From contig OX485805.1 in assembly GCA_950295325.1 (NCBI GenBank), forward strand, positions 3,904,501-3,968,500: a stretch of 64,000 nt of DNA, read 5' to 3'. The notes beneath the pieces were generated by a model. The model ran no database searches. It was not told the origin of the DNA and saw nothing but the letters and a program-made list of their open reading frames with translations. Shown here one piece after another: positions 1 through 64,000 of the stretch. The DNA is from Polytrichum commune. Its lineage: Eukaryota; Streptophyta; Polytrichopsida; Polytrichales; Polytrichaceae. Every line of letters starts with the position of its first letter. Position 1 is the stretch's first letter. Made by a program: the position numbers and the translations under genes.

Positions 1-1614
1 TTTTAAACGATTCCCCCCCCCCAAAATTATAATTATTGATAGGGTGTATTAAAATACAAGCATTTAACTTTATTTTCAAAAACATCATACCTTATAATCT
101 TTTCTGCAAGGTAAATAGTCCCCCGATAAATAAGTCTTGAGCGCATGTGTATGCAGTAATCTAAGAGGGAGTGACCCCCCCGAGCTACCAATGCATTCAA
201 CAATTGCACAAAACATTGTCGAAGTCTAGACACCTAATTAACAAAGCTACGAAGACATAAGGGATTGACTCTAGGGGAAAGTGGGACATAAGATGTCGTG
301 AACGATGACAATAATCTCATTAAGCAGGAATCATACAGATGGTTAGCAACGTTCTCCAATGATTGTAATTAATTAACTTATGTTTGTCCTTGAGGGAACA
401 TGGAGTTTATTCTTCTTGATTTGGTAAGTCTTGTATTATGTACATTGATGTACCAATGTACAAATGTGTAAGGATGCTTCAAAATGTAGAGAAAGGACTG
501 ACCCCCCCACCAACACAAAATGATCAAGATGACATGCATATAGAAGTGTGGTTTTGGTCATTTTGTGTTAGACAATCATGTCATTTGGATAACCCTTTTG
601 TACTAGTGACCTCCATGCATTGTAATCCACCTAATTAATCTCACAATATCAAGTGTGATAATTAACATGGTCCCACACTAATCCTAAGTGCACATGTTTT
701 TGAGAAACTTGAATTTAATGTGGTTAACAATTAGTACAAGCATGAGATAAGGTAGGGGTGGCAATTTCCGTGCGGGTCCTAAAGTCGACCCCTATGGTCG
801 GAAGCACCTATCTAGGTGCTTTTACTTGGGTTTACAAAAGCACCTATCAAGGTGCTTTTATCGTTCACAACGCTGCCAGCATTTCATTGGCTGCCAGCGG
901 TCGGTTTTAGAAATCCACCCTGTGGATATACCACGTACCCTATGTGCGAGTGTTGGTCACTCTACAAGGTTTCCTTTAAAAATTTGTAGGAAATCATAAA
1001 CATGCTGGAAAATTTTGATTTTTTCATAGTTGCTCTTGCACCAGCTTTGCGGAGCGCTCAAAATTTAAAAAAATAATAATTTCAGCATCCCAACTAGGCA
1101 CATCTGAAATTTGGACGGAAATTGGCACCCCCACCTTAAGCACCCACAACTTCGGAAACACATGCGTGTGTGTCCCCTAGAAAATGAAGCCCATGCTCTC
1201 TACAAAGTTTAATAGAATTGAATGAATGTTTCATCACTCTTCTACCACTAATACACGTGTTGTTGTGGTGTGTATGATTGGTGACTTAAGATTCAAACAT
1301 TCACCCCGACGCGAATCGAATCATCATAATCACTTAAAACACATGTATAGACATATGCAATTTCAAAAGGCTGTAATGTTTTTTTCCTCAAATTATATAG
1401 CCTTCAATGTTATTACATATCAAACTTTGGCCGATTTTTTCAATAATAGGATTGATTTGAATGAAAAAAAATAGGTGTGTACATGAACATGTTAAGTAAC
1501 ATCCATACTCTATTTATTCGGGGAATTAAATGATTTTATGTGTGCAATGTGCATCCAATGTGGATGATCACCCAGGTTGGTTCTCTCTCTCTCTATATAT
1601 ATATGTCATAGTCA
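1..1614. other. AT-rich intergenic, no gene recognised
   Basis: I see no spliced or long open frame that resembles a protein family. The stretch begins with a C homopolymer near position 13-22, and has a local direct repeat of the words aagcacctatcNaggtgctttta around 800-860, which forms a short hairpin-like pair. Nothing else is supported. Confidence 0.5.
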
Positions 1615-1687
1615 ATGGACGGCGAGAACTGGCCACCAGCTACAGATGAACCGGTTGAGTTTGAGAAACATGGGGGGGGGGGGGGGG
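1615..1687 (+). repeat. Partial copy of AACCGGT-rich dispersed repeat ending in G16 tract
   Basis: The words cagatgaaccggttgag and tttgagaaaca match the left part of the family seen in fuller form at 35005, 39078 and 54838. The match stops at a run of 16 G residues (1672-1687), so only about the first 55 bases are present. The truncation at a homopolymer could be a replication-slippage or insertion boundary. Confidence 0.65.
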
Positions 1688-3218
<1,531 letters not shown>

Positions 3219-3483
3219 TTGAGAAATAGCTGGTTGAAGCTCATCAAGACTTCAAGCATGTTACCGATCATGGAATATACCTCAAAATCAATAAAGAAAA
3301 ATTGAAAGATTACATCAGGTTACCGGTTGGACTTGGAAACACTAGGGTTTTGACCAATAATGTCCAAAAAGGATGGGGCGAACCAACTTGTACATTGGTT
3401 CCTTGGAGGGAAGGGTTTAGGCATCCAACAAGGAACAAGTGTTTGGGTTGGTTCGCCCAAATCGTCCAAAAATCTCCCTAGAC
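3219..3483 (+). repeat. AACCGGT-family repeat copy carrying a nested 93-bp element
   Basis: The copy reads from gagaaatagctggttgaag through accggttggacttggaaac to aaaaatctccctagac, parallel to the copies at 35005 and 39078. It is interrupted after gtccaaaaa by the 93-bp hairpin element at 3371, so this copy is older than the small insertion. Confidence 0.75.
3371..3463. mobile_element. 93-bp miniature hairpin transposon, copy 1
   Basis: The ends GGGCGAACCAAC and GTTGGTTCGCCC are inverted repeats and the pairing continues imperfectly for about 30 bases. It sits in an AACCGGT-family repeat whose other copies lack it. The word GTCCAAAAA flanks it on both sides (3362-3370 and 3464-3472), a 9-bp target duplication. 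A second copy of exactly the same length is at 7597. The 9-bp duplication fits Mutator-like elements; hAT (8 bp) is the alternative. It is non-coding. Confidence 0.88.
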
Positions 3484-6400
3484 ATTGTCGTAGGTTATCC
3501 CTGTAATTCCAATAACTCATCTACTCAAACTCCCATCAACCCTTTGTTCTTTCGTTCCCTCCTCTCCCTATGATATGTTGCCTTAACGAATTGAGTCCTT
3601 AAAGTAACACCTTCCTTTTGGCGACACCTATTTTCCATTCTTAAGCTATCAACAAGTGAGTGCAAAGTACTACTAGGATATTGCGACCATGGCAATGTTT
3701 AATATGATTGTGTTTTTACAACAAATGGTTACTCCCACTATTGTCAATGCAATGAGAGGATATGATTAAACTAAGTCATTTGTTTAAAGTTTTTGATTAT
3801 ATGTGGCATTACGTACAAAATAAGACCACTATGGCCATTTATAGCAGCAGTGCAAGAAGGATGCAAGAATGCTTTTAGAAAGCATAAACTTTGACCAATC
3901 ATAATGGCGAATCGGGGATCTATTTGCTCAATAAGGGGGTGTAAGAAGTGCTCCACAAAAGGGGGACAATGCCTTCATTGGACATAACAAGGTTGAGTTT
4001 GTGGTGATTATCACCTACCAATCCAACATCAATAGACCCTTCCCCCCCCACCCCCCTCCCTAGTGGAAAGTAAAGGGCTTGTTTCTTATTACAACTTTGT
4101 GAATTCATGTAGGTTGCATATGAATATATTATTTTTCAAAAAAATGAACTTTGTATGGATTTCTTTTAATATATGGAATTTGTTAAAAAAAATTGAGCTA
4201 TTTAATTTGCTTGAAATAGGAAAAGGTTCTCAAAGTGTCACTTTAAGGCCTCAGTTCTTTATGCCTTCTTGTCTTTCTTTGTCTCGATATTCTTACATTT
4301 GTGTGCATTATAATTGCAGTTATGTTATGCAAGGCTAAGTACACATATGAGTGTTTACATGGTAATATGAGGTAAAGCACAAGTCATGTTATGTAGTCCT
4401 AAGGGTAAACTTTCATGTGCCATCCAAGCTAGTAAAGGCAATCAAATGATAACATTTTGAATCCATCCACACGGACATGTGACTTATATTCACTTGGAGA
4501 ACAAATATTGGTGGTAAATAACACTAAAACATACTTTGAAGTTTGAGGAAGGAAGGGGAAGTTGATGATTGAAAATTAACTTATATTTGACTTTGGGATG
4601 GGCAATGTAAAAGTAAAAAAAATGCGGTTGATTCAAATATGGGTCCTGTACATTATACCCCTCAAATTCATACCCTCTTTATGCATGTGCATAGCATAAT
4701 ATACACTAAATCCTTCCCTCAAATATTTCAGTAAAAAAATTGATATACAAAGACATGTTGACATGACCCAAGATTGTCGTAGTTTACGCTCATCTAATTT
4801 TATGCTAGTATTTCTTTTTCCTTTAAAAAATCCTCAATTTACTATATGTTTTGGATTTCTTTTTAAATTGAAAAAATATAATGTTAAATGTATATGCTCA
4901 TGCACTATTCACAATAGTTGAGAACTATCATTCTAAATTGAATGTTTGACAAGAACATAAATCCACGTTCTAGACGTATGTGATTATATTGACCCCCTTA
5001 TTGCATATGATAGTGCTCAAACCAACAAACTGTAATGGAATATGTCCAAATTTTGATGGCACACCCTTAGCATCAACAAAGTCCAATTTATACTATTGCT
5101 GGAACGGGCAACACATGAAATTGCGGCCTAAGTACATTCCATTATTTAGCCCTCCTATAAGTTTTTTCATTCCATTACAAGGCCACCCCCCCCCCCCAAT
5201 TCCTCTATGATTGGTTGTTCCTATTGACTTCTATAACTTAGAGGTACCACATCATTGGAAAGATGACTACAAATGGTCTAAGAAGAATAACAATAGTCTC
5301 TCCCAACTTCCCGCCTCACCCTCTTTGTTTCTTTGTTTTTTTGTAGTAGTTTCCTCTGCTCGTCCCCTTCCTTCCTACCCAGCCACATTCCATGGGTCTT
5401 ACCTTGTCCTCAAGTACAAGATTATGACTATGTATTCCATGTTCAATACAAACAAAAGCATGGCAAGAAGTGATGACTAACCAAGGAATATGAAAGACAC
5501 AATTACTAGTTTAACATAAAAATACTACATTGATGGCCTTGACTGTCCAATACATCCTTTGATTTCCTTTCAATCATTATGGTTGTCCAAATTTCAATAT
5601 ATGGGCCATGTTCAGGGGCACCCCATGAGCACATGATCTTGTAGGTCCATGAAGAAGGCTATGAACTTACGAGATGATATAATATTGGGTCACACACACC
5701 CACCCACCTTTGTTAGTCCATGTCATGACTCCCATTTGTGTGGGCCACCGTGATTCTAGAACACACAGAAATTTTCAACCCTCGGCAAATCTCAAGCTTA
5801 AAACTAGTGAGCCTATGAATTATTTGATTAATACTCAAGGTACTAGTTGGAAGTCTCCAAGGATACATAAGAAAAAACTTGGGATCTGGAGGCCACACTA
5901 TTTCCACCATGATTAGACAATTAGTGTGGCCCACATGAATTATTCCCACATTAGTTTTCCATCCACACTAATAGGACCACATAGTGTTTTAAACTAATTC
6001 AGCTTCCACGTTCCCGAAACAAAAGCCAACACTTTCTGGGAGATGAGTTTCTGGAAGCCCTCAATTGCATCCAAAGCCGCTCTTAGTGGAAGAGTTAGTT
6101 GGACTAGCATGGGACTCCTTGATCACTAAACTCATGTGTAGATTGTTGGAGCATGAAATAACCACCAAACCATAAGCCCCTTATGACGGAGTGACGTTTC
6201 ACCGGACCTCTAACATGGCTACCACAAATCCTAGTGTAGCTCATCAAACTTGGTTCTAAAGACGATGACCCTTAGTGTTGCTCTACATATAATTGTCACT
6301 TCGAGCTTTGGGAATATAGGGTGGAGTCAATTTGGAATAATTTGGGGTCCATCGAAGATCCCTAACTAAAAGAGATGACTCTAATGTTGACTTTGTCTTT

Positions 6401-7587
6401 AAGTTGGTCTAAATCTATATGCGATTCCACAATGGGAATCATGAGAAGCATAGGGCTCTCAAAAACTATCACCTCCTTGTCAAAGGTGAACACTTGGAGC
6501 GGGCACCTACTCTTGCAATAAATTTCTCCCCAAGAGCAAGCCTCTTGGTTCTCACATAGCCAGTTGAAAATGTAAGGTTCACCCAGATTCCCGACTGTGA
6601 TTGGGTGGGCCATAGTCGTAGGGTGCATTGGAAATTCAACTGTTAGGAGGGCCAGTTATCCTAGCACTATTATGGCCTTAGGCAACTTGACCTTATAGGT
6701 TGGTGAAATCAACATTGGCATGCATCAACCATATAAGTCTACTGGGGGTTAGATTTTCACCAGACTCCTAACATGGCTTCCATGAATCACAAGGCATGCT
6801 ACAAACTACACTAAGTTCTAAAGACGATGACTCTTGGTGGTGTACTTATAAGGAAAGCGGACTTGATTGGGTTGCCTATCTTAATCGGACAACTATATTT
6901 GAGTGGTGGGCAATGAGGTGCATATCTAAGACAAACACCATAAAGACACGTGCTTAAAAAAAGATTGAACTATTTGCTCAAAATATGTTAAGCATTCTAG
7001 GTTTGACAATCAACATAATGGAGGGGAGTCGTGTGACTTTCTTATGGCTAAGTGTCAATGAACTCTGATAATTCATAACAATTTGAGATTAATTCCAAAA
7101 TATCATGGACTTAATCCCAAGTTCTTCAAATACAACTGTGGATGCACATGGATTTGAACCGTGCGAATCTAAGTACCGTAGCTCTCTAGTAGCTTGGACA
7201 GAATATAATTAATTTTAAAGGTGCCTAATTACTAGGAAATTAACTATGTTGAGTGTCAAATAAAAAAACAACATTCAAAGAGTGCCTAAAAATCACAATA
7301 ATGCACGTGACATCCATTGGAATCCAATAAAGTAGCATCAAATAACTTCAATAGCCATCATAGATTTAAATTAGGAAAACCATCCATGAATTATAGAAAT
7401 GACTTGCATGAATGTCTAACTTATTTTAAAATATTTTAAAATAATTCCCAATTTTAGAATATTAGTTCCTAGGCTGAATAACTTACTTTCGCACTTAATT
7501 TATTTATTAGGCAGAAAGATGCCCAAATTGCTAGAGAGCTATGGTAGTATAAGGCAGCAAAGTAACCAAATAAGATCCATCTACCTC
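3484..7587. other. Intergenic with local diverged repeats
   Basis: No gene recognised. C tracts occur near 4041-4058 and 5187-5199. The words ttctaaagacgatgac, taacatggct and related text recur at about 6200-6280 and 6760-6840, an old local direct duplication. The block around 6850-7020 has a diverged direct copy at about 10140-10290 (cttaatc-gga/gata-ac, atatttgagtg, agattgaact), so it is a dispersed repeat. Open frames here are short and unlike known proteins. Confidence 0.45.
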
Positions 7588-7596
7588 ATATCACTA

Positions 7597-7689
7597 GGCT
7601 GGGGCGAACGAATCCGCACACTGGTTCCTTGGAGGCAAGGGTTTAAGCACCCAACAAGGAACGAGTGTATGGGTTGGTTCGCCCAAATC
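7597..7689. mobile_element. 93-bp miniature hairpin transposon, copy 2
   Basis: Same length and sequence plan as the element at 3371: it opens with ggctggggcgaac and closes with ttcgcccaaatc. It is flanked by ATATCACTA (7588-7596) and ATATCACTG (7690-7698), an 8-bp perfect or 9-bp one-mismatch target duplication. The terminal inverted repeat pairs along about 30 bases per arm. Confidence 0.88.
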
Positions 7690-7698
7690 ATATCACTG

Positions 7699-10600
7699 CC
7701 ACCGTGTGCTTGCATTGATGGTGACTGTCATCACGATTGTGATAAATTTGAGTCTTTACAAGGTTCATGCAACTTAATTTGTAGTGCGGGAGCATGGCCC
7801 CTTTTGTGGTTATTTCTCCGCCAAACTCGACAAAAAAAAAGTGTCAAGGAAACAAGTGGTCTTTGTAGTGCTATATACACTACACTCAACACTGCGCCTC
7901 AACACGTTGCACTATGAGAAACATGTCGAAAATGTCACTAAACAACAGGCCTTCTAGATTCTAGTCGAACATCGAGAAAGTGTCAAGTGTCGATGTTCAC
8001 TAACAACATCATTCGACATGTTGATGTTGTTGATTTGGGTCGAATGTATGCCCCAATATCTCTGCTTGCCAAGATCTTCACCAACTGCAAGATCATTAAT
8101 TGTGTGGTTGCCTTATTTATAACTGGCACTGGTGCCCTTTGAGTTGAGAAAGATCTACCCTTTGCACCCTGACGATATTTTGGACTCGCGGAAATAGAAT
8201 CCCCAATCACAAGAAGTACAAGAATCATCTTCAACGATGATGTGGGGGAGGGCGAGGGAAGGGTTGTAATCCGCATTACAACCAAAACGTGGAATTTGTT
8301 GAGAAGCTGGCTAGAGTAGAGAGAGGGGGTTCGAATGAGAGACACTTCACCCAAGAGCAAATCCTAACAGTCTAGAACATTCATACCAATGTTGGAGCGG
8401 TATATAGGTGAATTTATGGTACCAATAATCAACATCAACGATGGTATCAAGGAACCTACATGTGGGTATCAGAATTGTAATACCAGTCAAATATTGATAG
8501 TTGGTGGGTATCTCAAGGTGAGAGAATCTTCGTATACCCGAGTGTTTATTTGGGTCAATATGATTCTGACTCATATTTATACTGGGGCGATTTTACTTCA
8601 GTATGAAGGTCCTTGCATGGTGTATTGATCCGAATGGTACTGAAAACCAAAATACCGTTAAATATCCATATCCTACTGGTCTCAATAAACGTGAAATCTG
8701 AACGGGTTAGAGAAAGACGATACCAGTCCAACCCTGATTCATACTCACTTGCCATAGATTGCCAGAGAAGGTTTTTGATGAAGATGATGCACATGCTTCA
8801 AAATAATGCGAACAGAACCATAAGTTTACTCCTATGGTCAACAATTTTCTTCAAGAGTGTAAACTTGACGTTGCTTTTGAGCTAGGTATGGTGCCATCAA
8901 AACCTGAATTGCTAATCATCAATTCTGAAGAGCCTTAGTGGTGACCAACCATGAGCTAACGAAGACCCAACCACGACCCAACCATGAAGCTAAATATTTC
9001 TCTTGCTCCCTTTATCTCCTCTTCTTCTAGAGATTCCCCCGTGCCTCCTCGAGATCATGTTCCAGTTTAGAGAGTTTCTCAGTTTCATTCAAATTGGACC
9101 ACTTGTAGGTATTTTCTCTCAACCGCATTTCCATGGAGGCTTTGCACAACACCCATAGATTTATATTCACATGCAGGCCTTGAGCTATGATGATTCGAGT
9201 GGTGTTGCGTCCTACTGGACGTGGTCTTTTTGGGGACTGCTCGAGGGCCATGCGATCCTCCAAGTAGTGGGAGGTTTTTGTGGTGGGAGTGGGAGGGCGG
9301 TTGGTGGTTTTCGTTTAGTAAGCTTTTTAGCATTGTGAGATATTTGGGGGCAGTGAGGTGGTTCTTTTTTCATGCAGGTAGATAACTTTTTGGGAGATTT
9401 TTAGTTGGTTGTGAGTGTTTGGTAATTTGATGAGTGTATCTTCCGGGCATCCGAATGAACTAGAGTGTGTTTCTTGTTGTCGGATTTCTGGGATGAACAC
9501 ATCGAGGTTAATTGTGGGCGACTTCCATTCCCAGCTCAAGTGGATCCCATACACATCTGGCTATGTTGCCTTACATAAAGGGGATGAAGGCTAAGGTCCA
9601 GGCCTTTTCGCAAGAGTTTTTACACATCAAGAAATTAGCAGGCATCAGTACTATGTGCACGGTTGATCTTTGCTTCGATCTCGTGAGCAAATTTACTAGC
9701 TTACTAGCATTCGAGTCCCAGAGCTCAGGCTTGGGCAACCGAAAAATTTGCAAATCCATCACGGGTGGTGGTGGCTTTTTTCAGTTGTAATTTATTTCAG
9801 TTGTGCAGTAGCTGTGTGCTATGGGACTCATGTGTATCCTGGTCGTGGAATTTGCTTACAGATCTAAACAAAGATAATACAAGGAGAAATGGAAGGAATT
9901 GTGCAATCCAAAAGCATGTACGCAAGTACTGTAGACTCTCAAGCGCTCCATATTCTGACATAAAAATGATTAATTTCTCTTGAATTTTACCACTCGTCAT
10001 TCCCACATTGGCTAAGATCCACCAGAATCCCGCATGGAAACGACATTCTGGCATCAGGAAAGCTGAAATAAAGCGCCCCTTACAGTATTCAAAGCTGGAG
10101 TATGCTAAACCAGATAAGGTAGTCAACGTGCCTAATTTTGTCACTTATCTTAATCAGATACCTATATTTGAGTGCTATGTGGTTCCGTGTGGCTCCAAGA
10201 ACGGAGAATCAAAAAACATGTGTTTAAAAAGAGATTGAACTGTGTGGTCAAAATATGATAACCATTCTACGCTCAATAATCAACATATTGGGGGACATAG
10301 ATGACCATTTCATGAGCATGTGAATCTTCACTACTGATAATGAATAAGATATTCATACAAGCTCCAACAATAATGAGGAAAGTGGCTATGGCCTTGATTT
10401 GGGTTTGCTAAATATCTTGTAATAATCGTGTACTTCATATCCTAGGAGAAGTGGGCTAGTTGGAAAAAGTAACCATTAAGATGTGTGCCACCTTATTGGA
10501 GTGCATAGCTGCCTCTGGTAGTTTTTTGAAGCCCTCCCAGAGTGATTTTCACATCTCATGGTAATGAAAGGAATCAGGATTTTTTGTGTGGATGTGTTGC

Positions 10601-13247
10601 TGGCCTGTATATCTGATTGCGGAACTGGCCACCTTGATGATGATGCCATCAAGTGCATCATCCAGGTATAGACCAAACTCAATATAAAAATCCCATGTTT
10701 CTCACAAGCTTATTTGTTTCTGGAATCTTAGCAAAACTTGCATACTTGTGCTTTGAGTCTGAGATTACATCATCACATACTTCCCAGAATATTACAAGCA
10801 TCTCTGCAAATGTCAATTTGAAAACATTTCACGAAACCATAAACGCACATGAATGTCAGCTTTTCATGCGATATTTTGCATTTCCTGAATTGGGGCTGCA
10901 CATGCAATTCGAGTCTCTATCAAGTCCTGCTTTGTTTGGTAATTATGTCAACACAACTTTCAGCACAGATGGTGCATCCCGGGGGAGCAACATGCGCTTC
11001 ATAATAAGGAATTTATTTTGGTTTATTATGCTGTTAGTTTATTATAAGTTGTCAGAGCTTATTTTGCCAATGACCCTGCTTATTATACAGGTTTTGTAAA
11101 TTACTACCCTGGGTTTTGGCATTTCCTGAACGGACGTTGGCTGCATCACTGCACATGCCTTTATGGATGTTTTCCACAAATATTTTCAGACGTGTTGTAA
11201 TAAGCGTTGGAAATGAATGTTGTACCTATCTTGCAATGTCATGCATACCTTTCCGTTGCAAAATTGGCATAGAGAACACTGTATTCTTATATTTCCTAAT
11301 GTGCGACAGTAGTAGCGGACCTTCATCAGGTGAATCCTTGTCAGTTTGGGGATATTGAGCACATTCTCCACCACATTAAGTTAACTCTTCAAGTCATGGA
11401 TTGCTGGAATTGTGCCAGTTCACGCAATAACTTCCACACTTGGTCTTTGAGTCTCAGATTATTTCATCACAGGTCCACATCTCAAGGTTACACAGTTCCT
11501 GAAATCTTGCAAGCATCTCTGCACATGTCATTCTGCAAACATTTCACCAACTCTTCATCACACAAATGTCACTCTTCCTTTCAATGGTTCGCAATTTCTA
11601 ATTTGTGGCCACACATGCATTGCAAGTCTCGCTCACTTGTTTTGCTCAGGAAATTATTTCAATACAACCTGCATCATTCACTATGGGAATCACGGTTCCT
11701 TTCAACTAGTTCTCTCCCCAATAGATGGGTTTGAAATCTATGAAAATGGGAAGGGAAATCCACTATTGTTGTAGACCATAAAACTATACAGTGGAAGAGA
11801 ACCACTGGTAAGGAACCGGGATTCTTGTAGTGATTACAAAATGATGCACATCTTGAACTTTGCAACATCATTGCACAATTGTTATACTAACACGTTCTAC
11901 CCATGCCGTCTCGGCTTGTTGCACATGTGGTCTCCCCCACTGGAGATGATCCATTGCCTTTTTGAAACAATGAGCCATGGTTGGGAGCAGTACAACAACA
12001 TGCTCGATGTCTGTGCACGACTTCCATTATAGACAGATGTTACATTTGGAGAATTTAGATCACTTTGGGATCATCATCCATTTAAGATCTATTTGGAATA
12101 TAGCCATGTTTGGGGTGTTTCATATGGACCCTTGCCATCCTTGCATGTTGCACCTATGCATCTAAAGTAATGTCCTAGGCCATCTCCAGACCGTCTGCTC
12201 AACATGCCACCGTTGACTGCTGACCGTTTTTGGAATGGCAAGACGATGGCCTCACCACCACCACCATGTTGTCCCTTGTATATAGATTGAGCAGTGTCAC
12301 ATTGTCCAACAACAACTATCACAAAAAATGATCACGTTTTTGTCCCTATCGCAAATTCAGATCCACAAACCACATTATGCAATGGGATGATTTGGTGTTG
12401 TTGCGTGTGCAACAATTGGCTTGCTATTGTCTTTATAAATGCTTTGTTCAACACATTGCCATCAGACAAATGCTTACAATGAGCACTTCCTCCGCCACTT
12501 AGTAAAGGGCTACAAGTTCAGCTGCCAGCCAGCAGGCAACTAGTGGTATGGACAAAATTTGAGCCAGCTCTTTCACTATCCTTACTTCTTTATTATCAAT
12601 TGGTTGATCCTTCATTACTAGATTGCTTGGGTTATTTCTCATAGTTTTACTGCAATTCAAAAACTTGATGAAACACGGTTCCGTGAATTGCCTACAGTGT
12701 TTATTTGAAATCTACAAATGCGGAAATTAAATGGAACTGTTTCATGTATAACTAGCTGTCATGACCCCGAGTTGTGGGTCAATCCCTAATTCCAGTTCAA
12801 TCCGTTATTGTTTGTTCGGCAACCTTGTTTGTTCATCCCATTTGGAGTGCCATGCGGCATGGCTCAGCTTGTTGTTAGGTCATCTGCACTTTGTGCGGGT
12901 TGCTATAAATCTCTTTGCCGTGAGGATGGTATCGAGGTAAGTACGCTGGATACAACGAAGAAATTTAACATAGTGAAGCTATGGCAAGCTATGGATGATC
13001 TGCATTTAGATTCCTGATTTTTGAGCTTCCTTTGGAGTGCATGCAGGTTCAGAGTCAAATGAATAGCAATGTCATCTGGTATCGTAGTTCGAACTTGACT
13101 GTTGCACAATAACTTACGAATATCTCTGGCTTACTCTGAAGCAGGCGATCTGCAACGAATATTTGACAATCAAAGATGTAAAAATGGACTGGAAGTGCTT
13201 GAATACTCGAGAATCCCAAGGATGTGTCAGACAGGATACCGTAACCA
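7699..13247. other. Intergenic with old duplications, no intact gene
   Basis: No gene could be supported. At 10740-10930 and 11430-11640 the same text recurs in diverged form (tttgagtctNagatta, caagcatctctgca-atgtca, aaacatttcac), an ancient tandem duplication about 690 bp apart. At 8390-8530 there is a copy of a family that also occurs near 35880, 37970 and 51660 (words tatataggtgaa, tggtatca). A short open stretch at 12808-12950 with CxxC spacing ends at a good GTAAGT donor and could be an exon relic, but I cannot assign it. Confidence 0.4.
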
Positions 13248-13261
13248 TCTATATAGAGGGT
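13248..13261. repeat. Candidate left end of Crypton-like element (palindromic 14-mer)
   Basis: TCTATATAGAGGGT occurs here and again at 31204-31217. With flanks both sites resemble the palindrome ACCCTCTATATAGAGGGT. Outward of the site the text is GTAACCa; the right site read on the other strand gives GTAACCc, so the similarity extends in inverted orientation. It lies about 315 bp beyond the recombinase stop codon. A palindromic arm-spacer-arm plan suits a tyrosine-recombinase crossover site, but the assignment is inference. Confidence 0.45.
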
Positions 13262-15175
13262 CTCGCTGACGTGGTTGCCTTCTATTGGCTCACGAGCATG
13301 GTAGAAAATAATCCATAACCTACCATCTCTATTTTTGGCGCCATATATTCAAATTTCAAATTTCAAATTCAAATTCAATCAGAATTTTGTACCCACCAAA
13401 ATTTTTGAAAATTTACTTCAAGTTTATGAATGTTTCAATTCAGTACAGGAACGAATCATTTGCTTCAATTGTGAGCTCCAATTGCTTCACAAGAATGACA
13501 ACTAAACTAAAATTTTGATGCTAATTCAATTACATCAAAACAAACTATGTACAAATGGCAACAAAAAACTATACACTAGTGGCCCTCTTTTCCTTTGAAA
13601 AACATCTTCAATTCAAATGGATCATGGACATGGAAGTGGAAGACGTTATTAGAAATATGTCCACTAAAAACAGGACCATGTGCATGATTCGGCATTGATC
13701 CAAACTGCGGCACAACACCTCCACAACTTGTTTCACGTTGTTCTTGAACATTTGGAGACTGAATCATAGTACCCGAACTAGTCACAGTCGTAAGCACTTC
13801 TGGAACCGCACTAGGAGGAGTGACAATAATCCCAGGTGTAGCAAATCCGCTTGATTCAACAACCACAGCCTTCATCGAACAATCAGGGCTATTAGGCCAA
13901 TCGTAATCATCAACAGAACAACCATTGCTCGAACTTCCTCCCTCCTGTGCAGAAATAAAGATCCCATTTGATTGACTCCTTTGTGTCACTTTCGGTGAAA
14001 CAAATGAAGTTCTGACAGAAGGGCTCATAGTTATTGTTGGAAAAGCAAGAGTATGTGCAGGTCGAACTGGAACATCAGAAGGCACCAAACTATTGTTCAT
14101 GAATCTAGCTTCAAATGGATTTGAAGAAGATGTATGAATGGATTCGATATCTTGTTGACCAATAACTGGAGTATGAAATTGACCCCCATAATCTCGGAAT
14201 GGACCTCGAGCTAGAGTACCAAAAGGAGGAATTCCATGAGGTTGAGTTGATTCAACCACATGCCGAATTGGAACAGAAGGCCAAATTGGAGGGGCCAGAT
14301 GAACAGGAATCACAGGCTGTGAATTTCGGTTTTGTTGATTAAACAACTCATAGTAAGGATTTCCCTCTAGATGATTTTTTCCTTGAATAGCAAGGGCAGG
14401 TTGTGGAACAATAGAAGGGATTCTTGCACCAACCTCTTTATGATGCCAACCATGTAGTTGTTGCTGGTAATGAAACCGGTAATCCAATGGAGCACCGGTG
14501 GCAGGATCATATGGAGATCTTATCAGTGATTGAGCTGCTCTTGCCTTCATTGCAGCGCTTTTATCATATCTGGCAAGCGTTTTTTCATTCCGGTGCCCTG
14601 TAATACTAGTAATCACATCATAAGGAACTTGAGCAGCACACATTCTGCTGATTGAAGTAACTCTTCCAGATTTGTTGGTAATATCACCATCAATTCCAAC
14701 GTTCTTTGCCATTTTTTTCATCCAATTCCTCATGTGGCCCTGACCAACATTGATACCTCGTTTAAACCACACATTAGACCGGCTGCTATGAATTGCAGAG
14801 AGAAATAAGTGGCCATCCTCACTTCCAGGAGGCATATGCTCATTCAGAACTCTCCATGTGTTTATGACATCCACATCATGAGAATATACAGCAGGACGAA
14901 AATGTTCATCCTGATATCGTTTCAAAGACACTTTATATGTTTTGCTAGTGCGTTCGTCATACCTGCAAGCCAAGATAACATGTTATTATCACATCCTACA
15001 GTAACCAAAATACACAAAAAATTTGAAAAGAATAATAACAATAACTTAATAATCCTTCAACAAGAGACTGTGTACACAGAATTATAAGGAAGAAAACTTA
15101 CTTCAAGTATGTGAAACCCCGCTCATCTGTTCCGAGCTCAAAGTCCTTTAGCAACAAGTTGTACAATTCTGTATT

Positions 15176-15180
15176 GCCCC
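15176..15180. repeat. 5-bp target duplication (GCCCC) of solo LTR, left copy
   Basis: GCCCC precedes the TGTGAG start of the LTR and recurs right after its CTCACA end at 16948-16952. Removing one copy and the LTR restores the recombinase reading frame, which independently confirms the boundary. Confidence 0.93.
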
Positions 15181-16947
15181 TGTGAGGCCAAACCCCCCAC
15201 CCTTAAGCGTCCGTAGTCCGAGTAGTGGGTTTGGGCTCACATTCCTCCGCGGTATTGGATTTGGATTTGGATGAGTCCATAGTGCAAGGTTCACCCTTCA
15301 AGTGGTCTTGGATTTAACTTTGGTCTTTGCTTCCTTTGTCTTGCCATCGCGAGAGTGCTCCACATTCTCCATTAAGTTGTGCACGTGGTTTATTTTTAAA
15401 GAGAGGATGCAAGTGTTAAAAAAAACACTATTCTCTATAGTCAATCTCAAATACATTTACTTGTGAAAGCCACACATAACACTAACTAGCATAATGTAAC
15501 TAACTACTTGTCTATGAGCTAATTAGGTAGGCTATCTACTAAGCTCCTTCATGAACCCATCTCTTTACTTTCTAATTACATAAACCTAGCTCCTTCATAA
15601 ACCCAGCTCCTTCATAAACCCAGCTTCTTAGCTTCTAACTAAACAAACCCAGCTCCTTCATGAACCCAGCTCCTTAGCTTCTAACTAAACAAACCCAGCT
15701 CCTTCATAAACCCAGCTCCTTCATGAACCCACAACTTTGTAGTTGTAATCCCCAACTACCTCACTAATTATTCAAGCCCTTAACTAATCTTCCTACCTAA
15801 TTTCCCTAATTCTACTAACAACCCCTTTCTAATCACACAATTCTTCTCTAATCCTAAAATCCTAAAATCCTAGAGAGGAGAGGGGGAGAGAGAATTTCCT
15901 AACTTCACTAAGACTAACTAATCCACACAAGTATATTTTTGCACTCATCACAACATCAAGTGCTCAACTCTTAAACATGGAACTTGCAACCACGTGTATT
16001 CAAAACATGAACTTAAAGTACCACAAATTGGAATCATGAATTAACTTTAAAATCCTTCACGTCAACACTAATTCTACCAAGAGGTCAAACCCTCTTCAAG
16101 GCTAACAAGCCTTGGCTCTCAAACTAAAAACTAAGCACACACATGTGCTCCAATATGGCTTCCCACACCCACACTTATAACTCGTGGGGTGCCTTGGAGC
16201 ACAAAGGAAAGAGAGGATGAGTGAGGGAAGAATAAGGGATTATATAGTAAGCTTGAGGGGGTGAGCACCCTCAAGGCTCACGATAAGCCCTTGAGATTTC
16301 CTCCTACTTAGTAGGCGCCAATCCTATCTTCTAAGCCTTCCTCCCTCAAATGATCAACAAGGATCCTAATTCGAACATTTAACTAGCCTTGGCTTTCTAC
16401 CTACCACACTTTACCAAACTTGGGATGCTTCAACCCAAACTTAGCCTCCTTCGCTTTCCGCCGCCATAACTTTCTCCCCTTACTTTTCCAAATCGTCGCT
16501 CACCACTTAATTCAAACCACGATGCTTAACTCGTGATTTGATTGGTGCTTTGAGAATTTGCTTATCCTCCACCTTGCATTCTTCCTTGGGCCTTCCCCAT
16601 TAAGTGGCCATGATGAGGTGGTCCACTTGTGCGCTCCATGTGATCCTCCATTCATCCCAATTCGAATGCACTTGCCTCTTGAGTCACTTTGGTTGTCTCC
16701 ATCCATTTGTACTAGCCTACTCACTAACTACTCAATCCAAGTTCTCCTTACCTATCCTCATTCACTCAAATCCTTCCGAAGGTAAAAACACAATAACAAC
16801 TCACATCCTAGCCTCTTACAACATGGTACTTCTAAGACTAACATTTCACTCTTTTTATATTTTTGTGAAGTAACATGCTACTTCAAAGTGCATCAACTAA
16901 CGTTTCAAGGGTCTAAGACTAAATGTGGGCACCCTTTTAGGCTCACA
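15181..16947. mobile_element. Solo LTR, 1767 bp, inserted in the recombinase exon
   Basis: The element starts TGTGAGGCC and ends GGCTCACA, the TG...CA plan of LTRs, and is bounded by GCCCC on both sides. There is no gag or pol coding, primer-binding site with a second LTR, or internal domain, so it is most simply a solo LTR left by recombination between two LTRs. It contains a minisatellite of aacccagctccttcat units (about 15586-15732). Orientation cannot be told. A large non-coding LTR-less insertion is an alternative, but the terminal dinucleotides and 5-bp duplication argue for an LTR. Confidence 0.85.
15586..15732. repeat. Minisatellite inside the solo LTR
   Basis: About six to seven tandem units of the type acccagctccttcataa, some separated by a ttagcttctaactaaacaa spacer, itself present twice. 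Such arrays are common in the U3 part of plant LTRs. Confidence 0.85.
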
Positions 16948-16952
16948 GCCCC
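16948..16952. repeat. 5-bp target duplication (GCCCC) of solo LTR, right copy
   Basis: Follows the CTCACA end of the LTR and matches the left copy at 15176-15180. Confidence 0.93.
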
Positions 16953-18279
16953 TTATGAGAAACACTACAAAACAGTAATATGCGAATCGCATGTGGACAC
17001 CATCAGGATAGTTGGCTTGGTGAAGTGGATGCGATAAGATCTTGATTTCATCTTCATAAGATAACGCATCTACTTTACGGCGATCCTTATTAACCCCCGA
17101 GTTTCGGCTCAATTCCATTGCCCGCAGTACAGCTCGTCCGGCTCCAAGAAACCAGGGATGAGATTGAATGCAGAATTGAGGTTCAACAATACCAGTCTCA
17201 ATGATACGTCTCTTCTGCTCCATGATAAGAATTCTATTGAACCCCATGAAGAAATTCATAATTGATGCTGTTGGATAGCGTTCACCAGAATTCTTACACA
17301 ACATCAAGAAAAACTTCACAAGTTCCTCACCAAATGTTTTCAGCGGTATTTTCTCAATTTCAACGGTGTGATCAAGTTTCATGTGTTTCCGCCATTTTCG
17401 AAACTTATTACGTGCCCAATTGTCGTTCTTATACGATGGATTATGAATCTCTGAAAGCAGATTATCCCATTCCTGTTCAGCGTCTCCTTCTGCAATAAAA
17501 GTGCTTGGAGGTTCATCTTCATTTTCGTCAACCACATTATCCTCAACACCCTGGGGAATGATAGATGGACCCCAAGAGATGGCCATAGGTGGTTCTTGAA
17601 TTTCAAAATTCAATTGACGGGGCACTACATAATCCTTATTAATCGTGCTAGAAGTATTCTCTGGATCTGGATTAGCCAGGGAAACATCACCTAAGACACG
17701 ACGAACATTTCGGGCTCTCTTTCGAAGCGAGCAGAGAGAAGGAGATCTGTCACCAACAAGTTGAGGAACACTTCCTTGTGTATTGAGTTCAGGAATGTTG
17801 AGCGCAAACATATCCTCCACGTTCTCATTGGCACAAGGCAGGCTAGCTCTAAACTTTCCACGAGCAGATCTGGCTCTCTGTGGCATGATTCTTGAAAATT
17901 AAATGAAATCCACTAAAACGCTTGCAATCGAACTCAAACTCCAACAAACTAGCAGGAAACTATGAATCAAACCTACCACAGAGACCTACTTGAATTACAC
18001 CGGAATAGCAATAGTATGTGAAACACGATCTTGTGAACAAACATCCTACAAACTTGCCACCAGATTTATCATCACCTCATGTTAACCCTTCTCTCTTAAC
18101 CCCCTTGAAGATGGTCAGCCATCTTCACCACCCGTACACATTCAGGGACCGCTTGGCCGTTACGCTCCGGGGTCGTCCATTGCCTCACACAATTCAAGAA
18201 TCCCATGCTTCCAAAAACCTCCACCCCTGAACCCGCCATCACCCTTAACAACATAGAAAGAAGAAAGAATAGAGAAGAG

Positions 18280-18330
18280 CAGAATTGTGAACCTTCCACG
18301 ACCAGATCTGCCTCTTCGTGGCATGTTTTG
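18280..18330 (-). pseudogene. Duplicated 5' end of the recombinase gene
   Basis: The minus strand reads MPRRGRSGRGRF beginning at about 18323, closely matching the start of the recombinase (MPQRARSARGKF at 17886), and the similarity continues for some bases upstream of both ATGs. After the shared words the frame has no recognisable continuation. It is best seen as a partial duplication of the 5' end, or an alternative first exon; no splice link to the body was found. Confidence 0.6.
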
Positions 18331-18391
18331 TGAAGATGAAACAAAATCGAGTAAACCACCTACAAACTGATCACAAACTCCACTGATATGT

Positions 18392-18764
18392 CCTCCACTG
18401 ATCGATGATATGAAACTTCCCTTCTCCACACAAACAACAGCAATCAATCTGGTTTCCAAGATGGACGCGAACCGATTCGTCCGTCGGAGCAACTTAACAC
18501 CGGATCTCTAAACAAATGGTTACCTACTTCGTTACCCTCAGACCTTCCTCCTCGCCGCACTTAGCAAACACATGAAACCCTCGGACTTAACAAACACATG
18601 AAACCCTCCACTGATCGATGATATGAAACTTCCCTTCTCCACACAAACAGCAGCAACCAATCTGGTTTCCAAGATGGACACGAACCGATCTGTCCGTCGG
18701 AGCAACTTAACACTGGATCTCTAAAGAAATGGTTACCTACTTCGTTACCCTCAGACCTTCCTCC
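18392..18764. repeat. 213-bp tandem duplication, second copy interrupted by the MULE
   Basis: Copy 1 begins at 18392 and copy 2 at 18605 with the same words (cctccactgatcgatg, caatctggtttccaagatgg, cgtccgtcggagcaac). Copy 2 runs to the MULE at 18765 and resumes at 31162, continuing tcgccgcacttag until about 31190. Copy 1 is uninterrupted at the matching point near 18556, so it is a natural empty site for the MULE insertion. Confidence 0.92.
18756..18764. repeat. 9-bp target duplication of MULE, left copy
   Basis: CCTTCCTCC borders the left inverted repeat and is repeated at 31162-31170. A 9-bp duplication is typical of Mutator-like elements. Confidence 0.95.
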
Positions 18765-18819
18765 GGCAGACGATATGGTACCCCCTACGAGCTTTTGTAG
18801 GGGGTACCTGACATGTCAG
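18765..18819 (+). repeat. MULE left terminal inverted repeat
   Basis: Starts GGCAGACGATATGGTACC. It pairs with 31107-31161 at 51 of 55 positions. Bases 18777-18808 also form a perfect 12-bp hairpin (ggtaccccctac with gtagggggtacc, 8-base loop). Confidence 0.95.
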
Positions 18820-20184
18820 GGTCAGCCCGGATGGAGCTGCCCGAGATAACCGGCGCGACCGGTAAGGGTGACCGGTTCGGCAGGTGGATAGTGGATGAAG
18901 AACCTGGGGCTCCGACCCTCGTTCCGGAGGTTCTTCGAGGGTTGTCTTTTCAGGTGTACACTCAAGCTCATGTACTGTCACGTCTTTCAGGGTTGTCTGT
19001 TCTCTTGAGTGTACTGCACGAATCGAAATGATTGTGCAGATCCTTGTGGTGATGACGGCGATGAGGACAGATTTGGTGTTGTCATTGCGATTGGACTTCG
19101 CGGCGAATGATTTCATTGAGCAGTCACACATCAACAGCTAGGGTATGATTATGCTTGGATTTCGACTTCAATGAATGCGGTTCAGGTTCAATGAAACAAC
19201 TTTGATGCTTCAGTGCACAATCGTCTTGCTAATACTCTGTGATGTGGAGTCGCAGCTTGGATTTCCTACACATTTTGCGCAGTTGAGAGTGTTTGTGTGC
19301 ATTTACCCTAATATGCTTTTACTGAGTTTCGCTGTTTGAGTTTCGCTGCTCGAGGCTTTAGGGGGCTTCCGGGTGTTCCTTCGGAGGGCGGAGAGACAGC
19401 GGTTTAAGGGAGAGTCGAGGGGGGAGGAGAGGAGCGGCCTGCCTGAGATCTGTATTGTTTTTTTTTTCCAGGGTTTGGGTACTTTCGTGTTGGGAGGCAG
19501 GGGTTCGGCCGCAGCTTCTAAGCACTCTCTTGGTTGACGCGGCGCACGAGAGGACGAGGGAGGGAGTTGACATTCTGATCCTTGCAGGTGCTTGATATTC
19601 TTGGGTAATACATGGGGTTTAGGTAAATTTGTCAGCATAGGAGATACAAGCGGCTCAGAATTCTTCGATTAGGTACAGGGATGCGAGAGTGGACCGGAAA
19701 GGATTGAAACTTCTGAGGTAAGCTTGCGTACATTTGTGACTTAGTAGCAGTTTGCATTCGGCAGATAGGATGATGTATTAGTTGAAGGTGTAAAAGTATT
19801 CTCTCTGTTCACATGTTTACCTTTTAGCTTATATCCAATTGTATGTACCACCATATTTTAAAGCGGATGAGAGTTGTGAACTGCAACTAGTGCAGACAGA
19901 CCAGACGGTAGACAATCCTATATAATCAAGGTGCCTACACAATAAAAAGTAAGACAACCACATTAAACAGCAACACGCGGAAGACTCCCAAGACAACCGC
20001 ACACCCGAGTAATTGAATAGTCATCCAAAATTCATATAGAACAACTTATGAAATGTCTGCCCAAAATAAAATGTCATCCTGGAATTAACCCTTTGCAAGG
20101 ATCCAATCCACTTTGATGCTCTCAGTAAAACAACCATAAATGTATCCGCAGCCTATAATGCACCATCAATCGCATATTATCATT
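18820..20184. promoter_or_regulatory. MULE left subterminal region, no coding recognised
   Basis: No conserved protein words. A perfect inverted pair GTACACTCAAG / CTTGAGTGTAC lies at about 18956 and 19004. A GAG|GTAAGC donor at about 19721 may end a 5' untranslated exon of the protease gene, because the coding start at 21990 follows a good acceptor. Subterminal parts of MULEs commonly act as promoters; that role here is inference. Confidence 0.4.
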
Positions 20185-20286
20185 TCAGTAACGGTAGTGA
20201 GCGGGCTTGTATGGTCCTCCCACTGGCACGTTGATGTAGTCGGCTTGCTCTTCAGAAAGCATCGTCAACTTAGCACCCAACTTTCC
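20185..20286 (-). pseudogene. SAHH: Captured C-terminus of S-adenosylhomocysteine hydrolase
   Basis: The minus strand encodes a 33-residue tail ending [10 protein letters not shown] and stop, beginning KLGAKLT and containing [11 protein letters not shown]. This is the diagnostic C-terminus of plant and animal adenosylhomocysteinase, the enzyme that removes the methylation by-product SAH. Upstream of KLGAKLT the frame stays open but no longer matches the family, and the NAD-binding and catalytic parts are absent. It is therefore a captured fragment inside the MULE, as in Pack-MULEs, and not a working gene. It is antisense to the protease gene. Confidence 0.85.
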
Positions 20287-20315
20287 GTTTTTGTCATGTA
20301 TTTTGTGAATGTAAT

Positions 20316-20747
20316 CTAATTTTCTTGCTGCTGGTGCTGTTCCTCCTGCAATTGTAGTAGCTCAAAGGTCTTTGGCAGAGGAATCAGAGTGCCCATTACG
20401 AGAGCAGCAATCACAAGGTTCGTCGCATACTTTCCCAGGCCACAATTGCTTAGGCCACTGCTTCTCAATTTCTTCCAAAGCATGGTGGATTGCCTCTTTT
20501 GCTTCTTGAGTTGCACCCTGCAGACAGACAACGTGTTCTTCCTGTTGGTCAGCTTCTACTACTACATAAGGTTTTATCTCACCTCAAACCCTATAGCACA
20601 TTCCTAGCAAAATTTTCATAATGCAAGGGGGAAATTTAAAGTCTATTTATACCTTGGCAGCTTCAACAAGCGGGCCCCAGCATTCAACCCGATTGTATTC
20701 CTTTACATTTGAATGAAAATAAACCCAAACCATGGAGTTGTCCAGAT
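20316..20747 (-). pseudogene. Captured three-exon fragment of an unidentified gene
   Basis: On the minus strand three segments with proper splice signals join in one frame: 20747-20653, 20517-20431 and 20345-20316 ending in TAG. The products include VECWGPLVEAAK, KEAIHHALEEIEKQW and EEQHQQQEN. Exon 2 is exactly 29 codons between a CTGCAG acceptor and a GTATGC donor. I do not recognise the family. The location next to the SAHH fragment on the same strand suggests host exons acquired by the MULE. It may be transcribed antisense to the protease gene leader. Confidence 0.55.
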
Positions 20748-21290
20748 CTGCACATTTGGGGTCAGATTTGCACCCACTTCTCGTAGGATATGAAACACTG
20801 AATTACAGTGAGAAGCACATCCAAGTCGTGCCCCTAGCCATTTAATTCATAATTTTTGGAACTCGTATCAGTATCTAATTCATTCTCAAAGTGAAATATT
20901 CTCATGCTCATTAAATGTTTACCTATGTTCCCCCCATTATGTTTGACTTCGCAGCCTATAATGATTATCTTATTTTCAGCATGTACTTCAATCTCTTTCA
21001 AGCACATGTCTGTTTGGTGGGTGCCTTCTAATGTTGCTTGAGGGGCAACACAATGCTTCCAATACGTTTATTTTGCATTCGTGAATACCTGGATAGTATA
21101 ATGTCATCAAATTTGGGCATGGTCTTTATACTGAACCATGAATTTGTGATTTCTCTGTGCAGTTTGAGATTGTGCTTGATTTTGGGCGGCAGATAGATCA
21201 TTCAGCTTCTCCAATTTTGTGTGATCATGTAGGTTGATCCGAGAGCTCACTGATGTAAATTGGTTGAGGTCCTTCCCTTGTCCACTCTAC

Positions 21291-21476
21291 TTATCTGTTT
21301 TGTGTGATCATTAGCTTGTAGAAGACTTGCAGTCCATAGTCTGCTGCCATTCTCAAGTATTGATAACACGCCAATGTTGGTGAACAGTCGTATCCTCCAC
21401 GAGCACCTTCTGGAAAATTTACTCCACCTTCACCTGCTGAGTTACGGTTACCATCTCCGTGGGAAGGTCGACACAC
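21291..21476 (-). pseudogene. Possible captured exon, unidentified
   Basis: An open minus-strand stretch encodes words such as GGVNFPEGARGGYDCSP and YQYLRMAADYGLQ that look like real protein rather than noise. It lies on the same strand as the other captured fragments. No family was recognised and the splice ends are uncertain. Confidence 0.35.
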
Positions 21477-21977
21477 TCCTTAATCAGGTATTTCTGCACT
21501 CCTATTTCATTTCTGTTTGAATGCGATTATTCTCCAGGAGTTATGTGCTTACATATATGACTTTTATTGTTTGCAGTAACCCCTGGCTATCATGGTCACC
21601 CTGTCTCCCTTAAATTCCAAGCCCTCTGTGTAACTCAGTCTTGGTGCGATTGTCAAATTACAAAATAATTAATCCTGAAGCAACTCTCACTAGGCAGCTT
21701 CACTGCACACGAGTCTAACCTGATACGGCGTTTGTGGACTTTTGAGATTGATGAGGGACCCTGCCTTTGTTTTGGGAACGATGCCCTCATTTGCAGGATC
21801 AATGTGGCAGTTCAGCAAAAGCTTATAAATTGAGGAATTGATGTTATACTGTCATTGCTTGGGGAGTTGAAGTCACCTTTTTTGTACTGACGTTGATGTT
21901 TATGATCCACTACATAAGTTATATCCTATGGTGCAATCCCCTGACTTGTGTCCTTCAGCCTTCCGGTTTTGGTGCAG

Positions 21978-24900
21978 ATTTCTTGCAATATGACATCCAA
22001 AGGCGTTGCTGAGGTTTCATGGACGACTGCAACACTTGTTCCTGAAGCGCTGGGTTTAGGCTTTCATGCCTTGGAGGACGATGACATGATCAAGTGGCTG
22101 GGAAGAGACACTTTTGTGGACACCTGCATCAATGGTACTCCAGGGTGGCAAGACAAGGTAAGGCATTGTGTTCAAGTTTATAATCATGTTATTCAGTTAT
22201 AGAAGTGCTTCTTGGTTTAGGGCCCATGTCCTTCATTGTATAGTTGTTTAGGGTTTAAGATGATGATTCATTTCATGTCCTTCAATGTTTTCCTGTTGAT
22301 TTCCAAGTCCTTCAATTGCTTCTTGATTACCAACCATGTCCTTCAAATAGTGGTGTCCTGCTTTTGGGTTTAGGGTTAATTTCATGTCCAGCAATGCATA
22401 CATGTGTATTTCCATGTCCTACAGCTCCAAATAATGACAGGAGTCATGTTTTTTGCAGCTGCGTGGTGGAGAGGATAGGAAGTCGCGCATCTTCCGAAGC
22501 ACTATGACGCATAACCGGAAACAATGCGTCGCTCTTTATTTGGAGGAAGAGTATGAGCAACTCGTACTTGAATGTTATTGGACAGCCCGTTCAAAGGAGA
22601 AGATGCCAAACAACAGGTATAGATTCTCCTGCATCCATTGTAAAGAGTCTCACAAAGATAAGAATACTACTTCTTACCACAGGATGTTCAAGCTTTGTAA
22701 CGTGTACAAAGGCACGACGGCATTGAAGATGTATCCGACTTGGGACAAGAGCGAACAAGGCGAGAAACAGAGGATTGGTACCAAATATGGAAAACGCGGC
22801 TCACCTCGGGTGTCCACCGCTCCACCTCCATCCAGGCGGCCGCATCCTTTCAACCTCGATGGAGAGGCAGCCTCAACGGAGTGTGGTGATGCAGTTTCAG
22901 CAGCTGAGACTTCACCGCCACACAAATCGCGCCTCCAACCGGTGCGGCCTTCGAAGAAGCGCAACCTTACATCCCCGACCGTTGATCAACGTCCTCCGCC
23001 TCCACGTACACACACCGCCCTTCCACTCGACAAACATGAAGTCCCTGCACCCAAGAAATGTAAGAACGGTAGCAACTCGCGAGTGTCATTTGAAGAACAC
23101 CATCCCCGGGTGAGTTCTCCTAGCGAGTCACTCTCCCCCACTGCAGACACTGCTCCAGATTCACCCGATGTCGAATTTAGGATTGTAAGACATTCTGCTG
23201 ATGTTGAAGTTCTTCGGGCACCGCCGATTACCAGGCAGGATATTGAACGCTTGGCATGGGCCGAGGCCGCTCACCTTTTTCGTCCAGCCGATGTAATTCC
23301 ATGTCCTCCACCTCATGTGGAGGACAATGGATTATACATCCTAATTGCAGAGACAGATGATCAGTGGGCACCTAAGGAGCTTCTAAAGGACCCTGATGCA
23401 TGCATGCAATACTTGCATGCGCAATTGGAGGACGGTACGATTGGCCAGCATATTGGAAATGCCTTTGGCCAATGGTACCTTTATGGCAACTCAACAGTAT
23501 GTCCTTCACCTCCTTATTCGCTGTTCTTCATTTGTTTTTATGTACTTCAGAGTGGACTTTATGCATAACATGCCTTGGAACTCAAGTGAATTCATATTTC
23601 ATTGAAGTACATTTTAGCTGTTATCATTGACATATGGTGCTAATGTCTTCTCGGCAGATTACGCGCACGGCTGAAGAACACAATGCTCTTCGGGACACCA
23701 TCAAATCGCAGGTCCGTTGTTTCAAGTGTAATTCCGATGTCCAAAGGTACGAGGAACTAAAAAACCTTAAGGACTACTTGCATTACCGCATTGCGTACAC
23801 AGCGTACGAGGGCCAAATTGCATCCGCTGTTCTTACCGTGGACGAACTGCGCAAGAAGCACGTCGATGCCGAGCTATTGAAATTTGATATGGCTGAGAGA
23901 CAGCGACGCGAGGCAGAGAAGTGGCATTGGTCCCCTCTTTTTCAGATTTTTAAGAAGTGGCCGCTTCCAAATTTTCCTGCCGCTCCTTGGGAGCATAAAG
24001 AGGTTGAATGGGTTGAGATGTCTGCGGTTCTCTTGGAGAATACAAAATCTGACCCGTTGTCCCTTGAGACGGAGTGTCCTCATATCTTGAGAGCTTTACT
24101 GTCTTTGGTTAGGACACTTGAAGGCTACAAACGCCCACTTGCTCATCCCAGCAAGGGATTGCACTTGCAGTATATACTTGATATTGCGCATAGGAAGGAC
24201 TACTCTGTTGCTTTATCTATGATTGTGCAGGGTCTACCGCATACGGGCTGGCTTGCATTCCCTGGTATCTATGGTGCAGTGGATACTTTTAGCGAACTAC
24301 ATGCGGACATTGTTGCTCTTCTTGGCTATGACCATTCCAATCAAGTCGCTGTGGTGGAGAAAATTGAAGCGTTCGTAGGGAGGATGGCACACAGGTCAGT
24401 TGCCGATATGGTGCGAATGCATCGTGAGGAGCAACTTGCACAAATGTGGTACAAGGCCGACACAACCGAGCAGGAAAGGGAAAAATGCGAAGAGGTAGGT
24501 TCTTGTCATTTGCAATATGTATGCTATTTGAGTGCCAATATTTTCTATTCTGCAACTAAGTTCTGTAACCATGGCTTGATCTTGGTTTTTTTGAAGTAAT
24601 ATTATGCAATTGGTGTTAGTAACTTCAGCTTAAACTCTGATTTGGATGTCCTTCAACTATGTCATTCGCGTCCTTCAACCAATGCTTATAAATTCATGTT
24701 CTGCGCCCTAATAGTAAGTCCTTGTCATGCAGGTTCTATGTTCTTCGTTCATTTTCCGTGAAGATGTAGATATTGGTTCAGCTATAGTTGGCGACCTCTA
24801 CAAAAAGAGCAGGTGCTTAGAGCTGCGCGTTCAGGAGGAGCAAGAAGGACTCATCAGTTTGAGAAGGATGCAACTGCAACTTTTGTTTTGTGGGTTGGGT

Positions 24901-26513
24901 CTAGAGGAGCCGACTAATGACATTGCACCAGATGTAGCTTATGTTCGGTCCTTGATAGGCGAGCTACCTGCATTACCTTCAAGTGGATTTGGACTCGTGG
25001 CTGAAGTACAAGCCGCCATAAGTTTGGATAGTCTGGATAGTATCCCTATGCCATCGCAACGGTCGCTTGAAGGACTTGAAGGAATCAGCACTCAGGATTT
25101 GGCTTTGTCTCAATTCAACAGTACTCAATGCTCACCAAACAGGATTGTTTTGCCGCCACCTGAATTGTCCCAGCACGAGAGTCTTTGCAACATGCATTCC
25201 AAGAATCCACGCTCGCCAAGGACACTTTCCGAAGGACCAGGTCCGTGGTTCTCGAGAGCTTTCTCAGTCGACAACAACAGAGATGGTGTAGAGTCCAAGG
25301 GTGACGAGGGGGCAGCCACCAAGACTGAAGTTGCTTTGGAGGCTGTACAACATGAAGTTGGAACGCATGACATCGCAAATGTGCGTCCAACTGCTTTGGA
25401 CGTGTCTCTGGATGATGTATTGGCAACAACAACTCTCAAGCCTGATGGACGGTAAGTGTTTTCATTGTTGTCATTCGTTGTGCACTTATGTCATTCGCTG
25501 CCACTTGTGTCATTCGCTGCCATTTATGTTTAGGGGTTGATCCATTGACTTCTGTAATGCAGGTTGGAACAACTTGTGAATACGATCTGCACAGAAGCAG
25601 GTGGGACCATGGTGAACAGTTTCGACTTTTTGTACCGCGGTGACTATTTGAGTTTAAGCTGGGTGGGCGATGTGTTGCCCTTAACAAAAACATATGGAGA
25701 ATTATCCAACCATATGATGGATTGGATAAGAGCATGGCTTAATCCACAGATTGAGGACGTAAAAACCTATGTATGCAGTCCTTATTTGGTTAGTCTGCTT
25801 AAATCGCATGTCCGTAACAAGAAAGATAGTGTAGAGGTCTATATAGACTTTTTGCATGTCAAGTACACCGCACTTCCAGGTTCGGACGTAAGAACACTAA
25901 TAGTGCCCTATACATGTGGTAAGCACTGGAGTGTATATGTGCTAGGGGATAGGGGTTTTTTTCATATTGACTCCATGCCAGGGTATGGTCTCCACTCCGA
26001 TGTGACTATTCGCACATCGCTTGCCAAGATGTGGACCGTAAGGAGTGGCAGTGTGCAGGCACAGTCTTCACATGTCCATAGATGGATAGAACCATCTGTC
26101 CCCAAGCAAAACTCGGGTTGGGCATGTGGTTTTTATGTCTTGAGGAACATCATGGAGTTTATCGAAGCTCTGAGACATAGACCACGTTCATTGGGTGAGG
26201 TTAGTGATGACACTGCACAATTAGGTGTTTAGATGACACTGAATGACATCAATTTTAATTTTAAGTTGATGTTCTTCACGGCCAAGATTGATGAGGGATG
26301 GTTTTGATGCAGGAATTTAAGCTGAATTACACTAGAAGCTATGCAATACAGACAAGGAACATCGTTTCGGAAGCGCTGGTGGCTGTCATTCAGGCTGGTT
26401 TTAGAGAGGAGACTGCATGGAACATGAAGGTTGTAATGGCCCAAGAAGATGACCCGTCTACGAGTGGAAAACAACAGAGTAGACGAAGCTGTAGAATGAA
26501 GAAGAAGTTCTAG
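21978..26513 (+). CDS. MULE-encoded Ulp1-like (C48) cysteine protease, six coding exons
   Basis: A SUMO-protease-type peptidase carried by the transposon; its target is unknown. Coding exons: 21990-22157, 22459-23496, 23658-24494, 24733-25451, 25563-26199 and 26313-26513. All junctions are GT-AG and in phase, giving about 1199 residues. The ATG at 21990 follows a TGCAG acceptor ending at 21977, so a 5' leader intron is likely. Exon 2 holds a CxxC-x12-H-x5-C cluster (C114, C117, H130, C136) that resembles a BED-type zinc finger, then a Pro/Ser-rich linker. Exon 3 is helical and charged. Exon 5 holds the protease core: H1042 in KHWSVYVL, D1056 in FHIDSMPG, Q1103 and C1109 in QNSGWACGFYVLRN, which is the full His-Asp-Gln-Cys set with the usual Q-x5-C spacing. 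The C-terminus is basic. The gene converges on the transposase with a 646-bp gap. Intact frames suggest selection or youth. Confidence 0.9.
22158..22458 (+). other. Intron 1 of protease gene with repeated TGTCCTTCA words
   Basis: The 301-bp intron holds TGTCCTTCA or close variants five or more times (about 22227, 22276, 22307, 22337 and 22419). The same word recurs in the other non-coding parts of the MULE in the sense orientation of the nearest gene. Confidence 0.8.
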
Positions 26514-27159
26514 CACTTGTAGATATGAAGGCAGTTATTAGGATGACATTCCATATGTCAAAGTATGTTTGTATCGATATGCATTTATGTGCATCAATTT
26601 TAATGAACTGGCTTTCTATCACACACTAGTGCCCATTATACATGAATGACCATCAGAGCAACACGCATTTCACATTATGAAGTAGTATGGGCTTTCATAC
26701 CAAAAACAAATATGAAGGACAATGACCAAGGTATGGAAGGACACTGAATGACATTGCATTAAGTCTGCAGGAACACCATTGGGCTACATGTGGATAGGAT
26801 GTACCCAATGTGAGGCGCGAGGATTTTATTACATACGGTTTTTATGTCTTGAGGACACTGAAGAACACTGAAGGACAGTAATATGACAATGTGCACCATG
26901 TTCATGCAGACAAGTGCACACATATATAAGTAAAATCAGAGGTCCTTGCAGAAATGTGTAGGACATATCAATAGGCCTTGCAGAACACTGAAGGATAGTG
27001 TATTAAGATCCTTGAAACACAGAAGGACACTGTATAGGGTGTAGTACACGGCTTTGGACATCGAGGAACACATAAGCACTGTGAAAAACATGGATATCAT
27101 TAACGACTTCACTAACATGACAACCAAGAGACACGGCTAGTAATAGAAGCACATTAGTA
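26514..27159. other. Gap between convergent MULE genes, rich in GAAGGACA and GAATGACAT words
   Basis: No coding sequence. Words such as actgaatgacat, gaaggacactg and gaagaacactgaaggaca repeat many times. Both transcripts should end here, so the region probably contains both 3' untranslated ends. The words are the reverse complement of those in the protease-gene introns. Confidence 0.75.
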
Positions 27160-30100
27160 CTATGTAATATGCACTGATTTTTTACGCCTTCGCGACGACA
27201 TCTCCAAGAAACTTTGATGCCGTTTGAGAGAATTGTCGCCCATCCTTTCAGGAAAAGAACTCGTCATGGGAGAGAATTCCATTTTGGCGACCCCCCTCGC
27301 AATCAGCTGGGTTTGCTTACCTCGTATATGCCTCAAGTCTGCAAGTAAGTAATCTTGGAGCGCTGGATACTCGTCGACTGTCCTCGTCAAGTCAATGTAT
27401 ATGTCATGCGCCTTGGTTTTAGGCCCAGGCTGTGATAGCCGCTCTTGTGATAGGTCGATTGGATTTTTGGCCTCTCCCAATGGTATATTGGTGATCATGT
27501 CATTAGAATTGTGAGAGTCAATGACAATTGGGTCTGCAGGCCCACCTGAGATGTGTCCTTCATCGTCGCGAATATGTAATATATTGTCATGTAAGTCTGC
27601 GTCGAGAGGAATTGGCTTCTGAGTTGGCCTTGCGAAGCACTGCGACAAGGGAGTTGCACGGTCAATGCCATGTTTGGTGCCTGCTTCACGAAAAATGACG
27701 CCATCCTCAACATCCGGGTGCAGCATTTTGAAGACCTTCACAGTATGTTTGCATATCATGCCCTCTTTTGCGATGGGACAATCACATTGGGCCCACTCGG
27801 AGTCCGGAGAATGAATGGTCCAGACTTTGGGTCGGTTGTTAATGGATCCAACATAAGCAACATCTTCATCCGGGCAAATGAGGACGTTTGTATCAGGTAT
27901 GGCATTGGCCCTGATTATTGCTGTTACGACAATACCTTCTTGCTTTGTGTTGCGTATGAATCCAAACGCCTTGCACTGCACACCATACCAGTAGTGTGTA
28001 AGAACATCTCCCATTAGGTGATAGATTAGCCAATCCATGCGCCTTCCCACAAACCTCTCCTTTGAAGAATTGAGAATATTTTTCAAATTGGAGTGGTATG
28101 ATTCAATGGCAGCGTTTGTGTTTTGGCCAGCATGTGGAATGCGTCGTGCTGTAGCACACCACATTGTTGTTTTGGATCTCCAAGTGTCATTCATGTACTT
28201 CATGAATGCTACAGCCCGCGGTCTGGTGTTCGTTATTGTATCAAGTTGTCGGACAGCCCAATCGACTGGGTCTTCATCAACCTTGCACCCCCTACCATAC
28301 ATTATGTCTCCAAGCATCTGAAGAACAGTGGCCCTCTCAGCAACTGCAGAAATCTTCTTCACTGCATTCTCAGCCCAAGACTTGCGGACGTGCCATAGAC
28401 ACAGAAATATTTTGGCCTCTGACCATATGATGCTGTACAAGAACAACAGTAGTTTAAAACAACAGGTTCGTATAATTGTGCATGAAAGACATATATGGGA
28501 CAATGAATATCAAAGAAAGTGAGGCAAGACCATGAATACCTCAAAGTATTGATTTCTGCCTGGGCATTGTCGACAACGATCGAAGAAGGTGCCCAATCTC
28601 GCTTGAGTGTGTGAACTCTATTTTGAAGTGCTTCAAGAACAGGGTGCAAATCTTGTTCGCGAGTGCGGGATATGACAAAGAATGCCACAGGTATGCCATT
28701 TCTCCACTCATCAAATACCATGATTGTGTACAGCGGATACTGGAATACGACAATGTGTGGATTATATAAACTAGAAGGTTTGTAATGACTACTGCGAATT
28801 TTGAATAGACAAAACACTGAATGAATAACCTTGAAGGACACGGAATTGGAAGTATAAGAACCATGAAGAACACTGAATGACATGAAAATTCAAAGGACAC
28901 TGAGATATGGCTTACCCTAGTTTGGCTTGTCCCAAATGTAGAATCAATAGAGAAGGCACTATTGTGTCCAAATTTCACCATCATCTCCAACTGCCACCCA
29001 GATTGGACAGCAAGAGTGAAAGGGGAGTCGTTTTGCACTTGTGAATTAATGTCCAACAAGGAATGCTCTTGATAATAGAACACATTTTCAGGGTTTTCCA
29101 TAACCCACATTCGCACGCTTATAGGGTCGGACGGGAGTTTCTCCCAAAGCTCCTCCGCTCGCTTTCGACAAATGTTTCTCACATCAACCGGCAACAAGAA
29201 TGTATCGCGGGTGACAACACCATTAGAAAGGGCCAACTCTCGTACTTCCTTTGTGTGTTGTTGCATGATCTGAGCAGGAGAAAGTCCTAACGCATGCATT
29301 TGAGTTATTTTCTGCTTCAATTCTTCTGAAAGTCCAGCGCCTAGTGCATACCTAGTCCCACTAACCATTGTGCCATGGCAGAGCTCTCCGTGGAGATTCA
29401 AATGTTCGGTGTTCTCATATATCAACACACATAAAGCACCATCGAGGTACGGCTGTTTTGCCACAAAGGCCCGTTGACACCCTCGCTTGATGGAATTTCC
29501 AGCCATGGTTTTCCCAATACGCTTCACCATTGCTACAGATGTTTTGTTCACAGGAAATGAATCATACTCAGGTACAACCTTCTTTCCTCGTTTTTTCTTC
29601 TGTGTATGGATGTTCTTCTTCCTTTTTGTCTGTGTGTATTTCAGCAGCATTTGCATGTCCTGCGGGACAATTCCTGTCTTGTCTTCAGGACCAAAGTTAC
29701 ATCTGTACCTGCTAGGCCGCATGAAGAGGATGATGCAATGCATGAGTGGTGTATACTTTGTACAATCCTGGGTGAGTATTAATCATATTTGTAGTATAGA
29801 TGGTGTTCAATGAAATCTGGGTGATATTTGAAAATCAATTAAGAATCACAAAACAGTCTAAGGAAGGACATTGTGGAATGATTGACATATTATGAATTGC
29901 TTACATATCGAAGGTGATTGTTAATCATGTATGTAGTATAGATGGTGGTGAATGAAATTTGGGTGACATTTGAATATCAATTCAGAATAACAAAGCATTA
30001 TAGGGAAGGACATTGTGAAAAGAAATAGATATTATGCATTGAGTACCTGTGTTTACAGATGTGAACCCTAAATGCTGGGAAGACCTACTTCCTGTGTAGT

Positions 30101-30527
30101 AATGACACCCTAAAACCCTGAAGGACATGGATGATCATAGCAAATCAATTTTGAAAAGGACAAACCTCACAACCATAGCTGCACTATTTGCACGAGGGGA
30201 CCTCAATGAATTGGCTGCAGTAACCCTAATGATTTCTTTGGTGAACTTGCAGGGATAGAGAGGGTGGTGTTGCTCTCCCTGAATGAAATCAGGGAGCCTA
30301 TCCCATAAAATGACTGCCAACATCGATGTCTTGTATTTCCCCTTCCCATGCGTCACATGCTTTGTCCATACCAAGTCTTGGAAGCAAAATTCACCAATAG
30401 GGGGGTTTTGGACTTGGTCTCTCATCTCCATGATGAGGTCAAGCTGTTTGGCCTGATCTGCAACAAGGTCTGTTTGGTGCAGATCATTGTCCACATTCCA
30501 TAATGAGTCAAGTCCTCCATTTGCCAT
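27160..30527 (-). CDS. MULE transposase with SWIM zinc finger, four exons
   Basis: Cut-and-paste transposase acting on the MULE ends in the nucleus. Minus-strand exons: 30527-30166, 29708-28916, 28739-28540 and 28432-27160. Junctions are GT-AG and in phase, totalling 875 residues. Residues 1-330 are the DNA-binding N-terminal part with a basic Lys-rich patch (TQTKRKKNIHTQKKKRGKK). The DDE-type core shows D376 in SIDSTFGTSQ, D442 in SIVVDNAQAE, the C-x2-H signature at C463/H466 (FLCLWHVRKSW) and E562 in NAAIESYHSNLKN. A SWIM finger follows at C668, C670, C679 and H681 (QCDCPIAKEGMICKHT), the usual MULE order. The C-terminal 150 residues are acidic then basic. The length and domain order match MuDR-type transposases. 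The translation start at 30527 lies 580 bp from the right inverted repeat. Confidence 0.92.
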
Positions 30528-31106
30528 TGGAGAAGGTTGATCACTTACAAATCATATGTGCAGATGAGGTGTGCAGATGATAAATGAACCTGCTGATAAA
30601 GGCTGAACCCTAAACTATGTAGACATGAATATCTGCATCACTTGTATTGCTGCCACTCTATGTGTGTATGAGCAAAACCTAAACTCAACATGTTTATGCT
30701 GGTTGAGAGTTGGGTGTGATTCAGAAAGTTCAGCAAGCATCAGAATGCTAAACATGCATGAGGAGTTAGAGGATCAAGCATCATAATGAAAGTGAATGTG
30801 GTGGGTTCTAACAAACCACCCTATCAATCCACAGAGCACATCACAGACATCATAGACATCACAACGTAGTAACCCAAAAAGACACGAAAGAGCACACTGG
30901 CTCCATATGATCCAGATCTCAGATCCGGAAAACCCGGAAGGACATGATCTGAAGTAATGACATGATCCGGAATGACATGACTGGAATGACATCATCTGAA
31001 TGACATGAACTGCCCATCTGTATGTCAATCGTGTTGCCGTCTTTCCGTCTATCGCATGGATGTAAATGGCTGACGTCACTGAACGGGCAGGGGCGCCGGG
31101 CAGCTT
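30528..31106. promoter_or_regulatory. MULE right subterminal region, probable transposase promoter
   Basis: Non-coding, between the transposase start and the right inverted repeat. At 30930-31010 it carries a cluster of GGAATGACATGA-type words spaced about 15 bases apart. The position suggests the transposase promoter and possibly transposase-binding repeats; this is inference. Confidence 0.45.
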
Positions 31107-31161
31107 CTGACCTGTCAGGGTCCCCCTACAAAAGCTCGTAGGGGGTACCATATTGTCTGCC
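31107..31161 (-). repeat. MULE right terminal inverted repeat
   Basis: Reads GGCAGACAATATGGTACC from the outside in and matches the left repeat at 51 of 55 positions. Its inner hairpin is imperfect because two of the four differences fall in one arm. Confidence 0.95.
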
Positions 31162-31170
31162 CCTTCCTCC
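31162..31170. repeat. 9-bp target duplication of MULE, right copy
   Basis: CCTTCCTCC, identical to 18756-18764, then continues into tcgccgcacttag exactly as the uninterrupted tandem copy does near 18556-18580. Confidence 0.95.
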
Positions 31171-31203
31171 TCGCCGCACTTAGAAAACACATCAGCTCGA
31201 CCC

Positions 31204-31217
31204 TCTATATAGAGGGT
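31204..31217. repeat. Candidate right end of Crypton-like element (palindromic 14-mer)
   Basis: TCTATATAGAGGGT inside the perfect palindrome ACCCTCTATATAGAGGGT. It matches the site at 13248, and on the reverse strand the shared text extends to GTAACC outside. See the left site. Confidence 0.45.
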
Positions 31218-31224
31218 TACGTTT

Positions 31225-31348
31225 GGTAACCGGCTCGAGGGCCAGGGTTATGACCTGGGGCCGGTGATGCCACGTGGCTCGCCCTCCGGGCTCGCCGCGT
31301 GAGCATCACCCGCCACAGGTCATAACCTTGGCCCTCTCGCCGGTTACC
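31225..31348. repeat. GC-rich 124-bp foldback
   Basis: The arms ggtaaccggc...ggttatgacctg and caggtcataacc...gccggttacc pair over about 50 bases each with some ten mismatches, leaving a short GC-rich loop. It sits directly outside the candidate right end of the Crypton-like element. No target duplication was seen. It could be a miniature element or part of the recombinase element end. Confidence 0.8.
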
Positions 31349-34048
31349 TAGTTCATAAACTAGATCTAACTACCAGAAATGATATGATTAGTCTGAAATA
31401 TATGGCTACTAATTCATAATTGCTGCACATCAAGAAAAGGTACCCAGAAACCGATCTCGAGTGAATGATCTCATTTGAGTGTTTTGAGTTTGAGTAAAGC
31501 CAGACTTGCCTTGAAGTTTCACAGCACACATCATAGTAATTCCAAATAGTAAGTAACACTAAATATCATATTTAGTGTAGTTTATGTCAAGTTCTGGAAG
31601 AAGAATTTCCTCATTGTGAATCCACACATTTGTGAGTTTGGAACTCTAAGATATTTGAATTTCTTAGATGCTGTGGCCCCTGCATGTCTGACTTTAAATG
31701 TATAGCAATAGAACATGCATGTCATCTGCTCAACAATTTCGAATCATGAAGATTGATTAACATTTTATGTTCCAGAATTATTGGAGGTGAGATGCAAAAG
31801 CTATTCCACAAACAATGCTCCAAACATATTGGTATTATAACCTTCATAGCTTTGTGAGATGGAAAACAAAGTTAGAGGTTTGACCAATCTGTTTTTGTAG
31901 CCCCACGATCCACCTATAGAAGTAGGCACTAAGCCATCCCCACACCCCCATGTCCACACAACCGTGGGTTAGGAGATGGTGAACGGACATCGCATGTTCG
32001 TGTGAAAACATTGACATTTCTTATTATTCCCTTCTTTCTTTCTATGAAGCCCCAAAATTTACCAAGTTTCTAAAATGTCGAAATACCTTATTAATTTTGA
32101 CATTAAAATAAAAATTTAAAGTGAGGATGCCACATGTCACGCAATGATTTGTTGGCATATGTGGAGAAGTTGATGTGGGATGAAAAGAAATTCAATTTCG
32201 TCAAGCAAAACGCCAAAGCTGATAAGGTACTACGGGTAAGCAGTCGACTCCATCTCGCCTATGCTCTTTTTGACAACAATGTGCTTCATTTGTCATAAGG
32301 CATGACAAATCGTGAATAGTTTTTGAAAGTTTTGTTGCTCCACCTCAAAGCCTCCAGAGTCCAGGCCAAATGTCTTACAAACACTCCCAGCATACGAGTC
32401 CCAGAGCTCACGTGTAACTTACTGCACAACAGGAAAAATTGTAAATCTTTCCCAGAGCACACTTCCCGCACATCTAAGTGTTTTTGCAAATCTATCGCAG
32501 TGGCAGATTCTCAAAGACTTCAGTTGTGTGGGTGTGTAGTCTGGGACTTGTATGTATGCTGGTAGTGAAAGTTGCACACAGATCAAAGGAAAGATAGGAA
32601 ATGGAAAGCTGATGGAAGAAATTCTTTGATCTGAAAGTATGTATGAATAATAAACAAGTATCCAGACCTAGAGTGAGCTAAATCAAACAATATTCGAGTG
32701 CATCTTTACCAGTTGGTGGTTTTTCAAGATCTCGTTATATACTGAATAATAGTCACAGTCTGGAGCTTGATAAAATGACATAAACATCACTAAGCTCATG
32801 CTCCCTCCCCCATTCTAAATAAAAGAAATGCCATGTTTCATGGGGACTTTGTCACGACAATTAGTATGAAGTTGGTTGTTTTTTGAGAATCATTGTATGT
32901 TTATTTTCAACCCTTGTCTACACTATTCTCATGCCTACAGTAGGTGGCACATGGAGATTAGCAATGTAAGCGATTTAAAAAAACTTAACATGGTGATGAT
33001 TTCATCAAGAAAGCCTTCATGTTGATGGCAAAATCTTCATGTGCACACCAGCCTCGTCATATTAAGACAATTTCCACACATAATGGATTAATTCTTGTGC
33101 AATTAATAGCTTCAAGAGATGTGCTAGATTTACCTCAATAATAGATTCACTGGAAGAGGTCCCTTGCAAATGACTGAATTTGTACTGAAACGGGGCTTCA
33201 ATCACTACATGAAAATCAACTCAACAATGCTTGAAGTTTGCAAATGGTTCACTATGACCTGCATTTGAGAGAACCTTTCAAGACAAACAAAACATTTCAA
33301 AAACATTTCACACATATTGGGCAAGAGCAAAATTGGGAGAACATGTCATTTCTAATAAGTTGGGGTGCCTATGCAATCACATCAACCTAGAGCTTAATCT
33401 AATTTGATTTAATGTTTGTTCCTTTTATCCTCATAAGCTCTAACATGTCATTGATTGGGGATTGTTGCACAGTGACTACCACACTCCGCCACTCTAAAAA
33501 ATTAGCCAGTTCGACACCATCTTGATGTACTTTTAGTCCCATCAGGCTTTGGCTTCCCAAACCTTGAAATCAATTTCATTACATTGGCACATGATCACGA
33601 GATATGTTTTCAAAGGAAACACTATTATTATACATTTATCTAAATATGGTATATAAGTACAAAGATGAAAAAAATAGAAGATGTAGAATCCTACAGCAAT
33701 TATCAGTCTGACAGCATGGAGTGCTAAGAAAGAAACATATATCAAGGGATAATTGCATGGTTCAATCCCAAAGAAAATATCTGTGTGTATTCTGTAACAT
33801 GAAACAATTATGGAAATATGTGTTGTTACAGTAAGTTTTTGGAACCTATATTTTACAAGATTTTGTATAGAAAGAGCATGTAGAAGTGTTCATACTGTGT
33901 CATTGACATTTGGAATTTTGAAGATCTGGAGAAAGTAGTAACACCACCATCAGACCATTGCCACCACATAATTTTTTAAGTTTCAAGAGGCATTTTCGAA
34001 ACAAACTGATATGTAGTATATGTGGAGTATAAATAGCATGCGCGCGCG

Positions 34049-34083
<35 letters not shown>

Positions 34084-35004
34084 CATCTTTCTTTTGTGAG
34101 AAAAATGAAACAAGATTTATTTCATTGCCAAAAAAATCCAACTCCACAGTGACCCAACAAAGAGAGCTGGGACCTCTCTTGGGAGAGGGAAATATTGCAT
34201 ACGAGCATAACACTCATCCGTCCATCATAAAAACTTGATCCTCTATAGATTTGTAGTTGGTCTATCTTAATTGACTTGGATTGGACTAACTCCCGGTCAT
34301 TAAAGCCAATTTTGATGTCAAATAAACTAGAAACAATAAAATACGGTATGCAAACTATTTCAGGGTTTTTATGTTGGATGAATGAGAAGTACACTTGTAT
34401 GTGCTAATTCCTTCTCTCCCCTCTCTTGAGTGCACTCACTGGAACCCAACAACCTTAGTTACAGTGAACATCCTAAGCATGTTTCACTAAGTCACCATTA
34501 GCCATTCGATTATTCCACATAGTTTTAGAGTTCGAGCTATGATAGAAGAGATTTGTTGATGTCCCACATATCGTCGAACTTCGCAAGGATGCGGCAAGGA
34601 TATCATCATAGATATCCTCCCTCTTAAAGTTTTTGAGAGCTTTATCCCATGATTCTTGCATATTCAAGAATCCCATACCAGATAGTTTGCTTCACCTTAT
34701 TGGCATCCCGCCTAGTGTTGTTCATGGCTCATGCACATGTTACCATTCGCTTCAGATGTGGCCCTTATATGTAGTCCAATTTGGAAATTTGGTGCAGACT
34801 GGATAGCCATGGCGAGCCATCATGACATGCTCACACTTCAGCTGCGTGCAAGCTTTTCCTTGGTTACAATTCAGAAAGTTATGCACAAAATGGAGTCACA
34901 AGGTGTGCACAGTGTCTACAAGTGCCCTGAAAGTTAACCACCTCTGTCTCGTCATCTAGGACTCTGGCCTGAATCTGGTAGACGTACAGCATTCACTACA
35001 ACGA
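31349..35004. other. Intergenic, AT-rich, no gene recognised
   Basis: All frames are short. A CG/CA/TA dinucleotide tract lies at 34039-34083. The block at about 34190-34440 (words ataaaaacttg, tttgatgtcaaa, agaagtacact) has a diverged direct copy at about 61320-61915. A block near 32345-32420 shares words with 9700-9760 and 39360-39410 (gcatacgagtcccagag). Nothing else is supported. Confidence 0.4.
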
Positions 35005-35228
35005 ACAGGGGGCACCGACCACTAGATTGAGATGAACCGGTCGAATTTGAGAAGTAACTGGTTGAAGTTCAGGACTTCAGGACAACTACCGATCATTTTA
35101 GAAGAATCTCTGCAATGTAACTCAAATCAATAAAGGAAAACCGAAAGATGTCAATATGTAACCGGCTGGACTTGGAAACACTCTACGATCTCGACCGATT
35201 ATGCTCGAAAATCTCCCCAGACACCGGT
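35005..35228 (+). repeat. AACCGGT-family repeat copy
   Basis: Runs from cgaccactagattgagatg through accggctggacttggaaac to atctccccagacaccgg. Parallel copies lie at 39078 and 54838. Confidence 0.8.
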
Positions 35229-36324
35229 TCACTCATGGCACAATCTACGTTAATCCTAGAACCTAGAGAGAGGTGAAAAATTTCAGGGCACTTGTTATGT
35301 GCTGGAACCAACCAGTGTTGGACTGGATTCTGGTATCACCTTTTTTGGAAACCAATTGGGTGTATAAAATGAGGTTTTTAACCACCATTTTAAAAGTGAT
35401 CCTTACATGTTTATGAAAACATTTACTTTTCATGCCATTTGGGTGTATACACCACGCAAGAACCTTGATATTCAGGTAAAACTACCCTAGTATCAATATG
35501 ATATGAGGATGGCATCGACCCTGGAACTAATACTTCAAATATACAATGTTTCTCTCATCTTGTATTTATCCACCAAGTGTCAATATTTGATTGGTACAGG
35601 CCGGCCAGGTCAGTTCGTTGAGACCATGTATTCATCTATATACCAATCCAACATTGATAAGAATAACACATTAAATTCGTCAACTCCTCATGTACTCGGT
35701 GCTCCTTGCATCTGGCTCACTAATCCTCAGCTGCAGCCATGATCATACACGCTCAAACACCAAAGAATTAGATGAGATCATCACGGCATACTACTCTTCA
35801 GTTGCAGAAGAGGCATGCAAAACCTTCACATATACCTTGTGATACCCATCAAGTATCATTGTCTGACTGGTATCACAATTTTGATACCGTGGGTCGGGTA
35901 GGATCTTTGGTACCATTACACCTGTACTGACAATGGATACCATGCATTTCTTTATATACCAGTTCATCAATATTATGCAAATAACACATTGAACGTGTTG
36001 AATCGTAGGGCCATCCTGGCCAGGCACGTACCCCTTGCACTGCCTCCCGTTTGAAAACTAAGGAATTAGATCACATCATCAGGGCATACTCTTCAGATGC
36101 AAAACTTTCATAATTAGGTAACGTCACCCCTGGTAGAAATATGGTATTAGGATGAAATTTGACTCATATAATAACAAGTCTACACAAAAACTCTCACCTT
36201 GTGATGCTACCACGCACAAAAAGTACCATGTCAAAATTTTGTTGGTATAATTATAATTTTGATACCAGTCAGGTCAATTCTTGGATATAATTATAAGACA
36301 ATTCAATGGATTCGAATCAAGACT
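35229..36324. other. Intergenic with a dispersed repeat, no gene
   Basis: Contains two diverged copies (about 35580-35760 and 35860-36060) of a repeat with words accagtcaa, acaatggataccatgcat and aacacattgaa; related text is near 37970 and 8390. No coding sequence recognised. Confidence 0.45.
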
Positions 36325-37916
36325 AGCTTCTTGTTGGATGGAATGGAATTGACATGATTTTGATTTGCATTCTTACACTGGACTGGGTTCAGTCAACATC
36401 TGCATCAGTCGGGCAACCAAAAACTGCATCCCCAAATGATGATGACAGTCTGAGAGCTACCGCTCCTGCGAGAAATTTTACAAATACTTTCAGTTGCCCA
36501 GGCACATGTGCACTTGGAATGGGCGGTGCCAGCAAATCAAAGCATCATCGAGGTACACCAACCTGAATGTGCCGTCTATTGCAATCTGGCCAATCCACAC
36601 ACGCAAAAATGAGGAGGATTGTTGCTCTCTGATAGATTTCTCGGAATTTTCAGTTGTGCATGAACTACCAGTGTGGTACATTTACGAATTTCTTAGTTGC
36701 ACACGTTACGTGTTCTTGGGTTGGGCGGTGCCAGCGAATGAAAGCATCATCGATGCTTATCATGTTGCCCCCAGACACAAATTATCGGTAAGCTCCTTGG
36801 TAATGGTAAGCACTTACTTGCTTTTAGCCTGAGAAATAATTCAATAACAACTGATTAATGCACTATTGGAACAGAGTCACCTACCTTCACTGACACTGAC
36901 TACCACTCTGATTGTGGAATTAAAATGATTTCGAGCCTAATCGGTTTGTTATTAACCGGAGCATGTGTGGAAACAAAGCCATGTGGAAGTTGACAATGTA
37001 TGTACACTACCAACATTATATATGAGCCTCCAGAGCACGCACCTTGAGCGACTGAAAAATTTGCAAATCTACCTTTGCCAGAGTTTTCAGTTGTGAGGGT
37101 GAAAATTTAATTAAATTTCATCATTTCCACATGGAAGGTGACTGTGTATGTACACTACCAGCATGCCCTACAACATGCCCTACAACATGCTTATTGTGTT
37201 GCATGCAATCGATAAAAACATTGCAGTTGGCCTTCTGTCTCAAAAAAATAAAAAATAAAAACATTGCAGTTTCCCAATATAGTAGATTTGTTGAATATAT
37301 TTTACTATACTAATCTCAAGGATGGACACCCTAATCGTAGGATGGGTATTCTCTCCTAGGATGGGTCTCGAGTGAGGATGGAGCATATCTGAGTTTCTTT
37401 TACAGTGGGATTTGTGATGAAAATTGTAAGAACAAGGGTGAGTTCAAAAATGAAACAACAACCATCAACCCTTGAAGAATTAGGATTTGAGTATTTTAGC
37501 GTTCATGCATGAATATTGGACAGTTGTTTAGTTGCAAGACTTTCATATTGAGATAGATTTACCTTACTTTTAATATGGAGTTAGGATGGTATAAACCCAA
37601 TGCATATTACAACTCAAGTCTATAAAAGCAATATCAAATTCTTGAATTTTTGTGATACACACAAAATGTCAAACTTTGATTGGTATTACAATTTTGATAA
37701 ACTAGGATTTAAGTATTTTGGATTTATGCATGAAATTTGGACGATTCCAACCATCAATATGACATACACTAGATCGCAAACTACACAAATACAGTGATTG
37801 GTAAACATGAAATATATACAAACATTCAAAGTTGTGATGTTGTGTTATTGATTTAGTTGTTGTTGTTCAATGTTTTTGTTCCCACAACTGCACATACCTT
37901 ATTATTTTTGGAGAAG
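36325..37916 (+). repeat. Left arm of a 6.5-kb inverted-repeat structure
   Basis: The arm text recurs in reverse complement at 41167-42878 from end to end: gcttcttgt / acaagaagc outermost, then the shared words around tacactggactgggtt, gaatgggcggtgccagc, tttgcaaatctacc, gtgactgtgtatgtac and gggaacaaaaaca innermost. Inside the arm a ~230-bp part (gggcggtgccagcaaatcaaag) is itself duplicated at 36520 and 36720. Confidence 0.82.
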
Positions 37917-38103
37917 AGGTTTGTCCAAATATACATAAATGTTAGTTGATACCAATTGGGTTGGTTCTTGGATACCATTGTACATATATAATGTTTATTG
38001 CATGCCATGTGGTCATCTATGCACCAATCCAACATTGACAAAAATTATAACACATTGATTCCATCAGCGCCACACGTACTTAGGCTAATATTTGGCTCAC
38101 TCA

Positions 38104-38684
38104 ATGGCTATTTACATCATGGATCATGAAGTCGCCCTTGCTCTTCTAAAATATGTGATTGGCCATTGAACTCATCCCGGGACCACTTTGGTTTACATCA
38201 AGAAAAAAATGTAAGAGTGATCATGGAACTTCAAGTCCCCAAAAGGCCTATTTTCACGCCTACATCATCCACTGTCATGGTCCAACGGGTTTTGTTGTGG
38301 GAGAGGCAAAAGAGGTTCTCTTGTTGCAAATATCAAAGGACCATGGCAGAGAAATGCCATTTTAATATTTTTCCTTTTTTCTTTTTGCCCCAATGTTTCC
38401 ATAGTTACAAGGAAAGAAGGGAAGAAGAAGGGAAAAGGTCAAATATGAAGAAAATTCTCCAAACTGCCCTTTTTGGACGTATATGAAAAAAATAAAAAAT
38501 AAATCAACACATCCATTTTTTGGTGGATGGTCACATCTTGTCGTCCACATTCGGTTTACACATAGTCAGGGGCCAAAACCTTTAAAAGTGCATTTGCTAG
38601 AAATCGAACCATAGAGTTGTGACCATGGAAAAACGCCCTTTGACATGGTCCAACTTCATGGTCCCCATGATGTAAACAACCCCT
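38104..38684. mobile_element. ~580-bp non-autonomous TIR element, copy A
   Basis: Starts with tttacatcatggatcatgaag and ends cttcatggtccccatgatgta-aacaacccct, so the ends are inverted repeats of about 30 bases. The interior words gaactcNtcccgggaccac and tggtccaacgggtttt are shared in order with copy B at 45982. No clear target duplication and no coding capacity. Confidence 0.75.
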
Positions 38685-39077
38685 CATCCACAACTACCAC
38701 CATGATTCATACACGTTCAAAAACACAAGAACTAGATCAGATGTTACTCATCAGGGCAGACTGATCTTCTTCAACTGCAAAAGAGGCAGACTAGAGAGGC
38801 TAGTCTATTTGATTGGGAATACCTATCACTAAATCATATTATTACCTAGTCATAGACAACTGACTTAACAAGCTACCGCCTATTGCACATAAGTACTACT
38901 AGCATCCCATCATTATTAGGAAAGGTGGGTCTACATGACACGCCAATCTAACACAAAGTGTCCAAAATGACACCAACCGATGTCATTATGAGCTTGTAGA
39001 TCCCACCTTCCTTACTAGTGCATGATCGGATCATTGGATTCCTCCTCGTGTGCGTTTAGCTGTAAGTACTATGAACG

Positions 39078-39300
39078 AGGAGAACCGACCGCTGGTTACA
39101 GATGAACCAGTTGAGTTGAGAAACAACCGGTTGAAGTTCGAGATGCCACAAAAATTATCGATCCTTTTAGAAGAATTTACATATTATACCTCAAATTAAT
39201 AAAGAAGAACCAAAAGATGTCAACATGTAACCGGATGGACTTGGAAACACTAGGATCTCGACCGATTATGCCCAAAAATCTCCCCAGACACTGCCAGTGC
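39078..39300 (+). repeat. AACCGGT-family repeat copy
   Basis: Runs from gaggagaaccgaccgctgg through gtaaccggatggacttgg to aaaaatctccccagacac. Confidence 0.8.
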
Positions 39301-40559
39301 ATGAGTTTGTATGACGTAGTTTGCACAAAATGGCACTCAAGTGGTTCAAGGCCGTGGACGTAAGCTTCTCCCAGCATACAAGCCCCAGAGAGCACGTCTT
39401 GTGCAACTGAACTAGATGTAATGAGGATGTGAGTGAATATAGATAAAAGGGTTTGCCAAACATAATAATACGTATGAGAGTATCTTTTGCGTTGTTGTTA
39501 AATAAATTATTTAAGGGAAGAATATGATGGAAAGTCTATCAATTCAACATTTTGTAGTTGCATGCACGTTGTGTAGTCTATGAAAAGCACACCTTCAAAA
39601 GTGATTATTTGATGACATGTCATTTCTATCATAAGGTTTGCTGATAGAAATGGGCGCACACAACTCTATTATGTTTAGTATGATCCATGCATAAGTCGAG
39701 ATTTACTCGAAGCTACTTAATATGTGTGCATGGGAGCCTTTACAAATCAAGCTCATGATCCATATTACTCACTAGGCGTCCAAGAGGCCCGAAACTATGT
39801 GTTAAGTGAACCTGGACTTACGCATGAATATTGGGCATAATGAGATTATAATTGTGCACTTTCCTTGGCGGATCCTATGATAGGAATAACATAATCCACT
39901 CCTAGATGTGGATTGCATCTCTTGTTGTGTTATTTGATCAAATTGCTTCTCAAAATTGTATGTATAAATGAAATTGTCATCATATTCTTCTAGTTCCTTC
40001 TCCCAAATAATTTGTTTTGCAATGTGCATGTCTCACCTCTGCAAAACACACTTCCATGCGCATTATTCATTTGCATTTGAAACTAAGATTTTAAGTTTAT
40101 TTGGATTTATGCATGAATTTTGGACAATTCCAACCACCGATATGACATACACAGTGAGTTTTTTTATCCACATTTGAGTAAATCCTACTTTCAATTCCAT
40201 TATAGGCCTTTCCATGCACAAAAACACGTATTTGGACTACATACTTTCATTTTTAGCTAATTGTGTTGAAAGTGAAACTAGATAAAATCTTGAAGTGCAA
40301 ATTTCAAATCAAATTAATACCTTCACATTATTGAATGTAATACACACCTTGAGTGTCATTGGATGCAATTACACACTTGTTATTTTGATCATGATTGCCA
40401 CATACGAGTACAATGTCAATTTCTCCTTGACTTGAAATTATGTTTCAACTTTTGACAAGGCTTTAGGTCCAAAAATATAGAACTTATGATTTTAATACTT
40501 GGTAAGGCTTGTGTATATAGGTTGTATATTGAATACCTTGGTCCTTAAACTGACATTTA

Positions 40560-40860
40560 AGTATAATTGGACAAACTTCTTGGGTGCAAGCACGGTCAAG
40601 TACACAACTCCATTAATACCCTGCATAGGTTTAAGTGAAAGTGATTCAAAAATGTATACAAACTTTGAATTTTATGAAGCAAAGAATCATAGACATTTGA
40701 AATACACATTGATCTACAAAGCCAAGCAATTTATGTTGACAAAAAAAGTTTCAAGAAAAGTCTACATATTTTTGAAGACGGTGCAAAAAGTGTGCAAGTA
40801 GATATATTGAACACGTAATTGTCTCAAATTTGTCTAAAACATGATAAAATTACATTAAAT
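40560..40860 (+). repeat. Dispersed repeat, copy 1 (copy 2 near 59700)
   Basis: Words in the same order in both copies: gtcaagtacacaactcc, ggtttaagtgaaagtgat, acatttgaaatacacattga, gtgcaagtagatat and gaacacgtaattgtct. Both are AT-rich and lack a shared open frame. Confidence 0.8.
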
Positions 40861-41166
40861 TAAAAATTTCTATAAATGGTGCCCTCAATTTTATAATGAA
40901 TCCAAGGAATATGGAAAAAATTCCAACTTCAAAATATTTAAGTCACGAAATCTACGTCCAAAAGTAGATGTAGCCATTACATTTTGAGTAATACTTTTAA
41001 TGATAAGTTTAGAAGATCTCAGTATTTTATATTTGAGTACCTAACACAAAAATAGAGGGCGCCATGAAAAAAATCCAATTTAAACAACACTTTCCTACTA
41101 CTTTTACGCATCTGACCAAAACAATTGACGGTTGTAGTATACCGGAGCACTTTTTCCATATACTTG

Positions 41167-42878
41167 TCCAAAAATAACAAAGGATATGCACTTGTGGGAA
41201 CAAAAACATCAAACAACAACATCAAAAGCAACAACACAGCAATCACAACTTTGAATGTTTGTATTCCATGTTCATCAGTGACCGTATTTGTGTAATTGGC
41301 GATCTAGTGTATGTCATATTGACAACTAGAATTGTCCAAAATTCATGCATAAATCCAAAACTACTTAAATCCTAGTTCTTTAAAGGTTGATGGTTATTGT
41401 TCCATTTTTAAACTCACTCTTGTTCTTACAATTTTCATCACAAATCCCACTGTGAAAGAAACTCAGATGTGCTCCATTCTCACTCGAGACCCATCCTAGG
41501 AGAGGATATCCATCCATACGATTAGGGTGTCCATCCTTGAGATAGTATAGTAAAATAAACTCAACAAATCTACTATATTGGGAAACTGCAATATTTTCAT
41601 CGATTGCATGCAACACAATAAGCATGTTGTAGGACATGTTGGTAGTGTACATACACAGTCACCTTCCATGTGGAAATGATGAAATCTAACTATATTTTCA
41701 CCCCCACAACTGAAAACTCTGGCAGAGGTAGATTTGCAATTTTTTCAGTCTCTCAAGGTGCATGCTCTTGAAGCTCATATATAATGTTGGTAGTGTACAT
41801 ACATTGTCAACTTCCACATGGCTTTGTTTCCACACATGCTCCGGTTAATAACAAACCCATTCGGCTTGAAATCACTCTAATTCCACAGTCAAATTGATAG
41901 TCAGTGTCAACAAAGGTAGGTGACTCTATTCCAATAGAGCATTAATCAGTTGAACCTTATGGCGGTACCCCGGAGTACCGCATAAATTTCATGCAATCAG
42001 GGGTTTAATTATTTAATCGGTCCCCGGCTTCTGCACACTTTGGAATTTGCAAGAAGGCGGGGCCCGGTCGTCCAAAGAAGTCCTTCGCTGTGCAGTCAAG
42101 TCAACAGTCCATCCTCTCAGTTTCCAAAAAAAAAAACATGCAATAAATTCTTATGTTTTGATCGATGATGAGATTGCGCTCATCGAATGCAGTCCATTGA
42201 CACCTTTCTGGTCGAAACCAAAGTTATACTAAGTGAGATTTCGATTTCATGGGAGAGCCAAGGTATTGTGGTACCCCTGGGTACCGCCATAAGGTTCAGT
42301 TGTAACTGAATCATCTCCTCAAGCTAAAACCATGTAAACGCTTACCATTACCAAAGGAACTTACCGATAATTCGTGTGTGTGGGCAGCATGCATGATAAT
42401 CGTCAACGATGCTTTGATTCGCTGCCACCGCCCATTCCAAGAACACATGGCGTGTGCGACTAAGATAGAAATTCGTAAATCTACCACACTGGTAGTTCAT
42501 GCGCAACTGAAAATTCCTAGAAATCTATGACGGATGGAGCAGCAGCGATCGATCCTCCCCATTTCTTGCGTGTGTGGGTTGGCCAGACTGCAACAGACGA
42601 CGCATTCAGGTTGCGAGTGTACGTCGATGATGCTTTGATTTGCTGGCACCGCCCATTCGAAGCGCACATGTGCCAGGGCAACTGAAAGTAATTCGTAAAA
42701 TCTCTTCAATTGCCACAGTAGCGGTAGTTCTCAGACTGTCATCATCATTTGGGCATGCAGTTTCTTGGTTGCCCAACTGATGCAGAGGTTGACTGAACCC
42801 CCGAGTCCAGTGTAAGAATGCAAATCAAGCTCACGTCAATTCCATTCCATTCCATTCCATCCGACAAGAAGCTAGCTA
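41167..42878 (-). repeat. Right arm of the 6.5-kb inverted-repeat structure
   Basis: Reverse complement of 36325-37916, with a 344-bp element inserted at 41953 that the left arm lacks. A TTCCA pentamer array (42840-42860) marks the outer end where the left arm has fewer units. Confidence 0.82.
41953..42296. mobile_element. 344-bp TIR element inserted in the right arm
   Basis: Begins AACCTTATGGCGGTACCC and ends in the reverse complement GGGTACCGCCATAAGGTT, about 18 matching bases, with further GGTACC motifs inside. It is flanked by CAGTTG (41947-41952 and 42297-42302). The left arm reads continuously across this point (around 36845), which is a direct empty-site control. The superfamily is uncertain. 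Confidence 0.85.
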
Positions 42879-45800
42879 GCTGCACCGTAGGCTGGCCCCA
42901 GCAGGGGCAGGGGGGGCGGCAGTGGCCGGTCTCATTCAACCTGCTCATTTTTATTTGATTTTGTTTTTATGATCATCTTCGCCTTCACATGGCAAGTACT
43001 TACTCTTCTTCCTCCTTCCTTGAGAGTACGACAATTCAGGTGTGAGGATTGGCTCGTTGTTGGGCTTTGCCAACAAGGACTCAGTACGTCAGTGAGAGTT
43101 GAAGGCATGTCGCCGCCCCCCAACAAGCGACCTTTTCATGAGGACCTGGGGACGAGGCTTTGTGAGTAAGTTCGTGCACCACCAAATAACTCAAGTGTTT
43201 GAGCTTCGAGCATGCGGCGTGTGTTTGTAGCGTCCGATTAAAATCACTCCAGCAATGGCAAGAAATAAGAACCGAGCATTAGCTTGTATGAGCGGGACGT
43301 GAATCAACTTGAGAGCAAAGCACGTGGTTGAATTATTTGCCTAAATTTATTAAAAAGAAGAAGAAGCAAACAAACATGTGTTAAACGTTGAAATTCTATG
43401 TTTGAGTAAGTGCTAACAACCTGTAAGAGCTTTCCCTAAAGAGCATCTTCATTGTCGTTGCCATGTTGATAAACCCTATCATCTGTAGAATGTAAAACCC
43501 TAGCATTCATTAATGAAGTTGTTGGAGAGGTTTTCATCCCCAGATGTAACTCTTAAGCATTTAAGTCTACAATATTTGTCATAAAAGCTAATGCAATTAT
43601 TGTTTCTAAATCTACCATCAAATGATCCGTAAGATTGTAAGTCCACTTATTGTTGGTTCTTTTTTTATACCAACATAAATTAATTTTCATGTTTGATGGA
43701 CGGTCCATCAATTTAATTGGATCCCTATACTCCACCCAACGATTGCCAAATTTTCTATGCATCCTATAAAATCCTCCCAACAAACTAAACTTAATTAAAG
43801 CTAATTTTTTTTGGTGGACCACATTTTTTGACAATTCTAGCTTCAGGTGAGGGCTTTTTGAACACTTATCCGTAAAGTCTTGTGAGCCTACCATACAAGT
43901 ACAAATGTTGTTGGGCCAACTAAAGCATAGAAACGCATGGCGTTTTCGTAGTTTAGGGTACAATATGAAATTCTATATTTTCTAGAGGTCCTCCATACAT
44001 GTATATAACTCCAAGTTATAATTTGTGTAGCATATGTATACATAGCATAGAAAAGTTCAAATCAATACCCTTTTTGTGCACTCACATTTGCTCATACGTG
44101 TTATGAAAGGTGCTAACAGTCCATTTAGACATTTTAATTGATTTTTTCTTCTTTTTAGATGAATATTGTGTGAGCTGTTATTTTACAATCGCCATCATGT
44201 CGATTACAAAGTAGCAGTCGACCAAACCACTAACCAAAGGGTTGAATGCAATAATTTAGGGTTAATGCACGATGGACATGTGTAAACTAGGTATTTTGAA
44301 AGCTTTGCAAAGACTTATGTTATGTAGTGCATATGTAGTAGGACCTTGTTGTGACCTAAAAGAAAAATTAAATAAATAAATGGTGCGAGGTCAAATTTTA
44401 ATAGGCTCAAAATATGCAAATGATCCATAATTGTCGTGCTTGCATACTTCATAAATGCATTATTATAGGTCACGCATGTAGTGTAGAAGATAAAACAAAC
44501 TTTGTCCCAAGGTAGGATTAGAACTCAACAACGAATGCTCAGATTATGTGTATTGCTTAGTCTTTTGTTGGTTTCAAGATACACATCTTTCAATTTCCTC
44601 GTGATCTTTCCAATTTTGATTGGTTGCTCCGCGTCTTCATATATAAGTGGATATTTGATGAGTTTTCACATAACATTATTAAGATCCTTATGGGGTCACC
44701 TCTAGATGAGGAATTTCAAGCCATTGCATCAAGAAAAATGACGCCAGATTTATATCCGTCGAGGCATATATGGCTTACTTGGGATCGTGCTTACCTTGAA
44801 TATGCTAGCTTGCGCAGGCTTCTTGTTTGGACGAAAAGGTTAGCATACCCACATTCTAACAATGTTGTGCACTTTATTGAACAACCAAAATTCGTACTTT
44901 ATGATGCATGTGGATGCCAATAAGCTTCCTAAAAAGGGTCAACTAAACGAGACATTCGCATCAAGATGATGATGCAGGAGCTCATGGTTTTTGTAGCATT
45001 TTCATTGGATTGGATACCAAAAAGTTCCCTTAAGATTCAATATTGGGTTTGCATCAAGATGCTTGAGCATGCGGTTTTTGACGACCAAGTATATATTACA
45101 ATTTGTGGCCGCTTCTAAATTCTTGCCATACTAATTCAAACGGTTGGAATTCATTGCTTTGGAACTTGCCTTTTCAAGATATTTGTCCTCTCATCGTGAC
45201 CTTTCCAATTTTATTCGCCACTCCACGTGTACACACAATCATATTTATGCAAATGCACTTTCGCTTTATGTTTGAACAACGGTCACAAACTTGCTAATTC
45301 AGACTCACTAGATGCATGAGCATACCAATAAGTTCTCTAAACTTGATGATAAGTCCGCATCAAGATGCATGGCTCTTCATTTCTATTGCACTTTCTCTGT
45401 ATCGATCCAAACCCAAACCAAAAAGTGTCGAGGAGATGCACGAGCATACCAAAAAGTTCTTGCAAGATGATAAGTTCGTATCAACATGCACGAGCTTATG
45501 ATTTTTGTGCTAAGGATATACTACCATTTGCCATGAGACCGCAAAAATTGTCAGAGAATTGATTCCAACATTTGATGGTCAGAGTTTCAGTAGTATAATC
45601 ACAGACAGCAGAGACTCGAGATGCCCCCAAAAAGCCCAGTTTGGACGGCTATCGTAGACAACATGACATGTATATTACTATAATAGTTCTTACAGTTTTA
45701 TTATAGAAAAAGGCCACCGAGTTTCTAGGAGTTGACATTCATTTTTAGAACAATCCCATACAGTTGGAATGTCTGGACTTAATTGGAGGACACTCAATTA

Positions 45801-45981
45801 GTCCTTAAATATGTGGTATACATCTCAGTTCTTGGAAGTTGGAGCTTCAATTTACCAACAAGTTGAAGTTAATCAGCTCTCTCGGAAAGTTAAGCTCGCT
45901 CCAAACCACTAGAGTTACAGTTATTTATTGTCTCTCTAAGCCAATTAATCCGGTGCACACACTGCCTTCGTAACATTATTT
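42879..45981. other. Intergenic, no gene recognised
   Basis: The longest frame, 43553-43963 minus (136 codons), has no family resemblance. At 44990-45490 the words catcaagatg, gagcat and aaaaagttc recur several times, suggesting old tandem duplication. No further features supported. Confidence 0.4.
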
Positions 45982-46553
45982 AGGGGTTGTTTACACCATG
46001 GACCATGAAGTCGTCCCAAGGCCCTGTAAAATTTGTGATTGGCTGTTGAACTCGTCCCGGGACCACTTCAATTTACACCAAGTAGAAAATGTCATAGTGA
46101 CCATGAAGTTCGAGGTCCCTAGAAGATGTATTTTAAGGCCTACATTATCCATTGACATGGTCCAACGGGTTTTGCAGTGGAGAGGCAAAAGAGGTGCTCT
46201 AGTAGTAAAAGGCAAGGGCCCATGGCAGAGAAATATTGTTATAATAAAATTTTAATGATATTTTTTTTGGAGGACAAGAAGATGAAGACAAGAGAAGTCA
46301 AAAGAGTGATCAAACTTGAATGTTCTCAAAACCGCCCCTTTTGAATATATATTAAAAAAAAAACACATTCACTTTTTGGTGCATGGTCATTCCTCTTAGT
46401 CCACATTCGGTTTACACCTAGTGAGGGACCCAAAGGCTTTGTAAATTGGTTTTCTAAGAAATTGGGCCATGGAAGTTGGACCATCAAGTCGGACCATGAA
46501 AAAAGGCCATCTTCCGTGGTCCAACTTCATGATCCATGGTGTAAATTAGCCCT
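45982..46553. mobile_element. ~570-bp non-autonomous TIR element, copy B
   Basis: Starts AGGGGTTGTTTACACCATGG and ends ccatggtgtaaattagccct. Same interior order as copy A at 38104, in direct orientation. The target duplication is not clear. Confidence 0.75.
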
Positions 46554-47825
46554 GAGCTGAGTCTCTACGATAGGTGGGGCCAAGAACGAGTTAGATCCTA
46601 TTTGGAATTATACTTTGTTTGTTCTCACAACAAAACATTGCACTAGTAGATTCAAACTAAAAAAACGCAAGTGAAGCAATGCACTAGTATTATCAAAAAG
46701 AAACATTTGAATAATGTTATGCTAGCCTTTGCTGATGTATAATGTTCAAGTTCTCTTGAAGATGTACCATAACATCCAATTATGGTGAAAAAGGAAGCTA
46801 AAGCATTTGACTTTGGCCTGAAGATGGAACTCCATGTCAATTTCCACATTTTGAACTCTACAATGATATGAGACCTAGGCAGCTCGTCTTGTGTGATAAA
46901 AACTATTGCATCACACAAAAATACAAAAATGTGTCATAGCAGTAGATTGGCATAAGCTTTCACCAATGTAAGACAAGTTGCCTAGGACTATATGATGTAA
47001 GTGGATCAATAGATGATAATGTTGGAGAGTTTTGTCTTTGGAAACAATTGCCATAAATATACGTGGACCCTTATGAGTTTACAATATGAAACTCAAACAC
47101 CTACAAACCCTTTTTTGGTGGTCACATAGGGCCAAAATGTCCATAAACATTTGGACACAAACATTAAATATTGGTGAAATGGAAAACATGAAGCCAAATT
47201 TCTACATGACATTGATGATCAATTCTTATTAAAACAAATGATCAAACTATGATCACAATCACAAATTGTGGTCAATTTTTTTATTGTTACATGTGTAATA
47301 GTGGGGTAATCATGCTACAACATCGTCCACAAGATTAATCAAGAAAAATCAAATCTACACCATGTACACGAGACAAGCAAACATTGGTCTAGACTCGAAC
47401 CTCCTATTTCCAATCAGGACCCCATTGGGAATCTATAAGGTGCCATAATTTCAATTAGGCTAGGATTGATTTTGGTCTTTTTTTTCATGAATGGTCAAAA
47501 TAAGGTTCCACGTTTCATGCGTTCTAAGTGTAGGTTCCCATATAGATCACTTGCCCACCAGATTCTAGCGGCAATGTGAATGCCACCATGTGGAATCTAC
47601 ATTTCCATTAGAATTTAGTAGGTAAAGTAAAGCGGCCAACATGGACACTAACGCAAGTCTCCAGCTTCGGTTATGATATTACCAAGAGAATCAATAGTGC
47701 CATGCCACATGTCCCCAGTTTTGTGTGCTAAAGTTAAGAGGAACTCATCTCAAAATGAGCGGTTATGGCAGACTCTAGACATTGCATTAGAAAAAAAAGT
47801 GAGTCCTTCCAAGGGCCCCTTCCAA
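46554..47825. other. Intergenic, no gene recognised
   Basis: AT-rich, with only short frames. No repeat boundaries or conserved protein words were recognised. Confidence 0.4.
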
Positions 47826-48175
47826 TGTACGCACACACCTAATTCAAGGAGTAGGTAATGTACATTTTTTGGTGTGTGGGAGGTCACTACTTTGTGTGGT
47901 TATGCCCCATGGTAAATGCGTGTGGGAGTATGCTTAATGAAGCTTGGCCAATGGAACCACACATGTGGTGTTCTTGGCCAATAGAATGACATGTATGTGG
48001 TGTACTTGGCCAATACATTGGCATGTATGTCGTGTACTTGGCTTCAAAATTTTACCTCGTAACCATAGCTTATTAAGGAAGTCCTTGTAATCAAAGGCCA
48101 AAAAATTAATCCCCAAGACCCTTTTGACAATGACCTCGAAGAGGCCCTTAAGAGGGTTCATTTTTTCTTCTTCTA
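47826..48175 (+). repeat. Dispersed repeat, copy 1 (inverted copy at 61430)
   Basis: The words acacctaattcaaggagtag, aatgtacatttttggtgtg, tgtggtgtacttggccaat and gaggcccttaagaggg recur in reverse complement at about 61430-61760. Internal cttggccaat units are tandemly repeated about four times. Confidence 0.82.
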
Positions 48176-49175
48176 ATGATGACATGTTTGGACCAACTTT
48201 TGGCTTCAAAAATTCACAGAATTTCAAATGCAGGAATAAAATTATAAAAAAAAATTGTAGTCCTCCTAATTTCTAACGTCGTACAAGGAAATCTTTTGCA
48301 CCACCTTTTATACTTCTCCAAATTTGGCACAATGTTTTTAAGAAACATTGGTTATGGGCGCCTCTACTCTGCATGACAAAACTCAAATTGACCAAAATGG
48401 CATGATGTCACTTAGACCAGCTCATGCAAGACAAGGTCTTTCATTGTATCTGGTCATATTTGTCCTTCGTGCACCAATCTGGGTGACAAAATGAATGATA
48501 ATTTGGTCATTATGAACTATATAATCACATCCATGTGTTACTTGTTAGTATATGAGCATGCACTATAACAAACATTTTTGGTTGTTAGATGATATTGTGA
48601 ATTGTCCCATCCGGTGAGCAGTTATAATTATGAAGAATGTCATTTCAAGTGTCAAATCACAACATGAGACACAAAAATTACAAGAAGACAAAATGAAATT
48701 TCTTCTATCTTACATAGACCCTCCCATATTATGTTAACTATATTGATTATCCCAATTAGTGTGTGTTCCTATTTGGAGCTATGCAGTGCCCTAATATCTT
48801 ACCCAAGACATCAATTTTTACCAATAAAGTTCAATAGGTTGTTCGGATATTATAGTTAATAAATGACTTTGCTTGGTAACATATTACATTCTCTTTACAT
48901 AATTATAGCACCGCGTAACTCTGAATAGTAGCACGCACTAATTGAGATAATCAGTGTACTAAACCTAGAATGGTGTCCTAAAGACTATGAGCACACAGTC
49001 GAATCCAATCTCGTAAAACGTGTGTTTTCAATATGCCACAGACCACTCAATTACATGCGTCTGCATAACACTGGTGCTTGGTCAAGGCCCGCATTCCGTT
49101 GTGGACTTATAAACTTCAAGCAATGTTGAGATTTACACTTGTCACACCTGTCAAATGTGCATCACGTATACATTG
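48176..49175. other. Intergenic, no gene recognised
   Basis: AT-rich with no supported feature. Confidence 0.4.
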
Positions 49176-49313
49176 GAGGTTGTGATTTCAAACATTTGAG
49201 ATTGTGATTGTGGACATTTGAGGTTGTGATTTCAAACTTTGGGATTGTAATTTCGAACATTTGAGGTTGTGATTTCGGACATTTGGGGTTTTGATTTCGG
49301 ACATTTGGGGTTT
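49176..49313. repeat. 22-bp minisatellite, about six units
   Basis: Consensus gaggttgtgatttcgaacattt with point changes between units and one 21-base unit. Direct, head-to-tail, with no spacers, so not a CRISPR array. Confidence 0.9.
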
Positions 49314-49776
49314 GCGACGGGTGCAAATTCCTCAACCCTGCCTTCACGTACTAAACCTCCCAGCTGGAGGAACAAACAAGGGAATAAGTATGGCTTTTCT
49401 CATGCAATGGCTCGACACTCGACTCCTGTCAAGCATGTTATATGAAAAAAATAAAAATAAAACTACTCTCAATTAAATCAGTACCTCGGACTCTGCTGAC
49501 TCATTAATGCATGGCCATTGATTGAAGCCCATGTCTGTCCTTGCCACTGCCAGATGCATCTTCCATAAAGTAGCCCTCTAAATCGCTGGAAAATTCCTTG
49601 GCGGACACTTTTCGGCCTTCGACTGTGTCAAGAATACACTAAAGAAACGATAAATGTTTTGGCTGATAGCTAGCTAGCTAGATTATATATGCTGCAACTC
49701 CACGAGTACTAGTGGCTGGCTAGCTAAGATTAATTAGGTACGCACCCCCGTGGGGATAAACAACTACTGTGCATGG

Positions 49777-50003
49777 ATGGGGGAGATTTTTGCGCATAAT
49801 CGGTTGAAATCCTAGTGTGTTTGCAAGTCCAACCGGTTACATGTTCACACCCTCCGGTTTTCCTTCATTAAATTGGGGTATATTCTTCTATAAATTCCTC
49901 TAAAATGATCAGTAATTTTCCTGCATTCTTGATCTTCAACCGGTTATTTCTCAAACTCAACTGGTTCATTTGTAACTAACTGCCGGTTCTCCCCGATCAT
50001 TGC
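49777..50003 (-). repeat. AACCGGT-family repeat copy
   Basis: Runs in reverse from gggagatttttgcgcataat through aagtccaaccggttacatg to actgccggttctcccc. The outer GGGGAGA and TCTCCCC are inverted. Confidence 0.82.
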
Positions 50004-51758
50004 TACTGTGGCCTTTACCGACTTTCAAATGCTCATCCATGCGCATGTAACAAGTTATAAACTTCCAGTGTTTCGACGGCCCAGCTTGCTTTAATTCTTC
50101 GTGTTTGAGGTCTCTTTGAATATTCGAACCTGCAGTAGTAGTCACCTGCAAACCCCTATGAGTGGCCTCCGTTTTAATGCGCAATTCAAGAATTTCGTGT
50201 GAGCAGGACAAAAGCCGCATGGAAACCGGGAAGAAGAAGAAAAAGAAAAGAAGAAGAAAAAAACAAAGGGGGGGCCAGAAGAATCGTTTGTCAACACATG
50301 TGAGAGCGTGCGTGCCTACTAAGTTAGTGGGTGATCGTAGGCTCTGTGGTGTTTGGAGGGGAAGGGTGAAAATTTGTCATTCTTGTTAACGAGCCTCGAT
50401 CGGGGTTTTTATTTTTATTTTTAGCCAATTGTGCTTCTAAATCATATGAAAGATCCCAAATTTGTTCAGTGGTATTCAATGGGTATGAATCAACAACCGG
50501 TTTATAGGGCGGCAATTTTTATTGTTACTACCCCTTGATGAGTGGGTGTTATGAAACCAAAGTTGTTTGAAGGCATGTGGATTTTATGTGGTCGCTTCTC
50601 TTTGGTCATACAGTTGTGTTTGAGTGCGAGGTAGTGACTTATAGAGAGGGGTTGTTGTGAAAAGACACTGCAATGCCACGTGTCATGATTAGGGTGGATT
50701 GTAAGCGCAAATTATAGACACCATTGTAGGTTCAATAGTCAACATCACATTTGGTCCAACAATATAGACACCATTGTAGGTTGATTACACTAAATAGTGA
50801 GGGTGGTATAAAGTCGAATCACACGCACAACCCTCGGTAGCTTGGTTTTTCTCCAAGCTACTGAGGGTTGAAGTTGCTACTAAGTGACACTAAATTCATG
50901 AAGACAGTAAATTCTATGCTCATTTATCATAGATTTCAAGAACGTTAGTGTGTGCTCGTGATTAGTGTGTGCCACATGCTTGTCAATGAATAATGCCAAA
51001 TGCTGATACTTTTAGTGATTAGTGCCAAGTGCTAGTACTTTCATGCCAAGTGCCGGTATTGTAAGTGAATAGTGCTAAGTGCCAAGATGTAACAATGCTT
51101 CCTAGAACATTTGGTGGCTCTAATTCATAGCATAGAGGAATTTACTAACACCGTCATTACTTACCCACCCTCACTAATTTTCCACACTCACTAATTGGTA
51201 TTTGTAGTGTAATCAAAATCATAAATTTTAAATATATTGAAAGTGTATTGACAAAATTGCCTATCAAATTGACGTAACGAGAACATCTGGATTTTGTAAG
51301 CGTGTCGAGTTTCCCTTAAATACCAACTTCGGGGTCTGGGTCTGAGTCCAAAACATCCCTTCAATGGAATTTTTTTCCAGATTCATGATTGGACCCCAAG
51401 CTTAAAGATTGATTTTTCAAACAAGGACTAGTATTTTCTTGAGAGGAGGCTACACATGTTTGGGGGAAAAGTGATGCCGATTAGTGCCACTACATGTTTT
51501 CAAGCCTTGGGCGTAGACCCTAGTGTAAACTCCTCGAGTCCAAAATCTAGACCCCTAGATGAGCTCCTTGGGTCCAAACTTTTGCCCTCAACCAATAAGA
51601 TTGCTCGATTTAGAATTTCATTGGTCTTGAACCCCAATTGTAAATCAATATTGGTCTAGTATATAGGTGAATGCATAGTATCAATAACCAACATCAATAA
51701 GGATATCAAAGAACCTACTCTAAGTATCAAAATAAGAACACCACCCAAATAACGATAC
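50004..51758. other. Intergenic with short duplications
   Basis: No gene. atagacaccattgtaggtt appears at about 50717 and 50763; words like gtgccaagtgc repeat around 50990-51090. At 51656-51740 there is a copy of the repeat seen near 8390. Confidence 0.45.
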
Positions 51759-52103
51759 CTCGGGGGGGGGGGGGTAGTCATTGGTTGGAGTAGCAGTATA
51801 CATGCAAACAAATGATAGGGTATTTTAAAAACATGGGGGCAAAAAATTATAAATGGACTTAAGAGTAATATAGGGTATCAAAAATGGCACTGGACATCTT
51901 TAAAGTACTATAGGGTATGGAATAATAAGTAATTTGGAATTATAAGTAATGCAAGTCATTTTTCTATTAACCCAAAGTAGAAATTTACATAATGATAGCA
52001 TGTGAAAAAAAGATGAGAATTGAAAGTAATACCCCCCTATAAAATAGTGGTTGTTTGCACCTATATCCTTAACTTTTTAACACACTACCCCCCCCCCCCC
52101 GAG
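51759..52103 (+). mobile_element. G-tract-ended MITE, copy 1 (345 bp)
   Basis: Starts CTCG followed by a run of 12 or more G, then TAGT, and ends ACTACC followed by C run and CGAG. The same element lies inverted at 53882. No clear target duplication is left at this copy, perhaps through decay. Non-coding. Confidence 0.85.
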
Positions 52104-53881
52104 CACTAAAGTGATTTTTGCCTAGATGTGAAAATTCTTGCACCATATATAGACCCTAATGATAGATCGAAAAGAAAAGAAATACCGCCAAAATACCCAT
52201 ACCCTAACAGTATCGGAAACTGTGAAATTCCTCATTATAGATACCTGAGTGGTATATATATATATATAAGCGCGATAATAGACCATCACTGGTGAAAAGT
52301 AAACCCGCACTTTGACGTTACGACGAATATGTCTATTTGATGTCCACTGAAAAGCCATGTGTTGGGCTCATATGAGGGCCGTGTGGCCATAGCTGCATGG
52401 CTCTTAGTTGCATGTACGAATGTGGTCAACAACCAGTGGCTCAGAGGAGCTTCAAGTTGCATGTAAGGAAAACAATATGGTTGTTTAGTGGGCGGGCTGC
52501 TGTGTGCCCAATGTGTGTGTTTGACGAATTTATTTTGACGTTCACCTTCCAATCAGTACCTGGGGAGATCCTAGGGTTTCCAATTAAAGTCCAACCGGTT
52601 ATATGTGTCGGTTTTCGCCTTATTGTTTTGAAGTAGATTCTCGAAATTGCTCTAAACCGATCGGTAATCTTCATGCTGTCTTGAATATCAACCGGTTATT
52701 TCTCAAACTCAACCAGTTCATCTGTAACTAGCGGTCAGATCTTCCTGTTTGTTGCTCCGAATCCAAAGTGTCACATGATGTTGTCAAAACAGAGATGAAT
52801 GTCACCCACATTTTAACATCAGACTAAAATGTCACCTTAATATTACTTACTTGGTAATACGTGTCATTGCAATATCTAACGTGTCAATTGGCATGGGACT
52901 TCTTTTTTCACAAGTCACACTCCACGTCAAATTCTAAGTTGTGCGTGTCAAGTGACGTGCACATTTTCTATTTGTGCAAGTTTTTGCATGTCGATTTTCA
53001 AAAACTTCCAAAAACTTTGTCAAAAATGCATGCAACTTGGTCGGCCTGAAGTGGCAATATGGACCACTAGCCAATTACAAGTACAAATTGCACAAGAAAC
53101 ATTTGTTGATGAATCAAAATGGCCAGGTCGGAGTGTAGCTACTTAATTAGGTCGTGCATTTCAAACTTATAGTCAACCAATCATCTCGACCGCCTAGGCA
53201 CATATTTAGTTCGCATGTTGTTACTGGGCAGGATTAAACAAAGGATTTTAGTGACACCTATCGTGGGATATCATGTTGAGAACGCAAATAAAGATTCTTT
53301 GTACCCCATAACCTCCATAATACCACCCTCCGTAATGTCATTCCCTCTCTAATATCCCAAGACCCTAGGGGACAGATGTGCCCAGTTTAAATCTCCCTCT
53401 TTGTTGTCACATTTCCCTCCCATATATCACAAATTTTGACATTAAAATAATCCACCAAAGAATTCAAGCCACAAGCTCGCACACATCATGTTGTCATCAT
53501 TGCAATGTTGATTTTGTGTTATTTCATAATGTCGCACGCTACTCTAGTTGTCTATTGTCACGTATTTATGTTAACACTACATGCCTCCTTAATACCACAT
53601 GCATTTTGGTTGCCACATGCATGATATTAGGGAGGGTAGAGTGTATACACTTGGGAATTTCATTTTAATCCAAAAAGTTGACTTCTGAATCTTTAAAACT
53701 TTAGTCTTCTTTATGTCTTCATTACATCTTAGGTGTTTGATGCATATTCCATAATATAGATTCTTTGATTCAAGCTAAAGGCCCCATGCTTTTAAGGTTA
53801 ATCAGATCCCACTCGTCTAATTGACCCATGATTGAAAATTCATTTTGATGTCAACTCGGCTTCATAAAATACACTAAATAG
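52104..53881. other. Intergenic between the two MITE copies
   Basis: Contains a (TA)n tract at 52253-52268 and the AACCGGT-family copy at 52557. No gene recognised. Confidence 0.45.
52557..52745 (-). repeat. AACCGGT-family repeat copy
   Basis: Reverse orientation, from ctggggagatcctagggttt to gttcatctgtaactagcgg; slightly shorter than other copies. Confidence 0.75.
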
Positions 53882-54228
53882 CTCGGGGGGGGGGGGGCAG
53901 TGTGTTAAAAAGTTAAGGATATAGGTGCGAACAACCACTGTTTTATAAGGGGGTATTACTTTCAATTCTCTTCTTTTTTTCACATGCTATCATTATGTAA
54001 ATTTCTACTTTGGGTTGATAGAAAAATGGCTTGCATTACTTATAATTCCAAATTACCTATTATTCCATACCCTATAGTACTTTAAAGATGTCCAGTGCCA
54101 TTTTTTATACCCTATATTACTCTTAAGTCCATTTATAATTTTTAGCCCCCATGTTTTTAAAATACCCTATCATTTGTTCACACGTATATTGCTACTCCAA
54201 CCAATGACTACCCCCCCCCCCCCCCGAG
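53882..54228 (-). mobile_element. G-tract-ended MITE, copy 2 (347 bp), hAT-like
   Basis: Inverted copy of 51759-52103. It is flanked by CTAAATAG on both sides (53874-53881 and 54229-54236), an 8-bp target duplication, which with non-coding TIRs fits a hAT-type MITE. Confidence 0.88.
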
Positions 54229-54571
54229 CTAAATAGTCCTAAAGTAACGTGGGTTATAGTAAGAGCCATTTCTTTTTCTATGAGGTAGGTGGCTATTTTA
54301 GTGTATGCTATTTATATCCTTGAACTAATACTCTGAAGGTGTTGGTGGAAAACAGAGTCCATGAAGACTTAGGGGAAGGCACATGGCCTTCAACCCATGT
54401 TATTTTCCCACCCCCACTAGACAAACTAATCAAACTGACCCACACGAGCTATTTCCACATTAACAACAACATTTAGTGTATTTGACACCACAATTAGCTT
54501 CAAAGACCCCAAACTAGCCTACTCCGAATCATCCAAAGTGAATCAACCACAAACCTATAGGAACACCGTCC

Positions 54572-55048
54572 GGGAAGAGTTTTGGGCATAATCGGTCGAA
54601 ATCCTAGTATTCCCAAGTCCAACCACCAGCCACATATTGACATCTTTCAGCTCTTCTTCATTACCTTGAGGCACATTCCATTCATTCCTCTAAAATGACT
54701 CGTAATTTTCCTACAGTCTTGAACGTCAACCGGCCATCTCTCGAACTCGACCGGTTCATCTGTAACCTGCAGTCAGCTTCTCCCCGATCATCTGCAGTCA
54801 GCTTCTCCCCGTTCATGGAGATGATCGGGGAGAACCGGCAGTAAGTTACAGATGAACCGGTTGAGTTTGAGAAATAACCGGTTGAAGTTCATCAAGACTG
54901 CAGGAAAATTACTGATCATTTTAGAGGAATGTATAGAATATACCCCAATTTAATAAAGGAAAACCGGAGGATGTCAACATGTAACCGGCTGGACTTGCAA
55001 ACACTAGGATCTCAACCGATTATGCCCAAATAAACTCCCCGATCACTG
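54572..55048. repeat. Two AACCGGT-family copies head to head, forming a ~470-bp palindrome
   Basis: A reverse copy (54572-54800) and a forward copy (54838-55048) share almost their full length in opposite orientation around a short centre containing a duplicated gcagtcagcttctcccc. Ends are tcccc / ggggag type. Confidence 0.85.
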
Positions 55049-55065
55049 GTTCATGGTACAAGGAA

Positions 55066-55250
55066 AGAAGTTTTCTTCTTCTTCTTCTTTGTTTTCTTTT
55101 CCCCTTTTGGGTTAAATGGATGATACCAAAGTCTCTCTCTGCATATCCATGCGTAAGTTTTCTTCTCCTTCTTTGTTTTCTTTTCCCCTTTTGGGTTAAA
55201 TGGATGAGATCAAAGTCAGTCTCTCTCTCTCTCTCTGTGCATATCCGTGC
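55066..55250. repeat. Tandem duplication of about 85-95 bp
   Basis: ttgttttcttttccccttttg followed by ggttaaatggatga and a CT-rich tail ending gcatatcc occurs twice, at about 55088-55150 and 55172-55247. Confidence 0.88.
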
Positions 55251-55604
55251 ATCCTTCTTGCCAGAAGCCACTCCTGCATCTGTTTCTTGCCCCCGTTGCT
55301 GCAACAGCAGCAACAATAATATGCATGATGGGTCGCACTTTCCACAGGCGCTTGTCCCACCAAAGGGCCCTCCACAGCGGTTCAAAGGGTCCTGGAAGGG
55401 GAGCCTTCTAAGTTACAACTGAGGTGTAAGCAAGCTGCTGCGCTGGGACCCCCTGCAGTCCGTTTCCTGGGCCCTGGAGGGAAGACCGGTTCCACTCATC
55501 AGGGGCCGGCCTTGCCTGCAATTGTGGTCCTTGGATTTGAACCGGTCCGAACCAACACATTAAAGCGCAGGAAACAAATATCCTCAAGGAAGACTAGCAA
55601 GCAA

Positions 55605-55665
55605 CCTACCTACCTACCTTCCTTCTTTCCTTCCTTCCTTCCTTCCTTCCTTCCTTGCTTGCTTG
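55605..55665. repeat. Tetranucleotide microsatellite (TACC)n/(TTCC)n/(TTGC)n
   Basis: Three TACC units, about nine TTCC units and two to three TTGC units in sequence. Confidence 0.95.
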
Positions 55666-56547
55666 AAACCATGTTCCCGTCTATCTAAGAAGGTTAGTAG
55701 GTCGTCATCCTGAACGAACTGGGGCGATCACCTCCTCGATCGCAGCCCCATGCTTCCGCGATCGCCTCTGCCTCTGTGCCAAAGGTATGTGGGTGTTATT
55801 CGGTTCATTCTTTAGGGTTCTCCAACTTCTCCCAGTTCATAATACGCCACCACCACCACCACAACATCAACAACAAAAATTGCGTTGCACGAACAAGAAT
55901 CGGATTGGAATCTGGACCTCTCTTGATTTAGTTATGGTTAACGTAAGTGCGTGTTAGTTGATTTCTTGACTAAAAATGTAGGGTCGAGATTAGACTAGAC
56001 TACAGTGTGCTCAAGATGTAGACACCATTCTAGGTACTAATAGAGTTGATACAATGAAGAGGAGGTTATGTATTTGTATGAAGAGGAAGAGGTTCTTCTC
56101 TTTTTTTATTTTGTTTTCAAGACATGTGGCTAAAGGCCAATTGTAAGATGAATGAAACACAAAGAAGACATACACCCACTCAAGCATGCCATACCGCTAT
56201 GTAAAAAAAAGTAAAAATCACTATGACCTCTTATCATTTTTACATCTCAACTCCGATCCTGAAACTTCAAATTACAATCTCTGTAATTCACAATTGCTGA
56301 CGAAATGTGTCAATTCCCGATCGCATCCAACAACAAAAGTTGTTTGTGAAGTTGGAAGTGACCGCCATAGAACCAAATACATATAACTACATATAATTAC
56401 GCACATCATACACTTTCTTTTTCATAATTGAACTCGGGAGGATCTGAGCTGCCCATTTCCTGCAAACTTGTGGCTTGCATAAATTTCCAGCAAAAGTACA
56501 CATAGTATTGTGGCACGGACATCAACCGTATCATCATCATCATCATG

Positions 56548-56580
<33 letters not shown>

Positions 56581-56985
56581 AACCGGGAGGAAATTTAGGG
56601 TGGTGTGCCCCCAGCTGCCCGGCCTGTGGCTCGCACCAAACAGCCCCAGGTTTGGGAAATTGGATCGTTGGGCGGCCCCAGAAATTTGTGCCTGAATCAG
56701 GGATCAAGATTCCCCCACTGCTCTTGTCCCCCTTGCCTGTGGCCCAGCAGGCCAGGCCTGGCCTCCCACTATCTCAAGTTAAACCTTATCTCAAGTCCCC
56801 ACAACACAAGCCGATTGCCAAACCCTCCGTGACCTCGATCGGCCGGCCTGGGCCAGGGTCTGGCTTACACGTCTCGCTCTTTGAGCTGGGCCCTCACCAC
56901 TCTTACCTAAAGTGATAAACGCGGTGACCTGTATTATCACAGGTTTTATCATTTCCTATCGGTGAACCGACTCCGGAATCCTAAC
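55666..56985. other. Intergenic, locally GC-richer, no gene assigned
   Basis: Contains a (TA)n tract at 56547-56575. The 146-codon frame at 56475-56915 starts in that tract and is Pro-rich, with no recognised family. At 56918-56962 a short stem pairs tgataaa with tttatca and acctgt with acaggt. Confidence 0.45.
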
Positions 56986-57827
56986 ATTATTCAAATCCAT
57001 AACAGTGAATGTGGGGGGGAATATTTTGTGGAATACTGTCAGTCCCACAGAACATTGTTATGGATCTGAATAACGTTATGATTGGCATCACATACCCCGA
57101 ATTAATCTTGCAGGACTCTGTTGGGTTAAATGACTCATAAACTCGTGAGAGGTGTATTTTGACTGGACCAGTTTTGCCCTCGGTAAGATCGGTGGGATGC
57201 GTATCTTAGAGCCAAACTGCTACATTGTGTGTGGTGTTTAGCGTCGCTTACTATTCAGAGTTACGTGATTATTCAAATCCATATCGGTGAACGTGGGAGA
57301 ATATTCTATGGAATATTGTCAATCCCACATAACATTGTTATGAATTTGAATAATGTTGTGATTAGCATCACAAACCCCGAATCAATCTTGCATGACTCTA
57401 TTGGGATAAATGACTCATAAACTCGTGAGAGGTGTATTTTGACTGGACCAGTTTCACCCTCGGTAAGATCGGTGGGATGCGTATCTTAGAGCCAAACTGC
57501 TACATTGTGTGTGGCATTTAGCGTCGCTTACTATTCAGAGTTACGTGATTATTCAAATCCATAACGGTGAATGTGGGGGAATATTTTATGGAATATTGTC
57601 AGTCCCACAGAACATTGTTATGGATCTGAATAACGTTATGATTAGCATCACATACCCCGAATCAATCTTGCAGGACTCTGTTGGGTTAAATGACTCATAA
57701 ACTCGTGAGAGGTGTATTTTGACTGGACCAGTTTTACCCTCGGTAAGGTCGGTGGGATCCGTATCGAACAGCCAGACCGCTACATTGTCTATGGTATTCA
57801 ACATCACTTACTATTCAGAGTTACATC
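56986..57827. repeat. ~280-bp tandem repeat, three units
   Basis: Units start at about 56986, 57268 and 57548 with attattcaaatccat and each contains aacattgttatg, taaactcgtgagaggtgtat and ctattcagagttac. Units 1 and 3 are more alike than either is to unit 2, which has several unique changes. Confidence 0.92.
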
Positions 57828-60800
57828 CGCTATGACGTTTGCACTTATGATGAACTCTTTCGTCAAGTAAAAACATGTTCGTGTTCTACGATGTCGAAAC
57901 TATTTGATCGGCCTTTGTTGGTAGAGGATGACATCGACGCCAAATTGTTATTACATTACTCGATCTCAAATAGAAAGTTGACACCAAATACCGTAAACGG
58001 TGTAGTCCTATTGACTTGGAGCGGACGATCGCCCAATCGGAGGAGGAGGGTGGGTGCCGATAATTGCCGATAGGAGGATGGTGAGAGCAAAAAACGATGG
58101 CAAAGTTGGGAAGCATGGGCATGGGGACGTGTGCTCGAATGAACACATAGGAGAGGTTTAGTTAGTTGGCCAGGTGGTGGGCTTGCCTACTCATCTTCCA
58201 CTTGCACATGAGATCGCTTCCTTTGAATACATGCACGCACGTGTTTGGATATCGGGTACACTAGTAGACTCAACCTCGTTTCCAAGTCGAAGGAACTTCG
58301 CCAACACATCTCCGAATTGCTTTGACCCGATTTCGCACAAAGCCGGTCTCGTGGAGTTACAAGCACTATGAGGATCTCACGTGGCCTTATCATTGGCTCT
58401 TCGTCGCTGCACGGGTTTTATGATCTATGACATAGCAGACTTATAATCCATGTTCACAGAACTTGTCATCATCCTGGGTACACAACTCTCATATTATACG
58501 CAGGGGGCATTGGCATTAAAACGGCTTAGAGGACGACTTTTGTAAAAATTATATCAAATTATACAAAAATAAAAAGAGCAAAAAGTTGGGTGAAGACCAA
58601 ATTAACTAAAATGAGATGTAGAAAAAAGTTGGGTTGCATATTTAATTTTTTTAAAAAAACTCCACAACATGTATATAAAGAATTGAAGCATCTTTATTTT
58701 GAACCTATGCCTATGCATAATTTTAAAAGATCCACACAAGTAGTTGCCTCCAATTAAAACTAAAAGTAATTGGCAATTTTTTTATAATTTAAAAAATCTT
58801 AATTTTATAATTTAAAATCCTAAAAAGTTGGGTAGTTTGGCCTATGGTACATGTATTAAAAAAACTCATAAAATTAGGTTTTTGATGTAACATATATGCT
58901 TCAAGAAATATTCATTTCCTATATATAGTTACATTTTTGAATTCCTTGTTAGAAAGGCTAAACGAGTTTCCTACATAAAAAAAATTACAAACACTTGAGA
59001 TTGGACTAAAATGCACTATAAATGATTATAATCAGGGCCATATAATACGGGAGTTGCTTGCCCGGGGTCATCATCTTGTGTCCTAAGAAAATCCGTAGTG
59101 TGCAACTTCTAGAGGTAGAGCAAAAGATCTCTTTGTATTTGTTTGGAGCCTCTTTGGTGCTATGCCGGTTGATTTAGGCTCGTGGTGTGTTGGGTATAAA
59201 GCTATCATCATGGCTTGGCCTCACAAAGGTGGTCTCGTACATATACCAACATTACGAAGATCGTGTGTTCTTACCACTAGAATTTGACCACTAGATGGAT
59301 CGATGTCTATAAAGAGAGTGAAAATGCTAATCGATAATCGGTTTTGTAATCATCTTGTGGCCAAACAGTGGTAAGACCCAACGTTTTCCGTAGTGCCACT
59401 TTTGGAGGTAGAGAAAAATATCTCTTATTGTGTAGGCTACGTTGATGCTATGTTGGTTAAGATTTGTTGTATGTGTTGATGTAGGCCAGTGTTGAGTATT
59501 AATCCATCATGGGTCGGGCTTTGAAATGAATATCTTAGTGCATTTTGGTGTTGAGGTTTTAGTATGAAAAACATGATGTAATGTTTTCAATGCACATGAT
59601 CCACGCACACATGAGTTGTGCATGTAGGTCTATATAGATCAAATATATATAAAAACTTAGTGGTTGAAGTTTACTTTCGAAAACAAATCTATGTCAAATG
59701 TAAAACATCGATTAAAATTTTCATTGTATGTTGGGTGCAAGCAACGTCAAGTACACAACTCCGTTATCATGCACGGGTTTAAGTGAAAGTGATTTTAAAC
59801 CATATAGCAACTTTGAATTTTGTGAAGGAAATTTTCACAAACATTTGAAATACACATTGAGCTACAAAGCTAAGTAATTTATGTTCACAATTTGTTTCTC
59901 AAGAAAATTCTACATATTTTAGAAGATGGTACAAATACTGTGCAAGTAGATATGTTGAACACGTAATTGTCTAGAATTTGTTTAAATATGATAAATTTAT
60001 TGTAAATTTTTTTAGTGTTTTAGATTTTTTTAGAAGTTCATTGCTAGCAACAGTGGGCTAGAGAAATTGGCCAAAAATATATTTAAAATAGAATATAATA
60101 TTTACTACAATAAAAAGAAAAAAATTACCGCATCACAAGGATGTCACATCATTTGTGACATGATGCCATGTGACGACCAGTGAACACATCACGTCCATTT
60201 TCACATCCTTGACAACCAATAGACGCGTCACATCCATTTTCACATCCTTGGTGACACATCTTGATCATGTTTGTGATCAACTCGTGCAAATTGTTGGAAA
60301 GTGTAAATTGAAGTCAAGCATTTATGTTAGGGGCAACAACCGCTTGTAGGTCTTGTTATTGATTTTTTCCTAAATTGTTTAAGTAACAAATTAAACCTCG
60401 AAATCTGAATGAAGTGCATTTGAGTATCTTGGACCTTGGAACCTACACCCATCCCTACAATCACTTATTCGCTTAGGTTTTGGGAGAGAATTTCGTACAG
60501 GTCGGTCATAAGTACAGCCTTTGCACCCTTTTCTAAGAGCCCTTGGAATCGTTTTGTCTTTGAGACTTTGTTTAGGTCACCCTATTGCAAAAAGAAGTGA
60601 AGATGTGGTCATATGTGACAAAGGTGACCATGTTTATTCAATGTGGTAAATTCATGTATCGTCGGTCTGTGGTTCCACACTATAAGAAAATCATGTTGTT
60701 CTTGAGTGGATATCTATTTTGTGTATGTATGTTTTGTATTGTGGAATTCTGAAATTTTCTTTGAGGCTTGAGCGCATTCCAATGGGTTATTGGCTCTGCC

Positions 60801-61426
60801 TTGGAAATGAGCCATAGTTTGGCCTCAGCTAGACATCCAACTAGAATTGGCCACATGTGGAGGATAATCATAGGGCATAGCACTCTTATGACAAGCCGCC
60901 TATTAATTTATAATAAGCACATCGTACATGAAACGACTCACCCCAACCTTTTAAATTAGTTGAAAGGTACTACAACATATTCATAATTAGAAAACTACCT
61001 AATTAAATGAGTCATTTAATTTCTTGTCACCAAGATAATACCCCCCCCCCCAAAAAAAACTACATATATATATATATACCCTTGCCCCCCCCCCCGGAGG
61101 ATCATGTAAGTCGCACTAAGTGTCAGCCCCGGGTCTTGGGCACTTTGCAACTCTTCGAGCAAATCTAGCATCCTTGATCACTTGAATGAATCCATGCTCC
61201 TACAAATTTTAATTGTTTCCATGCGGAGGCTAAGTTGCAAATTGTTGTAAAATTCTTGAGAAGCATCAAGGTGCCTCAAGCCACCTAGCTAGCCATATCA
61301 CAAGTGATGAGGGAATTGTCACATATGAGCATGCCTCTTATATGTCCAACATAAAAACTTGGTCCCTATAGGTTTGTGGTTGATTCATCTCAAATGATGC
61401 TAACTAAACTAATTTGGTACATTAGA
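57828..61426. other. Intergenic with a dispersed repeat, no gene
   Basis: 59700-60010 is copy 2 of the repeat at 40560. C tracts near 61041 and 61087 flank a (TA)n run at 61063-61078. No coding sequence recognised. Confidence 0.45.
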
Positions 61427-61760
61427 GAAGAAATGGGCCCTCTTAAGGGCCTCTCCGAGGTTTTTGTCAAAATGGTCTTGGAGATTAATTTTCCGGCCTT
61501 CGATTGCAAGGACTTGCCTAATAGCTAGGCTATGGTTACAAGGTACAACTCTGAAGCCAAGTACACCACATACATGTTATCCTATTGGCCAAGTACACCA
61601 CATGTGTGATTCCATTGACCAAGCTTCATTTACCATACTCCCACATGCATTTACTATGGGGTAAAACCACACAAGGTAATGACCTCATACACACCCAAAA
61701 ATGTACATTACCTACTTCTTGAATTAGGTGTGCGCGTCATCTTGAAGGGGGCACTTGGAG
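61427..61760 (-). repeat. Dispersed repeat, copy 2 (inverted relative to 47826)
   Basis: Reverse complement of 47826-48175. The text before and after it (61320-61426 and 61775-61915) matches the continuous block at 34190-34440, so this copy appears to have inserted into that older repeat. Confidence 0.75.
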
Positions 61761-64000
61761 GGTTCGTTTTCGCTCAAGAGTCTTTGAAGCTAATTTCGAC
61801 GTCAAATCATTCAAAATAAAATAAAATAAAATAATACCGCATATTGTCTCATGGTTTTGTATTGTTGATGAATAGAAAGTACACTCATATGCAATAATTC
61901 CCTCTCGCCACAATAGTTAGGAACTCATTATGGTTAAAATCAAGATGCATTTGGAAGGCCTTCTTGAATGTGCTACAACTGCTTCGGCTAAAGGACTCAA
62001 AAGTCATGTCCTCTTGTTGGTCATGAACAACTTTAACATGTCATGGGGAGGCAATAATCTCCTCTACTGCATGTCTCAATCCAAATTTCTCAAAATGTCA
62101 AGTTGCCATTTGTCAACTTAATTGACCACGCATAGGCATCATACCCATCTTGGGATTGTCTGATTCCACCATGTGCACACCACAAAGTTGCCCCTTCCCC
62201 TATTGGAAATCCCCAAGTCTTATATGTTTTTAATTCACAATGAAGCAAAACGTTTCATTTGTCCATCAACAAAACAAAAAACAAGGTGCATTTGGAAGGT
62301 CCGACCACATTAACATCGAAAACGCTTTCGAAGGCCGACCTAATCCGTATTAGGCGGGCGGTGCTCATGTTTTTGTAGTGTGCGTGGGTCTAATCAAATG
62401 TCACAACCCTCTATGAAAAGTTGCTCGCAAACTCTTGGAATGTGAGTAACTTAGCTTATCCTCATGGAGACCACTTTGGGGTCGAATGTTCTTCTGACAC
62501 ATGACATCGAATTCCTAAATGTTGAGATCCTCAACCTCGGTGTCAGCAACCCTAGAAGTTAGTAACCAAATTGCTCTAAAAAGGCCGATTAATAATCACA
62601 TCTCCGTCAACAAGCTTCGTAGTATTTAGTGTGGGTTCGCATCAATAGGGTCCGCGTCCAAGAAACTCGGGGTCCAATACACCCCTTGACGGACCTTGCT
62701 TATGGAGTCAAGGTCGGACCCGAGTTTTAAAATGGTGTCTCAAACTATGAAGAAGTCACATTTTCTTGAGTTGCGATCAACAAAGTTTGACAAGAAAACG
62801 GTGCCACAGTAACGTCACTTCATTTTTTTCATACCTTGGACCCAAAACCTGGTGTAAACTCCTTGGGTCCAGGGTTTTGCTCTAGATCAACAAGATCATT
62901 CGAACTTGACGTTTCTTTAGCCTTGGACCCTACCACAAACCCATGCTAAAGCTAGCTTCATCAGCCGTGAGCCAAATTTTGGACCCAAGGAGTTTATACA
63001 AAGATCCGACCCAAGGAAGAAACCAAAATGAAGTGCCACGAATGTGGCACCAACTTCCTGCCAAATGTTCGCGGCCCCCACTCAAGAAAACACTTCTCCT
63101 AGTTTGAACGACCACTCCTCAAAGCGCGGGTTCAATCTCGAGTCCAAAAGTAAGGGCCATTATGGGGCCGTTTTGGACCCCGAGATTCTCGGACCCGGAC
63201 CCGGACCCCTTATGTAAGACACGCACTTAGCTAGGGTTTAGGGTTTGAGGCCCGGCTTGGGCGATGTGAGGTAGCTAGAGATGGAGGTGGGGGGCCCTCC
63301 CAAGGACCGGATATTCTTCCCAAAGTGCTACAGTCACTCCAAACTCTTTTGTGGCTAGCAAGGGAGTGAATGCACAGTGGGCTCGTTCGTTTGTGGCCAA
63401 CGTTTTTGTTGTGAGATTTTGTGCACGGTTTTAATGGTTAAATGGGTTCGTGGCTGCCAAGTGAGTGGGGATACACGACATGATTGTCAATGTTGGTAAA
63501 GTGCGAATGAAAATCCCACGATTCTCGTACCTTCACAACTTTGGTCCCGATGAGATATTTGAGTCGGGAGCTAGGAAGCGGGATCGGAGCTTATAGGAAA
63601 CTCCGGAAACTTAATGCTTGTGGCTAGCTAGCTAGCATGCACCCCTTGGGATGATAATTCACCTAGCTAGTGAAGCCACAGTCCCAACTTTTGTGTGGTT
63701 TGTGGCTAGCCCGCTACAACGTTAGCTAGCGAGTGAGTAATGCTACCGCCTCCTTGATTGGCCCCCGAAAATATCGTTGAATCCGCATATTTCGATTGTG
63801 GCTTCCTTTGGATCCTAGGCCGGGAGCGTGCCATGGGATTGAGTGGCTACACTAAATATGGTATTTGGTGTCACTTGCTATTTGGAATTACGCAACGTTA
63901 TAAATTTTTACTGTGCATCTTCTTCTTCTTTTCAAACCAACAAAGGTCAAATTGGTTGTTTGAACATGTTAAAACATCAACATCTTCACTTGGTATGAAA
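61761..64000. other. Intergenic, no gene recognised
   Basis: AT-rich to about 62.6 kb, then more GC. Around 62640-63200 the words ggacccaagg, cttgggtcc and ggacccgga recur on both strands. A short telomere-like word (agggtttagggttt) is at about 63235. No supported gene. Confidence 0.4.

Follow-up and report, generated by a model that had tools for sequence, protein, structure and literature searches.

The question raised by this locus is whether a recombinase-like gene on the minus strand of a 64,000-nucleotide stretch of Polytrichum commune DNA (hereafter the window) belongs to a Crypton-type mobile element residing in a plant genome, as a sequence-only reading had proposed. The presence of a tyrosine recombinase (YR) gene at 13576-17886 was borne out. 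The frames contain FLIRG, YDERTSK, NKSGRVT, TGHRN and RYDK in YR order, and the second piece matched Pfam Phage_integrase with an E-value of 6e-5, below the gathering score. With the C piece, 28 rows of matches were obtained within this genome (best after self, E 1.3e-240), and the motifs were repeated in paralogues of 58% and ~48% identity, indicating that these frames did not arise by chance. The Pro/Ser-rich tail after the catalytic Tyr is likewise present and of low complexity; its terminal motif is loosely similar between families, and an alignment of five tails shows little that is fixed. The proposed DUF3504 layout, by contrast, found no support in Pfam, as neither window piece matched DUF3504 (PF12012) at E ≤ 10. 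The single PF12012 match of the genome (E 0.95, under the cut-off) lies away from the window. GCR1_C was matched neither by the window pieces (E ≤ 10) nor by the scanned pieces of other families (E ≤ 1). PF25561, the QRICH1 domain, showed weak matches to N-terminal exons of a related family, F2 (E 0.02, 0.1 and 0.22), and none to the window N piece. In the absence of a significant Pfam match, membership of DUF3504 and of QRICH1 was rejected. A PDB search with the window C piece returned no meaningful match, while profile A2 had 3nkh ('Integrase', E 0.023) as its best PDB match. No relative was present among 20 pattern stretches from viral contigs, and an AlphaFold2 model of the C piece alone reached a pLDDT of 32.5, too low for use. 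The elements of the window lie on a 59-Mb contig of a 407.8-Mb assembly that also holds rbcL, on a 146.6-kb contig, so that fungal contamination, named beforehand as a finding that would overturn the proposal, is unlikely. The best PDB matches of this rbcL were 9chz (1073.6 bits) and 4hhh (1056), both of which we take to be plant Rubiscos.

The transposon remnant, assigned to family F1, occupies 13240..18764 on the minus strand; homology to the related loci L016 and L017 extends to ~13240, and the 3' terminus was placed at 13240. Two minus-strand open stretches, 16897-17898 (333 aa) and 13576-14982 (468 aa), correspond to the pieces that the sequence-only reading had joined into one frame. These pieces stood, but the ~1.9-kb gap between them, taken for a single intron, resolved into a 1,767-bp LTR-like insertion and one intron of 139 bp. 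The first part of exon 1 (16948..17886, minus) begins with the presumed start ATG 17886; a similar alternative start lies upstream at 18324 (minus). The first catalytic Arg, within LIRG, is encoded at 16953-16951 (minus), and the insert begins right after the LIRG codons. This solo-LTR-like insertion (TGTGAG..CTCACA, 15181..16947, minus) is flanked by a target duplication, GGGGC, at 16948-16952 and 15176-15180, and its site is empty in two paralogues, the 80-base joined flank matching L017 at 78/80 and L016 at 75/80 positions. The second part of exon 1 (15102..15180, minus) opens with the second GGGGC copy and reads GNTELYNLLLKDFELGTDERGFTYL, matching FLIRGNTKLYNLLLKDFELGTDERGFTYLK of L002. 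It is followed by the intron (GTAAGT..TTGCAG, 14963..15101, minus), which was predicted from the sequence; the exon ends of L004, a copy of F2, are identical to its borders (..FLK / YDERTSK). Exon 2 runs to the stop (13576..14962, minus) and carries RTSK, K-x-x-R, TGH and the Tyr ahead of the tail, with catalytic Arg at 14664-14662 (K-x-x-R), His at 14595-14593 (TGH) and Tyr at 14568-14566, all on the minus strand.

The termini of the window copy are less complete. Its 3' terminal repeat GAGACCCTCTATATAGATGGTTACG| (13240..13264, minus) is homologous to the F1 3' end of L016, GAGACCCTCTAAACAAATGGTTACG|, and the base that follows the 3' end is G, not A/T. A remnant of the inner 5' repeat, GGTAACCATTTGTTTAGAG, was recognised at 18506..18524 (minus) by its likeness to L016, with a second copy at 18719-18737; taken alone, it falls within shuffled controls (16/25 versus a shuffle mean of 13.8 and a maximum of 17). 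The 5' region (18392..18764, minus) contains a 160-bp duplication of 96% identity (copies 18392-18551 and 18605-18764). A 5' terminal hairpin was looked for in this copy and not found, and an Rfam search of the window gave 0 matches. Another repeat at 31096-31161 matches 18765-18830 at 88%, and the DNA upstream of ~18764 is, at least partly, that of another repeat. With an LTR-like element after the LIRG codons and a truncated 5' end, the copy can no longer specify an intact protein; it is best read as a truncated, LTR-broken fossil.

The genome contains at least four families of such YR elements (F1-F4, with the window copy in F1), whose proteins share only about 25-30% identity between families. 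The catalytic YR motifs recur in all four. Phage_integrase was matched by F2 (E 0.0018-0.003) and F3 (1.5e-4 to 4.4e-4), always below gathering, and not at all by F4 proteins in the Pfam scan, so that the YR label of F4 rests on motifs and likeness to F1-F3. Only three copies of F1 were found. The F2 copies are 96.9-98.8% identical across 3.6-5.0 kb, with sharp ends and differing flanks; a search with F2 ends revealed seven loci, comprising five YR copies, a further copy interrupted by a LINE-like insert and one bare palindrome. The corresponding F4 search yielded nine loci, four YR copies and five minis. Three F4 copies possess both ends (3,171-3,199 bp) and one more has a half-deleted hairpin, while the minis (255-266 bp) consist of ends only, ~135 bp of the 5' end joined to ~118 bp of the 3' end. 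Neither a reverse transcriptase (RT) nor a DDE transposase was detected by Pfam in the ORFs scanned (the YR exons and five of 20 further F2 ORFs), and no Rep/helicase was seen in the YR elements examined. In the F4 copy L035, the two YR pieces are the only ORFs of at least 110 aa. Sharp-ended multi-copy families, differing flanks, internally deleted minis and the lack of RT in the scanned ORFs, together with the contig evidence above, give good support to a YR-only DNA transposon residing in the genome of a plant. Between F1, F2 and F3, dN across the YR domain was 0.40-0.51 (166-167 codons) with saturated dS, so selection has maintained the domain. Recent copies showed little sign of it, judging from nine within-family pairs: six had a dN/dS of 0.24-0.85 and a seventh, whose tail is frameshifted, 1.2, while two yielded no ratio, one having nine nonsynonymous and no synonymous changes and the other being out of frame. 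Several copies bear stops or frameshifts, L002 and L003 among those with stops.

All four families (F1 as represented by L016) share one end design. The element starts with GTAYTAG, followed by a hairpin and an inner repeat, and the 3' end, terminating in ACG, is the reverse complement of that inner repeat. The hairpins measure ~75-130 nt, with z-scores of -6.9 to -16.5 versus shuffles. The end inverted repeat of F3, the family on which the shuffle control for these repeats was run, pairs at 23/23 positions, compared with 16 in the best of 500 shuffles. All 16 scored insertions have A/T at +1 (after the 3' end) and at -2 (P ~5e-5 each). Along the gene the target preference is roughly WWH|W, with TAT|T commonest, and insertion fell at T|T in seven and at A|T in two of the 16. 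No fixed-length target duplication or constant direct repeat was common to these insertions; direct repeats of 3-6 bp occurred at five of them versus 1.7 expected from shuffled pairing (P 0.013). For one of the 16 insertions, L012, two repeats free of the element match the joined flanks at ~70%, the alignments spanning the junction. If F3 ends were joined, the junction ..GGTTACG|GTATTAGGTAACC.. would display GGTTAC/GTAACC arms around an 8-bp spacer. Weaker versions exist in F1 and F2, and symmetrical arms of this type were looked for in F4 and are absent.

These elements share with CryptonF/S/A/I, as far as the available part of the 2011 paper describes them (Kojima & Jurka 2011, PMC3212892), a YR as the sole recognisable transposition protein, low copy number and non-autonomous derivatives. 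They differ in their plant host, in the missing GCR1_C and DUF3504 matches, and in having K-x-x-R where the Crypton tetrad R-H-R-Y has His (PMC3212892, same part). Known Cryptons are described in the accessible sections of two sources as having terminal direct repeats of 5-6 bp or none (PMC3212892, PMC8969392), and a 2022 curation guide, in the portion available, gives a short terminal direct repeat as the only Crypton hallmark beyond the coding sequence (PMC8969392). The conserved 5-6-bp terminal direct repeats of CryptonF/S are absent from the 16 insertions, which instead show the GTAYTAG-hairpin-inner repeat arrangement with its 3' complement. No counterpart of this design was found in the available parts of published Crypton descriptions, and on the best reading of these sequences the shared hairpin-ended design would be new for Crypton-type elements. 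The earlier view that land plants have no well-characterised lineage of this kind agrees with the literature found, except that one survey table places Crypton among superfamilies present in all groups studied (PMC4438587) and a table of a plant transposon database includes a Crypton row (PMC8729191), as seen in excerpts of both. We consider it probable that the window gene is part of a Crypton-like DNA transposon with the YR as its sole detected protein, and that at least three related families accompany its own in this genome. A Crypton-type element in a plant genome is retained from the sequence-only reading and its DUF3504 label is not; the elements are best regarded as Crypton-type YR DNA transposons of a novel variety, found in a land plant.

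In the mechanism we propose, the YR would bind the repeated arms at both element ends and excise or copy the element as a circle, which would re-insert through strand exchange into AT-rich targets of the form ~WWH|W, GTAYTAG at the start and ACG at the end being the putative crossover partners. The end-to-end junction, with its arms around an 8-bp spacer, would then resemble a classical YR site, and the terminal hairpin and displaced inner repeat may be accessory or folded-strand parts of it. In integrons, the tyrosine recombinase IntI acts with attC sites, and there, too, a YR goes together with a long, imperfect hairpin, which could be used in the form of a folded single strand; the present elements are eukaryotic, and the hairpin is an element end rather than a cassette site. 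By this analogy, a eukaryotic YR lineage might recombine folded hairpin ends in the attC manner, a hairpin- or single-strand-dependent Crypton mechanism that we regard as speculative and on balance unlikely. Its signature would be the displaced inverted repeat beside a hairpin, conserved across families of ~25-30% identity.

The same ends raise the alternative that these are Helitron2-like rolling-circle elements with a captured passenger YR gene, moved in trans by RepHel. Read in reverse, they carry a terminal repeat at the 5' end and, at the 3' end, a repeat immediately upstream of a hairpin, which agrees with the Helitron2 description (PMC3627910, in part), and CTAGTAC/CTAATAC recalls CTRR. 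A fixed target site duplication (TSD) is missing, and at least 34 Helitron_like_N matches occur in the genome. Helitron2/Helentron elements also share asymmetric terminal inverted repeats, one of them beside the terminal hairpin, and usually lack a TSD, according to the available sections of two papers (PMC3627910, PMC5148889). Here, however, a YR is encoded, no Rep/helicase was found, and the 16 F2/F4 end loci all lay more than 250 kb from the RepHel matches listed (at least 34) when coordinates were compared by eye, the nearest pair being ~258 kb apart. The YR keeps the same orientation relative to the ends in all four families; the hairpins of ~75-130 nt contrast with the Helitron2 3' repeat at 20-30 bp from the end (PMC3627910, in part). 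Target and terminal bases differ as well: the reversed insertion point is A|A in 7/16 and A|T in 2/16, versus TT, TTTT|T/C or A|T in the Helitron reports as excerpted, and the reversed elements start with CG, not T. We therefore judge this origin improbable.

Derivation of the YR from a DIRS/Ngaro retrotransposon after loss of RT appears very improbable. A YR is common to both, and the complementarity of the 3' end to a stretch inside the 5' end loosely recalls DIRS elements, which have internal complementary regions. Yet the five scanned ORFs of the 20 listed 3' of the F2 gene contained no RT or RNase H, both ORFs of at least 110 aa in L035 are YR pieces, and the recent multi-copy spread argues against such a remnant. 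The slightest chance is given to a domesticated host gene like ZMYM2 or QRICH1 instead of a transposon relic, to which the three F1 copies and the weak PF25561 matches in F2 might point. Against this, an LTR-like insertion interrupts the window copy, L002 and L003 have stops, and the F1 ends resemble those of F2-F4. The DUF3504 genes KCTD1, ZMYM2-4, QRICH1 and KIAA1958 share a YR-derived domain in which most catalytic residues are lost, according to the available part of the 2011 paper (PMC3212892), whereas the catalytic motifs are retained here and PF12012 does not match.

If the Crypton-like reading is true, a plant, Polytrichum commune, would harbour Cryptons that are apparently recent and have their catalytic motifs complete, and some 'Helitron-like' ends that lack RepHel would be accounted for. 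The F4 minis suggest that end sequences of ~135 + 118 bp are enough in cis. Together with the four families, they provide a substrate on which to test how elements of this kind select their ends and join them, and the hairpin-ended design may show how they move.

The YR gene runs over two exons on the minus strand (13576-17886); its N part is open for 329 aa counted from the ATG at 17886 and its C part for 468 aa. The motifs named in the sequence-only reading were recovered. YDERTSK, NKSGRVT, TGHRN and RYDK stand in the C part, whereas LIRG closes in on the C-terminal side of the N part. Pfam gave a match to Phage_integrase (E 6e-5, 23.3 bits vs a gathering score of 27.1) and no other match to the window pieces at E ≤ 10. 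The membership in DUF3504 that had been proposed was thus not borne out, as the sole genome match to PF12012 (E 0.95, below cut-off) lies away from the window gene. The exon-joined frame also had to be revised, since the gap taken for an intron is mostly a 1,767-bp insert (15181-16947), which begins with TGTGAG, ends with CTCACA, has GGGGC on either side and looks like a solo LTR. Its joined flanks are continuous in two paralogues (78/80 in L017, 75/80 in L016). Judged by its sequence, the gap is not an intron; the intron proper was read at 14963-15101 on the minus strand. The insert interrupts the gene directly after the LIRG codons, and the window copy is therefore broken. Its 5' side is damaged as well: a 160-bp segment is present twice, and sequence immediately upstream of 18764 matches another repeat. 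Elsewhere in the window, ORFs at 22438-26232 (+) and 27160-29782 (-) end in an Ulp1/C48 peptidase (Pfam 1.1e-4, above cut-off) and adjoin ORFs that resemble SWIM-type Mutator transposases by eye, without a Pfam match; together they perhaps represent a ULP1-carrying Mutator-like element.

The window (C3:3904501-3968500) belongs to an assembly of 407.8 Mb in 64 contigs, C1-C7 measuring 42-78 Mb each. Contig C8 (146,561 bp) carries an open rbcL, for which the best matches among solved structures were to Rubisco large chains that we take to be plant ones; the host is therefore a plant. Searches of this genome with the window YR returned at least 28 match rows when the C part was the query and at least 36 with the N part, from which four families were delimited by DNA and protein identity. 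F1 comprises the window copy, C2:14.66M and C4:18.20M. F2, with 57-58% protein identity to the window copy, comprises C7:30.50M, C7:30.53M, C7:38.12M, C6:38.46M and C6:44.09M, in addition to partial copies L033, L034 and L065. The first two sit in a near-identical duplicated block, outside of which the copies share 96.9-98.8% DNA identity; the block spans at least 10 kb (L009/L010, C7:30.494M and 30.526M, 32 kb apart, 99.96% identity). F3 (C3:58.74M, C4:47.81M) is 96.5% identical over 2.7 kb and F4 (C1:16.57M, C7:37.82M, C2:64.88M, C6:38.54M) 97.9-99.4% identical, while L018, L019 and L020 are more distant. All four families retain the YR motifs, with K-x-x-R replacing H-x-x-R, and several copies contain stops or frameshifts. 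Between F1, F2 and F3, dN was 0.40-0.51 with dS saturated. Across nine within-family pairs there was little sign of selection: six had a dN/dS of 0.24-0.85 and one 1.2, and for two no ratio could be computed, one of these pairs having 9 nonsynonymous changes but no synonymous one. The C-termini of F1, F2, F4 and L018 proteins share a loosely similar stretch after a variable low-complexity tail; little is fixed in an alignment of five tails. In F2 copies L009, L012 and L013, the stretch from the gene to the common 3' end largely differs from one sublineage to another (about 0.75, 1.4 and 2.4 kb), with both element ends conserved.

All families share one end architecture. In gene direction, the elements start with GTAYTAG (GAACTAG in F1 copy L016). 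Next come a hairpin and then an inner repeat, whose reverse complement forms the element's final bases. In F3, 23/23 bases pair, compared with at most 16 in 500 shuffled controls. F2 pairs CGTAGCCGAT with its end ATCGGCTACG at 10/10 positions (9/10 in L012), F4 at 20-21/22, and L016 pairs CATAACCATCTGTTTAGAGGGTC with GACCCTCTAAACAAATGGTTACG at 21/23, by eye. When folded as DNA, four F2/F4 sequences had z-scores of -13.5 to -16.5, and the F3 and F1 sequences had z-scores of -6.9 to -9.0. No hairpin or inverted-repeat ends are described for Cryptons in the consulted sections of open-access papers PMC3627910, PMC7385966 and PMC8969392. Read in reverse, the ends resemble Helitron2, for which asymmetric terminal repeats, one adjoining a hairpin, are reported in the sections consulted of PMC3627910 and PMC5148889. 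We nevertheless consider Helitron2-like elements improbable: the YR elements differ from Helitron2 in their target, their terminal bases and the length of the hairpin, and no Rep/helicase was seen in them. Furthermore, none of 16 F2/F4 end loci lies near the 34 Rep/helicase matches listed (at least 34 exist in the genome); among these, the closest is about 258 kb away, coordinates being compared by eye.

The ends of the YR elements also occur apart from the gene. A loop pattern, AGCCYGTAGGGCRAGCC, common to the hairpins of F4 and L016, has 8 genome matches, against none for the reversed-pattern control. Five of the eight matches were new loci, all short elements (L067-L071, 255-266 bp) composed of the F4 5' end (~135 bp) and 3' end (~118 bp) in five different flanks. 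Searches with the F4 5' end yielded 9 loci (4 YR copies, one of which, L039, has half its hairpin deleted, and these 5 minis), and the F2 5' end yielded 7 (5 YR copies, L065 and L066); within the sensitivity of these searches, no other carriers were found. L065 (C1:28605800-28611799) is interrupted by an insert with ORFs resembling LINE endonuclease and reverse transcriptase by eye. In L066 (C1:28596565-28596635), an F2 hairpin arm and its mirror image make up a near-perfect ~71-bp palindrome; the sequence on its right repeats, in inverted orientation, the left flank of L065, ~9.3 kb off.

Sixteen insertions with both ends placeable were scored, L067, without the last G, from its AAC end; the window copy (G follows its 3' end) and L017 (decayed end) were left unscored. 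A or T directly follows the 3' end in 16/16 (P ~5e-5 vs local background). The second base upstream of the 5' end is likewise A or T in 16/16 (P ~5e-5), a figure that would be weakened if F2 copies have element bases in common on the 5' side, as they may; the third is A or T in 14/16 and the first in 12/16. No fixed-length target duplication was found across the 16 insertions, and direct repeats of 3-6 bp were somewhat more frequent than expected (5/16 vs 1.7). Compared with the loci in hand, the joined flanks of one in 16 (L012) align across the junction, with ~70% identity to a pair of window repeats that lack the element, too diverged for a base-exact insertion point.

The earlier statement that no well-characterised land-plant lineage with this architecture was known agrees with the open-access titles listed for Cryptons in land plants, mosses and bryophytes, none of which concerns a characterised land-plant Crypton, but Crypton does appear in plant-covering tables in the portions consulted of PMC4438587 and PMC8729191. 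As far as the consulted text extends, hosts listed with Crypton groups and termini are fungi, animals, oomycetes and a diatom (PMC3212892), Cryptons are undescribed in Arabidopsis (PMC7385966), and PMC3537659, PMC11630846, PMC8869645 and PMC10794571 contain no land-plant Crypton element.

Joined end to end, F3 forms a junction, CCGGTTACG|GTATTAGGTAACC, with inverted arms around an 8-bp spacer; the arms are weaker in F2 and F1 and absent in F4. YR sites consist of inverted arms around a spacer. In the simplest reading, the YR would act as the transposase. The hairpin may serve either as an array of binding sites or as a folded single-strand substrate comparable to that of integrons.
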